Shown here one piece after another: positions 1-45,347 of a stretch of DNA of 45,347 nucleotides. Positions within the stretch are counted from its first letter, which is position 1. The number at the start of each line of letters is the position of its first letter. A program made the translations under genes and the position numbers. The notes under the pieces were generated by a model that saw only the letters and a program-made list of their open reading frames with translations, did no database searches and was not told where the DNA came from. The DNA is taken from the NCBI GenBank assembly GCA_018817585.1, contig JAHITE010000030.1, forward strand, positions 1 to 45,347, read 5' to 3'. The DNA is from Candidatus Omnitrophota bacterium (GTDB taxonomy: Bacteria; Omnitrophota; Gorgyraeia; B26-G9).

Positions 1-1
1 C

Positions 2-394
2 AAAAGAAGACCATTAGCCATCAGCCATCAGCCATCAGCTATTAAGTGGGAAGTCTATATTTATGGAGGGAGAAAACCTACTGGAATTGATGTTATTGAG
101 TGGGTTAAAAAAGCTGAGGCTCTGGGCGCAGGGGAAATCCTGTTAACCAGCATGGATAAAGACGGCACGCAATCTGGTTATGATCTTGAGCTGACAAGGG
201 CGGTAAGTGAAGCGGTTAATATTCCGGTGATTGCTTCAGGCGGTGCTGGGACATTGGAACATCTTTATGACGGATTATCCAAAGGTAAAGCAGACGCGGT
301 TTTAGCAGCTTCGATTTTTCATTATGGGAAGTACAAGATTCAACAGACTAAAAAGTATTTAGCAGCCAAGGGCTTGCATATGCGTTGCGATTAA
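2..394 (+). CDS. hisF: HisF, imidazole glycerol phosphate synthase cyclase subunit (5' truncated by window)
   Basis: Cyclase half of the HisH/HisF enzyme of histidine biosynthesis; it makes imidazole glycerol phosphate and AICAR from PRFAR and ammonia in the cytoplasm. Reading frame 2 is open from the window edge, giving the last 130 residues of a protein usually near 250. Visible signatures are [23 protein letters not shown] (with the second catalytic Asp), [11 protein letters not shown] and the terminal [11 protein letters not shown] phosphate-binding strand. The GGRKPTG form fits true HisF rather than the O-antigen HisF2 paralogue. Just before WEVYIYGG, in a loop that varies in the family, the frame runs through a heptamer tandem tract (bases 10-44). 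The upstream gene end is not visible. Confidence 0.93.
10..44 (+). repeat. Five degenerate 7-bp tandem units inside hisF
   Basis: Read in steps of seven, the bases are ACCATTA, GCCATCA, GCCATCA, GCCATCA, GCTATTA. The three central units are identical. The tract is translated as part of HisF (about [10 protein letters not shown]) in the loop preceding the WEVYIYGG strand. A related five-unit tract occurs in another gene at 41169-41203. Confidence 0.85.
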
Positions 395-452
395 AATGGG
401 GATAAAACGGGGCAAAGTTAATTATTTCCTGCCTATAAAATAAATTCGATTA

Positions 453-1274
453 ATGATCAAGAGCCTAATGCTGGATAAAAAAATAGAAAATAAGCTAAAG
501 TTGCTTAAAAAACAGCTTTTATCTTTAAAAAGCGTGGTTGTGGCTTTTTCCGGAGGTATTGATAGTACTTTATTATTAAAAGCGGCGCATGATGTATTGG
601 CTGAAAATAGCTTAGCGGTGATTATCGCATCAGCTTTCTTTCCTCAGCCTGAATTGGATTCGGCAATTAAAACAGCTCGACAAATCGGCTGTAGATATAA
701 AGTAATAAAACTTGATGTGCTTAAAAACAGTAAGATCAGTAAAAATCCGAAAAACAGATGCTATATTTGCAAAAAGCTGATTATGCAGGCATTGCTAAAA
801 ATTGCTAAAACCAATAAGCTTAAACATGTAATTGAAGGCTCTAATTTTGATGATTTAAGTGAGCACAGACCAGGCAAACAAGCATTGCTGGAGTTAGGGA
901 TAAGTTCTCCCTTGGCGGAATCTAAGCTTACAAAACCAGAAATAAGGCAATTGCTCAGGTATTTTGGGTTTAAACAGTGGGATCATGGATCATCGAGTTG
1001 TCTGGCTACCAGATTTTCTTATGGAACGATTTTGAATAATATAGATTTAGAAGCAGTTGATTGTGCTGAGGCAATGATTAAATCTTATGGTTTTAAGCAA
1101 GTACGGGTACGGATGCATAAACGCATTGCCAGAATTGAGGTTAGTAAGAATGAAATTAAGGAATTATTTAAAATTTTGGATAAAAAGCTGATCCAAAAAA
1201 TTAAAAAATTAGGTTTTAACGCTATTTGTATTGATGTTGAGGGGTATTGCAGCGGAAGTATGGATAGTTTGTAA
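453..1274 (+). CDS. larE: LarE-type ATP-dependent sulfur transferase
   Basis: LarE activates the carboxylates of the nickel-pincer nucleotide precursor with ATP and installs sulfur. The protein is 273 aa, the usual length. The PP-loop SGGIDST is at residues 33-39. EGSNFDDLSEHRPG (128-141) and SSCLATRF (around 181-188) match the family. C183 aligns with the sulfur-donating Cys of Lactobacillus LarE. C103 and C106 (RCYIC) add a CxxC, which makes this look like the three-cysteine form reported to carry a [4Fe-4S] cluster (as in Thermotoga maritima) instead of the sacrificial single-Cys type. No larB, larC or larA is visible. The ATG at 453 has no strong ribosome site; the ATG at 468 is an alternative. 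Confidence 0.85.
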   Translation: MIKSLMLDKKIENKLKLLKKQLLSLKSVVVAFSGGIDSTLLLKAAHDVLAENSLAVIIASAFFPQPELDSAIKTARQIGCRYKVIKLDVLKNSKISKNPKNRCYICKKLIMQALLKIAKTNKLKHVIEGSNFDDLSEHRPGKQALLELGISSPLAESKLTKPEIRQLLRYFGFKQWDHGSSSCLATRFSYGTILNNIDLEAVDCAEAMIKSYGFKQVRVRMHKRIARIEVSKNEIKELFKILDKKLIQKIKKLGFNAICIDVEGYCSGSMDSL

Positions 1275-1293
1275 TTATTGTATAAATCTTAAA

Positions 1294-1310
1294 TAAGAAA
1301 CGAGTTTTAA
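1294..1310 (+). repeat. 17-bp motif shared with the flippase remnant
   Basis: TAAGAAACGAGTTTTAA here differs by one base from the sequence at 38254-38270, which lies directly in front of a decayed second flippase start. Here it sits about 105 bases before the intact flippase start. It may mark the extent of an old duplication. Confidence 0.5.
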
Positions 1311-1348
1311 TTTAACTATTTTAACTCTAGTATGTTATGGTGATTCCA

Positions 1349-1377
1349 TTGACATGTGTCGCCTCTAGTGGTAAAAT
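1349..1377 (+). promoter_or_regulatory. Sigma70-type promoter upstream of the glycan cluster
   Basis: A consensus -35 box TTGACA (1349-1354) is followed after 17 bases by TAAAAT (1372-1377). Transcription would begin near 1384, about 30 bases before the flippase start. It lies in the 141-base gap separating larE from the polysaccharide genes, so it is the natural candidate for driving the first transcript of the cluster. Confidence 0.65.
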
Positions 1378-1415
1378 GTTTTTTTATATATCAATCAAGA
1401 AAAGACCGATAAACA

Positions 1416-2675
1416 GTGAAGAAAAAATCATTTATAAAAAATGCCGGGATAATGCTTGTAGCCACAACTTTAGCTAACCTGTTCAATTTATTTTATCAGT
1501 TATTTATGGTTAGATTTCTGACTCCTGTTGATTTTGGATTATTAGATAAATTACTAGGTTTAACTATAATAACAGCTATGCCAACTGGAACCTTGCAAGC
1601 AGTTGTAATTAAGTTTATTGCCAGTTTTAAGGCGGAAAAAAAATACAGTAATATTCAGGCTTTTTTATGCTTATTTTTAGGTAAGCTGGTATTAGTGGGA
1701 ATAGGCATACTGCTTGTTTTTATTATATTCCGCTCGAATATAAGTGCTTATTATAAAACAAATAATGATTTTCTAATTGTTATTGTCGGGTTTTTGCTGT
1801 TTATTTCAACAATTTTTCCTTTAAACCTGGGAGCTTTACAAGGCTTAGAGAAATTTAAAAGTTTAGGAACTGCTTCAATTGCTAGCGGTTTATCGAGGTT
1901 TGGGTTAGGAGTTCTGCTTGTTAAACTAGGATTTAGAGTAGAAGGAGCTTTAACCGCGCTTATTTTAGCTAGCGTGATTGGTTTCTGCATTTCTTTTATT
2001 CCATTGCGTAAGTATTTTTTCTTTAAACCAGAAAAAGATGCGGTGGGAGCTAATGCTAAACTTAATTTAAATGATATTGCTAAATATTGTTTTCCAGCTT
2101 TTATTGCTCTGTTTAGTTTTACTTTATTAACTAATATGGATTTGCAGTTGATAAGTCCTTATTTTTCAGCAGAGGAAGCGGGATATTTTGCTGTAGCTCG
2201 AATGATCGGCAAGATAATTCTTTATTTGCCAGTGGCTGTAACAATGGTGATGTTTCCGAAAATAGCGGCTGAACACACGCAACATAAAGATACAACTGGT
2301 ACTCTTAAAAAAAGCTTGCTGCTTGTAGGGATAATGTGTTTTGTTGCCGGAGCCATTTGTATGCTGTTTCCTAATGTTATATTAAAAACACTTGCTGGCA
2401 CAGTATACCCAGAATGTATTCCCTTGGTTCTGCCTTTTGTGGTTAGTATGGGGTTTTATGCTTTATGTAGTGTGTTTTTGTACTATTATTTGTCGGTACA
2501 TAATATGAAATTTATTTATATCGCAGGAGCTTGTGTTTTTGTACAGGCAGGATTGATAAAATTTTTTCATAATAGCTTAATTCAGGTAATGTATATGGTT
2601 TGCTTTTGCGCAATAGGATTGTTTTTTGTTAATGTATTGGGATTAATAAAGATTAAAAAAGCATACGCAAATTAA
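1416..2675 (+). CDS. Wzx-type polysaccharide flippase (MOP superfamily)
   Basis: Integral membrane protein of 419 aa expected to flip undecaprenyl-linked oligosaccharide units across the inner membrane. It is almost wholly hydrophobic with about 12 predicted membrane segments. The N-terminal pattern (FIKNAGIMLVATTLANLFN, then FLTPVDFGLLD) is typical of the polysaccharide_synt/RfbX family. The start is a GTG (1416) downstream of a strong promoter; no nearer in-frame ATG precedes the first membrane segment. A broken copy of the first ~45 codons lies at 38270-38398. Substrate cannot be told from sequence. Confidence 0.88.
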   Translation: MKKKSFIKNAGIMLVATTLANLFNLFYQLFMVRFLTPVDFGLLDKLLGLTIITAMPTGTLQAVVIKFIASFKAEKKYSNIQAFLCLFLGKLVLVGIGILLVFIIFRSNISAYYKTNNDFLIVIVGFLLFISTIFPLNLGALQGLEKFKSLGTASIASGLSRFGLGVLLVKLGFRVEGALTALILASVIGFCISFIPLRKYFFFKPEKDAVGANAKLNLNDIAKYCFPAFIALFSFTLLTNMDLQLISPYFSAEEAGYFAVARMIGKIILYLPVAVTMVMFPKIAAEHTQHKDTTGTLKKSLLLVGIMCFVAGAICMLFPNVILKTLAGTVYPECIPLVLPFVVSMGFYALCSVFLYYYLSVHNMKFIYIAGACVFVQAGLIKFFHNSLIQVMYMVCFCAIGLFFVNVLGLIKIKKAYAN

Positions 2676-2720
2676 AAAATGTCTTTTATTATTTAAGGCA
2701 AATTTACAGAGGAATTTAAT

Positions 2721-3659
2721 ATGAATATTTTAGTTACAGGCGGATCAGGGTTTCTCGGGTCGCATTTATGTAAGAGGTTTATCCAAAATGGGCATTCGGT
2801 AATATGTTTGGATAATTTCATTACAGGGAAAAAAGAGAACATTAAAGATTTATTAGAAAACCTTAAATTTAGTCTTGTTGAGCATGATATATCAAACCCA
2901 ATCTGTTTTGGTGGTAAATTAGATTGGGTGTTTCATTTTGCTTCAATTGCCTCGCCAGTTTTTTATTTAAAATATCCAATTAAGACATTGAAGTCAGGAC
3001 TTAATGGAACTCATAATTGTTTGGGCATTGCCAAAATGCACAAAGCCAAGTTTTTCCTTGCATCAACTTCAGAAATATACGGAGATCCTTTAGTGCATCC
3101 GCAGAAAGAAGATTATTGGGGGAATGTTAATTCAATAGGGGTGAGAAGCTGTTATGATGAAAGTAAAAGAGCGGCTGAGGCTTTAACCTATGCTTATATG
3201 CGCAGCCATAATCTTGATGTGCGGGTAATTAGAATTTTTAATACGTATGGTCCAGATATGCAGTTAGATGACGGGCGTGTGGTTTCTAATTTTATTGTCT
3301 CAGCTCTTAAAAATATTGATTTAACTATTTACGGTGATGGTGATCAAACCCGTTCATTTTGTTATGTTGATGATTTGATTGAAGGAATTTGCCGATTAAT
3401 GAATGTTGATTATAAGCAGCCGGTAAATTTAGGTAATCCTAGTGAGTATAAAATGAAGAATTTGGCGGAAATGGTGATTAAATCTCTTGGGTCTAAGTCT
3501 AAAATTAAGTTTGAATCATTGCCGCAAGATGATCCAAAACGGAGAAAACCAGATATCACTTTAGCAAAGAAACTATTAAATTGGCAGCCTTTAATTCCAG
3601 TTGATCAAGGAATTAAGAAAACAGCGGAGTATTTTGCTGAAAAATTAAGAAACATATAA
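2721..3659 (+). CDS. uxs: UDP-glucuronate decarboxylase (UDP-xylose synthase)
   Basis: Extended SDR of 312 aa that oxidises and decarboxylates UDP-glucuronate to UDP-xylose. Residues 7-13 (GGSGFLG) form the NAD-binding Rossmann loop. STSEIYGDP (115-123) carries T116 and E118, and CYDESKR supplies the Tyr145/Lys149 pair. The combined STSEIYGDPLVHPQ and YWGNVNSIGVRSCYDESKR pattern is close to diagnostic for the UXS family. AGAGGA lies just before the ATG. The next gene makes its substrate, so the two form a UDP-Glc to UDP-Xyl route. Confidence 0.92.
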   Translation: MNILVTGGSGFLGSHLCKRFIQNGHSVICLDNFITGKKENIKDLLENLKFSLVEHDISNPICFGGKLDWVFHFASIASPVFYLKYPIKTLKSGLNGTHNCLGIAKMHKAKFFLASTSEIYGDPLVHPQKEDYWGNVNSIGVRSCYDESKRAAEALTYAYMRSHNLDVRVIRIFNTYGPDMQLDDGRVVSNFIVSALKNIDLTIYGDGDQTRSFCYVDDLIEGICRLMNVDYKQPVNLGNPSEYKMKNLAEMVIKSLGSKSKIKFESLPQDDPKRRKPDITLAKKLLNWQPLIPVDQGIKKTAEYFAEKLRNI

Positions 3660-3688
3660 TTTAGTAATCCTAAAAAAAGGATAAAAAA

Positions 3689-4987
3689 ATGAATATTGCC
3701 ATTGTGGGAACAGGATATGTAGGATTAGTTTCTGGAACATGTTTTGCGGAACTGGGGAATACGGTTATTTGTGTTGATAATAATGAAAAGAAAATAGAAG
3801 ATCTCAATAATGGAATCATTCCGATATATGAACCAGGATTAGAGGAATTAGTTGCTAAAAACAGAAAGAACAAGCGGCTTTTCTTTACAAATGATATGAA
3901 AGCCGCAGTACAAAAATCCAAAGTTATTTTTATTGCCGTGGGAACTCCGCCTAAACTTGATGGGGATGCTGATTTAAAATATATTGAACAAGTTTCACGT
4001 GATATAGCGCGGTATATGAATAATTATAAAGTTGTAGTGGAAAAAAGCACTGTTCCGGTTGAGACTAATAAGTGGGTTAAGTATATAATGCGGCTGAATA
4101 ATCATAAAATTGATTTTGATGTAGCCTCTAACCCTGAATTTTTAAAAGAAGGCTCAGCCATAGAAGATTTTATGCATCCGGATAGAATTGTCCTCGGTGT
4201 TGAAAGTGAAAAAGCAAGAAAACTTCTAGTAAAGCTTTATGAACCATTAAAAGCCCCGATTGTAGTAACTAATATTCAAAGCGCGGAAATAATAAAACAC
4301 GCTTCTAACTCATTTTTGGCAACAAAAATTTCGTTTATTAATGCGGTAGCAAATATCTGTGAGCAGGTTGGCGCGGACATAGAAAAAGTTGCCGAGGGTA
4401 TGGGCTTAGATAAAAGAATCGGCAGCAGTTTTTTAAAAGCCGGGATAGGTTATGGCGGAAGCTGTTTTCCTAAGGATGTTCAGGCGTTTATTCGGATTGC
4501 CCAAAATTTAGGCTGTAATTTTGATATTTTAAAAGAAGTGGAAAATGTCAATGAAAATCAAAGGAAATTAGTATTTAAGAAAATAGAGCAGGCACTTTGG
4601 ATACTAAATGACAAGAAAATCGGAGTTTTAGGAATAGCGTTTAAACCCAATACAGATGATATCCGCAGTGCTCCGGCAATTGATATTATAAACATGTTGG
4701 AGGCCGAAGGTGCGCATGTTAAAGCTTTTGATCCAAAGGCAATGGATCATGCCAAAGAATTATTGCCAAATGTTAATTTTTGTAAAAATGCTTACGAGGC
4801 AATTAAAGGCTGCGATGCTTTGGTAATTGTTACCGAATGGCCGGAGTTTAAGAATTTAAGTCTTACAAAAATTAAAAAACTCCTAAAACACCCGATTATT
4901 ATAGACGCGCGAAATATGTTTGATCCAAAAAAGATGAAGAAATTAGGGTTTAAATATACTAGTGTTGGCCGTCCAGAACAAGCATAA
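3689..4987 (+). CDS. ugd: UDP-glucose 6-dehydrogenase
   Basis: Cytoplasmic enzyme of 432 aa that oxidises UDP-glucose twice with NAD to UDP-glucuronate. The NAD-binding GTGYVG is at residues 7-12, the catalytic nucleophile is C259 in GYGGSCFPKD, and K203/N207 (EIIKHASN) complete the active site. The C-terminal UDP-binding domain includes GIAFKPNTDDIRSAP. Length and domain order are normal for the Ugd/TuaD family. It follows the UDP-xylose synthase by 29 bases and feeds it. Confidence 0.95.
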   Translation: MNIAIVGTGYVGLVSGTCFAELGNTVICVDNNEKKIEDLNNGIIPIYEPGLEELVAKNRKNKRLFFTNDMKAAVQKSKVIFIAVGTPPKLDGDADLKYIEQVSRDIARYMNNYKVVVEKSTVPVETNKWVKYIMRLNNHKIDFDVASNPEFLKEGSAIEDFMHPDRIVLGVESEKARKLLVKLYEPLKAPIVVTNIQSAEIIKHASNSFLATKISFINAVANICEQVGADIEKVAEGMGLDKRIGSSFLKAGIGYGGSCFPKDVQAFIRIAQNLGCNFDILKEVENVNENQRKLVFKKIEQALWILNDKKIGVLGIAFKPNTDDIRSAPAIDIINMLEAEGAHVKAFDPKAMDHAKELLPNVNFCKNAYEAIKGCDALVIVTEWPEFKNLSLTKIKKLLKHPIIIDARNMFDPKKMKKLGFKYTSVGRPEQA

Positions 4988-5028
4988 CTTTAAAAGGTTA
5001 AAGCATATAATAAAAACAGGTAATTAAC

Positions 5029-5340
5029 ATGTTTCTTTTTAAAAAAATAATTGCTCCTTTTTTATTTCCTTTGCCTTTGACTGTTTTGAGTCTTTTAGCG
5101 GGTGTATTATTTTTATGGTTTTCCAAAAAGCAGAAAACAGGAAAAATTCTGGTAACTATGGGGTTAATATTGCTTTTCGTGAGCAGTTTTAAATTTACCG
5201 CGGATGCAATGCTTAGACCAATTGAATATAAGTTTGCTGCCCTTTCTGCCAAAGCTGAATATGAAAAAGTTTAAACTAAACCAGATTTTGTTATAGTTCT
5301 TGGCGGTGGTCATATATCTAATGATAAATCATATTTTTAG
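5029..5340 (+). pseudogene. Broken YdcF/ElyC-type (DUF218) membrane protein
   Basis: The first 81 codons encode two hydrophobic segments followed by RPIEYKFAAL, as in ElyC/YdcF family proteins. A TAA stops the frame at 5272-5274. The same frame then continues with TKPDFVIVLGGGH, which is the hallmark first strand of the DUF218 domain, before a second stop at 5338-5340. The remaining ~150 residues of the domain are missing. I therefore call it a decayed remnant rather than an 81-aa gene. Intact homologues affect envelope or lipid-carrier metabolism. Confidence 0.75.
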
Positions 5341-5365
5341 GATCTTAAATTAGGGATGTTTGGAA

Positions 5366-5394
5366 TTGACTTTCAGGTAAAAAGTTGATATTAT
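5366..5394 (+). promoter_or_regulatory. Sigma70-type promoter before the Wzz-like gene
   Basis: TTGACT (5366-5371), a 17-base spacer and TATTAT (5389-5394) form a near-consensus promoter. It sits in the ~117-base gap after the broken DUF218 gene, about 65 bases ahead of the next start codon, and would allow the downstream genes to be transcribed independently of the first promoter. Confidence 0.6.
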
Positions 5395-5457
5395 TTAAAA
5401 ATAAATATTAAAAAATTATTTTAAAAAAAGTTCTATTTAGAGATTAGAAAGGGTAGC

Positions 5458-6468
5458 ATGCAAAAAGATATGCTTAATGTTAAAGAAATGGAATTAGATG
5501 TTAGCAAGGTAATTTTAAAGATTTTTAAGTATAGAAAAACCTTTATGAGTATGCTGTTATTATGTTTTTTTGCTGGGTTAGCCATTATTCAGTTTTCTCA
5601 AAAAATATACTCGAGTTCAATTACAATTCAAGCGCCTTCATATGGCCTTGCTTCTAATGAAGTTGCGGTTAACATAAAAGATTTGGTAATAAATGGTTTT
5701 TTTAATGAAGAATTAATGAAAAAAATAGACTTGAGCCTGCAAAATGACAAGATCCAATTTATTGCCAAGGTTCCTTTAAATATAAATATGTTAATAATAA
5801 GTATTAATTTGGGAGAAGAAAAAAAAGTTTGGGCTTCTGGTATATTGCTCAAGTTGACGGATTTAATAGATAAGCATTATGAAGAGAAGGTTACTAGTAG
5901 TCTTAATACTATTTCTATAGAAATAGCTCAAAAAGAAGCAGCTCTTTTATTAGGCAAACAGAAGATTAATAATTTGGATGAAAAAAAGAAGGCGATTGAT
6001 GAAAGAGAGATTAGATTGAAAGATGAGCTAAGGCTTATAAACGAAAATATAAATCAGATATTGGCACTGCGTGAAAAAATATTTAAGGATTACGAACCTA
6101 AAGAGGGGATGAGTGAGGGGGTCGAGGCAATGATTGTTCTTGCTAACTTTTTACAGCCCAACTTAGCTTATTTAAACACAGTGAATTATCAATTAAGGGA
6201 GTTGCCTTTGAGTAGAGCAGACTTTGACATTAACATTAAAGAAATTGAATATAACCTTAATCAAATTCCTTTAGAAATCGCAAAACTGAATATAGTTAAG
6301 TCAGATATTTCTAACATAAGAATTATCTCAAAGCCAGAAACCTCAATTAATCCTGTTTTACCGAATAAAAAGAAGATTTTGCTTAAATCAATCATAATAG
6401 GATTATTCCTGGGATTTACAGGTGTGTTTTTACAGGAGTTTTGGCATAAGAGGAGAAAAAATGTCTAA
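5458..6468 (+). CDS. Wzz/PCP-type chain-length determinant protein
   Basis: Polysaccharide co-polymerase that sets glycan chain length in the inner membrane. The 336-aa protein has one membrane segment near residues 29-48, a long helical and coiled-coil-rich periplasmic part (Glu/Lys/Ile-rich, about 140-270) and a C-terminal membrane segment preceded by the Pro-rich stretch [14 protein letters not shown]. That topology is the family signature. No cytoplasmic tyrosine-kinase domain is fused. GAAAGGG precedes the ATG. Its 3' end overlaps the gmd start by 8 bases, so the two are probably translated together. Confidence 0.78.
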
Positions 6469-7516
6469 AAAAGCTTTAATCACGGGAATTACGGGTCAGG
6501 ATGGTTCGTACCTTGCGGAGCTATTATTGAGTAAGGGATATATCGTGCATGGTATAATAAGAAGGGCAAGTACGTTTAATACAAAGCGGATAGACCATTT
6601 GTTCCCTATAGATGAACATGAGTCTAATGTGAAATTTTTTCTTCATTACGGTGATTTGTCTGATTCAAGTCAGATAGCCAACATAATTTACAATGTTAAA
6701 CCTGATGAAGTCTATCATCTCGGAGCACAGAGTCATGTGCGTGTTAGCTTTGATATTCCTGAATACAGCGGGGATATTACGGCTTTGGGTACAACAAGAA
6801 TTTTAGATGCGATTTTAAAAAGTAACTCTAAGGATAAGATTAAGTTCTATCAGGCCTCTAGCAGTGAAATGTTTGGAAGGGCAAGGCCCCCGCAAAGTGA
6901 AAAGACACCATTTTGTCCCTGCAGTCCTTATTCCTGCGGAAAGGTTTACTCTTTTTGGATGACCGAGAATTATAGAGAAGGTTACGGCATGTTTGCCGCA
7001 AATGGCATCTTATTTAACCATGAATCGCCAAGAAGAGGGGAAACATTTGTTACTAGGAAAATATGCAGAGCAGTTGTTAATATTTTAGCTGAAAAACAGA
7101 AGTATCTTTATTTGGGAAACCTGGATGCAAAAAGGGATTGGGGATATGCTCCTGAGTATGTGGAGTTTATGTGGAAGATGTTACAAAGTGATAAACCTGA
7201 TGATTTTGTTATCGGGACAGGAGAGAGCCATTCGGTAAGAGAATTTTTGGAAGAAGCCTTTGCTTATGTGAGGTTAAACCACAAAAAGCATGTAAAGATT
7301 AATCCAAGATACTATAGACCTGTAGAAGTGGAACAGTTAATCGCTGATTCCTCAAAAGCAGCGAAAAAACTTAAGTGGAAGCCTAAGATAAAGTTTAATG
7401 ATTTGGTAAAGATTATGATCGATGCGGATATGCGTGAAGCAGGACTTGAACCAATTGGCAAAGGAGATGAGATATTAAAAAAGCATTTCCCCAATAGATG
7501 GTGGAAGTCTGATTAA
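6461..7516 (+). CDS. gmd: GDP-mannose 4,6-dehydratase
   Basis: Converts GDP-mannose to GDP-4-keto-6-deoxymannose with bound NADP. I start it at ATG 6461, preceded by AGGAG, giving 351 aa; the frame extends 13 codons further up but into the Wzz-like gene. GITGQDG (9-15) binds the cofactor; [14 protein letters not shown] is the typical NADP and dimer loop; SSSEMFG (133-139) keeps the catalytic Glu136, and Tyr157/Lys161 are in YSCGK. The next gene uses its product for GDP-L-fucose. A divergent paralogue is at 29843. Confidence 0.94.
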
Positions 7517-7541
7517 TAACAGGGATTGTCTCAATAAATAG

Positions 7542-8477
<936 letters not shown>

Positions 8478-8537
8478 AAATGTTAGCGGAGGGTGGATTG
8501 ACCCTTGTTAACGAAGAAAGCTATAGGGGAGAGATAT

Positions 8538-9365
8538 TTGGATACTGAGAATGTTAAAATCATTAGAAGACGCTACGGATTAATAGGTGTTGATTTCAAA
8601 GAGCTTTGGCGGTATAGAGAACTTTTTTGGTTTCTTGCTCTTCGGGACATTTTGGTTAGGTATAAACAGGCAGTAATTGGTATTACCTGGAGTATTATAC
8701 AACCGTTAATAACAATGCTTGTTTTCTCACTTATATTTGGAAAAGTGGCAAAATTACCTTCAGATGGGGTTCCTTATCCGATGCTTGTATTTACAGCTCT
8801 TATTCCTTGGATGTTTTTTGCTAACTCGATGACTAAAGCAAGCAGTTCTATTGTTGCCAGTACTTCAATGATATCAAAGGTTTACTTTCCACGATTAATT
8901 ATTCCTACAAGTGCTGTTATTTCTGGAACAATAGATTTTTGTATCGCATTTTTCCTTCTTATTGGGATGATAGTTTGGTATAAAATCATTCCTACTGTGA
9001 ATATCATTTTTCTTCCTTTATTTATTTTTTTTGCATTTATGACTGCACTAGCTATCGGGCTTTGGTTATCTGCTTTGACTGCTGAATTTCGAGATGTGAT
9101 TTATACTGTACCTTTTTTTGTTCAAGCGGGCATGTATCTTTCGCCTGTTGCTTATTCCTCATCCATCATACCGGAGAAATGGAAATTTCTTTACTCTTTA
9201 AATCCAATGGCAGGCGTTATCGATGGCTTTAGATGGTGCATATTAGGAACCGTAATGCCGAATTGGACAGGTATTATCATAAGTGTAATCTCTGTTTTGG
9301 TTATTTTTACGGGGGGACTTTTATATTTTAGAAAAATGGAGAGGACGTTTGCAGACGTTATTTAA
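8538..9365 (+). CDS. wzm: Wzm-type ABC-2 polysaccharide exporter permease
   Basis: Membrane half of an O-antigen or teichoic-acid type ABC exporter, 275 aa with about six membrane helices. FKELWRYRELFWFLALRDILVR-type amphipathic start, then YKQAVIGITWSIIQP, is characteristic of the ABC2_membrane Wzm/TagG family. I place the start at TTG 8538 because GGGGAGAG lies 3-10 bases before it; an in-frame TTG at 8505 is possible but lacks a ribosome site. The ATPase gene follows after 3 bases, indicating co-translation of the complex. Confidence 0.9.
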   Translation: MDTENVKIIRRRYGLIGVDFKELWRYRELFWFLALRDILVRYKQAVIGITWSIIQPLITMLVFSLIFGKVAKLPSDGVPYPMLVFTALIPWMFFANSMTKASSSIVASTSMISKVYFPRLIIPTSAVISGTIDFCIAFFLLIGMIVWYKIIPTVNIIFLPLFIFFAFMTALAIGLWLSALTAEFRDVIYTVPFFVQAGMYLSPVAYSSSIIPEKWKFLYSLNPMAGVIDGFRWCILGTVMPNWTGIIISVISVLVIFTGGLLYFRKMERTFADVI

Positions 9366-9368
9366 TCT

Positions 9369-10646
9369 ATGGATAAACCAATTATAGAAGTAAGAAATCT
9401 TGGAAAACGTTATTTGCTTGGAGAGGGCGGCGGAGAATGCTATCGGGCGTTGCGCGATGTCATGGTAAACAGCGTTAAAAAACTTTTTAAAGGAAAGTAT
9501 AAGAAAAATGAACTTCAAGAAATCTGGGCATTGAAGCAAATTAATTTTAATGTTCAGGCAGGAGAAAAAGTAGGCATAATTGGGCGCAATGGAGCAGGTA
9601 AGAGTACTCTGCTTAAGATATTAAGTGAAATTACGGAACCTACGGAGGGGGAAGTGCTTATTAGAGGCCGGATAGCAAGTCTCCTGGAAGTTGGCACCGG
9701 GTTTCATCCTGAATTGACTGGTAAAGAAAATATTTTTATGAATGGTGCAATTCTGGGTATGAGACGTGCAGAAATTAAAGCAAAGTATGATGAAATTGTT
9801 AGTTTTGCCGAAATAGAAAAGTTTTTGGATACACCTGTAAAAAGATATTCAAGCGGCATGTATGTACGTCTTGCTTTTGCTGTGGCTGCACATCTTGAAC
9901 CGGAGATTCTTATAGTAGATGAGGTCCTAGCAGTCGGAGATATAATGTTTCAGAAAAAGTGCCTTGGAAAGATGAGTGAAGTTGCTAAGGGAGGGCGAAC
10001 AGTTTTATTTGTAAGTCATAATATGGAGGCAGTTGAAAAGCTTTGTACTCGAGCGATATTATTAAGCGAAGGTAAAGTAGTAATGGAGGGGGAAACAGAT
10101 GAGGTAATAAAAGAATATACTGAGAAAGGAAAGTATTGTATAGGGGAACAAACCTGGCAGGATATTAATAAAGCACCAGGTGATGACGTAGTGCGTTTAC
10201 TTAAGGCATGTGTCTTAAATAAAAATAAGAAAGTTTGCACAAACTTTGATATTCGCGATTCTGTCTCAATCAAGTTAGAATATCAGGTCTTAGAAGCAGG
10301 GCATCATCTTCATGTTCATCTTAGTTTTATAAAAAATGGGCATGTTATATTTATTTCAAAGGATAATTTAGATTCGCAATGGAGGGATACCGTTTGTCCT
10401 AAGGGATATTATCGTTCTGTTTGTCAGGTACCCGGTGATTTTTTAGATGAAGGTACTGTTTCGATTTATTGTGCGATTACTACTGTAGGAATGGCTAATG
10501 TAGGACACGTTTCTGCACAGGATTTGCTTACATTTCAGGTTTTTGATGGAATGGATACTGCTGGAGTGCGGGGTAATTACCCTTTGCATTGGGTTTCAAG
10601 TAGTGTCCGACCTCGCTTGAATTGGGTTGTAGAAAAAACAGCTTGA
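9369..10646 (+). CDS. wzt: Wzt-type ABC exporter ATPase with C-terminal glycan-binding domain
   Basis: ATP-binding subunit of the polysaccharide exporter, 425 aa. Walker A is GRNGAGKST (72-80), the ABC signature SSGM is at 161-164 and Walker B LIVDE at 181-185. Residues ~250-425 form an extra beta-rich domain matching Wzt C-terminal domains, which in E. coli O8/O9a types bind the modified non-reducing end of the glycan before export. Presence of this domain suggests that a terminal modification, perhaps a methyl group from one of the local methyltransferases, licenses export; that part is inference. Confidence 0.92.
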   Translation: MDKPIIEVRNLGKRYLLGEGGGECYRALRDVMVNSVKKLFKGKYKKNELQEIWALKQINFNVQAGEKVGIIGRNGAGKSTLLKILSEITEPTEGEVLIRGRIASLLEVGTGFHPELTGKENIFMNGAILGMRRAEIKAKYDEIVSFAEIEKFLDTPVKRYSSGMYVRLAFAVAAHLEPEILIVDEVLAVGDIMFQKKCLGKMSEVAKGGRTVLFVSHNMEAVEKLCTRAILLSEGKVVMEGETDEVIKEYTEKGKYCIGEQTWQDINKAPGDDVVRLLKACVLNKNKKVCTNFDIRDSVSIKLEYQVLEAGHHLHVHLSFIKNGHVIFISKDNLDSQWRDTVCPKGYYRSVCQVPGDFLDEGTVSIYCAITTVGMANVGHVSAQDLLTFQVFDGMDTAGVRGNYPLHWVSSSVRPRLNWVVEKTA

Positions 10647-10675
10647 GATTTATTTAAGAAAAGGAGATAGGTGAG

Positions 10676-11524
10676 ATGTCAATTTTTATTATTGCTGAAA
10701 TAGGGATTAATCATAATGGAGATATTGAGGTAGCAAAACGTTTAATTGATGTTGCGAAAAATTCTGGGGCTGATGCAGTTAAGTTCCAGAAACGGACTGT
10801 TGAATTAGTATATTCTAAAGAAATTCTTGATGTGCCGAGAGAAAGCCCGTGGGGTACTACTACTCGAGAGCAGAAACTTGGCCTCGAATTTGAGAAAAAA
10901 GAATATGATGAAATAAATCGATATTGTAAAGAAAAAGGAATCGACTGGTTTGCCTCTGCGTGGGATATTGAAAGTCAGAAGTTTTTACGCCAGTTTGATT
11001 GCAAATATAATAAAGTCGCATCGGCAATGATCGTTTTTGAAGATTTACTGAAGGAGATAGCTTCGGAAGGGAAACATACATTTATTTCTACGGGCATGTC
11101 GGAGTTTAAACATATAGATCGGGCAGTAGAAATATTTAAAAGTAAAAATTGTCCTTTTGAACTGATGCATTGTCTGGCTACATATCCCATGGATGATGAA
11201 GATGCAAATTTAAGTTGTATTAAAACATTAAAAGAGAGATATAAGTGTGATGTTGGATATAGCGGTCATGAGGTAGGCTTGGCTGTATCATATGCTGCGG
11301 CTGCTTTAGGGATTTCATCGTTAGAACGACATATAACTCTTAGCCGCGCGATGTATGGTTCAGATCAGGCTTCATCCGTAGAACCTAATGGGTTTCATCA
11401 GTTAATTGGAGCCGTGAGGAAAATTGAAAAAGCAATCGGTGATGGATATAAGACGATCAGTGATAAAGAAGTTCCTATTGCCAAAAAACTTAGGGCACAC
11501 ATTCCTTTTGAGGCAAGTAGATAA
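10676..11524 (+). CDS. NeuB-family nonulosonate synthase lacking the SAF domain
   Basis: Condenses PEP with a hexosamine-type sugar to a nine-carbon (or related) 2-keto acid. AEIGINHNGD, ADAVKFQKR, ISTGMSE and the terminal barrel segment VGYSGHEVGL match NeuB/PseI/LegI. The protein is only 282 aa, whereas these enzymes are usually ~340-350 because of a C-terminal antifreeze-like SAF domain; here it ends shortly after the barrel. The exact product (sialic, legionaminic, pseudaminic, KDN-like) cannot be assigned. An AAGGAG-type site precedes the ATG, and the CMP-transferase gene follows by 12 bases. Confidence 0.85.
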   Translation: MSIFIIAEIGINHNGDIEVAKRLIDVAKNSGADAVKFQKRTVELVYSKEILDVPRESPWGTTTREQKLGLEFEKKEYDEINRYCKEKGIDWFASAWDIESQKFLRQFDCKYNKVASAMIVFEDLLKEIASEGKHTFISTGMSEFKHIDRAVEIFKSKNCPFELMHCLATYPMDDEDANLSCIKTLKERYKCDVGYSGHEVGLAVSYAAAALGISSLERHITLSRAMYGSDQASSVEPNGFHQLIGAVRKIEKAIGDGYKTISDKEVPIAKKLRAHIPFEASR

Positions 11525-11536
11525 AAAGAGGTGTTT

Positions 11537-12262
11537 ATGGGCAAAATTTTGGCGATTATTCCCGCACGGTCTGGATCTAAGGGGGTAACAGATAAAAATA
11601 TAAGGTTTTTGGGTGGTTATCCTTTAATCGCTTATAGTATCGCTGTTGCTAAATTAGTAAAAAATATTGAGCGCATAATTGTATCAACAGATTCTCAAGA
11701 GTATGCAGATATTGCTAAAGATTATGGTGCCGAAGTCCCTTTTTTAAGGCCATCGCTGATAGCTGGTGATAAATCAGGTGACTACGATTTTTTAAAACAT
11801 GCGATTGATTGGTTACAAGAAAAAGAAGGATATCGGCCGGAATATATAGTTCATTTAAGACCGACGACTCCTTTTAGAGAGGCTCATTATATTGAAGGAG
11901 CAATTGAAGCCATAAAAAAAGACACAACAGCTACGGCTTTGCGGTCTTTACATGAAATGTCTGAATCAGCTTATAAGACTTTTGAAATAGAAAATGGTTA
12001 TATGAAGTCTGTTTTTTCAGGGAGGTTTGATATTGAAGCGTCAAATCTTCCGCGCCAAATGGTTAAAACGACTTATGATGCCAATGGCTATGTTGATGTG
12101 GTTAGGACTAGTTATATTCTTGAACATGAAAAAATACACGGGGATAAAGTTATCGCGTATATTACACCACGCGCTTATGAAGTTGATACCCCAGAAGATT
12201 TTGAATATTTAGAATATTTAATAAATAAAAATCCGATGTTGGTAAAAAATCTTTTTAAATGA
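11537..12262 (+). CDS. Acylneuraminate cytidylyltransferase family (NeuA-like)
   Basis: Activates a nonulosonic acid with CTP to the CMP-sugar. The nucleotide-binding motif IIPARSGSKGV begins at residue 7, VSTDSQEYADIA and HLRPTTPFR are typical of the CMP-NeuAc/CMP-KDO synthetase group, and the C-terminal YEVDTPEDFEY is conserved. ATG 11537 is chosen because AGAGG ends five bases before it; a GTG lies six bases upstream. About 241 aa, normal length. Together with the preceding NeuB-like enzyme it implies a CMP-nonulosonate in the glycan; no NeuC/hexosamine epimerase gene is visible. Confidence 0.9.
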   Translation: MGKILAIIPARSGSKGVTDKNIRFLGGYPLIAYSIAVAKLVKNIERIIVSTDSQEYADIAKDYGAEVPFLRPSLIAGDKSGDYDFLKHAIDWLQEKEGYRPEYIVHLRPTTPFREAHYIEGAIEAIKKDTTATALRSLHEMSESAYKTFEIENGYMKSVFSGRFDIEASNLPRQMVKTTYDANGYVDVVRTSYILEHEKIHGDKVIAYITPRAYEVDTPEDFEYLEYLINKNPMLVKNLFK

Positions 12263-12274
12263 GGTGCTGGTGCA

Positions 12275-13000
12275 ATGGAATACAAGATATTTGAAAATAA
12301 AAATTGTTTTATATCCGGAGCGACCGGAGGAATCGGCAGCCAGATTGCGATGGAAATGGCAAAAAACGGCTGCAATTTGTTTTTGACCGCGACTAATATG
12401 GTGAAGTTAAAAACCTTAAAAAATCAGATTCAAAGTATTCAAGGCAAGAAAATTAAAATTTTCTACGCACAGGGAGATCTGAATGAAATTCAAGATGTAA
12501 AACAGATAATTAAAGCGGTAAAGAAACAAATGGGGAAGATTGATATTTTAGTTAATGTTGCCGGTATTTTTGTCGTTAAGGATTTTTTGAAATATAGTCT
12601 GGATGATTTTCAGGAGAGCTTTAATGTTAATCTTAGGGCAGCTTTTATGTTCTGCCAAGTTTTTTCAAAAGATATGGTTAAGGAAAAATGGGGGCGGATT
12701 ATAAATATTGGTTCTTCTTCAGCTTATTCCGGTTGTAAGAGAACTGTGCTTTATTGTGCATCTAAGCATGCATTGCTTGGTTTTTCGCGGGCCCTGCATG
12801 ATGAGCTTAAGAAATTTAACATAAGAACTTTTTGTGTCTCGCCTAGTGGATCAAAAACAAAAATGGGGAAATTAATTGAAAATCAAAATTTCGAGACTTT
12901 TCTTGACCCACAAGAAATAGCAAAATATATTACTTTTATTTCTTCTTTTGATGGAAAAATGGTCTCAGAAGAGATTAGGTTAAATAGGCTGGTTATTTAA
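12275..13000 (+). CDS. Short-chain dehydrogenase/reductase
   Basis: Classical SDR of 241 aa: GATGGIG cofactor loop (15-21), NVAG (94-97), catalytic Ser in GSSSAY (about 146-151) and Tyr160/Lys164 in YCASK. Substrate unknown. Its position directly after the NeuA-like gene and before a VOC protein, with its stop codon overlapping the next ATG by one base (TAATG), suggests that it modifies a sugar or keto acid of the same pathway. Confidence 0.85.
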   Translation: MEYKIFENKNCFISGATGGIGSQIAMEMAKNGCNLFLTATNMVKLKTLKNQIQSIQGKKIKIFYAQGDLNEIQDVKQIIKAVKKQMGKIDILVNVAGIFVVKDFLKYSLDDFQESFNVNLRAAFMFCQVFSKDMVKEKWGRIINIGSSSAYSGCKRTVLYCASKHALLGFSRALHDELKKFNIRTFCVSPSGSKTKMGKLIENQNFETFLDPQEIAKYITFISSFDGKMVSEEIRLNRLVI

Positions 13001-13428
13001 TGATAAAGGGAATTCGTCATACTGGTATTGTTATTGATGACCTCGAAAAATCTTTGCATTTTTATCAGGACTTACTTGGATTAAAAATAATCAAGCAGAT
13101 GAGAGAAAAAAGTGCTTATATTGATAGTGTTCTGGCTTTAAAAGGTGTGGAGGTTACCACAATTAAAATGACTGCGGCAGATGGACAAATGATTGAATTG
13201 CTAAAATTTTACTCTCATCCCCAGGAATTAATAGAAAAAAAAATATGTGATATCGGGCCGACTCATATTGCTTTTACGGTAGATGATTTAGATAGGATGT
13301 ATAAAGAATTGTCGACCAAAGGAGTTTTATTTAGTGGTCTGCCTTGTGTCTCGCCTGATGCCTATGCGAAGGTAGTTTTTTGTCAAGCTCCGGAAGGTAC
13401 TTTCATTGAACTGGTCGAGGTTTTATAA
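13000..13428 (+). CDS. VOC/glyoxalase-fold metalloprotein
   Basis: A 142-aa two-module vicinal-oxygen-chelate protein. Candidate metal ligands are His7 (IRHTGI), Glu66, His89 (THIAF) and Glu137 (FIELVEV), all at the expected strand positions, so the metal site looks intact. It overlaps its neighbours at both ends by single-base TAATG junctions, giving a tightly coupled SDR-VOC-methyltransferase trio. VOC enzymes include epimerases, isomerases and lyases; the reaction here is unknown. Confidence 0.82.
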   Translation: MIKGIRHTGIVIDDLEKSLHFYQDLLGLKIIKQMREKSAYIDSVLALKGVEVTTIKMTAADGQMIELLKFYSHPQELIEKKICDIGPTHIAFTVDDLDRMYKELSTKGVLFSGLPCVSPDAYAKVVFCQAPEGTFIELVEVL

Positions 13429-14120
13429 TGATAAATGAATCTAAAAAAGACGATTATATCTCGTTAGTTTATAGTGAAGAAAACAAGCCGTTTACCGAAT
13501 ATCCGGATTTACTGACAAAGTATCTTGTTGCGCGCTATGAATTGATAAAGGGTAACAAAATACTTGATTTAGGCTGCGGTCGCGGTGAGTTTTTAAGAGG
13601 CTTTATTCGTAGCGGTTTGAATGGTCATGGGGTTGATGAGTCATTGGCAGCACAATCAATCTGTCCTGAAGCTGAAATTGTAAAATCTGATCTTGAAAAA
13701 CAAGCCTTACCATATACGGACAATAGTTTTGACATAATTTTTTCTAAATCAGTATTAGAACATTTTTATTATCCGGAAAAGCTGGTTAAAGAAATTTACC
13801 GCATTTTAAAACCAGGAGGTATTGTTATTACCATGACTCCTGATTGGCAATCTATTTATAAAATATTCTATAACGATTATACACATCGAAGGCCGTTTAC
13901 AGTAGTTTCTTTGCAGACGATTTTTAATGTCAATGGTTTTAATGATGTTAAAGTGGAAAAATTTAGGCAATTGCCTTTTTTATGGAAAATGCCAGGGCTC
14001 AAGCTATTATCAGAAATTATCTCTTTTGTTACTCCAAATAGCTTGAGTTCTCATAGTAAGCTGGTGAGGTTTTCTAAAGAGGTGATGCTGCTTTGCAGCG
14101 CAGTTAAACCTACAAAATAA
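13428..14120 (+). CDS. Class I SAM-dependent methyltransferase
   Basis: A 230-aa methyltransferase with motif I ILDLGCGRGEF (45-55), acidic GVDES, motif FDIIFSKSVLEHFYYPE and the post-motif RILKPGGIVI. It belongs to the broad Methyltransf_11 group. It is coupled by TAATG overlap to the VOC gene. The target is probably a glycan hydroxyl or carboxyl group, inferred only from location. Confidence 0.85.
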   Translation: MINESKKDDYISLVYSEENKPFTEYPDLLTKYLVARYELIKGNKILDLGCGRGEFLRGFIRSGLNGHGVDESLAAQSICPEAEIVKSDLEKQALPYTDNSFDIIFSKSVLEHFYYPEKLVKEIYRILKPGGIVITMTPDWQSIYKIFYNDYTHRRPFTVVSLQTIFNVNGFNDVKVEKFRQLPFLWKMPGLKLLSEIISFVTPNSLSSHSKLVRFSKEVMLLCSAVKPTK

Positions 14121-14133
14121 AAGTGAACTAAAT

Positions 14134-14994
14134 ATGTCTAATAAAAAATGTTATCTGTGTCAGGGAGAAAATTTCAGCCAAAGGCCGGGGAGTGTCCGCG
14201 ATAATTCTAGGCTGAAAATATTAGAGTGTACTTCTTGCGGGCTAGTTTTTTTGTCGTCTTTTTCGCATATTGAAAATGATTTTTATGAAAATTCAAATAT
14301 GCATATGGATAAGTCCTTAAAGGTGGATGATTGGATTAAAAGAACAGAAGTTGATGATCAACGCCGTTTTGAGTTTCTCGAAGATATTCTGCCTCAGCGC
14401 TCCTTGCTTGATTTTGGTTGCGGAACCGGTAATTTTATTACTAAAGCTTCTTGTCTGACCAATAAAGTATTTGGCCTTGAGCCTGAGATGCGGCTGCGTG
14501 AACATTTTGACCGGATGAGTTTAAAAGTATATCGTTATCCATCAGAAATCCCCAAAAAAGACAAGTTTGATATTATTACATTGTTTCATGTTTTGGAACA
14601 TCTCCCGGATCCCAGAAAAACCTTAACGGAATTAAGCGGCTTTTTAAATAAAAAAGGAGAAATTATTATTGAAGTACCTAGTGCTGATGATGCATTATTG
14701 ACACTTTATAATTCGGAAGAATTTTCACATTTTACGTATTGGAGCTGTCATTTGTTTTTGTTTAATAATAAAACCCTGAAAAAACTTGCTGAACAAATAA
14801 AGTTAAAGATAAACTATATTAAGCCGTTTCAACGATATCCTTTATCTAATCATTTGTTTTGGTTATCCCAAGGTAAACCTGGGGGACATGAAAAATGGAA
14901 TTTTATCGATTCAAAAGAGTTGAGTAAGGCCTACGAGAAGCAGTTAGAATCTATAGGAAAGTGTGATAGTGTTTTAATGAGTTTGTCGCAATGA
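14134..14994 (+). CDS. Class I methyltransferase with N-terminal zinc ribbon
   Basis: The first 40 residues hold a C4 zinc-binding pattern (Cys6, Cys9, Cys32, Cys35), followed by motif I LLDFGCGTGNF (91-101) and FHVLEHLPDPR, 286 aa in total. Zinc-ribbon plus Methyltransf_23 proteins are frequent in O-antigen clusters, where several act on sugars. It follows the previous methyltransferase by 13 bases. Confidence 0.85.
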   Translation: MSNKKCYLCQGENFSQRPGSVRDNSRLKILECTSCGLVFLSSFSHIENDFYENSNMHMDKSLKVDDWIKRTEVDDQRRFEFLEDILPQRSLLDFGCGTGNFITKASCLTNKVFGLEPEMRLREHFDRMSLKVYRYPSEIPKKDKFDIITLFHVLEHLPDPRKTLTELSGFLNKKGEIIIEVPSADDALLTLYNSEEFSHFTYWSCHLFLFNNKTLKKLAEQIKLKINYIKPFQRYPLSNHLFWLSQGKPGGHEKWNFIDSKELSKAYEKQLESIGKCDSVLMSLSQ

Positions 14995-15006
14995 AATGAG
15001 GGGTAA

Positions 15007-15807
15007 ATGGCTGAGCTATTTAATGGGTTGACTACGGTAAATATCGAATTAACAAATCGCTGCAATAAAGATTGTTGGATGTGCGGACGGAGAAAAGTCG
15101 ACAAAGAATATCCAGAAATCGCGCTTAATTACGGTGATATGGATTTTGATTTGGTTAAATCGATTGCCAAACAATTACCGGATTCAATAGTAGTGCAGTT
15201 TCATAATAATGGCGAACCGCTGCTTTATACCAGGTTTGGAGAAGCTGTAAAACTGTTTACCAAACAGATAAAATGCGTTAATACAAATGCTAAATTAATT
15301 CTCGAAAAAGCTGACGATATTATTGATAACCTTGATACTCTTACAATATCGGTAATAGAAAATGATTCAGAGGCAGATGAGCAATATGAGTTGGTTAAAA
15401 AATTTCTGGCAATCAAGGGTGAGAGAAAACCGAATATGATTTATCGGTGTTTGGGCAGTGTGGATAAAGAACGATGGGAAAAACTAAACGGCATACTCGT
15501 CACTAGAATATTGCATAATCCTTTGGGGAGTTTTAAGTATGAGAAAAATCCGACAATTCCGGAAATCGGAATTTGCTTAGAAATATTAAATCATATGGCA
15601 ATTAATCGTTTGGGTAAAGTTTCGATTTGTGTAAGATTTGATCCTAAAGGCTTGGGTGTTATCGGAGATGTTAATACAACTCCATTAGCTGATATTTGGC
15701 ATAGTGCTCAAAGAAAAGAGTGGATAAAGTATCATATTGAAGGGAATAGAAGTAAAATACCATTGTGTAGCTATTGTGATTTTTGGGGTGTGCCTAGGGG
15801 ATTATGA
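15007..15807 (+). CDS. Radical SAM protein with SPASM-like C-terminus
   Basis: A 266-aa radical SAM protein. The [4Fe-4S]/SAM motif CNKDCWMC gives Cys19, Cys23 and Cys26 (canonical CX3CX2C). The C-terminal part has the layout of a SPASM domain: ICLEI, SICVRFDPKGLGVIGDV, PLADIWHS and a final CSYCDFW. The second half is shorter than usual and the barrel may be partial. Its stop overlaps the next ATG (ATGA), linking it to the DUF115-like gene. Substrate unknown; a sugar epimerisation or deoxygenation is possible. Confidence 0.82.
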   Translation: MAELFNGLTTVNIELTNRCNKDCWMCGRRKVDKEYPEIALNYGDMDFDLVKSIAKQLPDSIVVQFHNNGEPLLYTRFGEAVKLFTKQIKCVNTNAKLILEKADDIIDNLDTLTISVIENDSEADEQYELVKKFLAIKGERKPNMIYRCLGSVDKERWEKLNGILVTRILHNPLGSFKYEKNPTIPEIGICLEILNHMAINRLGKVSICVRFDPKGLGVIGDVNTTPLADIWHSAQRKEWIKYHIEGNRSKIPLCSYCDFWGVPRGL

Positions 15808-16769
15808 ATTATTCATCAAAGGATTATTTATCTCATTCCGAAGAAAGGATTTCCCGTCTTCGAAAGATTATTAACGGAAGGCCGGTTGCAATTCTTGCTG
15901 CTGGTCCGTCTATCAAGGAACTTGAAGAGAGAATTAGCGAACTTCGCCATACCGATATTTGCTATCTTGGCTTAAATAAATTCTTTGTGCAGGAAAATAA
16001 TATCTTGCAGAAAATTGATAAGAAGGTGTCTATATTTACCTGCAGTGGGCGCGAAGGTATGCCGGAGGTAATGAACGAGACAATTAATTTTCTGAATAGA
16101 AATGAAGATAATATGTTTATATCTTCCTTCTGGCGAGATTCGTTTGGATTATTGGATCATGATTTTAACTTGGAGCAATTTCTTAGAGATTATGATAAGA
16201 AGGTTCTTTTTTTTAGCTTGAACCGCAAAAAAAATGTTCCGAATAATGATTATCCCCTGCATTTTATCGAGACAAATTCTTTGCTGATTTTGATTCAAAT
16301 GGCGCAAATTGGTAGGGCAGAAAGTATTGTGCTATTTGGTGCAGATGGACATGGGGGGGAGAATGTCAATGAGTATTATTACCGGCAGAATGAATATGAA
16401 GTGAAAGGCTGGAATGGGGTTAACGAAGCATTAATTAGTGATACGATGCGTTATTTTAATCCTATTGCTTCGTTTGCGATAAGAAATACATGTAAGACTT
16501 ATGGCCTTCCTCTTATTAATATTTTAAATTGTTCGCTGAACAGCTGTTACACTCCTTTCCCTAAAATATCATATGATGGTGCATTTGAATATCTTTTAAA
16601 GGGAAAAAAAGTAATTGGAAAATTAGATTTAAGGGTTCCAAGAAAACCTAAGATGCCTAATGCTTTTGTTTTATTTGCTCAAAAGATTGTTAATTTTTGG
16701 AAAAGATACAAATGGAGTTCTTTTCGTCTGGTTTTAGCAAAAGTGTGGCATAAATTGATGACATTTTAG
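15804..16769 (+). CDS. DUF115 / sialyltransferase-fold-like protein, putative nonulosonate transferase
   Basis: A 321-aa protein containing PVAILAAGPSIKEL (28-40), then LGLNKFF and VLFGADGHGG. This order resembles both DUF115 (Maf flagellin glycosylation and MptE-like proteins) and the GT42 sialyltransferase CstII (nucleotide-binding GPSLKE, then RCNQFYF, then SGIDF). Because CMP-nonulosonate genes lie a few kilobases upstream, I infer that it could transfer the nonulosonate to the glycan. Identity is weak enough that a purely structural homologue without that role is possible. It overlaps the radical SAM gene by 4 bases. Confidence 0.6.
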   Translation: MNYSSKDYLSHSEERISRLRKIINGRPVAILAAGPSIKELEERISELRHTDICYLGLNKFFVQENNILQKIDKKVSIFTCSGREGMPEVMNETINFLNRNEDNMFISSFWRDSFGLLDHDFNLEQFLRDYDKKVLFFSLNRKKNVPNNDYPLHFIETNSLLILIQMAQIGRAESIVLFGADGHGGENVNEYYYRQNEYEVKGWNGVNEALISDTMRYFNPIASFAIRNTCKTYGLPLINILNCSLNSCYTPFPKISYDGAFEYLLKGKKVIGKLDLRVPRKPKMPNAFVLFAQKIVNFWKRYKWSSFRLVLAKVWHKLMTF

Positions 16770-16796
16770 TAAATACAAATGCCAGCAAGGAGATTT

Positions 16797-17780
16797 ATGG
16801 AAAGTAGACCGAAGATATCGATTATCAGTCCTTCAAAGAATACGGGAAGGTTTGTCAAAGAAACTATAGAATCTATTATGGCTCAGACTTATAAAAATTG
16901 GGAACATATTATTGTTGATGGAGTTTCTACGGATGAGACATTGGAAGTTGTGCGACAATACTCCCATATACGTTTGCTGTCAGAGCCGGATAGCGGGCCT
17001 GATGATGCGCTTAGAAAAGGTTTGGCCATGGCAAAAGGTGAGTATGTTATGATGTGCTGTGTTTCAGATGGTTATTTAGATAAAAAATGGCTTAAGCGCT
17101 GTGTTGAAATTTTGGATCAGAACCCTGAAATCTCACTTGTATGGGGAATAGATCAAAATATGCTTGAAGACGGAACGCTTCACACGATTGTAACAAACCC
17201 TTGGTTTGAAAATCCTCCGCCCAATGGAAAAGATTATATTTATTATTGGTTGAAAGATGCAGCTCTTTTTCATGAGCGGGATCTTTGTGTAAGGAAAAGT
17301 GTTTTCGAAGAATGCTTTCCGAAATTTGATTCTAATAAGCCGCGGGAGGACCAGGAGCAAGGTCATTTAATGTTCGCTTATAATTTTAATACACTTGGTT
17401 ATTTACCGCATCTTATTCAAGTTGTTGCAGCGTATGGGCGTCAGCATGATAATGCAATCAGCCAGGATCAGGCAATAAGTGGAGAGTCAGAAAAAAGGGG
17501 GAGGGAGTATTATACTGCTTTTAAAAAGTTTAAAAGTAAAATCATTAAAGGAGAAGTTAAACATTGTTATAGGGACGGCTTTGGAAATATCTTACCATAT
17601 AAATTTGAAGTGAAAAAATGTTTTGATATTGAAAAAGAAAATAAACTTAGGAAAATGATTTCATACTTAGTCCCTCCTATTTTTATTTGGTTTAAAAATA
17701 AAGTTGCTGCGAGATATGGTGCTTATAAACATATACAAGAACTTCGTAAGAGGCGAAAGATAAAATCAGAGGAGAGATAA
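16797..17780 (+). CDS. Glycosyltransferase family 2
   Basis: GT-A fold transferase, about 327 aa. The start SIISPSKNTGRFVKETIESI, IIVDGVSTDETLEVV and LSEPDSGPDDALRKGLAMAKGEY are the pattern of WcaA-like GT2 enzymes. The usual DXD position reads CVSDG, so the metal motif is reduced to one Asp. ATG 16797 is preferred because AAGGAG ends four bases upstream; ATG 16779 is possible. Donor and acceptor unknown. Confidence 0.86.
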   Translation: MESRPKISIISPSKNTGRFVKETIESIMAQTYKNWEHIIVDGVSTDETLEVVRQYSHIRLLSEPDSGPDDALRKGLAMAKGEYVMMCCVSDGYLDKKWLKRCVEILDQNPEISLVWGIDQNMLEDGTLHTIVTNPWFENPPPNGKDYIYYWLKDAALFHERDLCVRKSVFEECFPKFDSNKPREDQEQGHLMFAYNFNTLGYLPHLIQVVAAYGRQHDNAISQDQAISGESEKRGREYYTAFKKFKSKIIKGEVKHCYRDGFGNILPYKFEVKKCFDIEKENKLRKMISYLVPPIFIWFKNKVAARYGAYKHIQELRKRRKIKSEER

Positions 17781-18695
17781 GTGAAAATATTAGTTACTGG
17801 CGGGGCTGGATATAAGGGAGTTAAATTAGTTGCGAAATTACTTTCTAAAGGATATGATGTCACTCTTTTAGATAATTTCATGTATGGCTTTGAGCCTATT
17901 CTTCATTTAGTTGAAAATAAAAAATTAACAGTTTTAAAACAAGACATACGCAATAAAATAGATAAAATATCAAGATATGATGTTATTTTTCATTTGGCCG
18001 GCCTTAGTGGATTTCCGGCATGTTCGGCAAATCCAGCGTCTGCTCAGCTTATTAATGTCGATGCGACAAAAAGCTTGTCTGACTCGTTAAGTAAAGACCA
18101 ACTAATTATTTATGCTTCAACGACTTCTTTTTATGGAAAATCAGGTAAGGCCTGCAATGAACAAACTCCGATTGATCCGGTAAGCCATTATGGCAGAACA
18201 AAATATATGGCAGAAAAAATTCTTGCTGAGAAGGATAATTATATCAGCCTTCGTTTTGCAACTGTGTTTGGTTTTAGCCCGAAGATGCGGATGGATTTAA
18301 TGGTAAATGATTTTGCTTTTAAAGCATTAAAAGAGGGTGTTGTTGTTTTGTTTGACGGGTATGCTAAAAGAACATTTATCCATATTGATGATGCAGTCGA
18401 TGCTTATATTTTTGCTATGGAGAATAGAGATAAAATGAAAGGTGAGGTTTTTAATGTTGGAGGCGATCATTTAAATTTTTCAAAGCTCGAAATTGCCCAA
18501 GCGATCCAAAAGCATATTGATTTTAAAATTATTGATTCTGATGTGAAAGACAAAGATGTTAGGCATTTTATTGTTTGCTATGAGAAAATCAAGAAAATGG
18601 GGTTTATCCCTCAAAAGAGTTTAGACGATGGAATTAAGGAATTGCTGCGTATTTTTAAATTTTATGAGTATTATTTACACTATAAGATAATTTAA
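17781..18695 (+). CDS. NAD-dependent sugar epimerase/dehydratase
   Basis: Extended SDR of 304 aa starting at a GTG one base after the previous stop, with GAGGAGAG as ribosome site. GGAGYKG (7-13) binds NAD, STTSFYG (113-119) holds the catalytic Ser/Thr and Tyr137/Lys141 lie in YGRTK. The Asp-Glu pair of 4,6-dehydratases is absent, which favours an epimerase or reductase. It precedes a cupin, acyltransferase and aminotransferase, so it may supply the sugar for an N-acylated amino sugar. Confidence 0.85.
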   Translation: MKILVTGGAGYKGVKLVAKLLSKGYDVTLLDNFMYGFEPILHLVENKKLTVLKQDIRNKIDKISRYDVIFHLAGLSGFPACSANPASAQLINVDATKSLSDSLSKDQLIIYASTTSFYGKSGKACNEQTPIDPVSHYGRTKYMAEKILAEKDNYISLRFATVFGFSPKMRMDLMVNDFAFKALKEGVVVLFDGYAKRTFIHIDDAVDAYIFAMENRDKMKGEVFNVGGDHLNFSKLEIAQAIQKHIDFKIIDSDVKDKDVRHFIVCYEKIKKMGFIPQKSLDDGIKELLRIFKFYEYYLHYKII

Positions 18696-18713
18696 AAAGA
18701 CAGGGGAGTTGTT

Positions 18714-19118
18714 ATGGGGCAAATAAGATTAAATAATGAAGTTGTGGCTATTTTTCATAAAGTTAATGAATGGAAGGAAGGGCTTGATTTTTTAACAGCG
18801 AATGAATCGTTTATTCAAGCAGGAACATGGTGGTATCCAAAAGATAAGGACCTTTGTTCTCATAAACATATTGTTAATAAGCGAATTGCCGAAATAACGC
18901 AGGAAGTTATTGTGGTTGTGAGTGGAAAAGTAAGAGTTGATTTATATAATGAAGATAGTAAAATATTTCATCAAGAAGAATTAGTTATCGGGGATGTAGG
19001 CATTATTTTGAGTGTAGGACATGGTTATCATATTCTGGAAGACAATACGAAGGTTGTTGAAGTAAAAAATGGCCCGTTTGTTTCCGTTGAAAAAGATAAA
19101 GTACTACTAGATAGTTAG
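18714..19118 (+). CDS. Cupin protein linked to DegT aminotransferase (copy 1)
   Basis: Single-domain cupin of 134 aa. CSHKH supplies a metal-binding HxH; TQEVIVVVSGKVRVDLY, GDVGIILSVGHGYHIL and VVEVKNGPF follow. The same ordered motifs occur in the cupin at 26601, and both lie next to a DegT-type aminotransferase. Small cupins called FdtA/QdtA isomerise keto-sugars before amination, and with the acyltransferase and aminotransferase next door the set resembles FdtA-FdtC-FdtB. However, the FdtA signature is not clearly present, so the reaction is only suggested. Confidence 0.75.
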   Translation: MGQIRLNNEVVAIFHKVNEWKEGLDFLTANESFIQAGTWWYPKDKDLCSHKHIVNKRIAEITQEVIVVVSGKVRVDLYNEDSKIFHQEELVIGDVGIILSVGHGYHILEDNTKVVEVKNGPFVSVEKDKVLLDS

Positions 19119-19154
19119 ATAGGGTTATATAAAAGAATCTTTAAACGAGGGATT

Positions 19155-19712
19155 ATGGGAAATATATTTTTTGATCTTAAAAAATTAAAATATTGCGGAA
19201 AAAATGTTATTATTGGCAAGACTGCACGTATTCGGTATCCTGAGTTGGTTTCTATTGGTGATAATTGTATTATTGATGATTTTACTTATATATCAACTCC
19301 GCTTGAGTTAAAAGGCAATATCCATATTAGCTCTGGATGTAAAATCATTGGCGGGAAAAATTCAAAGGTGACTATTGATGAATATTCTACGCTTTCACCT
19401 GGGGTAGTTTTAGTCGCAGGGAGCGATGATTATGTCGGAGGTATTGCAACGCCAATGGTTGCGAATGAATTTAAAGGAGATATTGTTATTGGTTCTATTT
19501 GTTTAGGGAGGCATTGTGTTGTAGGATCAAATACGGTTGTGCTTCCAAATGTTGTTTTTGGTGAAGGAGCGGCTGTAGGAGCTCTTTCGCTTGTAAAGAA
19601 TGATTTAAATCCATGGATATTGTATGCAGGTATCCCCGCAAAAGAAATTAAAAACAGAAATAAAGATCAAATATTGAGCTTTGAAAAGAGATTAAAGGAG
19701 AAAAAACAATGA
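19155..19712 (+). CDS. Left-handed beta-helix (hexapeptide) acyltransferase
   Basis: A 185-aa protein built of imperfect hexapeptide turns (IGDNCIID, ISSGCKIIGG, VVGSNTVVLPNVVFGEGAAVGALSLV), ending in YAGIPAKEIKNR, the usual tail of acetyltransferases of the LacA/WbbJ/QdtC group. It uses an acyl-CoA donor. Its stop overlaps the aminotransferase start by 4 bases (ATGA), so it probably N-acylates the amino sugar made by that enzyme. Confidence 0.85.
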   Translation: MGNIFFDLKKLKYCGKNVIIGKTARIRYPELVSIGDNCIIDDFTYISTPLELKGNIHISSGCKIIGGKNSKVTIDEYSTLSPGVVLVAGSDDYVGGIATPMVANEFKGDIVIGSICLGRHCVVGSNTVVLPNVVFGEGAAVGALSLVKNDLNPWILYAGIPAKEIKNRNKDQILSFEKRLKEKKQ

Positions 19713-20797
19713 ATTTTATTGCACAAATGGAGCCTTGGTTTGGCGATGAAGAAAAAAATGCCATAAACGAATACATGGAAGCAGGAGGCTGGATAACTGA
19801 ATTTAAGAAAACTGCAGCTTTTGAAAAAATGATTGCAGAATATACAAATGCAAAAGAATGTATTGTTGTTAATAATGGGACTATTAGTTTGACATTGGCG
19901 GCATTGGCTATCGGGCTTCAATCTGGTGATGAAATTTTAGTGCCAAATTATACGATGATTGCAACAGCGAATTCCGCAAAAATGATAGGCGCAACCCCGG
20001 TATTTGTTGATGTAGAAAGAGAAACGCTTTGCATGGATATTAAAAAAGCTGAAAAAGCGATCACAAGTAAAACTAAGGCCCTTACATTGGTTACGGCAAA
20101 TGGGCGTTATCCAAAATCGGGGATTGAATCATTTATTGAATTAGCAAATAAATATAATCTCGTTTTATTGGAAGATTCTGCTCAGTCACTAGGATCTTTT
20201 TACCCGAATGGTAAGCATCAAGGAACTGTTGGCAAAATTGGCAGTTTTTCTTTTTCTGCGCCAAAGGTGATTTCAACCGGGCAAGGAGGAGCACTTGTAA
20301 CGAATGATGAGGCAATGGCTTTTAAAATTCGAAAATTAAAGGATTTTGGAAGGAGCGGAGGGGGTAATGACATCCATGATTCCATTGGATATAATTTTAA
20401 GTTTACGGAGCTTCAGGCTTGTATTGGAATAGAGCAAATGAAAAAACTTCCGTGGAGAGTTGATCGAAAAAAAGAAATTATGCGTTTATACAAAGAATTA
20501 CTCAAAGATGTAAAACAAATTACTTTTTTCGAGCAAGATTTAGAACGGACTTCACCTTGGTTTGTTGATGTTTTTGCTGATGATCGAGATGATTTGATGA
20601 GGTTTTTAAAAGATTCTGGTGTTGGGACTAGAGTGATGTATCCACCGATTAATCATCAGTTGGCATATCAGGTTCCAGGAGAACATGAAGTTTCAAATTT
20701 AGTCGGTAAAAAAGGATTGTGGCTGCCTTCGTCTTCTCAGCTTTCTAATGAACAGATACAGTTTGTTTGTAAAAAAATCAAGGCTTTTTTTAAGTAA
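19709..20797 (+). CDS. DegT/DnrJ/EryC1-type PLP sugar aminotransferase
   Basis: Transfers an amino group from glutamate to a nucleotide-linked keto-sugar. 362 aa; NNGTISLTLA and PNYTMIATANS form the PLP pocket, Asp156 (LLEDSAQSLGS) pairs with the pyridine nitrogen and Lys186 (SFSAPKVISTGQGG) is the PLP lysine. The family hallmark VH.YG is replaced by VTANGRYPK, so the substrate loop diverges from the 27014 paralogue. Position after the cupin and acyltransferase suggests an N-acylated amino-deoxy sugar. Confidence 0.9.
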   Translation: MNFIAQMEPWFGDEEKNAINEYMEAGGWITEFKKTAAFEKMIAEYTNAKECIVVNNGTISLTLAALAIGLQSGDEILVPNYTMIATANSAKMIGATPVFVDVERETLCMDIKKAEKAITSKTKALTLVTANGRYPKSGIESFIELANKYNLVLLEDSAQSLGSFYPNGKHQGTVGKIGSFSFSAPKVISTGQGGALVTNDEAMAFKIRKLKDFGRSGGGNDIHDSIGYNFKFTELQACIGIEQMKKLPWRVDRKKEIMRLYKELLKDVKQITFFEQDLERTSPWFVDVFADDRDDLMRFLKDSGVGTRVMYPPINHQLAYQVPGEHEVSNLVGKKGLWLPSSSQLSNEQIQFVCKKIKAFFK

Positions 20798-20922
20798 CTT
20801 ATTGTTTTAACGTAAAATGGAGTGTTAGCAGGAATATTGTTGGACTTGGAAGGTAGAATGCTTTTCGTTGGTAGATTAATTGGATAATAAAGAGTTTTTC
20901 TCAAAGATTAGCGGAGTAGATT

Positions 20923-21810
20923 TTGGTAACAGTAAAAATTCTTGGTGGATTAGGGAACCAATTGTTTGAATATGCGTTTGGCAGGGCTCATTCATTGCGA
21001 AAGAATACAGATCTTTGTTTGGATTACTATTACCAAACAATGCGTACTGATTTTGACGGAGTGAATTTAACAAGGATCACTGATATTTTCGATTTACCAG
21101 TAAAGCTATATGTCGGAAAAAAAAGAAGGAAAGTAGTTAAACAATATGGTTTGAATTATTTTGATTATTTATTCTTTGCAGTATACAAAAGAACACGGTG
21201 TTTTATTACGGAAGATAATTACGCTGATTCTCTAGAGAAAATTGTAAAAAGCAAAAATATCTATGTTGATGGGTATTGGCAAAGTGAACAGTATTTTGCC
21301 AATATTAATGATATTGTCCGTGATGACCTTAGATTTAAGATAGAAAAAGATGTAAGCAGTCTTGAAGTCTATAAAAAAATAACGCAGAGTAATTCTATAG
21401 GTATTCATATAAGGGGGAAGGATTATATTAATCACCCTTGGTATGAAGCGCTAGCTATTAAATATTATATTGATGGAATTAATTTTATTTCTAAAACTAA
21501 TCCGGATTTCAAAGTTTTTATTTTCACGGATGATATTGAGCATGTTTGTAAGAATCTTAAAGAATTGTTAAGTTATTCAGAAATTGTTAAAGTGAATTCA
21601 AACTTTAATTCAGATGCGGTTGATTTATTGCTTATGAGCAAGTGTAGGCATAATATTATTTGTAATAGCAGTTTTAGCTGGTGGGGTGCATGGTTAAACA
21701 ATAATTCAAACAAAATTGTTGTTGCTCCAAGTAGATGGTTCAAGCGTCAAAGTCCTGTTGATGGGAGTAAGATCATCCCTAATAGCTGGCATAAAATAGC
21801 AAATTCATAA
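20923..21810 (+). CDS. Glycosyltransferase family 11 (alpha-1,2-fucosyltransferase-like)
   Basis: Uses GDP-fucose to form an alpha-1,2 linkage in characterised members. The N-terminus ILGGLGNQLFEYAFGRA, the donor-site HIRGKDY (162-168; usually HxRRGDY, so the second Arg is replaced) and the C-terminal NSSFSWWGAWLN are family 11 motifs. 295 aa, normal size. The start is a TTG with GGAG seven bases upstream; no ATG fits before GGLGNQ. GDP-fucose is supplied by gmd/fcl at 6461-8477. Confidence 0.9.
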   Translation: MVTVKILGGLGNQLFEYAFGRAHSLRKNTDLCLDYYYQTMRTDFDGVNLTRITDIFDLPVKLYVGKKRRKVVKQYGLNYFDYLFFAVYKRTRCFITEDNYADSLEKIVKSKNIYVDGYWQSEQYFANINDIVRDDLRFKIEKDVSSLEVYKKITQSNSIGIHIRGKDYINHPWYEALAIKYYIDGINFISKTNPDFKVFIFTDDIEHVCKNLKELLSYSEIVKVNSNFNSDAVDLLLMSKCRHNIICNSSFSWWGAWLNNNSNKIVVAPSRWFKRQSPVDGSKIIPNSWHKIANS

Positions 21811-21827
21811 AAGATATTAAGGGCTAT

Positions 21828-22550
21828 ATGTATAAAGTAGTTAAAAAGTTATTAAAAAAAAGTTCTTTTATGCGGAAGATATTTGGAACTTGCGATAATC
21901 AAGGAGCAAGGGATAAATTTGTTATAGATGAGCTAAAGAAAATCCCGGCAGGAGAAGTATTGTTAGATGCAGGGAGTGGGGCTCAAAGATATCGGAATTA
22001 TTGTAGTCACCTTGTGTATAAAGCACAAGATTTTGGTGAATTTGAGGTTGATCTTGTGCCGTCATATTCTGGGCATATAAAAAAATTTCAATATGGCAAG
22101 TTAGATTATACAGGGAATATTTGGAGTATTGATGAAAGAGCTGAAAGCTTTGATGTAATATTATGTACAGAGGTTTTGGAACATGTTCCTTATCCAAATG
22201 AAACGATCAAGGAGTTTTTTCGATTGCTTAAGAAGGGTGGCAAATTAATCTTAACAGCTCCTTCGAATTGCTTAAGACATATGGATCCTTATTATTTTTA
22301 TTCTGGGTTTAGTGATAGATGGTTTAGCGAATTTCTTCTTAAGAATGGGTTTTTGATAGATCAAATGGTAACAGTCGGAGATTTCAATAGTTGGATGAGA
22401 GCTATAGTTGGAGGAACTTTATCAAGAGTTAATCTGCTTGAGCGATTGTTTTTGTTCCCTTCGTTTGTTTATTTTTCTTTAAAAAATAAAACCTTAGAAT
22501 CGACAGCTTCTTTATGTGAAGGATATTATCTTGTTGCTTACAAAAAGTAG
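21828..22550 (+). CDS. Class I SAM-dependent methyltransferase
   Basis: 240 aa with motif I LLDAGSGAQRY (45-55), FDVILCTEVLEHVPYPN and FFRLLKKGGKLILTAPS. The first ~40 residues are basic. Typical Methyltransf_11 protein of polysaccharide clusters; 17 bases after the fucosyltransferase. Substrate unknown. Confidence 0.84.
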   Translation: MYKVVKKLLKKSSFMRKIFGTCDNQGARDKFVIDELKKIPAGEVLLDAGSGAQRYRNYCSHLVYKAQDFGEFEVDLVPSYSGHIKKFQYGKLDYTGNIWSIDERAESFDVILCTEVLEHVPYPNETIKEFFRLLKKGGKLILTAPSNCLRHMDPYYFYSGFSDRWFSEFLLKNGFLIDQMVTVGDFNSWMRAIVGGTLSRVNLLERLFLFPSFVYFSLKNKTLESTASLCEGYYLVAYKK

Positions 22551-22597
22551 TTTAACTTTGACATTTAATGTTAGAAAATTGGGTAAGGATTTAATCA

Positions 22598-23638
22598 ATG
22601 AATCAGCGTAGGCCAAGAGTTACTGTCTTAATGCCTGTTTATAATTGCGAAAGATACTTAAAAGAGGCGATTGATAGTATCCTGATGCAAAGCTATCGTG
22701 ATTATGAATTTATTATAATTAATGATGGGTCTACTGATCGAACTGCTGAGATTTTAAAATTATATAGTGATGAACGGATCAGGATTATTCACCATGAAAA
22801 GAATATAGGGCTTCCTTCTGTGCTGAATAAAGCGATAGAGTTATCGGTTGGCGAATATATAGTTAGAATGGACGCTGATGATATTAGCTTGCCAACTAGG
22901 ATTGAAAAACAGCTCAGGTTCATGGATGATCATCCGGATGTTGGTATTTGCGGTACATGGATTAAATATATAGGTGCTCCCTGGCGACCGTGGCGGGTTC
23001 AAATCTATAAATATCCTATAAAGCATAGGGATATTAAAGCTAGGATGCTGTTCCGTTCGATGTTAGCACATCCGGCGGTTATGATGCGCAGGAGCCTGCT
23101 TAATAGATTTCAGTTAAGATATGAATCAGAGTATTTTCCTTCGGAAGACTGGTTGTTTTGGAAAAGGAGCAGTTTTTGTTTTTCATTGTCTAATTTACCA
23201 GAGGTTTTGCTTTTGTATAGAGTTCATCCGGAAAGTATAACCCATACTAAGAAAGAGCGGGAGTTCGAGACCGTTAAGCGTATAAATAGATTACATTTTC
23301 AGGCTCTTGGTATGGATTTTAGCCCGGAAGAGTTATTGCTGTATTGGCATTATTCAATGGATTTTGAGATTGAGGTTTTGATACGATTCCATTCGTGGTT
23401 AAAAAAAGTGCAGGAAGCGAATGTTTTAAAAAATATTTATCCTGAACCGGAGTTATCTCAAGCACTTGCTGAAGAATGGGTTTCTGCATGTTGGAGAAGT
23501 TCCGGGATGGGTATTGATGTATGGTTTTTGTTTTGGCGATTACCTTTTGGCCGTTTAGCTAGACCTAGCTTGGGACAGATTATACGGTTCTTTCTAAGAT
23601 GTTTGATGAAGTGGCGGCCAGGGGGTGGGGTATTGTGA
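22598..23638 (+). CDS. Glycosyltransferase family 2
   Basis: 346 aa. VTVLMPVYNCERYLKEAIDS, INDGSTDRT and the metal motif MDADD (91-95) define a classic inverting GT-A enzyme; SEDWLFWKRSS provides the later acidic catalytic position. The C-terminal third is Trp/Leu/Arg-rich. It overlaps the following methyltransferase start by 4 bases (GTGA). Confidence 0.9.
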   Translation: MNQRRPRVTVLMPVYNCERYLKEAIDSILMQSYRDYEFIIINDGSTDRTAEILKLYSDERIRIIHHEKNIGLPSVLNKAIELSVGEYIVRMDADDISLPTRIEKQLRFMDDHPDVGICGTWIKYIGAPWRPWRVQIYKYPIKHRDIKARMLFRSMLAHPAVMMRRSLLNRFQLRYESEYFPSEDWLFWKRSSFCFSLSNLPEVLLLYRVHPESITHTKKEREFETVKRINRLHFQALGMDFSPEELLLYWHYSMDFEIEVLIRFHSWLKKVQEANVLKNIYPEPELSQALAEEWVSACWRSSGMGIDVWFLFWRLPFGRLARPSLGQIIRFFLRCLMKWRPGGGVL

Positions 23639-24597
23639 ATTTAATGAATAAACGTGACGCGGTTAGATTTTACGACGATAGATATGCCCAGGGATATATG
23701 GAAGAATGGCCTCTTGAGGAGAAACAGCGTGTGCTAGATGTTATCAAAAGTTTGGATTTGCCAGAGACAGGAATGGCATTGGATTTTGGGTGTGGGAATG
23801 GTTTTTTTACAGATGTTATAAAGCAGGCATTGCCCCAGTGGGATGTTTATGGTGTGGATATTAGTCCCATAGCTGTGAATAAGGCCAGAACAAAATACCC
23901 TCACTGTTCGTTCTCTTTAGTCTCACACGGACTTTTGGATAAGAAGGGGTGTGATTTTTTGCTGACCCATCATGTGCTGGAGCATGTTCTAGATGTAGCT
24001 GAATCATGGCGTGTAATCAATAGTTATGGAAAGTCAAGAATGTCGATATTGCATATTTTGCCTTGCGGTAATAAAGGAAGTTTTGAATATAATCTGTGTG
24101 CACTTAGGGTAGACGGCATTGACAAGGAGCAAGGAGGTAGATTTGTTTTTGAAGACAACGGTCATCTTAGAAGATTGACAGCGGAGCAAATGAATGATTT
24201 TGCTGCTTCCCATGGTTTTAAACTGGTCTTTGATTTGTATAACTATCAGTTTTTTGGGGCAATTGATTGGATTTCTCTTGGAAGCTTTTTGTCTATCATT
24301 GAAATGACAGATTTCAGAAAGTCTAAAGACGGGATCTCGGCATTAAAGCTAATGTGTCTACGAGGCTTTTTTCTCCTTCTTAAATGTATGAGAGTTCCTG
24401 CTAACGCAATAGACTATAAAAGAACTATGATGAATAGATACAAGTATTATTTGTTTTTTATGATGCTTTTTGTGTTTTATCCTATCTCTAAATTAACCAA
24501 TGTCTGCCTAAGACATCTGACTGCTGCAGAGTGGAAGAGAAATAATCACAGAAAGAATGGAAGTGAAATGTACCTGTATTATACGCGGTGCGCATAA
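23635..24597 (+). CDS. Class I SAM-dependent methyltransferase with hydrophobic tail
   Basis: Motif I ALDFGCGNGFF (about 48-58), GVDISPIAV and FLLTHHVLEHVLDVAES are clear. I use GTG 23635, which forms a GTGA overlap with the preceding stop and follows GGGGTGGGG; ATG 23644 is the alternative, and the frame opens further upstream at 23599 within the GT2 gene. The last ~90 residues include a hydrophobic stretch (YYLFFMMLFVFYP), so membrane association is likely. Confidence 0.8.
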   Translation: MNLMNKRDAVRFYDDRYAQGYMEEWPLEEKQRVLDVIKSLDLPETGMALDFGCGNGFFTDVIKQALPQWDVYGVDISPIAVNKARTKYPHCSFSLVSHGLLDKKGCDFLLTHHVLEHVLDVAESWRVINSYGKSRMSILHILPCGNKGSFEYNLCALRVDGIDKEQGGRFVFEDNGHLRRLTAEQMNDFAASHGFKLVFDLYNYQFFGAIDWISLGSFLSIIEMTDFRKSKDGISALKLMCLRGFFLLLKCMRVPANAIDYKRTMMNRYKYYLFFMMLFVFYPISKLTNVCLRHLTAAEWKRNNHRKNGSEMYLYYTRCA

Positions 24598-24625
24598 ATG
24601 GCGATGTATATAAAAATGAGGTAGC

Positions 24626-25591
24626 ATGATAAAGAATATTTTTAAAAAAATAATTTATTTTTGTGATTTTCTCTTAATGCCTATAACTTTAATTAGTGCT
24701 GTTTTGTTTTTAGCTATAAGAAGGTTGGGTATGTGGAGAATGGTTTGGAGTAAAAAGATATTTATGAAGATCGGCGTTTTTCCCATAAGAGATCATTATT
24801 ATGAGCCGCTTTTCAACCCGAAACATCTTAAAAAATCTCTTAGGGATGACAGGGTGCTTCCTGGCATTGATTTTAATGACAGAGAACAGCTACAGATTTT
24901 GAATAAATTTAACTATAATGAAGAACTTAAAGAAATACCGATGGAACGGAGCGCTAATCTAGGATTTTATTATCGCAATCCAAGTATTGGACCAGGTGAT
25001 TCTGAGTATTTGTATAATATGATTAGATTGTTTAAGCCAAAGAGGCTAATTGAAATAGGAAGCGGTAATTCTACGCTTATGGTCATTAACGCTATTAGGC
25101 AAAATAAAAATGAAAATAGCGTGTATTATTGTGAGCATATATGTATAGAACCATATGAAATGGATTGGTTGAAAGATCTCGATATAAAACTTATAAGAGA
25201 AAAGGTCGAAGATTGTGATAAGAAAATATTTATGGATCTTGAGGCCAATGATATACTTTTTATAGATTCCTCGCATATTATAAGACCCCAAGGGGATGTT
25301 CTGTTTGAGTACTTAGAAATATTACCGATATTGAAAAAAGGTGTTTTGGTGCATGTGCACGATATCCTTACCCCTAAAGATTATCTAGATGAGTGGATAT
25401 TAAGAGATATGAAATTATGGAATGAGCAATATTTGCTGGAAGCATTTTTGACATTTAATAATAAGTATAAAATAATAGGGGCACTTAATTATCTAAGACA
25501 TAATTATCAACGTGAAATATTTGAAAAATGCCCGATATTAGCCGCGGATTTAGACGAAGAGCCCTGCTCCTTCTGGATCGCTAGAGTTTAA
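24626..25591 (+). CDS. Membrane-anchored class I methyltransferase (Methyltransf_24-like)
   Basis: 321 aa with an N-terminal membrane anchor (about residues 10-32) and a SAM-binding segment RLIEIGSGNST (140-150). ILFIDSSHIIRPQGD and KGVLVHVHDI resemble the Methyltransf_24 group, where the Asp/His cluster holds a metal. Acceptor unknown; the anchor suggests action on lipid-linked glycan. Confidence 0.78.
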   Translation: MIKNIFKKIIYFCDFLLMPITLISAVLFLAIRRLGMWRMVWSKKIFMKIGVFPIRDHYYEPLFNPKHLKKSLRDDRVLPGIDFNDREQLQILNKFNYNEELKEIPMERSANLGFYYRNPSIGPGDSEYLYNMIRLFKPKRLIEIGSGNSTLMVINAIRQNKNENSVYYCEHICIEPYEMDWLKDLDIKLIREKVEDCDKKIFMDLEANDILFIDSSHIIRPQGDVLFEYLEILPILKKGVLVHVHDILTPKDYLDEWILRDMKLWNEQYLLEAFLTFNNKYKIIGALNYLRHNYQREIFEKCPILAADLDEEPCSFWIARV

Positions 25592-25610
25592 GGAACTTAA
25601 TAAGACTTTT

Positions 25611-26528
25611 ATGACAAAAATGAAGAATCTAAAAATTTCATTTATTATTGCTACCGTTGATAGAGATGAGGATCTGCAGCGGTGTGTAACTTCAATTGAA
25701 AAGGCGCATGAATATAAAAAAGATATTTCGATTGAAACCTTTATCGTTATTCAAAAGGCAAAAGAAAAAAAGAATATTCAGGTTCTCTATCAGGATCTAA
25801 TCAATTTTTATTATATTGAAGAATTGGGATTATCTGGTGCAAGGAACTTTGCTATTGAAAAAAGCACAGGAGAGTATCTTGTTTTTTTGGATGACGATGC
25901 GGCAGTAAATGTTGATTTTCTAGAAGTGTTGGCAAAAAGAATTAGTGAGTACAGTGAGGTTAATGCTTTTTGCGGTAAACTATTGGATTATGATCAAAGT
26001 ACGCCTTTTTCAGTGCTTTTTCATGGTGATAAAGTGAAAAGTTTAAATAGATGGGATTATCAGTATTTCATGGGAAGTGCGCATGTATTAAGCCGTAAGG
26101 TATTAGAAAAAATAGGATATTATGATAAACAATTTGGTGTGGGTTCCGATTATTATCGTGGAGGAGAAGAGACTGATGTGTTTTTCAGACTTAAGGCAGG
26201 TAATGAGAAAGTCTTATATCTGCCTGATTTGGTGTTTCTCCATCCGATCACTTTACCTTCTTATAGCTACGCATATAATTACGGCCATGCAATTGGTGCG
26301 GTAATGACAAAACATTGTATTAATGATAAGCTAAATTTTTATATATATGTAGTTATTATTTTAAAATTAACAAGTAGAATGGCTATCAGGCTTCTGCAAA
26401 AAGTAATTTTTAAAGGTGCATATGTTAAGATGAATGAAAGATATCATTACGGCGCTTGGTTGCGGGGAATTTTTAGAGGAATAAAAGATTTTATTAGAAA
26501 AGAAGTAACTATTAAAAGAACAGGCTGA
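25611..26528 (+). CDS. Glycosyltransferase family 2
   Basis: 305 aa. KISFIIATVDRDEDLQRCV, GLSGARNFAIEKSTGEY and the metal motif FLDDDAA (93-98) are GT2 hallmarks; GGEETDVFFRL holds the catalytic acidic residue. A weakly hydrophobic segment near residues 240-265 may sit on the membrane. Spacing to neighbours is short (19 bases upstream). Confidence 0.88.
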   Translation: MTKMKNLKISFIIATVDRDEDLQRCVTSIEKAHEYKKDISIETFIVIQKAKEKKNIQVLYQDLINFYYIEELGLSGARNFAIEKSTGEYLVFLDDDAAVNVDFLEVLAKRISEYSEVNAFCGKLLDYDQSTPFSVLFHGDKVKSLNRWDYQYFMGSAHVLSRKVLEKIGYYDKQFGVGSDYYRGGEETDVFFRLKAGNEKVLYLPDLVFLHPITLPSYSYAYNYGHAIGAVMTKHCINDKLNFYIYVVIILKLTSRMAIRLLQKVIFKGAYVKMNERYHYGAWLRGIFRGIKDFIRKEVTIKRTG

Positions 26529-26600
26529 TTATTCTAAGTAGCTAGTTTTGGTTTTTATTTAAAACTTTTAGTGGAATGATATCAGAGAGGATAATTGTAT

Positions 26601-27014
26601 ATGATTGAAAAAATTGTGCATAATGATATTGTTATTGCTGTTATTATTTACAAGGATCATGAAAAGGATGGGATTCAGTTTGTTTCTCCAGAGGATTATT
26701 CTTTGCAGCTTGGTTCTATGAAACGTCCGAAGGGATATAAGATCCTTCCGCATATACATAATCCTATTGATAGGAAAACTGTAGGGACACAAGAGGTTTT
26801 GTTTGTGAAAAAGGGAAAAATTTGTATTGATTTTTATTCCTTTGAGCAGGTCTTTCTTGAGAATCGCCAATTATCTGCAGGCGATATTATTTTACTTGTC
26901 GGAGCAGGTCACGGCATTGAGGTGATTGAGGAAGCAGTTATTGTTGAAGTAAAGAACGGTCCGTATGTGAAAGATGCTGATAAAGGCCGTTTTGAAGGTA
27001 AGAAAGGGGCGTAA
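26601..27014 (+). CDS. Cupin protein linked to DegT aminotransferase (copy 2)
   Basis: About 137 aa from ATG 26601 (an in-frame TTG lies six bases upstream, AGAGAGG before both). Metal ligands HIH and the motifs TQEVLFVKKGKICIDFY, GDIILLVGAGHGIEVI and VIVEVKNGPYV match copy 1 at 18714 in order and spacing. The stop overlaps the aminotransferase ATG by one base (TAATG). Function unproven; a keto-sugar isomerase or epimerase acting before amination would fit. Confidence 0.76.
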   Translation: MIEKIVHNDIVIAVIIYKDHEKDGIQFVSPEDYSLQLGSMKRPKGYKILPHIHNPIDRKTVGTQEVLFVKKGKICIDFYSFEQVFLENRQLSAGDIILLVGAGHGIEVIEEAVIVEVKNGPYVKDADKGRFEGKKGA

Positions 27015-28135
27015 TGATACCAGTTAATCTACCATTATTGAATGGTAAGGAGAAGGAGTTCTTAGATAAATGCATAGAAACAGGTTGGATCTCCTCTGAC
27101 GGGCCATTTGTAAGTGAATTTGAACGAAAATTTGGCAATTTTATTGGGACCAATCATGGAATAGCAGTGTGTAATGGAACAGCAGCCTTAGAAACAGCTT
27201 TGTTTGCCGCGGGAGTGGAAAAGGGGAATGAAGTGATCATGCCCTCTTTTACGATTATTTCCTGTGCATTGGCGGCGATAAGGCTTGGAGCTGTGCCTGT
27301 ATTGGTAGACGCAGAGCCGGATACCTGGAATATGGATGTAAGCCAGATAGAATTTCGGATAACCTCAAAGACAAAAGCTATTATGGCTGTGCATATTTAC
27401 GGACATCCTGTAGACATGGATCCGTTATTAGTTATTGCAAAAAAGCATAATCTTGTTGTGGTTGAGGATGCTGCTGAAGTGCATGGAGCTGAGTATAAAG
27501 GGCGCAAATGCGGAAGTATTGGCGATATAAGTGCCTGGTCTTTTTATGCCAATAAGATAATTACTACTGGTGAGGGGGGCATGGTTTTGACATCGAATGC
27601 AAAAATGGCTGAGCGCGCTTCATCTTATCGTAATCTTTGTTTTCGCCCGGAAAAGAGATTTTATCATACGCAATTGGGTTATAATTTTCGGATGACGAAT
27701 ATGCAGGCGGCTATCGGTCTGGCTCAAATGGAACGGATAGAGGAGTTTATTCAGATTAAACGGCGGTTAGGGGAATATTACCGAAAAGGGCTGATGGATA
27801 TAAAAGGCATAAAAGTCCAGGAAGAAAAAGACTGGGCGAAAATGGTGTACTGGATGTATTGTATTGAATTAGATGATCAATTAGGTCTTGATGCTGATAT
27901 TGTTATGGCGGAACTTAAGAAAAAGGGTATTGGCACTCGTCCATTCTTCTTAGGGTTGCATGTTCAACCGGCTTTACATGATTTAGGCTTATTTAAAAAT
28001 GAGCACTATCCTGTTACCGAACGAATATCAAGACTTGGATTATATTTGCCATCAGGTATGGCTTTGAAGGAAAAAGAAATAGATGAAGTAGTAGAAGCAC
28101 TAAAATGTGTAATTACTGATAAAGCTAATGTTTAA
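27014..28135 (+). CDS. DegT-family aminotransferase, GDP-perosamine-synthase-like
   Basis: PLP enzyme of 373 aa. The opening MIPVNLPLLNGKEKEFL, GWISSDGPFVSEFE, AVHIYGHPVDMD, Asp152 (VVEDAAEVHG) and Lys181 (FYANKIITTGEGGM) closely follow V. cholerae RfbE, which aminates C4 of GDP-4-keto-6-deoxymannose. GMD proteins upstream and downstream could provide that substrate. Perosamine or a C-methylated relative is therefore likely, but a UDP- or dTDP-linked substrate cannot be excluded. Confidence 0.87.
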   Translation: MIPVNLPLLNGKEKEFLDKCIETGWISSDGPFVSEFERKFGNFIGTNHGIAVCNGTAALETALFAAGVEKGNEVIMPSFTIISCALAAIRLGAVPVLVDAEPDTWNMDVSQIEFRITSKTKAIMAVHIYGHPVDMDPLLVIAKKHNLVVVEDAAEVHGAEYKGRKCGSIGDISAWSFYANKIITTGEGGMVLTSNAKMAERASSYRNLCFRPEKRFYHTQLGYNFRMTNMQAAIGLAQMERIEEFIQIKRRLGEYYRKGLMDIKGIKVQEEKDWAKMVYWMYCIELDDQLGLDADIVMAELKKKGIGTRPFFLGLHVQPALHDLGLFKNEHYPVTERISRLGLYLPSGMALKEKEIDEVVEALKCVITDKANV

Positions 28136-28147
28136 AAGGAGACAAAA

Positions 28148-29356
28148 ATGGAAACAATCACCCGGACTACTTGTCGTTTATGTGGAGCTGACAAACTGCA
28201 AGATATATTCTCAGTCGGAGATCAGTATGTAAATGATTTTGTTCCTAAGGATAAAATCGGCCAAGGGATAAAAGCTCCGTTGGATTTAGTTATGTGTAGT
28301 AAATGTACATTGCTGCAGCTTCGTCATACGGCTCCTCAGGAGCTTCTCTATTCACGTCATTATTGGTATCGGTCCGGAGTAACGGATACGATGCGCAAAG
28401 CTTTAAGAAATATAACTGAACAGGTTGAATCTATGGTGGAATTAAAATCGGGAGATGTGGTGCTTGATATCGGCGCAAATGACGGAACAATGCTGGCTAC
28501 TTATGCTACAGAGGGGATCTATCGGGTGGGATGCGAACCAGCGGATAATCTAATAGATATGCTCAAACAAAACACTAAATATGTTATGCATGATTTTTGG
28601 AATTATGAGAAATATATGGAACTTGCAGGGCAGTGGGGATTTGGTAAAGCGAAAGTTATTACCGCGATTGGTATGTTTTATGATCTTGAAGACCCTAATA
28701 AATTTATTAAAGATGCCCAGCGGGCCTTGGCAGAAGATGGTATTTTTGTCGCTCAGCTTATGTGTCTTGCTCCTATGATAGAAAAGAATGACCTTGGAAA
28801 TATCTGTCATGAACATCTTGAGTTTTATTCACTTGATTCCCTTAAATACTTATTTGAAACTAATGGGCTTGAAATGTTCAAGATAGAGGAAAATGAAATA
28901 AACGGAGGAAGTTACCGTATCTTTGCAAGGCATTATAAAGGAACAGGGATGAAATTCGATGAAAAGTTTACTTTGGATGATATTATGGCTTTTGTAAAAA
29001 GGCTTGAGACCAACCGTAAACTTTGTGTTGATTTCATAAAAGAAGAGGTGGCTAAAGGAAAGACTGTTTATGTGTATGGGGCATCGACAAAAGGAAATGT
29101 AATTTTACAATATTACGGGTTAGACCATACTTTGATTAAAGCAGCAGCGGAGCGTAGTCCGGAGAAATGGGGCAAATATACTATAGGTACATGGATTCCG
29201 ATTGTTTCAGAAGAGGAGGCACGTCGAGCTCAACCTGATTATTTTCTTGTTTTACCATGGGCTTTTTTTGATGAATTCTATAAAAGAGAAGAAAAATGGC
29301 GCTCAAAAGGTGGTAAATTTATTGTTCCTTTGCCGGAGTTCCGGGTAGTGCCATGA
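28148..29356 (+). CDS. NDP-sugar C-methyltransferase (zinc ribbon, KijD1/NovU family)
   Basis: 402 aa with the three-part build of sugar C-methyltransferases. An N-terminal zinc site is formed by Cys9, Cys12, Cys50 and Cys53; the SAM domain has VLDIGANDGTM (105-115); the catalytic HEHLEFYS (221-228) corresponds to the active-site His of KijD1; and a C-terminal Rossmann-like part has VYVYGASTKGN. These enzymes methylate the carbon next to a 4-keto group. Between a perosamine-synthase-like gene and GMD-type genes it predicts a branched 6-deoxy sugar. Confidence 0.85.
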   Translation: METITRTTCRLCGADKLQDIFSVGDQYVNDFVPKDKIGQGIKAPLDLVMCSKCTLLQLRHTAPQELLYSRHYWYRSGVTDTMRKALRNITEQVESMVELKSGDVVLDIGANDGTMLATYATEGIYRVGCEPADNLIDMLKQNTKYVMHDFWNYEKYMELAGQWGFGKAKVITAIGMFYDLEDPNKFIKDAQRALAEDGIFVAQLMCLAPMIEKNDLGNICHEHLEFYSLDSLKYLFETNGLEMFKIEENEINGGSYRIFARHYKGTGMKFDEKFTLDDIMAFVKRLETNRKLCVDFIKEEVAKGKTVYVYGASTKGNVILQYYGLDHTLIKAAAERSPEKWGKYTIGTWIPIVSEEEARRAQPDYFLVLPWAFFDEFYKREEKWRSKGGKFIVPLPEFRVVP

Positions 29357-29775
29357 AGATGATACCTATCGGGAAATATAAGGATATACTGGATATTTTG
29401 CCTATTCTCTGCGTTGATATTATTGCTCGTAATCCTAAGGGCGAATACCTATTGATAAAAAGAGCTAATGAACCTAAAAAAGGACGTTGGTGGGTGATCG
29501 GAGGGCGCGTACTTAAGGGGGAGACTTTAGCCCAGGCAGTAATTCGCAAGGCAAAACAAGAAACAGGTATTAAAATTAAAAAAATGAGGCCTGTTGGATA
29601 TTTTGAATTGGTCAAAGGAGTTAATCCGTTAGGCAGGGAATCTAAATATCATACTATTAGTGTTGTTTTTGCTATTGATATTAACGATAAGCAGCCGATT
29701 ATTTTAGATAATCAGAGCACTGAATACAAGTATGCAAAAAAATTACCTTCAGATTTTCCTGTAATTTCGTTTTAA
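29353..29775 (+). CDS. gmm: Nudix protein, GDP-mannose mannosyl hydrolase-like
   Basis: 140 aa. WWVIGGRVLKGETL is the distinctive strand of GDP-mannose hydrolases. In the Nudix box (51-73) Glu57, Arg65 and Glu70 are kept, but two usual Glu positions are Lys66 and Gln69; E. coli Gmm deviates at the same two places. It would hydrolyse GDP-mannose-type sugars to GDP and sugar and so tune GDP-sugar levels. It overlaps the C-methyltransferase by 4 bases (ATGA). Confidence 0.82.
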   Translation: MKMIPIGKYKDILDILPILCVDIIARNPKGEYLLIKRANEPKKGRWWVIGGRVLKGETLAQAVIRKAKQETGIKIKKMRPVGYFELVKGVNPLGRESKYHTISVVFAIDINDKQPIILDNQSTEYKYAKKLPSDFPVISF

Positions 29776-29842
29776 AAAAAGTTTCACACAAATATTGTAA
29801 TTAGATAGCTTTAAGCAATAGATTTAATAAAGGGGATATATT

Positions 29843-30838
29843 ATGAAAAAAGCATTAGTTCTAGGTGTAACTGGTCAGGACGGTAGTTACCTTGCAGAAA
29901 TTTTACTTGGGAAAGGTTATGAAGTTCATGGTATGGTTCGTCGCTCTGCAACAGGTAATACTCGTAATATTGAGCATTTAATTCAAGATACCAAGATATT
30001 TAATAAAAGTTTTTTTCTTCAAAGAGGGGATCTGGCTGATCCTACTTCAATATATCGTATTATAAATTCCGTAAGGCCGGATGAAATCTATAATGAAGCT
30101 GATCAGGATCATGTAAGCTGGAGTTATGATATGGTAGGTTTTTCTGCTGATATTACCGGAGCAGCTGTAGGCAGAATTCTGGAGACAATTAAACAGATTG
30201 ATTCGAATATTCGCTATTTTCAGCCGTGTACATCTAATATGTTTGGTCAAACCGATAGTACTAAACAGAATGAAGAGAGTGCTTTTAACCCGCAAAGTCC
30301 TTATGCCTGCGCTAAGACAATGGCTTTTTATTTGACACGCTATTTTCGTCAAGCCTATGGGATATTTGCTTCAACAGCAATATTGTATAATCATGAGTCT
30401 CCGCGCCGCATGCCTGAATATGTAACTCGTAAAATTACGCAAGCGGTGGCACGGATAGCTTGCGGCAAACAGGATAAACTGTATTTAGGTGATCTGAGTG
30501 CGTGTATTGATTGGGGGTATGCGCGGGAATATATGGAGACTGCTTGGAAAATATTACAACTTGATGCGCCGGATGATTTTGTTGTTGCTACGGGAGAGGC
30601 ACATTCTGTTCAGGAGTGGGTCGAAAAGGCATTTAACGTAGTTGGACTTAACCCAGATGATTATGTGGTACAGGACCCTAAACTTTTGCGGCCTACTAAA
30701 ACATCTGCATTGATTGGTGATATAACCAAGGCAAAAGAAACTTTTGGTTTTGATCCAAAAATCAAGTTTGACGCCTTAGTTAAACTTATGGTTGAAGAGG
30801 ATCTAATTAAAGAGAATTCGGACAAGGGGAAAGCATAA
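29843..30838 (+). CDS. GMD-family SDR with altered catalytic triad
   Basis: 331 aa, clearly of the GDP-mannose 4,6-dehydratase family: [41 protein letters not shown] and the Tyr154/Lys158 pair in YACAK. Yet the dehydratase base (Glu136 in the paralogue at 6461) is Asn132 here (CTSNMFG), and the conserved AAQSHV is ADQDHV. It is therefore unlikely to be an ordinary dehydratase; a GDP-sugar epimerase or reductase is a better guess. It follows the Nudix gene and precedes a GT2 by one base. Confidence 0.82.
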   Translation: MKKALVLGVTGQDGSYLAEILLGKGYEVHGMVRRSATGNTRNIEHLIQDTKIFNKSFFLQRGDLADPTSIYRIINSVRPDEIYNEADQDHVSWSYDMVGFSADITGAAVGRILETIKQIDSNIRYFQPCTSNMFGQTDSTKQNEESAFNPQSPYACAKTMAFYLTRYFRQAYGIFASTAILYNHESPRRMPEYVTRKITQAVARIACGKQDKLYLGDLSACIDWGYAREYMETAWKILQLDAPDDFVVATGEAHSVQEWVEKAFNVVGLNPDDYVVQDPKLLRPTKTSALIGDITKAKETFGFDPKIKFDALVKLMVEEDLIKENSDKGKA

Positions 30839-30839
30839 T

Positions 30840-31880
30840 ATGGACAAAAGTAAATCCCATAAGATTAAACTCTCTATTTGTATTCCAACGCTTAATCGTG
30901 CCAGTTTTTTAGCTGAAACGCTTGAAAATGTGATGTCGCAGTCAAATGATGATGTCGAGATAGTAATAGTTGACGGTGCTTCAAAGGATAATACGGCTGA
31001 GGTGGTAGAGGGATTCAGGGCGAAATTCAAAAACTTTGTGTATTATCGGGGTGAAAAGAATATGGGTGTTAACCGGGATATGGCAAAAACTATTGAAATC
31101 GCTCATGGTGAATATTGCTGGATGCTTTCTGACGACGACTTACTTGCCCCCGGGGCAGTTGCACGGATGTTAAAGGAGATAAAATCTGGATGCGAAATAT
31201 ATTTATGCAATATAACTGCTTGTAACTTGAAAATGCAGCCGTATAAGGATATGTTTTGGTTATCTAAGAAATTCACAGACAGGACATATTCTTTACATGA
31301 TAAAGCGGAATTTATCCAATACTGCGATAATTCAAATTCTATTGGGTCACTTTTTAGTTATATGAGTTCTATTGTAGTTAATCGCCAGGCTTGGAATAAA
31401 ACTGGATTTCATGATGATTTTGACGATACTGCTTATGCTCTTGCCTCTTCGCTCCTGTCGTTCATTAAGAGCAGTTGCAGGCTTAAGTATATCAGAGGTT
31501 CTCTTGTACTCTGGCGTAATGACAATGAGAGTTTTCAAAATGCCGGGGGGTTGGTAAAAAGATTTTATTTGGACTTTGACGGATATTTGAAATTAGCAGA
31601 TAAATATCTATCAGATGATAAAGATATGAGGAGTGCTTTTTTAAGGGTAATGACACGTGAACATCCCTGGTACACGATAATAAATGTTACATCTTTTATT
31701 AAAGACCCCAAAGAGTGGAAAACTTTCGCTATGAATATGGCTGCATTCGGATATAGTAAGTCGATGATCGGGTTTTGCCGTTTTTGGAGTAAAAATAGAG
31801 GTTTAGTGTCTTTTGCCGTTAATATTAAAAGAAAAATAGTCAGAAGCGGGATACATTTGCTGTTAAACAAGAATAAGTAA
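30840..31880 (+). CDS. Glycosyltransferase family 2
   Basis: 346 aa. LSICIPTLNRASFLAETLEN, VIVDGASKDNTAEVV and the metal motif LSDDD (96-100) identify an inverting GT-A transferase. The start lies one base after the previous stop, so translation is coupled. Donor unknown. Confidence 0.88.
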   Translation: MDKSKSHKIKLSICIPTLNRASFLAETLENVMSQSNDDVEIVIVDGASKDNTAEVVEGFRAKFKNFVYYRGEKNMGVNRDMAKTIEIAHGEYCWMLSDDDLLAPGAVARMLKEIKSGCEIYLCNITACNLKMQPYKDMFWLSKKFTDRTYSLHDKAEFIQYCDNSNSIGSLFSYMSSIVVNRQAWNKTGFHDDFDDTAYALASSLLSFIKSSCRLKYIRGSLVLWRNDNESFQNAGGLVKRFYLDFDGYLKLADKYLSDDKDMRSAFLRVMTREHPWYTIINVTSFIKDPKEWKTFAMNMAAFGYSKSMIGFCRFWSKNRGLVSFAVNIKRKIVRSGIHLLLNKNK

Positions 31881-31902
31881 AAATTTTTGAGTTATATTGG
31901 AA

Positions 31903-31954
31903 TCACAAAATCCTTTGTGAACTTAAAGTAAAATAGAATTAGACAAGTCTAATT
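31903..31954 (+). promoter_or_regulatory. Two inverted repeats ahead of the Wzy-like gene
   Basis: TCACAAA (31903-31909) and TTTGTGA (31914-31920) pair around a 4-base loop. AATTAGAC (31937-31944) and GTCTAATT (31947-31954) form an almost perfect palindrome ending at the base before the ATG at 31955. No T-run follows, so they do not look like a terminator. They could be an operator or RNA hairpins that limit ribosome access; no ribosome site other than this palindrome is seen. Confidence 0.45.
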
Positions 31955-33229
31955 ATGAAAAAAATATTCAATTATTTGATGATTTCTAATGTTTTCCTTG
32001 GTGGATATATTCTATCTAAATCTCCGTTTGAATTTTATATAGGATATACTTTTATTATTGCCTTTTTGCTCATTTATTTATTATGTTATAGAAAGGTACA
32101 GATAAACTATAGTTTTATATGCATATTATTTATCCTTGCGATTTCATCCCTTATCAACATATTTTTCGGCAATAATACTTGGCAGCTCTTTATTAAACAA
32201 ATAGTTGGAATTTTTTTAACAGGCGTTGCGTATTACTTGTTAATAAGAGTAAATGATTTTGAGGTTGAAAAACTGTTTAGAATTTATCTGCGTCTTGCTT
32301 TTATCGTAGCTGCTATTGGGATATTTCAGGAAGCAAGTTTCTTAATAGGATTTGAGAGAGGGTATAATTACATCAATTTCATGACAAAATGGTGGCTTAC
32401 TCCTCCAACGAGTTTTGGCATGCTGCAAGTAAACTCAATCCTTATGGAGCCGTCTCATTTTGCGGCAGCGATAGCTCCGGCAGCTTTTGTTTCTTTAGAA
32501 AGAATTTTAAAGCATAAAGCAAGCTTTTTAGGTGTAGGATGCAGCTTAGTAATTATTATTAGTTTTTTGCTGACATTTTCTACGCTTGCTTATATTGTAA
32601 TTTTAATAAGTCTAACGTTACTTTTGATTGATATTAAAAAACGAAGATATTTTTTGTTGTTGCTTCTAATCCCTGCTTTTGCTGTTTTGGTATATAGTTT
32701 TATCCCGGGAGTACGCGTTAGGGTTAATGGTACCGCGCAAGTAATAAGTGGTGAAGTAGATGTTTTAGAGGTTAACCCCAGTACCTATTCATTAGCAAGT
32801 AATTTATTTGTTGCAATGAAAGGTTTTTCGGCAAATCCGTTTTTCGGATATGGATTAGGCAGTCATCCACTTACATATGTAAAAGAACTTTATCCCGGAA
32901 CATACTGGTATAGGAAAGATATTTTTGGATTAAATAAAAAGGGGGCGGGGTCTCTTTTTATAAGATTACTGTCTGAGACAGGACTGTTTGGTCTTTTAAT
33001 AGTTTTATTTTTTATTTTTAGATTACGCATTAGGAATAGTAATGATAAGAATCTGAAGGTTATGAGCAATGCAATATTTAGTATGTTTATAATACAATTA
33101 ATAAGACAAGGGCATTATTTTTATAATGGATTATTTTTCTTTGTTTGGATGTATTATTTTATTTATTTGAATAACAGAAGGAATATACAGAAAAGGGAAT
33201 GTGATGATCTCGTTAATTCAGAGGTATAA
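31955..33229 (+). CDS. O-antigen polymerase/ligase family membrane protein (Wzy-like)
   Basis: 424 aa with about ten to twelve hydrophobic segments and a large periplasmic loop (about residues 245-325) before NPFFGYGLGSH, the motif typical of the Wzy_C/O-antigen ligase superfamily. With the Wzx and Wzz-like genes it would polymerise repeat units at the periplasmic face. A second member of the superfamily is at 37043; the one here is assigned as polymerase only because of its position among repeat-unit genes. Confidence 0.75.
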   Translation: MKKIFNYLMISNVFLGGYILSKSPFEFYIGYTFIIAFLLIYLLCYRKVQINYSFICILFILAISSLINIFFGNNTWQLFIKQIVGIFLTGVAYYLLIRVNDFEVEKLFRIYLRLAFIVAAIGIFQEASFLIGFERGYNYINFMTKWWLTPPTSFGMLQVNSILMEPSHFAAAIAPAAFVSLERILKHKASFLGVGCSLVIIISFLLTFSTLAYIVILISLTLLLIDIKKRRYFLLLLLIPAFAVLVYSFIPGVRVRVNGTAQVISGEVDVLEVNPSTYSLASNLFVAMKGFSANPFFGYGLGSHPLTYVKELYPGTYWYRKDIFGLNKKGAGSLFIRLLSETGLFGLLIVLFFIFRLRIRNSNDKNLKVMSNAIFSMFIIQLIRQGHYFYNGLFFFVWMYYFIYLNNRRNIQKRECDDLVNSEV

Positions 33230-33800
33230 TTTTTGGGGTTTGTTAAGTTTGGTGAACAATTTAATGATAACAAAGCTATTTTTTCCAAGAGCTAAGTTGA
33301 TAAGATCTCCTTTTTACATAAGAGGGATTGCGTTTATTGAAATCGGAAAAAATTTCATAGCTGGTGTTGGGCTTAGAATGGATGCTTTTCCTGACAAAGA
33401 AAAAATTTGTATCAGAATAGGAGATAATGTGCAGATTAATGATTATGTGCACATCGGAGCTGTAGATTCGTTAACTATAGGCAATAATGTCTTGATAGCT
33501 AGCAGAGTGTTTATTTCTGACCATAATCATGGTTTTTACGGTAATTCTTCGGAGCAGAGCATTCCAGAAGTTCCACCGGCTAAAAGAAAATTGAGTTTCG
33601 CGTCAGTTTGTATTGAGGATAATGTTTGGATAGGTGAGGGGGTTGGGATTCTTCCTGGCGTAAGGATTGGTAAAGGATCTATTATTGGTTGCGGTGCTAT
33701 AGTTACGAGGGATGTTCCTGAATGTTGTTTGGCAGTAGGCAACCCTGCACGTGTTATAAAGAAGTATAGTTTTAAAACTAAAAAATGGGAAAATATTTGA
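33204..33800 (+). CDS. WbbJ-like hexapeptide O-acyltransferase
   Basis: About 198 aa from ATG 33204 (AAAAGGG upstream; a GTG lies one codon earlier). Left-handed beta-helix turns such as IGDNVQINDYVHIGA, IGNNVLIASRVFI and VWIGEGVGILPGVRIGKGSIIG are plain, with the catalytic His region SDHNHGFY and tail AVGNPARVIKKY. It acetylates a sugar hydroxyl using acetyl-CoA. It starts inside the last 26 bases of the polymerase gene. Confidence 0.87.
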   Translation: MISLIQRYNFWGLLSLVNNLMITKLFFPRAKLIRSPFYIRGIAFIEIGKNFIAGVGLRMDAFPDKEKICIRIGDNVQINDYVHIGAVDSLTIGNNVLIASRVFISDHNHGFYGNSSEQSIPEVPPAKRKLSFASVCIEDNVWIGEGVGILPGVRIGKGSIIGCGAIVTRDVPECCLAVGNPARVIKKYSFKTKKWENI

Positions 33801-34924
33801 AGAAGATAGTTGTTTCTGCGATTAGTTTTACTGAAGGTGGCCCGCTGTCTATTTTTAAAGAGTGCTTAGATTATCTAAGCGAGAATTTGGCGGACTCCTA
33901 TGAAATCATTGCATTGGTTAATGATAAAAGTCGTTTTGATTATAAAAATATACGATTTTGTGAGTTTCCTTTAGCTAAGAGAGCATGGCTTATACGTTTA
34001 TATTATGAGTATATACATTTCAAATATCTATCTTCGATGATAAAGCCTTATTTATGGCTTTCCTTGCATGATATAACCCCTAATGTAAATTCAGAGATTC
34101 AGGCTGTTTATTGCCATAACCCTTCGCCGTTCTATTCATTATCATTGCGGGAAGCGTATCTGGGAGGTATTAAATTTCTTGCGTTTAATTTGTTCTATCG
34201 TTACCTGTATGCTATTAATATAAAGAAAAATGATTATGTGATCGTACAGCAGAATAATCTGAGAAATAAATTTAAAAAGTTAACCGGAGCTGATAGAGTA
34301 GTCGTAGCACATCCAACGGTAAAGATGCCTTTTAAAGCTAATTCTTCAATGCCAGTTGAAAATTCTTTTTTTTACCCGGCCTATCCCAGGGTATTTAAGA
34401 ATTTTGAAGTTATATGCAAAGCCGCAGAAATATTACTTAACCAGGGGATTAAGGACTTTAAGATCTATTTTACGATAGCGGGTAATGAGAATAACTATGC
34501 AAAATATGTGTACAATACTTTTAAGTATATAAATAATATTGAATTCCTGGGGTCTGTATCCAGAGAAAGAACTTTTGAGTTATATAATAAGTCAGGATGT
34601 GTTATCTTTCCGTCAAGGTTGGAAACATGGGGGATGCCTATAACAGAAGCCAAGTCTTTTGAGAAGCCAATTATTTTAGCTGATCTGGCTTATGCGCATG
34701 AGACTCTTGGCAGGTATGATAAGGTTAAGTTTTTTGATTCAGATGACCCAGCTGCATTAGCTATAATCATGAAAGAGTTTATTGATAAAAAAGTAGTTTA
34801 TTCAAGTACAGAGCCAGGCAGCATTGATCAACCTTTTGCTGAAAACTGGAATAAATTGTTTAATATATTATTGTCTGGCAAACAAGAAGAGATCAAATCC
34901 GCTGAAAACACTGGGGTTGTATAA
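33785..34924 (+). CDS. Glycosyltransferase family 4
   Basis: 379 aa of GT-B fold. The C-terminal half has FPSRLETWGMPITEAKSFEKP, which contains the E-X7-E retaining-transferase motif, and a donor-binding strand IEFLGSVSRERTFELYNKS. The N-terminal half is atypical but includes a Gly-rich EGGPLS loop. The start is uncertain: ATG 33785 overlaps the acyltransferase end, and TTG 33797 would give a TTGA overlap. Confidence 0.86.
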   Translation: MGKYLKKIVVSAISFTEGGPLSIFKECLDYLSENLADSYEIIALVNDKSRFDYKNIRFCEFPLAKRAWLIRLYYEYIHFKYLSSMIKPYLWLSLHDITPNVNSEIQAVYCHNPSPFYSLSLREAYLGGIKFLAFNLFYRYLYAINIKKNDYVIVQQNNLRNKFKKLTGADRVVVAHPTVKMPFKANSSMPVENSFFYPAYPRVFKNFEVICKAAEILLNQGIKDFKIYFTIAGNENNYAKYVYNTFKYINNIEFLGSVSRERTFELYNKSGCVIFPSRLETWGMPITEAKSFEKPIILADLAYAHETLGRYDKVKFFDSDDPAALAIIMKEFIDKKVVYSSTEPGSIDQPFAENWNKLFNILLSGKQEEIKSAENTGVV

Positions 34925-34926
34925 TT

Positions 34927-35751
34927 ATGTATGATGTCATTGGTTCAATTGTTCTGTTTAAAAATAAAGGGAGTGTTGTGAAAAAAACAGTGGAAAGCTT
35001 TTTAGCAACGTCATTAAAAGTTAATCTTTATATTATTGACAATTCACCTACGGATTATTTGAGGGATATGTGTGTGGGCGAAAATGTGGAATATATCTTT
35101 AATAATAGAAATTTAGGTTTTGGCGCAGGTCATAATATTGCTTTAGGTAAAAGCGCTGGAAAAACAAAGTATAATTTAATTCTAAACCCGGATATTTATT
35201 TTGAAAAGGGAACTCTTGAGAGAATATTTAATTTTATGAATTCCAATAAGAATGTGGGGTCGCTACTACCTAAGGTTTTGTACCCAGATAATTCGCTACA
35301 ATATCTTTGTCGTTTAATTCCAAATCCATACGATGTATTTATTAGAAAATTAGACATTCGGATTTTGCATCCATTTATCAGAAATAGAAAGCTTAGGAAT
35401 GAATTTAGATTTACTGATTATAATAGAATAATGAATGTTCCATATCTTTCTGGATGTTTTATGTTTATAAAATCTGAAGTGTTTGAAAAAATTGGTATAT
35501 TTGATGAAAGATTTTTTTTATATTTTGAAGATGTTGATTTAGCGAGGAGAATTAATGAATATTATCAGACATTATATTATCCCGAGGCGGTTATTTACCA
35601 CGCTTATGCCAAGGGGTCTGCTAAGAGTTTGCGACTTTTCATGCAAATGATATTATCTGGAATCAAATATTTTAATAAATGGGGGTGGTTTTTGGACCAC
35701 AAAAGAAGTATTGCTAACACTAAAGCAATAAATGAGTTGCGGTATAAATAG
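34927..35751 (+). CDS. Glycosyltransferase family 2, WbbL/rhamnosyltransferase-like
   Basis: 274 aa. YIIDNSPTDYLR, NRNLGFGAGHNIAL, ILNPDIYFEKG, YLSGCFMFIKSEVFEKIGIF and FEDVDLARR are the ordered motifs of WbbL/RfbF-type enzymes. Several relatives add rhamnose from dTDP-rhamnose, but no dTDP-rhamnose genes are in the window. It closes the long operon before a 289-base gap. Confidence 0.87.
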   Translation: MYDVIGSIVLFKNKGSVVKKTVESFLATSLKVNLYIIDNSPTDYLRDMCVGENVEYIFNNRNLGFGAGHNIALGKSAGKTKYNLILNPDIYFEKGTLERIFNFMNSNKNVGSLLPKVLYPDNSLQYLCRLIPNPYDVFIRKLDIRILHPFIRNRKLRNEFRFTDYNRIMNVPYLSGCFMFIKSEVFEKIGIFDERFFLYFEDVDLARRINEYYQTLYYPEAVIYHAYAKGSAKSLRLFMQMILSGIKYFNKWGWFLDHKRSIANTKAINELRYK

Positions 35752-35927
35752 CGTTTGAGATTAGGTCAGGATCCTTTAGCTTTAAATAAAATATTGAAAA
35801 AGATATTTTTAACGATAAATAATTAAGTTGCCAATTATTATATCTTTATACGTGTAATAGCTAATTTTTTAATTAATTTAACAATATGATTTGGACTGTT
35901 TGGTTGGTTAATTAGGCAATTATTAGG

Positions 35928-35955
35928 TTGACCTTTTCTCTTTGAATGATATACT
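35928..35955 (+). promoter_or_regulatory. Sigma70-type promoter before the WecA-type gene
   Basis: TTGACC (35928-35933), a 16-base spacer and TATACT (35950-35955) lie in the 289-base gap 35752-36040. Transcription would start near 35962, about 30 bases ahead of a short leader ORF. The rest of that gap is AT-rich sequence in which I see no gene. Confidence 0.6.
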
Positions 35956-35992
35956 ATTCAAATTGGATAAATGGTCGAATTTTCGGGGAGTT

Positions 35993-36040
35993 ATGGGAAA
36001 AATGGAACTAATTATGATAATTTTGCAGACGGTGCTTTAA
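35993..36040 (+). CDS. 15-residue leader peptide abutting the WecA-type gene
   Basis: GGGGAG (35985-35990) stands right before an ATG that begins a 15-codon hydrophobic peptide (MGKMELIMIILQTVL). Its TAA ends at 36040, the base before the ATG of the initiating transferase, and both share one reading frame. The downstream ATG has no ribosome site of its own, so its translation may depend on ribosomes terminating here. A nonsense mutation shortening a longer N-terminus is the alternative. Confidence 0.5.
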   Translation: MGKMELIMIILQTVL

Positions 36041-36997
36041 ATGATTTACTTGCTTATATTTATCAGTTCTTATGCAGTATCATTTTTATTAACACCATTC
36101 ATACGGTCTTTTGCCTTAAAATTGGCTTTGACTGATAAAAAGTCTCAACGGAAGATACATAATAAAGTGATAACAAGGTTTGGGGGGTTATCGATTTATA
36201 TTGGGTTTATATTCTCTGTTTTATTGGTGTTTATTTTGAGAATATTTGTTAATCATGATATGGTTCCTTTAAAATTAATTATTTTTGCTTCGACAATGAT
36301 ATTATTTCTAGGTATTTATGATGATGTTAAAGGAGCTGATGCTAAAGTTAAATTTTTTGTGCAGATTTTGGCATCGATTTTAGTGGTTTATGGTGGAGTA
36401 CAAATAAATAGTATAAGTAATCCCTTTGGGGAGGACCCTATCAATTTAGGAATTATGAGTGTACCGTTTACAATCTTTTGGCTGGTAGGAATTACCAATG
36501 CAATAAATTTGATTGATGGCTTGGATGGTTTAGCTGCAGGTATTGTGCTTATAGTTTCTTTAGGATTGTTTTTTGTATTTATGGTTAACGCGAATTTACT
36601 GGCGGCGTTATTGATTATTGCCTTAGCTGGATCTTGTTTAGGGTTTTTAAAATATAATTTTTTTCCAGCAAAAATTTTCATGGGTGATACCGGTAGTCTA
36701 TTTTTAGGTTTTACTCTTGCAACTATTTCTGTGCTTGCTCATCATAAAGCTAATACAGCTGTTATGCTTTTAGTTCCCATTGTTGGGCTTGGTATCCCTA
36801 TTTTTGATACGTCAATGGCTTTTTTTCGTAGGATTATGGAAAAAAGAAACCCGTTTGATGCAGATGATAAACATATACATCATTTTCTTTTAAAGCAGAA
36901 ACTAACTGAAAAACAGACTGTTTTTGTTCTTTGGGGGTTAACAGCTTTTTTAAATTTATTTGCTTGTTTGTTTTATTATCTTAGTGTCAGAACTTAG
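36041..36997 (+). CDS. WecA/TagO-type undecaprenyl-phosphate sugar-1-phosphate transferase
   Basis: Polytopic enzyme of 318 aa that loads the first sugar phosphate (usually GlcNAc-1-P from UDP-GlcNAc) onto undecaprenyl phosphate at the cytoplasmic face. Catalytic Asp94-Asp95 in YDDVKG, NAINLIDGLDG (153-163), FMGDTGSLFLG (213-223) and DKHIHH (276-281) are all intact. It is preceded by a promoter and a leader ORF, so a separate transcript seems to begin here. Confidence 0.93.
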   Translation: MIYLLIFISSYAVSFLLTPFIRSFALKLALTDKKSQRKIHNKVITRFGGLSIYIGFIFSVLLVFILRIFVNHDMVPLKLIIFASTMILFLGIYDDVKGADAKVKFFVQILASILVVYGGVQINSISNPFGEDPINLGIMSVPFTIFWLVGITNAINLIDGLDGLAAGIVLIVSLGLFFVFMVNANLLAALLIIALAGSCLGFLKYNFFPAKIFMGDTGSLFLGFTLATISVLAHHKANTAVMLLVPIVGLGIPIFDTSMAFFRRIMEKRNPFDADDKHIHHFLLKQKLTEKQTVFVLWGLTAFLNLFACLFYYLSVRT

Positions 36998-37042
36998 TTA
37001 ACTTTATGGCTTATGTGCGGCAAATGTGTTTTTGGAAGAATT

Positions 37043-38224
37043 ATGGTGAACCAAAAAATTATTAAACTCTTAAACAATTTATTGGTATTATCTTTAACAA
37101 TTTTTATAGTTTTCTCCCCCTATTCCAAGAAAATTGTAAAAATTTGTTTTTTTGCAGCAATTATTTTGGCCATATTAATAAACATTTTAAAACTAAAAAC
37201 CGGCGTAGATAAGAGATTATTTATAAATTCTCCTCTTAATAAAGAGATAATATTCTTTATTATTGCACTTGTTTTGGCAACTATTTTTAGTCTAGATCCA
37301 TATTATAGTCAGGGGATATTGCTTGAGAGATTCCTTCCTTATTTTATATTTTTTTCCTTAGGCAACTATGCGGTAAAAGAAAGAAATAATGTAATAATTC
37401 TTATTGGTGCTATTGTTGTGGGGGGGATAATTTTAGGTGTCGGAGGATTTTACGATTTATTTTATTTCCGACCTGAAAGATTGTTTAACTCGTTTGGCTA
37501 CTCAGTAAGCCTTGCTAGATTTTTTGTTATCCAGATCCCTTTGAGTTATATTTTATTGTTTTTTTCTAGAAATAAAATTTTAAAAATAGGAGGGGGATTA
37601 AGTTTAATATTTCTTTTTCCATGTCTTATTGCTAATTCCGCGCGTGCTGCCTGGGTAGCAGTTATAATCTCAATAATATTGGTTTCGTTAAATAAAGATA
37701 AGAAAAAAAACATAATCTTGCTGAGTATTTTAAGTTTAGGCTTTTTATGTTTTTCTGGAGATGTTAGGTCTCGGGCACTGACTACCTTGGATCCTGCTCG
37801 CTGGGGGGAAAGAGTAAGTTTATGGAAAATGGCTATTAGAATGTTTATTGATTATCCGCTTTTTGGTGTTGGTTTAGGTATGCAGGAAAAACTATTTGAC
37901 TCCTATTGGAGGCCTATTTGGCCATATTTGCAGTTTAAGTATTGGCATGTTCATAATAACTATTTAGAGGTTGCCGCGGAGTCAGGAATTGTTGGGTTGA
38001 TAACTTTTATTTATCTGATCAGAGGATTTCTAAAAAAAATATATATTAAACTAAAAAAACTTAAAGGAGAAGAAGAAATTTTATTATCGGGATTATTTTT
38101 TAGTAGTATATCTGTTTTAATTTTTGCTGTTTCGGCCTCGAATATTACTGTAGGAGTGCAAGAAACAACATTAGTATGGTTTTTATTTGGCATGGGATCT
38201 GGATTTAAAAGTTTAATAGAATGA
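37043..38224 (+). CDS. O-antigen ligase/polymerase family membrane protein (WaaL/Wzy-like)
   Basis: About 393 aa with ten or so membrane segments. The periplasmic motif WHVHNNYLEVAAESGIVGL near the C-terminus is the Wzy_C signature in its WaaL-like form, with the His thought to be essential in ligases. ATG 37043 follows GGAAG; an earlier in-frame ATG at 37013 is possible. It may join the finished glycan to a lipid or protein acceptor, or act as a second polymerase; sequence alone does not decide. Confidence 0.78.
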   Translation: MVNQKIIKLLNNLLVLSLTIFIVFSPYSKKIVKICFFAAIILAILINILKLKTGVDKRLFINSPLNKEIIFFIIALVLATIFSLDPYYSQGILLERFLPYFIFFSLGNYAVKERNNVIILIGAIVVGGIILGVGGFYDLFYFRPERLFNSFGYSVSLARFFVIQIPLSYILLFFSRNKILKIGGGLSLIFLFPCLIANSARAAWVAVIISIILVSLNKDKKKNIILLSILSLGFLCFSGDVRSRALTTLDPARWGERVSLWKMAIRMFIDYPLFGVGLGMQEKLFDSYWRPIWPYLQFKYWHVHNNYLEVAAESGIVGLITFIYLIRGFLKKIYIKLKKLKGEEEILLSGLFFSSISVLIFAVSASNITVGVQETTLVWFLFGMGSGFKSLIE

Positions 38225-38269
38225 TAATAAGTTAATAGATATAAAATTTATTTTAAGAAGCGAGTTTTA

Positions 38270-38398
38270 ATGAAGACTACTAGTTTTATAAAAAGTGCGG
38301 GAATAATGTTTTTGTTATAGCTCGATTGGCTGTTTATGGTTTGCGCTTTGCTTCAAGCTAATTTTGGTTATATGTTCAACAGTTTGAATTTTTATTAA
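38270..38398 (+). pseudogene. Decayed 5' remnant of a second Wzx flippase
   Basis: ATG 38270 opens MKTTSFIKSAGIMFLL and meets TAG at 38318. The same frame continues as LFMVCALLQANFG and stops at 38396. These two blocks align with MKKKSFIKNAGIML and LFMVRFLTPVDFG of the intact flippase at 1416, with about ten codons missing between. The 17 bases before it also match 1294-1310 with one difference. The rest of the 199-base gap to 38424 shows no other gene. Confidence 0.7.
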
Positions 38399-38423
38399 TA
38401 TTCAGGTATGAAAAGGCAAGGGC

Positions 38424-39200
38424 ATGAAAAATGTAGAAGGAAAGAAAATATCAATAATAATGCCTGCCTATAATGAAGCAGATAGGATTGTTGAAAGTCT
38501 TAAAGAAACGATGAAGACTTTTGATGATTTTAAAGCTAATTATGAAATAATAGTTGTGGATGATGGTTCAAGTGATCAAACTTTTGAGATAACCAATAAA
38601 TTTGCACAGGATATCAGTAATGGCAAAATAATTGTTCAGCGTAACCGTGCTAATTATGGTAAAGGTAGAGCCCTTTATAAAGGGTTTCGCTATGCTACGG
38701 GAGATTTCATCATATTTCTTGATGCTGACATGGATTTGCACCCGGGGCAAATAGATACCTTTTTTGATCTCATGGAGTTAACGGACAGCGATATTGTGAT
38801 TGGTTCTAAACGTCATCCTAACTCAAAATTATTCTATCCAAAAGATCGAAGGATTCTGAGCGCTGGATATTTCTTTCTGGTAAAGATGCTGTTTGGTTTA
38901 CCGATCAACGACACTCAAACAGGACTAAAACTGTTTAAAGCCAATGTTTTAAAGACTGTATTTAAAACATTCATCAGCAGAGAATTTGCTTTTGATCTGG
39001 AGCTTTTAGTTACTGCGCATAGATTTGGCTTTAAAATCGCGGAAGCACCTGTTTGTATAAATTCTCAGCGGGGATATAATCGGATTGGGCTATGGGCTGT
39101 ATATAAGATGACTATTGACACTATTGGAATTTACTTGCGTTTTTTACGAAATAGAACTAAAAGGCTAACTGGTAAAATTAAAAGAAAAATAAATAAATAA
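38424..39200 (+). CDS. Dolichol-phosphate-mannose-synthase-like GT2
   Basis: 258 aa. ISIIMPAYNEADRI, VVDDGSSDQT, NYGKGRALYKGF and the metal motif LDADMD (99-104) followed by DTQTGLKLFK are the hallmarks of DPM1/GtrB-type enzymes that transfer a sugar to a polyprenyl phosphate. No C-terminal membrane domain is fused. A 3' basic tail (RTKRLTGKIKRKINK) may bind the membrane. Confidence 0.88.
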   Translation: MKNVEGKKISIIMPAYNEADRIVESLKETMKTFDDFKANYEIIVVDDGSSDQTFEITNKFAQDISNGKIIVQRNRANYGKGRALYKGFRYATGDFIIFLDADMDLHPGQIDTFFDLMELTDSDIVIGSKRHPNSKLFYPKDRRILSAGYFFLVKMLFGLPINDTQTGLKLFKANVLKTVFKTFISREFAFDLELLVTAHRFGFKIAEAPVCINSQRGYNRIGLWAVYKMTIDTIGIYLRFLRNRTKRLTGKIKRKINK

Positions 39201-39204
39201 ATGA

Positions 39205-40218
39205 ATGAATAATCCATCCGTTTCGATTATAATTCCGGTTAAATATTTCAATGCAAAGCTTGAAAAATCGATTAAGGAATGTCTTAAACTTGATTATTCA
39301 AACTTTGAGATTTTAGTTTTTCCGGATGAAATTAATGCCGGCTTTGTCCCCTTTGAGGGTAAAATTAAGATTATTCCTACCGGAAATATGGGGCCGGCTT
39401 TAAAAAGAGATCTGGCGCTTGAGCATTCAAAGGCGGATATATTTGCTTTTTTGGATGATGATGCTTATCCTGAACCAAATTGGCTGAAGAAGGCTGTGAA
39501 ACATTTTAAACAACAGGAAATAGCTGCTGTTGGCGGGCCGTCGGTAACTCCATTGGAAAGCAGTTTTGCTGGGATGGCAAGTGGTTGTGCTTTTGCTTCA
39601 ATAACGGTTTCCGGCCCATATACATATCGTTATATTCCGGGTAAAAAGATTATGGAAGTAGATGATTATCCGTCTTGTAATTTTCTTGTACGCCGGGAAG
39701 TATTTGAAAAACTGGGAGGATTTGATAGTAGCTTTTATCCTGGAGAAGATACAAAACTCTGTTTAGAAATCACAAAGAAGTTAAATAAGAAAATTATCTA
39801 TGATCCTGCTGTGCTGGTATATCATCATCGCCGGGATTCTTTAAATGGCCATATAAAGCAGATAGAAAATTATGCTATTCATCGCGGTAATTTTGCCAAG
39901 CGATTTCCTGATACATCAAGGAAAATAGCTTATTTTATTCCCAGTATTTTTGTTGGTTTGCTAGCTTTGGGAGCAGTTTTATCGCTCGTTTTTCCTTTTA
40001 TAAAACTATTATATTTAAGCTGTTTAGCAGTGTATTTTTTTACAATTACTGCAAATGCTTTATATAGCATAGTTATAGATAGGCCGAATTCTTTGCTTAA
40101 GAAGATTTTGCTTATTGTTCCGGTTGTTTTGTTTATATTTATAACGCATATTACTTATGGAGTATTTTTTGCTAAGGGTATTTTGCTGAAAAAACTCAAA
40201 GAAGAGAAGAAAGAGTAA
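39205..40218 (+). CDS. Membrane-attached glycosyltransferase family 2
   Basis: 337 aa. VSIIIPVKYFNAKLEKSI, FLDDDAYPEPNWL (83-95, metal motif) and FYPGEDTKLCLEI are GT2 motifs. Two to three hydrophobic segments follow from about residue 245. The ATG at 39205 is used because the ATG four bases earlier meets a stop after three codons. Confidence 0.88.
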   Translation: MNNPSVSIIIPVKYFNAKLEKSIKECLKLDYSNFEILVFPDEINAGFVPFEGKIKIIPTGNMGPALKRDLALEHSKADIFAFLDDDAYPEPNWLKKAVKHFKQQEIAAVGGPSVTPLESSFAGMASGCAFASITVSGPYTYRYIPGKKIMEVDDYPSCNFLVRREVFEKLGGFDSSFYPGEDTKLCLEITKKLNKKIIYDPAVLVYHHRRDSLNGHIKQIENYAIHRGNFAKRFPDTSRKIAYFIPSIFVGLLALGAVLSLVFPFIKLLYLSCLAVYFFTITANALYSIVIDRPNSLLKKILLIVPVVLFIFITHITYGVFFAKGILLKKLKEEKKE

Positions 40219-40220
40219 AT

Positions 40221-40440
40221 AAATTTCTAATTACTAATTGACCTAAAAAAAGAGTAAGATTGAATAAATTACTAATTTCTAATTGATCTAAAAATAAAGA
40301 TAAAATAATTGGTGAATAAATTTCTAATAACTAATTGACCTAAAATAAATAAAAAAATAACTAATAAATTTCTCATTGATCTAAAATGGAAAAAATAAAA
40401 TAATGTTTGAGTAAATTACTAGTAGACCTAAAATGAATGA
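40221..40440 (+). repeat. Five-copy ~48-bp degenerate AT-rich direct repeat running into a gene start
   Basis: The core is near TAAATTTCTAATT followed by GAYCTAAAA, with copies beginning close to 40220, 40265, 40317, 40365 and 40412 (spacing about 45-52). The last copy ends with CTAAAATG, whose ATG is the start codon of the four-helix-bundle gene. The sequence AAAATAAAGATAAAA after the second copy recurs just after that ATG, so the array looks like repeated copies of the gene's own upstream and start region. Confidence 0.75.
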
Positions 40441-40792
40441 AAATAAAGATAAAAAGTATGATTTAGCGGAGCGGACTGCCAAATTTGGTGAGGAAATAGT
40501 TCGTTTTGCAAAGAGAATAAAGACGGATAATATTACCGTAACGATAATAAGACAGTTAGTAGCTGCAGGAACTTCTGTTGGAGCGAATTATTGCGAAGCG
40601 GATGATGCGGAGTCTAAGAAGGATTTTAAGCATAAAATTGGGATTTGTAAAAAAGAAGCGAGAGAAACTAAATATTGGTTAAGAATTGTATTAGTGACAA
40701 GTCCTGAGCTTGAAAAAGAAGCAAAAATACTTTCTAACGAAGCAAGAGAACTTAATCTGATATTTAACGCGATAGTTAATAAGCTGAAATAA
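40433..40792 (+). CDS. Four-helix-bundle protein (23S rRNA intervening-sequence/Avd-like family)
   Basis: 119 aa, all helical. DLAERTAKFGEEIVRFAKRI, IIRQLVAAGTSVGANYCEAD and KIGICKKEARETKYWLRI are typical of the S23/IVP family (TIGR02436), relatives of the Avd accessory protein of diversity-generating retroelements. The family's role outside rRNA introns and retroelements is unknown. No reverse transcriptase or variable repeat is in the window. An AT-rich repeat array leads into its start and an inverted copy lies just after it. Confidence 0.85.
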   Translation: MNENKDKKYDLAERTAKFGEEIVRFAKRIKTDNITVTIIRQLVAAGTSVGANYCEADDAESKKDFKHKIGICKKEARETKYWLRIVLVTSPELEKEAKILSNEARELNLIFNAIVNKLK

Positions 40793-40818
40793 TTTTGACA
40801 TTGGTAATTATTTAGAAA

Positions 40819-40831
40819 TTAGATCAATTAG
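40819..40831 (-). repeat. Inverted copy of the array core downstream of the four-helix gene
   Basis: TTAGATCAATTAG is the exact reverse complement of bases 40279-40291 in the upstream array, and the flanking TTTAGAAATT is the complement of the AATTTCTAA element. The gene is thus bracketed by inverted repeats about 530 bases apart. A TTGACA at 40795-40800 with TTAGAT 18 bases on could also be a weak promoter for the radical SAM gene. Confidence 0.6.
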
Positions 40832-40867
40832 GTTAATTAGAGCAATTGAGGAAAGCGTAATCAAACT

Positions 40868-43810
40868 ATGAAAGTTATTATATCTTATCCGCCGCTGAAT
40901 AAGGAAAAGGGAACGCCATTGCTTTCGCAGAATAGGCAGTTTCAATATTTTAAAGATCCTACTTATATTTATCCAGTGGTCCCGGCGCAAGCTGCTTCAT
41001 TGCTTAAACGGGAAGGGTTTGATGTTATTTGGAATGATTGTATTGCCATGGATTGGGAGTATCAGCAGTTTATCGATTTCATAAAGAATGAAAAGCCTGA
41101 TCTTATTGCAATGGAAACTAAAACTCCTGTAGTAAAAGAGCATTGGAAAATCATAAACGACATTAAAAGACTATCGACAATTGACTATCGACCATTGACT
41201 GTTTTATTTGGCGATCATGTTACGGCAATGCCTGAGGAATCAATGCTTAATTCTCAGGTTGATTTTGTGCTTACCGGTGGAGATTATGATTTTCTGCTGC
41301 TTAATCTTTGTAATGCTATCCGGGAAGCTCAGGATGCCGGAGCGCATTATACACTTAGCGCGCATTTAGAGCCAGGGATTTGGTATAGAGATCATGCGCA
41401 AATCAAAAGCACGGGAAAATTCGAGCTAAAACATGATCTAAATATGCTTCCGTTTATTGATCGGAATTTAACCCAATGGAAATCATACGCTTATAAAAAC
41501 GGAAATTACCGGAGAACCCCGGGAACTTATATTATGAGCGGTAGAGATTGTTGGTGGGGGAAGTGTACTTTTTGTCTAGTCCCTAATACTGGGATAATTA
41601 CGTCACAAGGCCCGATGGAAATTAAAAAAATTGTAGAAGAAGGGGAAAGTGAAAGCTTTTATGTGTTAACGCATAATGCTGAATTTAAACGAGTAACTAG
41701 GAAATTTAAAAATAATTATGTTGGAGAAATGTTGGATGTGGAAATTTATAATTTAAAGCAAAATTTGCAGTTAACTCCTAATCATAAGGTGTATGCTTTA
41801 AAACGTTCAAAGATGAAAAGATGTTCCAAAAGAAGCTGTTGGGATTATTTCTGTGTGCCTTCAAGGATATCTAAACGGCTTAAGTGTGGTGTTTGCAACA
41901 AGAAATATTATATAGAATACGAGCCGGAATTTTTAGAAGCAGCTTTATTACAAAAAGGAGATTTTATTTCTGTTCCAATAGTTCGGGAAATGAAAAAGGT
42001 TGAGAATATTAGTATTAAAGAAATACTAAAGAACAATCCTTGTTTTGTAGAAACTGATAAGAGAAAAACAGAAAAAATAATTAATGAAATTGTAAGGCAT
42101 TATGAATTGGGTTATTCTCAAAGGAATATCGCGAAATTACTTAAAATAGATCGCGAAACTGTAAAAAGATATTTAACATTATTCGAGAATGATTCTTTGG
42201 AAAGTAAAAAAAATCCTTTTTGGGAAAAAAATGGTAACATTAAATTTGAAGCAGGAAAAAAATGGATTCCAAAGGATATCCCTTTAAATAAGGATTTTAT
42301 GCGTTTAGTGGGATATTATCTCGCAGAGGGCCATGTATCTAAAATAAAAAACAGGCCTAATTCGTACGCTCTAGTTTTGACTTTTTCTGAGAAAGAAAAG
42401 GAATTTATCGATGATGTGGTAGAAATAGCAGAAAAATTGTTTAAAAAGGTTGATGTAAGAAAGCATAATAATAAAAAAAACAGAACTATTCAAATAACTA
42501 TAAGTAGTTCTGTATTGGCAGTGGTATTTAAAAGTCTTTTTGGTGAAGATTGTTATAGTAAGAAGATACCACATAATTTTCTGTTTTTGAATTTAAACGA
42601 ACAAAAAGAATTGATAAGGGGGCTTTTTAGAGGCGATGGACATCTAAGAATAAGGAAAAAAGGTAAAGGGGGTAGTGAATATATTTATAGCACAACATCT
42701 CCTGTATTAGCTCAACAGGTTTTAATGCTGCTATTTAGGCAGAATTTAATTCCTAGTTATAGGGTTGCTCCTCCGGGGAAAAAGGGAACGGTAGATCAGC
42801 ATATAATTTCACTTTGCCAATATGATATAAAAAATATTTTCCCTGAATTGGATTTGCCTGAACGTTCAATTATCTTCAGAAACGGTTTTATTTTAGGTGA
42901 TTACGCTATGATACCTATAAAAAGTATAAACAAGGTATTATATGATGGTTATGTATATAATATAGAGGTGGAAGCTGACCATAGTTACGCAGCAAATAAT
43001 ATATTGGTAAGCAATTGCAGTTGGCCGCAATTATATCCGGAATTTAGAAGCAGGAATCCGGAGAATGTGCTGGATGAGATTGAGTTGCTGGTGGATAAAT
43101 TTCAGGTTAAAGAAATAATGGATGATTCAGGAACTTTTCCAGTAGGTAAATGGCTGAAGGAATTTTGTCAGGGGATGATTGAACGGGGGCTTAATAAAAG
43201 AGTAACGCTTGATTGTAATATGCGTTTTGGAGCATTGAGTTTTGAGGAATATAAGTTAATGCAAAAAGCTGGATTCCGTTTCTTACTGTTTGGGATCGAG
43301 TCAGCGAATCAGACAACATTGGACAGGATAAAGAAAAATCTTCAAGTTGAGACCATTATTCCCAGCTGTAAAGATGCCAGACTAGCAGGTCTTTATCCTC
43401 ATATCACTATAATGTTCGGTTATCCCTGGGAGTCTTATGAAGATGCCCAGAATACCTTGAAATTAGGGAAATTTTTATTGAAAAAAGATTATGCTTATAC
43501 CATGCAGTCAACAGTAGTTGTCCCGTATCCTGGAACTCCATTATTTGAAGAATGTAAAGATAAGGACCTTTTATACAGCACGAATTGGGAAGATTATGAT
43601 ATGAAGAGTCCTTTAATGAAGACAGATTTTTCCAAGGAAAAACTGCTGCAGCTTGTGCAAAGCCTTTATTCAGTAAGCTATTCACCTGAATTCGTCGCAA
43701 GAAAAATCTTGAGTATCAGGGGAGTTGATGATGTGAAATATTTTGGCCGGGCTTTTCTGAAAGTTGCCGGACATATATTTGATTTTAAAAAAAATAAGAT
43801 CAAGAAGTAA
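40868..43810 (+). CDS. B12-binding-type radical SAM protein interrupted by an intein
   Basis: 980 aa precursor; removing residues 236-716 leaves a 499-aa host. Host residues 1-~200 look like a cobalamin-binding-type Rossmann domain (start VIISYPPLNKEKG, PVVPAQAASLLKREGFDV, LFGDHVTAMPE) without an obvious DXHXXG. The radical SAM motif is rebuilt at the splice point: Cys228, Cys233 and the Cys following the intein, with CTF before and SWPQLYPEF after. The C-terminal part (FGIESANQTTLDRIKK, FGYPWESYEDA, VVPYPGTPLFEE) is standard for the Elp3/MiaB-like barrel. Residues RLSTIDYRPL come from a heptamer tract. Function unknown. Confidence 0.9.
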   Translation: MKVIISYPPLNKEKGTPLLSQNRQFQYFKDPTYIYPVVPAQAASLLKREGFDVIWNDCIAMDWEYQQFIDFIKNEKPDLIAMETKTPVVKEHWKIINDIKRLSTIDYRPLTVLFGDHVTAMPEESMLNSQVDFVLTGGDYDFLLLNLCNAIREAQDAGAHYTLSAHLEPGIWYRDHAQIKSTGKFELKHDLNMLPFIDRNLTQWKSYAYKNGNYRRTPGTYIMSGRDCWWGKCTFCLVPNTGIITSQGPMEIKKIVEEGESESFYVLTHNAEFKRVTRKFKNNYVGEMLDVEIYNLKQNLQLTPNHKVYALKRSKMKRCSKRSCWDYFCVPSRISKRLKCGVCNKKYYIEYEPEFLEAALLQKGDFISVPIVREMKKVENISIKEILKNNPCFVETDKRKTEKIINEIVRHYELGYSQRNIAKLLKIDRETVKRYLTLFENDSLESKKNPFWEKNGNIKFEAGKKWIPKDIPLNKDFMRLVGYYLAEGHVSKIKNRPNSYALVLTFSEKEKEFIDDVVEIAEKLFKKVDVRKHNNKKNRTIQITISSSVLAVVFKSLFGEDCYSKKIPHNFLFLNLNEQKELIRGLFRGDGHLRIRKKGKGGSEYIYSTTSPVLAQQVLMLLFRQNLIPSYRVAPPGKKGTVDQHIISLCQYDIKNIFPELDLPERSIIFRNGFILGDYAMIPIKSINKVLYDGYVYNIEVEADHSYAANNILVSNCSWPQLYPEFRSRNPENVLDEIELLVDKFQVKEIMDDSGTFPVGKWLKEFCQGMIERGLNKRVTLDCNMRFGALSFEEYKLMQKAGFRFLLFGIESANQTTLDRIKKNLQVETIIPSCKDARLAGLYPHITIMFGYPWESYEDAQNTLKLGKFLLKKDYAYTMQSTVVVPYPGTPLFEECKDKDLLYSTNWEDYDMKSPLMKTDFSKEKLLQLVQSLYSVSYSPEFVARKILSIRGVDDVKYFGRAFLKVAGHIFDFKKNKIKK
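41169..41203 (+). repeat. Five degenerate 7-bp tandem units inside the radical SAM gene
   Basis: The units are GACTATC, GACAATT, GACTATC, GACCATT and GACTGTT. They encode the segment RLSTIDYRPLTVL just before the LFGDH strand of the cobalamin-type domain, a likely loop. Unit count and length equal those of the hisF tract at 10-44, and both fit a loose YRRCYAT-like pattern. Confidence 0.8.
41573..43015 (+). mobile_element. Intein with LAGLIDADG homing endonuclease and extra DNA-binding-type segments
   Basis: A 481-aa intein, precursor residues 236-716. Block A starts CLVPNTGIITSQGP; block B is LTPNHKV with Thr303 and His306; block F is EADHSYAANNILVSN and the intein ends Asn716 before Cys+1. 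Two LAGLIDADG-type motifs, LVGYYLAEGHV (480-490) and LIRGLFRGDGH (582-592), mark a double-motif homing endonuclease. A helix-turn-helix (about 405-440, SQRNIAKLLKIDRETVKRYL) and five cysteines (319, 324, 329, 340, 343) are additional. The penultimate residue is Ser715 instead of the common His. Confidence 0.92.
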
Positions 43811-43920
43811 TGTCTTAATTAGGAGAACTAAAAATTAATAAAAGCATAAAGAAATCAATTTCTATGTATCTAACGATTATATTTGTAGCTAATTTTACTA
43901 TTTAAAAATATTGGCTACTA

Positions 43921-44718
43921 ATGAATAGAAAAATGCAAAGAAGGATGAATGTAAAAATGAAAAGTTTGTTAAAAATTATTGCTCCAAAAAGTTTCAATGA
44001 TGGCCTTGCCAAGTGTAATAATCTGGGAAAGAAGCTTATCTGCAAAAAAAACATAGAAAAATTTCTGGATGTTGGATGCGGGGATGGGAAACTTACCATG
44101 GAATTTGCTGAAGTCGCAAAGCCAAAAGAAATATATGGAATAGAATTTGTTGATGAGGTTCGTTGGGAGGCTGAGAAAAAAGGGATAAAGTGTGTTAAAA
44201 GTGATTTATCAAGCAAATGGCCTTTTGATGATGATAGTTTTGATCTTATTTTATCGAGCCAGAGTATTGAGCATCTACATAATACAAGACTTTTTCTGGA
44301 GGAAGGCTATAGATGTTTGAGGCCTGGGGGGCAATTGATAATACTTACTGAAAATTTGGCTTCATTAATAAATATTGGAGCATTGCTATTTGGTTGGCAA
44401 CCTTTTTCAACAACTAATATTAATGGTTGGAGTTTGGGAAATCCTTTGATTTGGCATGCCGATGAACCCAAAGATAAGGAATTTCTTGAGAAATATCAAG
44501 ATACCGGGCTAAGTGGTACTGTTGGTCATGTAAGAGTATTAGCCTTTAAAGGATTAGAGGATCTATTAGCAAAAGTTGGTTTTAGTGAAATTAAAGTTTA
44601 TACGACTGGCTATTGCCCTTTTTGGGGGAAGATTTCGGAATTTCTTTGCTATATTGATAAAAGACATGGCCAGTTTTTGATTTCAACAGGGATCAAAAAA
44701 ATAGTCGAGATGAGTTAA
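43921..44718 (+). CDS. Class I SAM-dependent methyltransferase
   Basis: 265 aa. FLDVGCGDGKL (48-58), IYGIEFVDEV, FDLILSSQSIEHLHNTR and RCLRPGGQLII are textbook methyltransferase motifs. The start is ambiguous among four in-frame ATGs (43921, 43933, 43945, 43957), none with a good ribosome site. The 110-base gap before it shows nothing recognisable. Its stop overlaps the next ATG by one base (TAATG). Confidence 0.85.
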   Translation: MNRKMQRRMNVKMKSLLKIIAPKSFNDGLAKCNNLGKKLICKKNIEKFLDVGCGDGKLTMEFAEVAKPKEIYGIEFVDEVRWEAEKKGIKCVKSDLSSKWPFDDDSFDLILSSQSIEHLHNTRLFLEEGYRCLRPGGQLIILTENLASLINIGALLFGWQPFSTTNINGWSLGNPLIWHADEPKDKEFLEKYQDTGLSGTVGHVRVLAFKGLEDLLAKVGFSEIKVYTTGYCPFWGKISEFLCYIDKRHGQFLISTGIKKIVEMS

Positions 44719-45347
44719 TGCCTATAGCTAGCATAATTATAACAACCAAGAATGAAGAAGCTAATATCGCTAATTGTCTTCAATCGATTAAGACTCAGAC
44801 TTATCCCCAGGATAAAATCGAGATAATTGTTGTTGATAATAATTCACAAGATAAAACTAAAGAGATAGCTTTAACATTTACGGACAAAGTTTATAATCAT
44901 GGACATGAGCGTTCTGCTCAAAGAAATTTTGGGATGATAAACATTGCTAAAGGAAAATATGTGATGTTTGTTGATGGGGATATGGTTTTATCAGAGGAAT
45001 TGATAGAAGAAGCTGTAAATAGTATGGAAAGTAATAGTAATCTTGTGGGTCTCTATGTCCCATTAAGATGGGTAGGTGATAATTGGATAATAAAAGGCAA
45101 AGGCTTTGAAAGAGAATTTTATGATGCTAGTTGTCTAGATGCTGTAAGATTTATAAAAAGAGAAATTATTGTAAAAATAGGTGGTTTTGACGAAAGGTTA
45201 TATGCTGCTGAAGATTGGGATTTAGATAAGAGGATAAGGCAAGAGGGTAAGGTAACTAGTATAAGATCTATAATGTATCATTATGAAGATAAAGCTGTTA
45301 ATCTTAAAGAACATTTGCAGAAAAACCAGTATTATCTTAAGAATATA
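44718..45347 (+). CDS. Glycosyltransferase family 2 (3' end beyond window)
   Basis: The ATG at 44718 overlaps the preceding TAA and the frame stays open to the window end (210 codons). IASIIITTKNEEANIANCL, IIVVDNNSQDKT, ERSAQRNFGM, the metal motif VDGDMVL and the later acidic AAEDWDLDKRI place it firmly in GT2. Translationally coupled to the methyltransferase. Confidence 0.88.
   Translation, partial: MPIASIIITTKNEEANIANCLQSIKTQTYPQDKIEIIVVDNNSQDKTKEIALTFTDKVYNHGHERSAQRNFGMINIAKGKYVMFVDGDMVLSEELIEEAVNSMESNSNLVGLYVPLRWVGDNWIIKGKGFEREFYDASCLDAVRFIKREIIVKIGGFDERLYAAEDWDLDKRIRQEGKVTSIRSIMYHYEDKAVNLKEHLQKNQYYLKNI

Follow-up and report, generated by a model that had tools for sequence, protein, structure and literature searches.

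A B12-type radical SAM gene of a Candidatus Omnitrophota bacterium is interrupted by an intein directly before the codon for the third cysteine of its iron-sulfur cluster motif. The gene lies in the window, i.e., the whole analyzed stretch of 45,347 nucleotides (contig JAHITE010000030.1). Very likely, a mobile intein has settled in the cluster motif of the sole host copy, and splicing restores a 499-aa enzyme (235 + 264 aa, reading CWWGKCTFCSWPQ in the joined ORF translation) which is functional only after this step. The original prediction had placed a 481-aa intein before the third cluster cysteine, with residues 228, 233, 236 and 717 as the relevant cysteines and 499 aa in the joined exteins, and both the translation and the NCBIfam boundaries agree with this (Table 1). 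As read from the sequences, the insertion is exact, the splicing and endonuclease motifs are in place, homologues with an empty site exist and the distribution is patchy.

Table 1. Features of the interrupted radical SAM gene (window positions; residue numbers with a block or motif are those of the intein unless they refer to a model match).
Feature	Position	Strand	Evidence or remark
Host gene, B12-type radical SAM precursor with intein, 980 aa	40868..43810	+	ORF translation, Pfam, NCBIfam
N-extein, 235 aa, C-terminal end ...RDCWWGKCTF	40868..41572	+	Translation
Cys228 codon	41549-41551	+	N-extein
Cys233 codon	41564-41566	+	N-extein; Cys233 is the intein -3 residue
Class-1 intein, 481 aa, Cys1 ... 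Ser480-Asn481	41573..43015	+	Pfam, NCBIfam, intein model, Foldseek
Block B, TPNH (TxxH), residues 68-71	41774..41785	+	T68 and H71 invariant
Zinc-ribbon-like four-Cys insert (C84, C94, C105, C108)	41822..41896	+	Alignment A3
Helix-turn-helix region, SQRNIAKLLKIDRETVKRYL	42059..42187	+	Weak HTH_7 and HTH_29 matches; model helices
LAGLIDADG homing endonuclease domain, GYYLAEG and GLFRGDG	42290..42862	+	PF14528 in two stretches; Foldseek
Blocks F and G, YDGYVYNIEVEADHSYAANNILVSN	42941..43015	+	TIGR01443 at precursor residues 695-717; N481 invariant
C-extein, 264 aa, first residue Cys717	43016..43807	+	Translation; invariant column C717

The insert is a class-1 LAGLIDADG intein, as blocks A, B and F/G, the +1 Cys, a Hint fold and empty-site homologues are all present. 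Its Cys1 is residue 236 of the precursor, Asn481 is residue 716 and the extein +1 Cys is residue 717. The NCBIfam model intein_Nterm (TIGR01445; 29.9 bits, cut-off 24.5) begins exactly at 236, intein_Cterm (TIGR01443; 23.7 bits, cut-off 15.6) stops exactly at 717, and Pfam Intein_splicing covers residues 250-716 (E 3e-10). T68, H71 and N481 are invariant in alignments A1, A3 and A4, and Y472 is conserved in relatives. Two residues are atypical: a Ser replaces the usual penultimate His, and block F (VYN) carries Asn at a position more often occupied by Asp. Relatives within intact hosts share these two residues. The Phe at -1 can affect the rate of splicing. LAGLIDADG_3 (PF14528) matches in two stretches (E 1.4e-15) with acidic residues in both motifs, and by its sequence the endonuclease is probably intact.

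The AlphaFold2 model of the intein, built from an alignment of the window and fetched loci, has a mean pLDDT of 88.1 and a pTM of 0.86. It was used separately because the intein part is poor in the model of the whole precursor. Foldseek against PDB gave endonuclease-bearing inteins as the best matches (2cw7 with E 2.4e-21, 7qsu, 7qss and 1vde), the top structural matches being PI-PkoII, TliVMA and PI-SceI, and the Hint fold was found; the endonuclease part matches I-DmoI, I-SceI and PI-PfuI. The helix-turn-helix region contains helices at intein residues 163-178, 183-190 and 194-205 in the model. The four-Cys insert, for which model confidence is low at residues 90-102, is common to the window intein and L083 only (alignment A3).

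In the host, Radical_SAM (PF04055) scores 50.6 bits (cut-off 29.5, E 3.2e-13). The cluster motif after splicing is CWWGKCTFC, with the spacing Cx4Cx2C rather than the canonical Cx3Cx2C; this spacing is kept throughout the family, and C228, C233 and C717 are invariant columns in host alignment A2. The B12-binding domain PF02310 scores below its cut-off (26.6 vs 32.1 bits), and the same is true of the NCBIfam models of HpnJ/BchE type which match the host part. A true HpnJ is ruled out, with 125.5 bits against an equivalog cut-off of 577.6. In the AlphaFold2 precursor model, the exteins structurally match AprD4, MgmA, TsrM and OxsB, and these matches support a predicted cobalamin-type radical SAM fold. 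The gene adjoins glycosyltransferases, O-antigen ligase-like proteins and one methyltransferase. Directly 5' of it lies a small protein of the 23S rRNA-intervening-sequence family (PF05635; 40433-40792).

The original prediction would have failed if homologues carried the insert as an ordinary conserved domain. Instead, 73 of the 83 aligned host proteins have no insert and 10 carry an intein. The nearest inteinless homologue, the Omnitrophota protein L003, shows 93% identity across 483 aligned columns, with a path length of 0.077 to the window host in the host tree, and reads an uninterrupted CWWGKCTFCSWPQ. Its empty-site DNA matches the joined window flanks at 44 of 48 bases. The many hosts lacking the insert and the uninterrupted L003 together show that the insertion is not due to chance. 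The window genome holds only one ortholog of the host gene, the next paralog being 31% identical, which upholds the earlier statement that the mature motif depends on splicing; the assembly has 125 contigs and is 92% complete, which leaves room for a second copy outside it.

The five rows with full-length inteins require five changes on the host tree, a scatter that fits a mobile element. One nanoarchaeal host clade has inteins in six of eight hosts, a number that reflects enrichment of this clade by intein searching and is not a frequency. Five of the six are mini-inteins of 156-170 aa without endonuclease at the B12-type site (L033, L034, L292, L293 and L294). Between L033 and L034 the intein has 69% amino acid identity and a dN/dS of about 0.12, compared to 91-93% and 0.05-0.09 for the exteins. 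These two mini-inteins are thus maintained under purifying selection, yet are less constrained than the enzyme.

Taken together, a LAGLIDADG-bearing class-1 intein would have invaded, presumably by homing, the cluster-motif DNA of the only B12-type radical SAM copy of this genome. After translation, Cys1 would form a thioester with Phe(-1), and the thiol of Cys717 would then accept the N-extein. Asn481 would cyclise and the exteins would be ligated to the 499-aa enzyme with the complete CWWGKCTFCSWP motif, so that ligation would have to come before the normal [4Fe-4S] cluster and the SAM site could form. Cys717 would thereby serve both as the +1 nucleophile during splicing and as the third cluster ligand afterwards. 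Since there is a single ortholog and the third Cys is invariant in the family, we infer that the precursor is inactive and must splice if the enzyme is used. Cys(-3) may permit a disulfide brake of the MoaA type, which, until there is evidence to the contrary, is best regarded as incidental to the site.

The original prediction had proposed to search radical SAM proteins for this insertion site, and such searches found it repeatedly. Inteins precede the third Cys in 20 proteins from four radical SAM families and five phyla, including both bacteria and archaea (10 B12-type, 3 NrdG2, 5 AmmeMemoRadiSam and 2 Tes), a count which comes from profile-based searches and is not an unbiased census. All are intact except L113 (19/20), and the profile searches brought up no radical SAM intein in front of the first or the second Cys. 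The first profile was built solely from four B12-type inteins, untrained on the NrdG2 or AmmeMemoRadiSam families, and run on 384 genomes of the window's phylum. Its six best matches beyond the window are all in radical SAM proteins, directly before the third Cys: L083 in a B12-type host, L084 in NrdG2 and L085-L088 in the AmmeMemoRadiSam enzyme. With a wider profile we found L149 (phylum of Berkelbacteria) and L167 (phylum of Woesearchaeota) in B12-type hosts, L120 and L121 in NrdG2-like hosts (phylum of Methanoperedens), and the AmmeMemoRadiSam-like L113 in the genome of a Latescibacterota bin. The frame of the L113 intein is broken by one TGA, which may reflect a sequencing error, recoding or decay. 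L196 and L197 were located via the intein-containing Tes model, with the intein again before the third Cys. At E 1e-30, sampled genomes from the phylum of Desulfosarcina gave no intein match, and those from the phylum of Elusimicrobia gave two weak matches whose junctions were not read. Viral carriers found no support: 79 viral loci have related inteins, and none of the 70 listed junctions is in a radical SAM motif. The site probably recurs because an irreplaceable conserved Cys serves as +1 nucleophile within a conserved stretch of DNA.

The junctions are alike between families. NrdG2 inteins (L084, L120, L121) read GCNFRCPY|C...SN|CHNPE and AmmeMemoRadiSam inteins (L085-L088, L113) read GCDFHCGY|C...HN|CQNW, both before the third Cys as in the window. 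For the Tes inteins (NF045703; L196, L197), TNRCNLSCWY|C...SN|CFFYA was read directly, and they differ from the window intein in host family and in their long tree branch. The NrdG2 hosts are of the anaerobic ribonucleotide reductase activase family TIGR02495 (scored for L084, by motif for L120 and L121), and the AmmeMemoRadiSam hosts are TIGR04337 (scored for L085-L087, by motif for L088 and L113). In the trees, the NrdG2 inteins group weakly with the window intein family, and the endonuclease part of the AmmeMemoRadiSam inteins may be closer to dCMP-deaminase inteins.

Whether these inteins form one lineage or were captured repeatedly is a question for which the support hinges on the families included. 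A three-family tree places 12 full-length inteins in one group (support 95/87). When Tes inteins are added, the AmmeMemoRadiSam inteins are placed elsewhere and the single grouping is lost; the AU test does not reject a tree constrained to unite the four families (p-AU 0.285). When the splicing and endonuclease domains are treed separately, a single clade is neither recovered nor rejected (p-AU 0.678 and 0.225).

Redox control of splicing has a precedent in the MoaA intein of P. abyssi, where a disulfide between Cys(-3) and Cys1 halts splicing under oxidation (Callahan et al., 2011, as described in PMC10663303 and PMC3922620). Both hosts are oxygen-labile radical SAM proteins, and the window junction CTF|C likewise has a Cys(-3) and Cys1 capable of forming a disulfide. 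However, the window host is of the B12 type, and redox trapping was shown for MoaA and would apply to the window by analogy; the insertion of the MoaA intein before the third Cys is deduced from its Cys(-3) spacing. Given this precedent and Cys233 at -3, the earlier suggestion of redox control was reasonable, and for the window intein it is a plausible idea, but not a new one. As an actual switch, in which oxidation would join Cys233(-3) and Cys236(Cys1), block the first splicing step and let the enzyme mature only under reducing conditions, we regard it as doubtful. The spacing equals that of MoaA, the arrangement is found in 20 of 20 third-Cys inteins, and five nanoarchaeal orthologs retain mini-inteins which, without an endonuclease, are held without homing drive. 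However, any radical SAM host supplies a Cys(-3) through its CxxC spacing, so that this residue is no evidence of selection, and retention of mini-inteins is also expected if imprecise loss is lethal to the enzyme. Moreover, the L033/L034 intein is less conserved than its exteins, though under purifying selection, and many inteins of the same genomes precede other active-site Cys without such spacing. A broader form, in which the third Cys is a general intein site across the superfamily, occupied by a single wide-ranging lineage or by several convergent ones and retained as a common redox gate that the inevitable Cys(-3)-Cys1 pair would provide to these oxygen-labile enzymes, with the nanoarchaeal mini-inteins as domesticated gates, appears unlikely to us.

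Cys228, Cys233 and Cys1 might also bind an iron-sulfur cluster or another metal and delay splicing until its release. The precursor CWWGKCTFCLVP does hold a complete three-Cys motif (Cx4Cx2C), and reversible zinc inhibition of a DnaB intein, the topic of PMC7360933, counts in the same direction. We still find such a trap quite improbable, as Cys1 belongs to the active site of the intein and would be needed by two folds simultaneously, and confidence in the precursor model is low at the splice junctions (229-240 and 704-722). Highly improbable is a non-splicing remnant, with the enzyme inactivated by the insertion and the locus in decay. Despite the atypical penultimate Ser, all 980 codons are open, the splicing and endonuclease motifs are all present, and the residues invariant in the family are preserved in the exteins, which are 93% identical to the inteinless homologue, in contrast to L113, where a stop breaks the frame.

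With the window case, a known kind of element gains a new host. That few inteins are known in radical SAM cluster motifs, as stated originally, does not hold: at least four families share the position, and NCBIfam NF045703 and reviews on MoaA exist, while our literature search for radical SAM inteins beyond MoaA found no papers. The single-enzyme precedent of MoaA is widened to one position shared by four or more radical SAM families of bacteria and archaea. The coincidence of inteins and redox motifs hence becomes a comparative question, with the same junction in varied hosts and in full-length and mini-inteins. Two points deserve attention: inteins return to one and the same cluster-ligand position in several radical SAM families, and nanoarchaeal orthologs have lost the endonuclease. 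Annotators should be aware that the cluster motif of such enzymes is hidden, the ORF being long or split.

SufB and NifU/IscU-type inteins, found in the same taxa as the radical SAM inteins, also precede a functional Cys of iron-sulfur proteins, but unlike the window host, these hosts are assembly machinery without a CxxxCxxC motif. Inteins before the first conserved Cys of NifU/IscU-type scaffolds (GNPV|CGD) occur in Omnitrophota (L089, L091, L093-L097) and in other phyla (L125, L150, L170, L171, L174-L177, L179, L181). A second scaffold site at another conserved Cys (KTFG|CGAA) is occupied in L105 and L107, and L105 has both sites; Pfam confirmed the host family for L091 and L105. Cys(-3) and Cys1 are also found in L173 and L185, where the intein splits the redox-active CAT|C pair before its second Cys in a thioredoxin-reductase-like host. 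The inteins of L180, L183 and L190, at DWCPG|CG in a beta subunit of the pyruvate-ferredoxin-oxidoreductase type, have a Cys(-3) as well.
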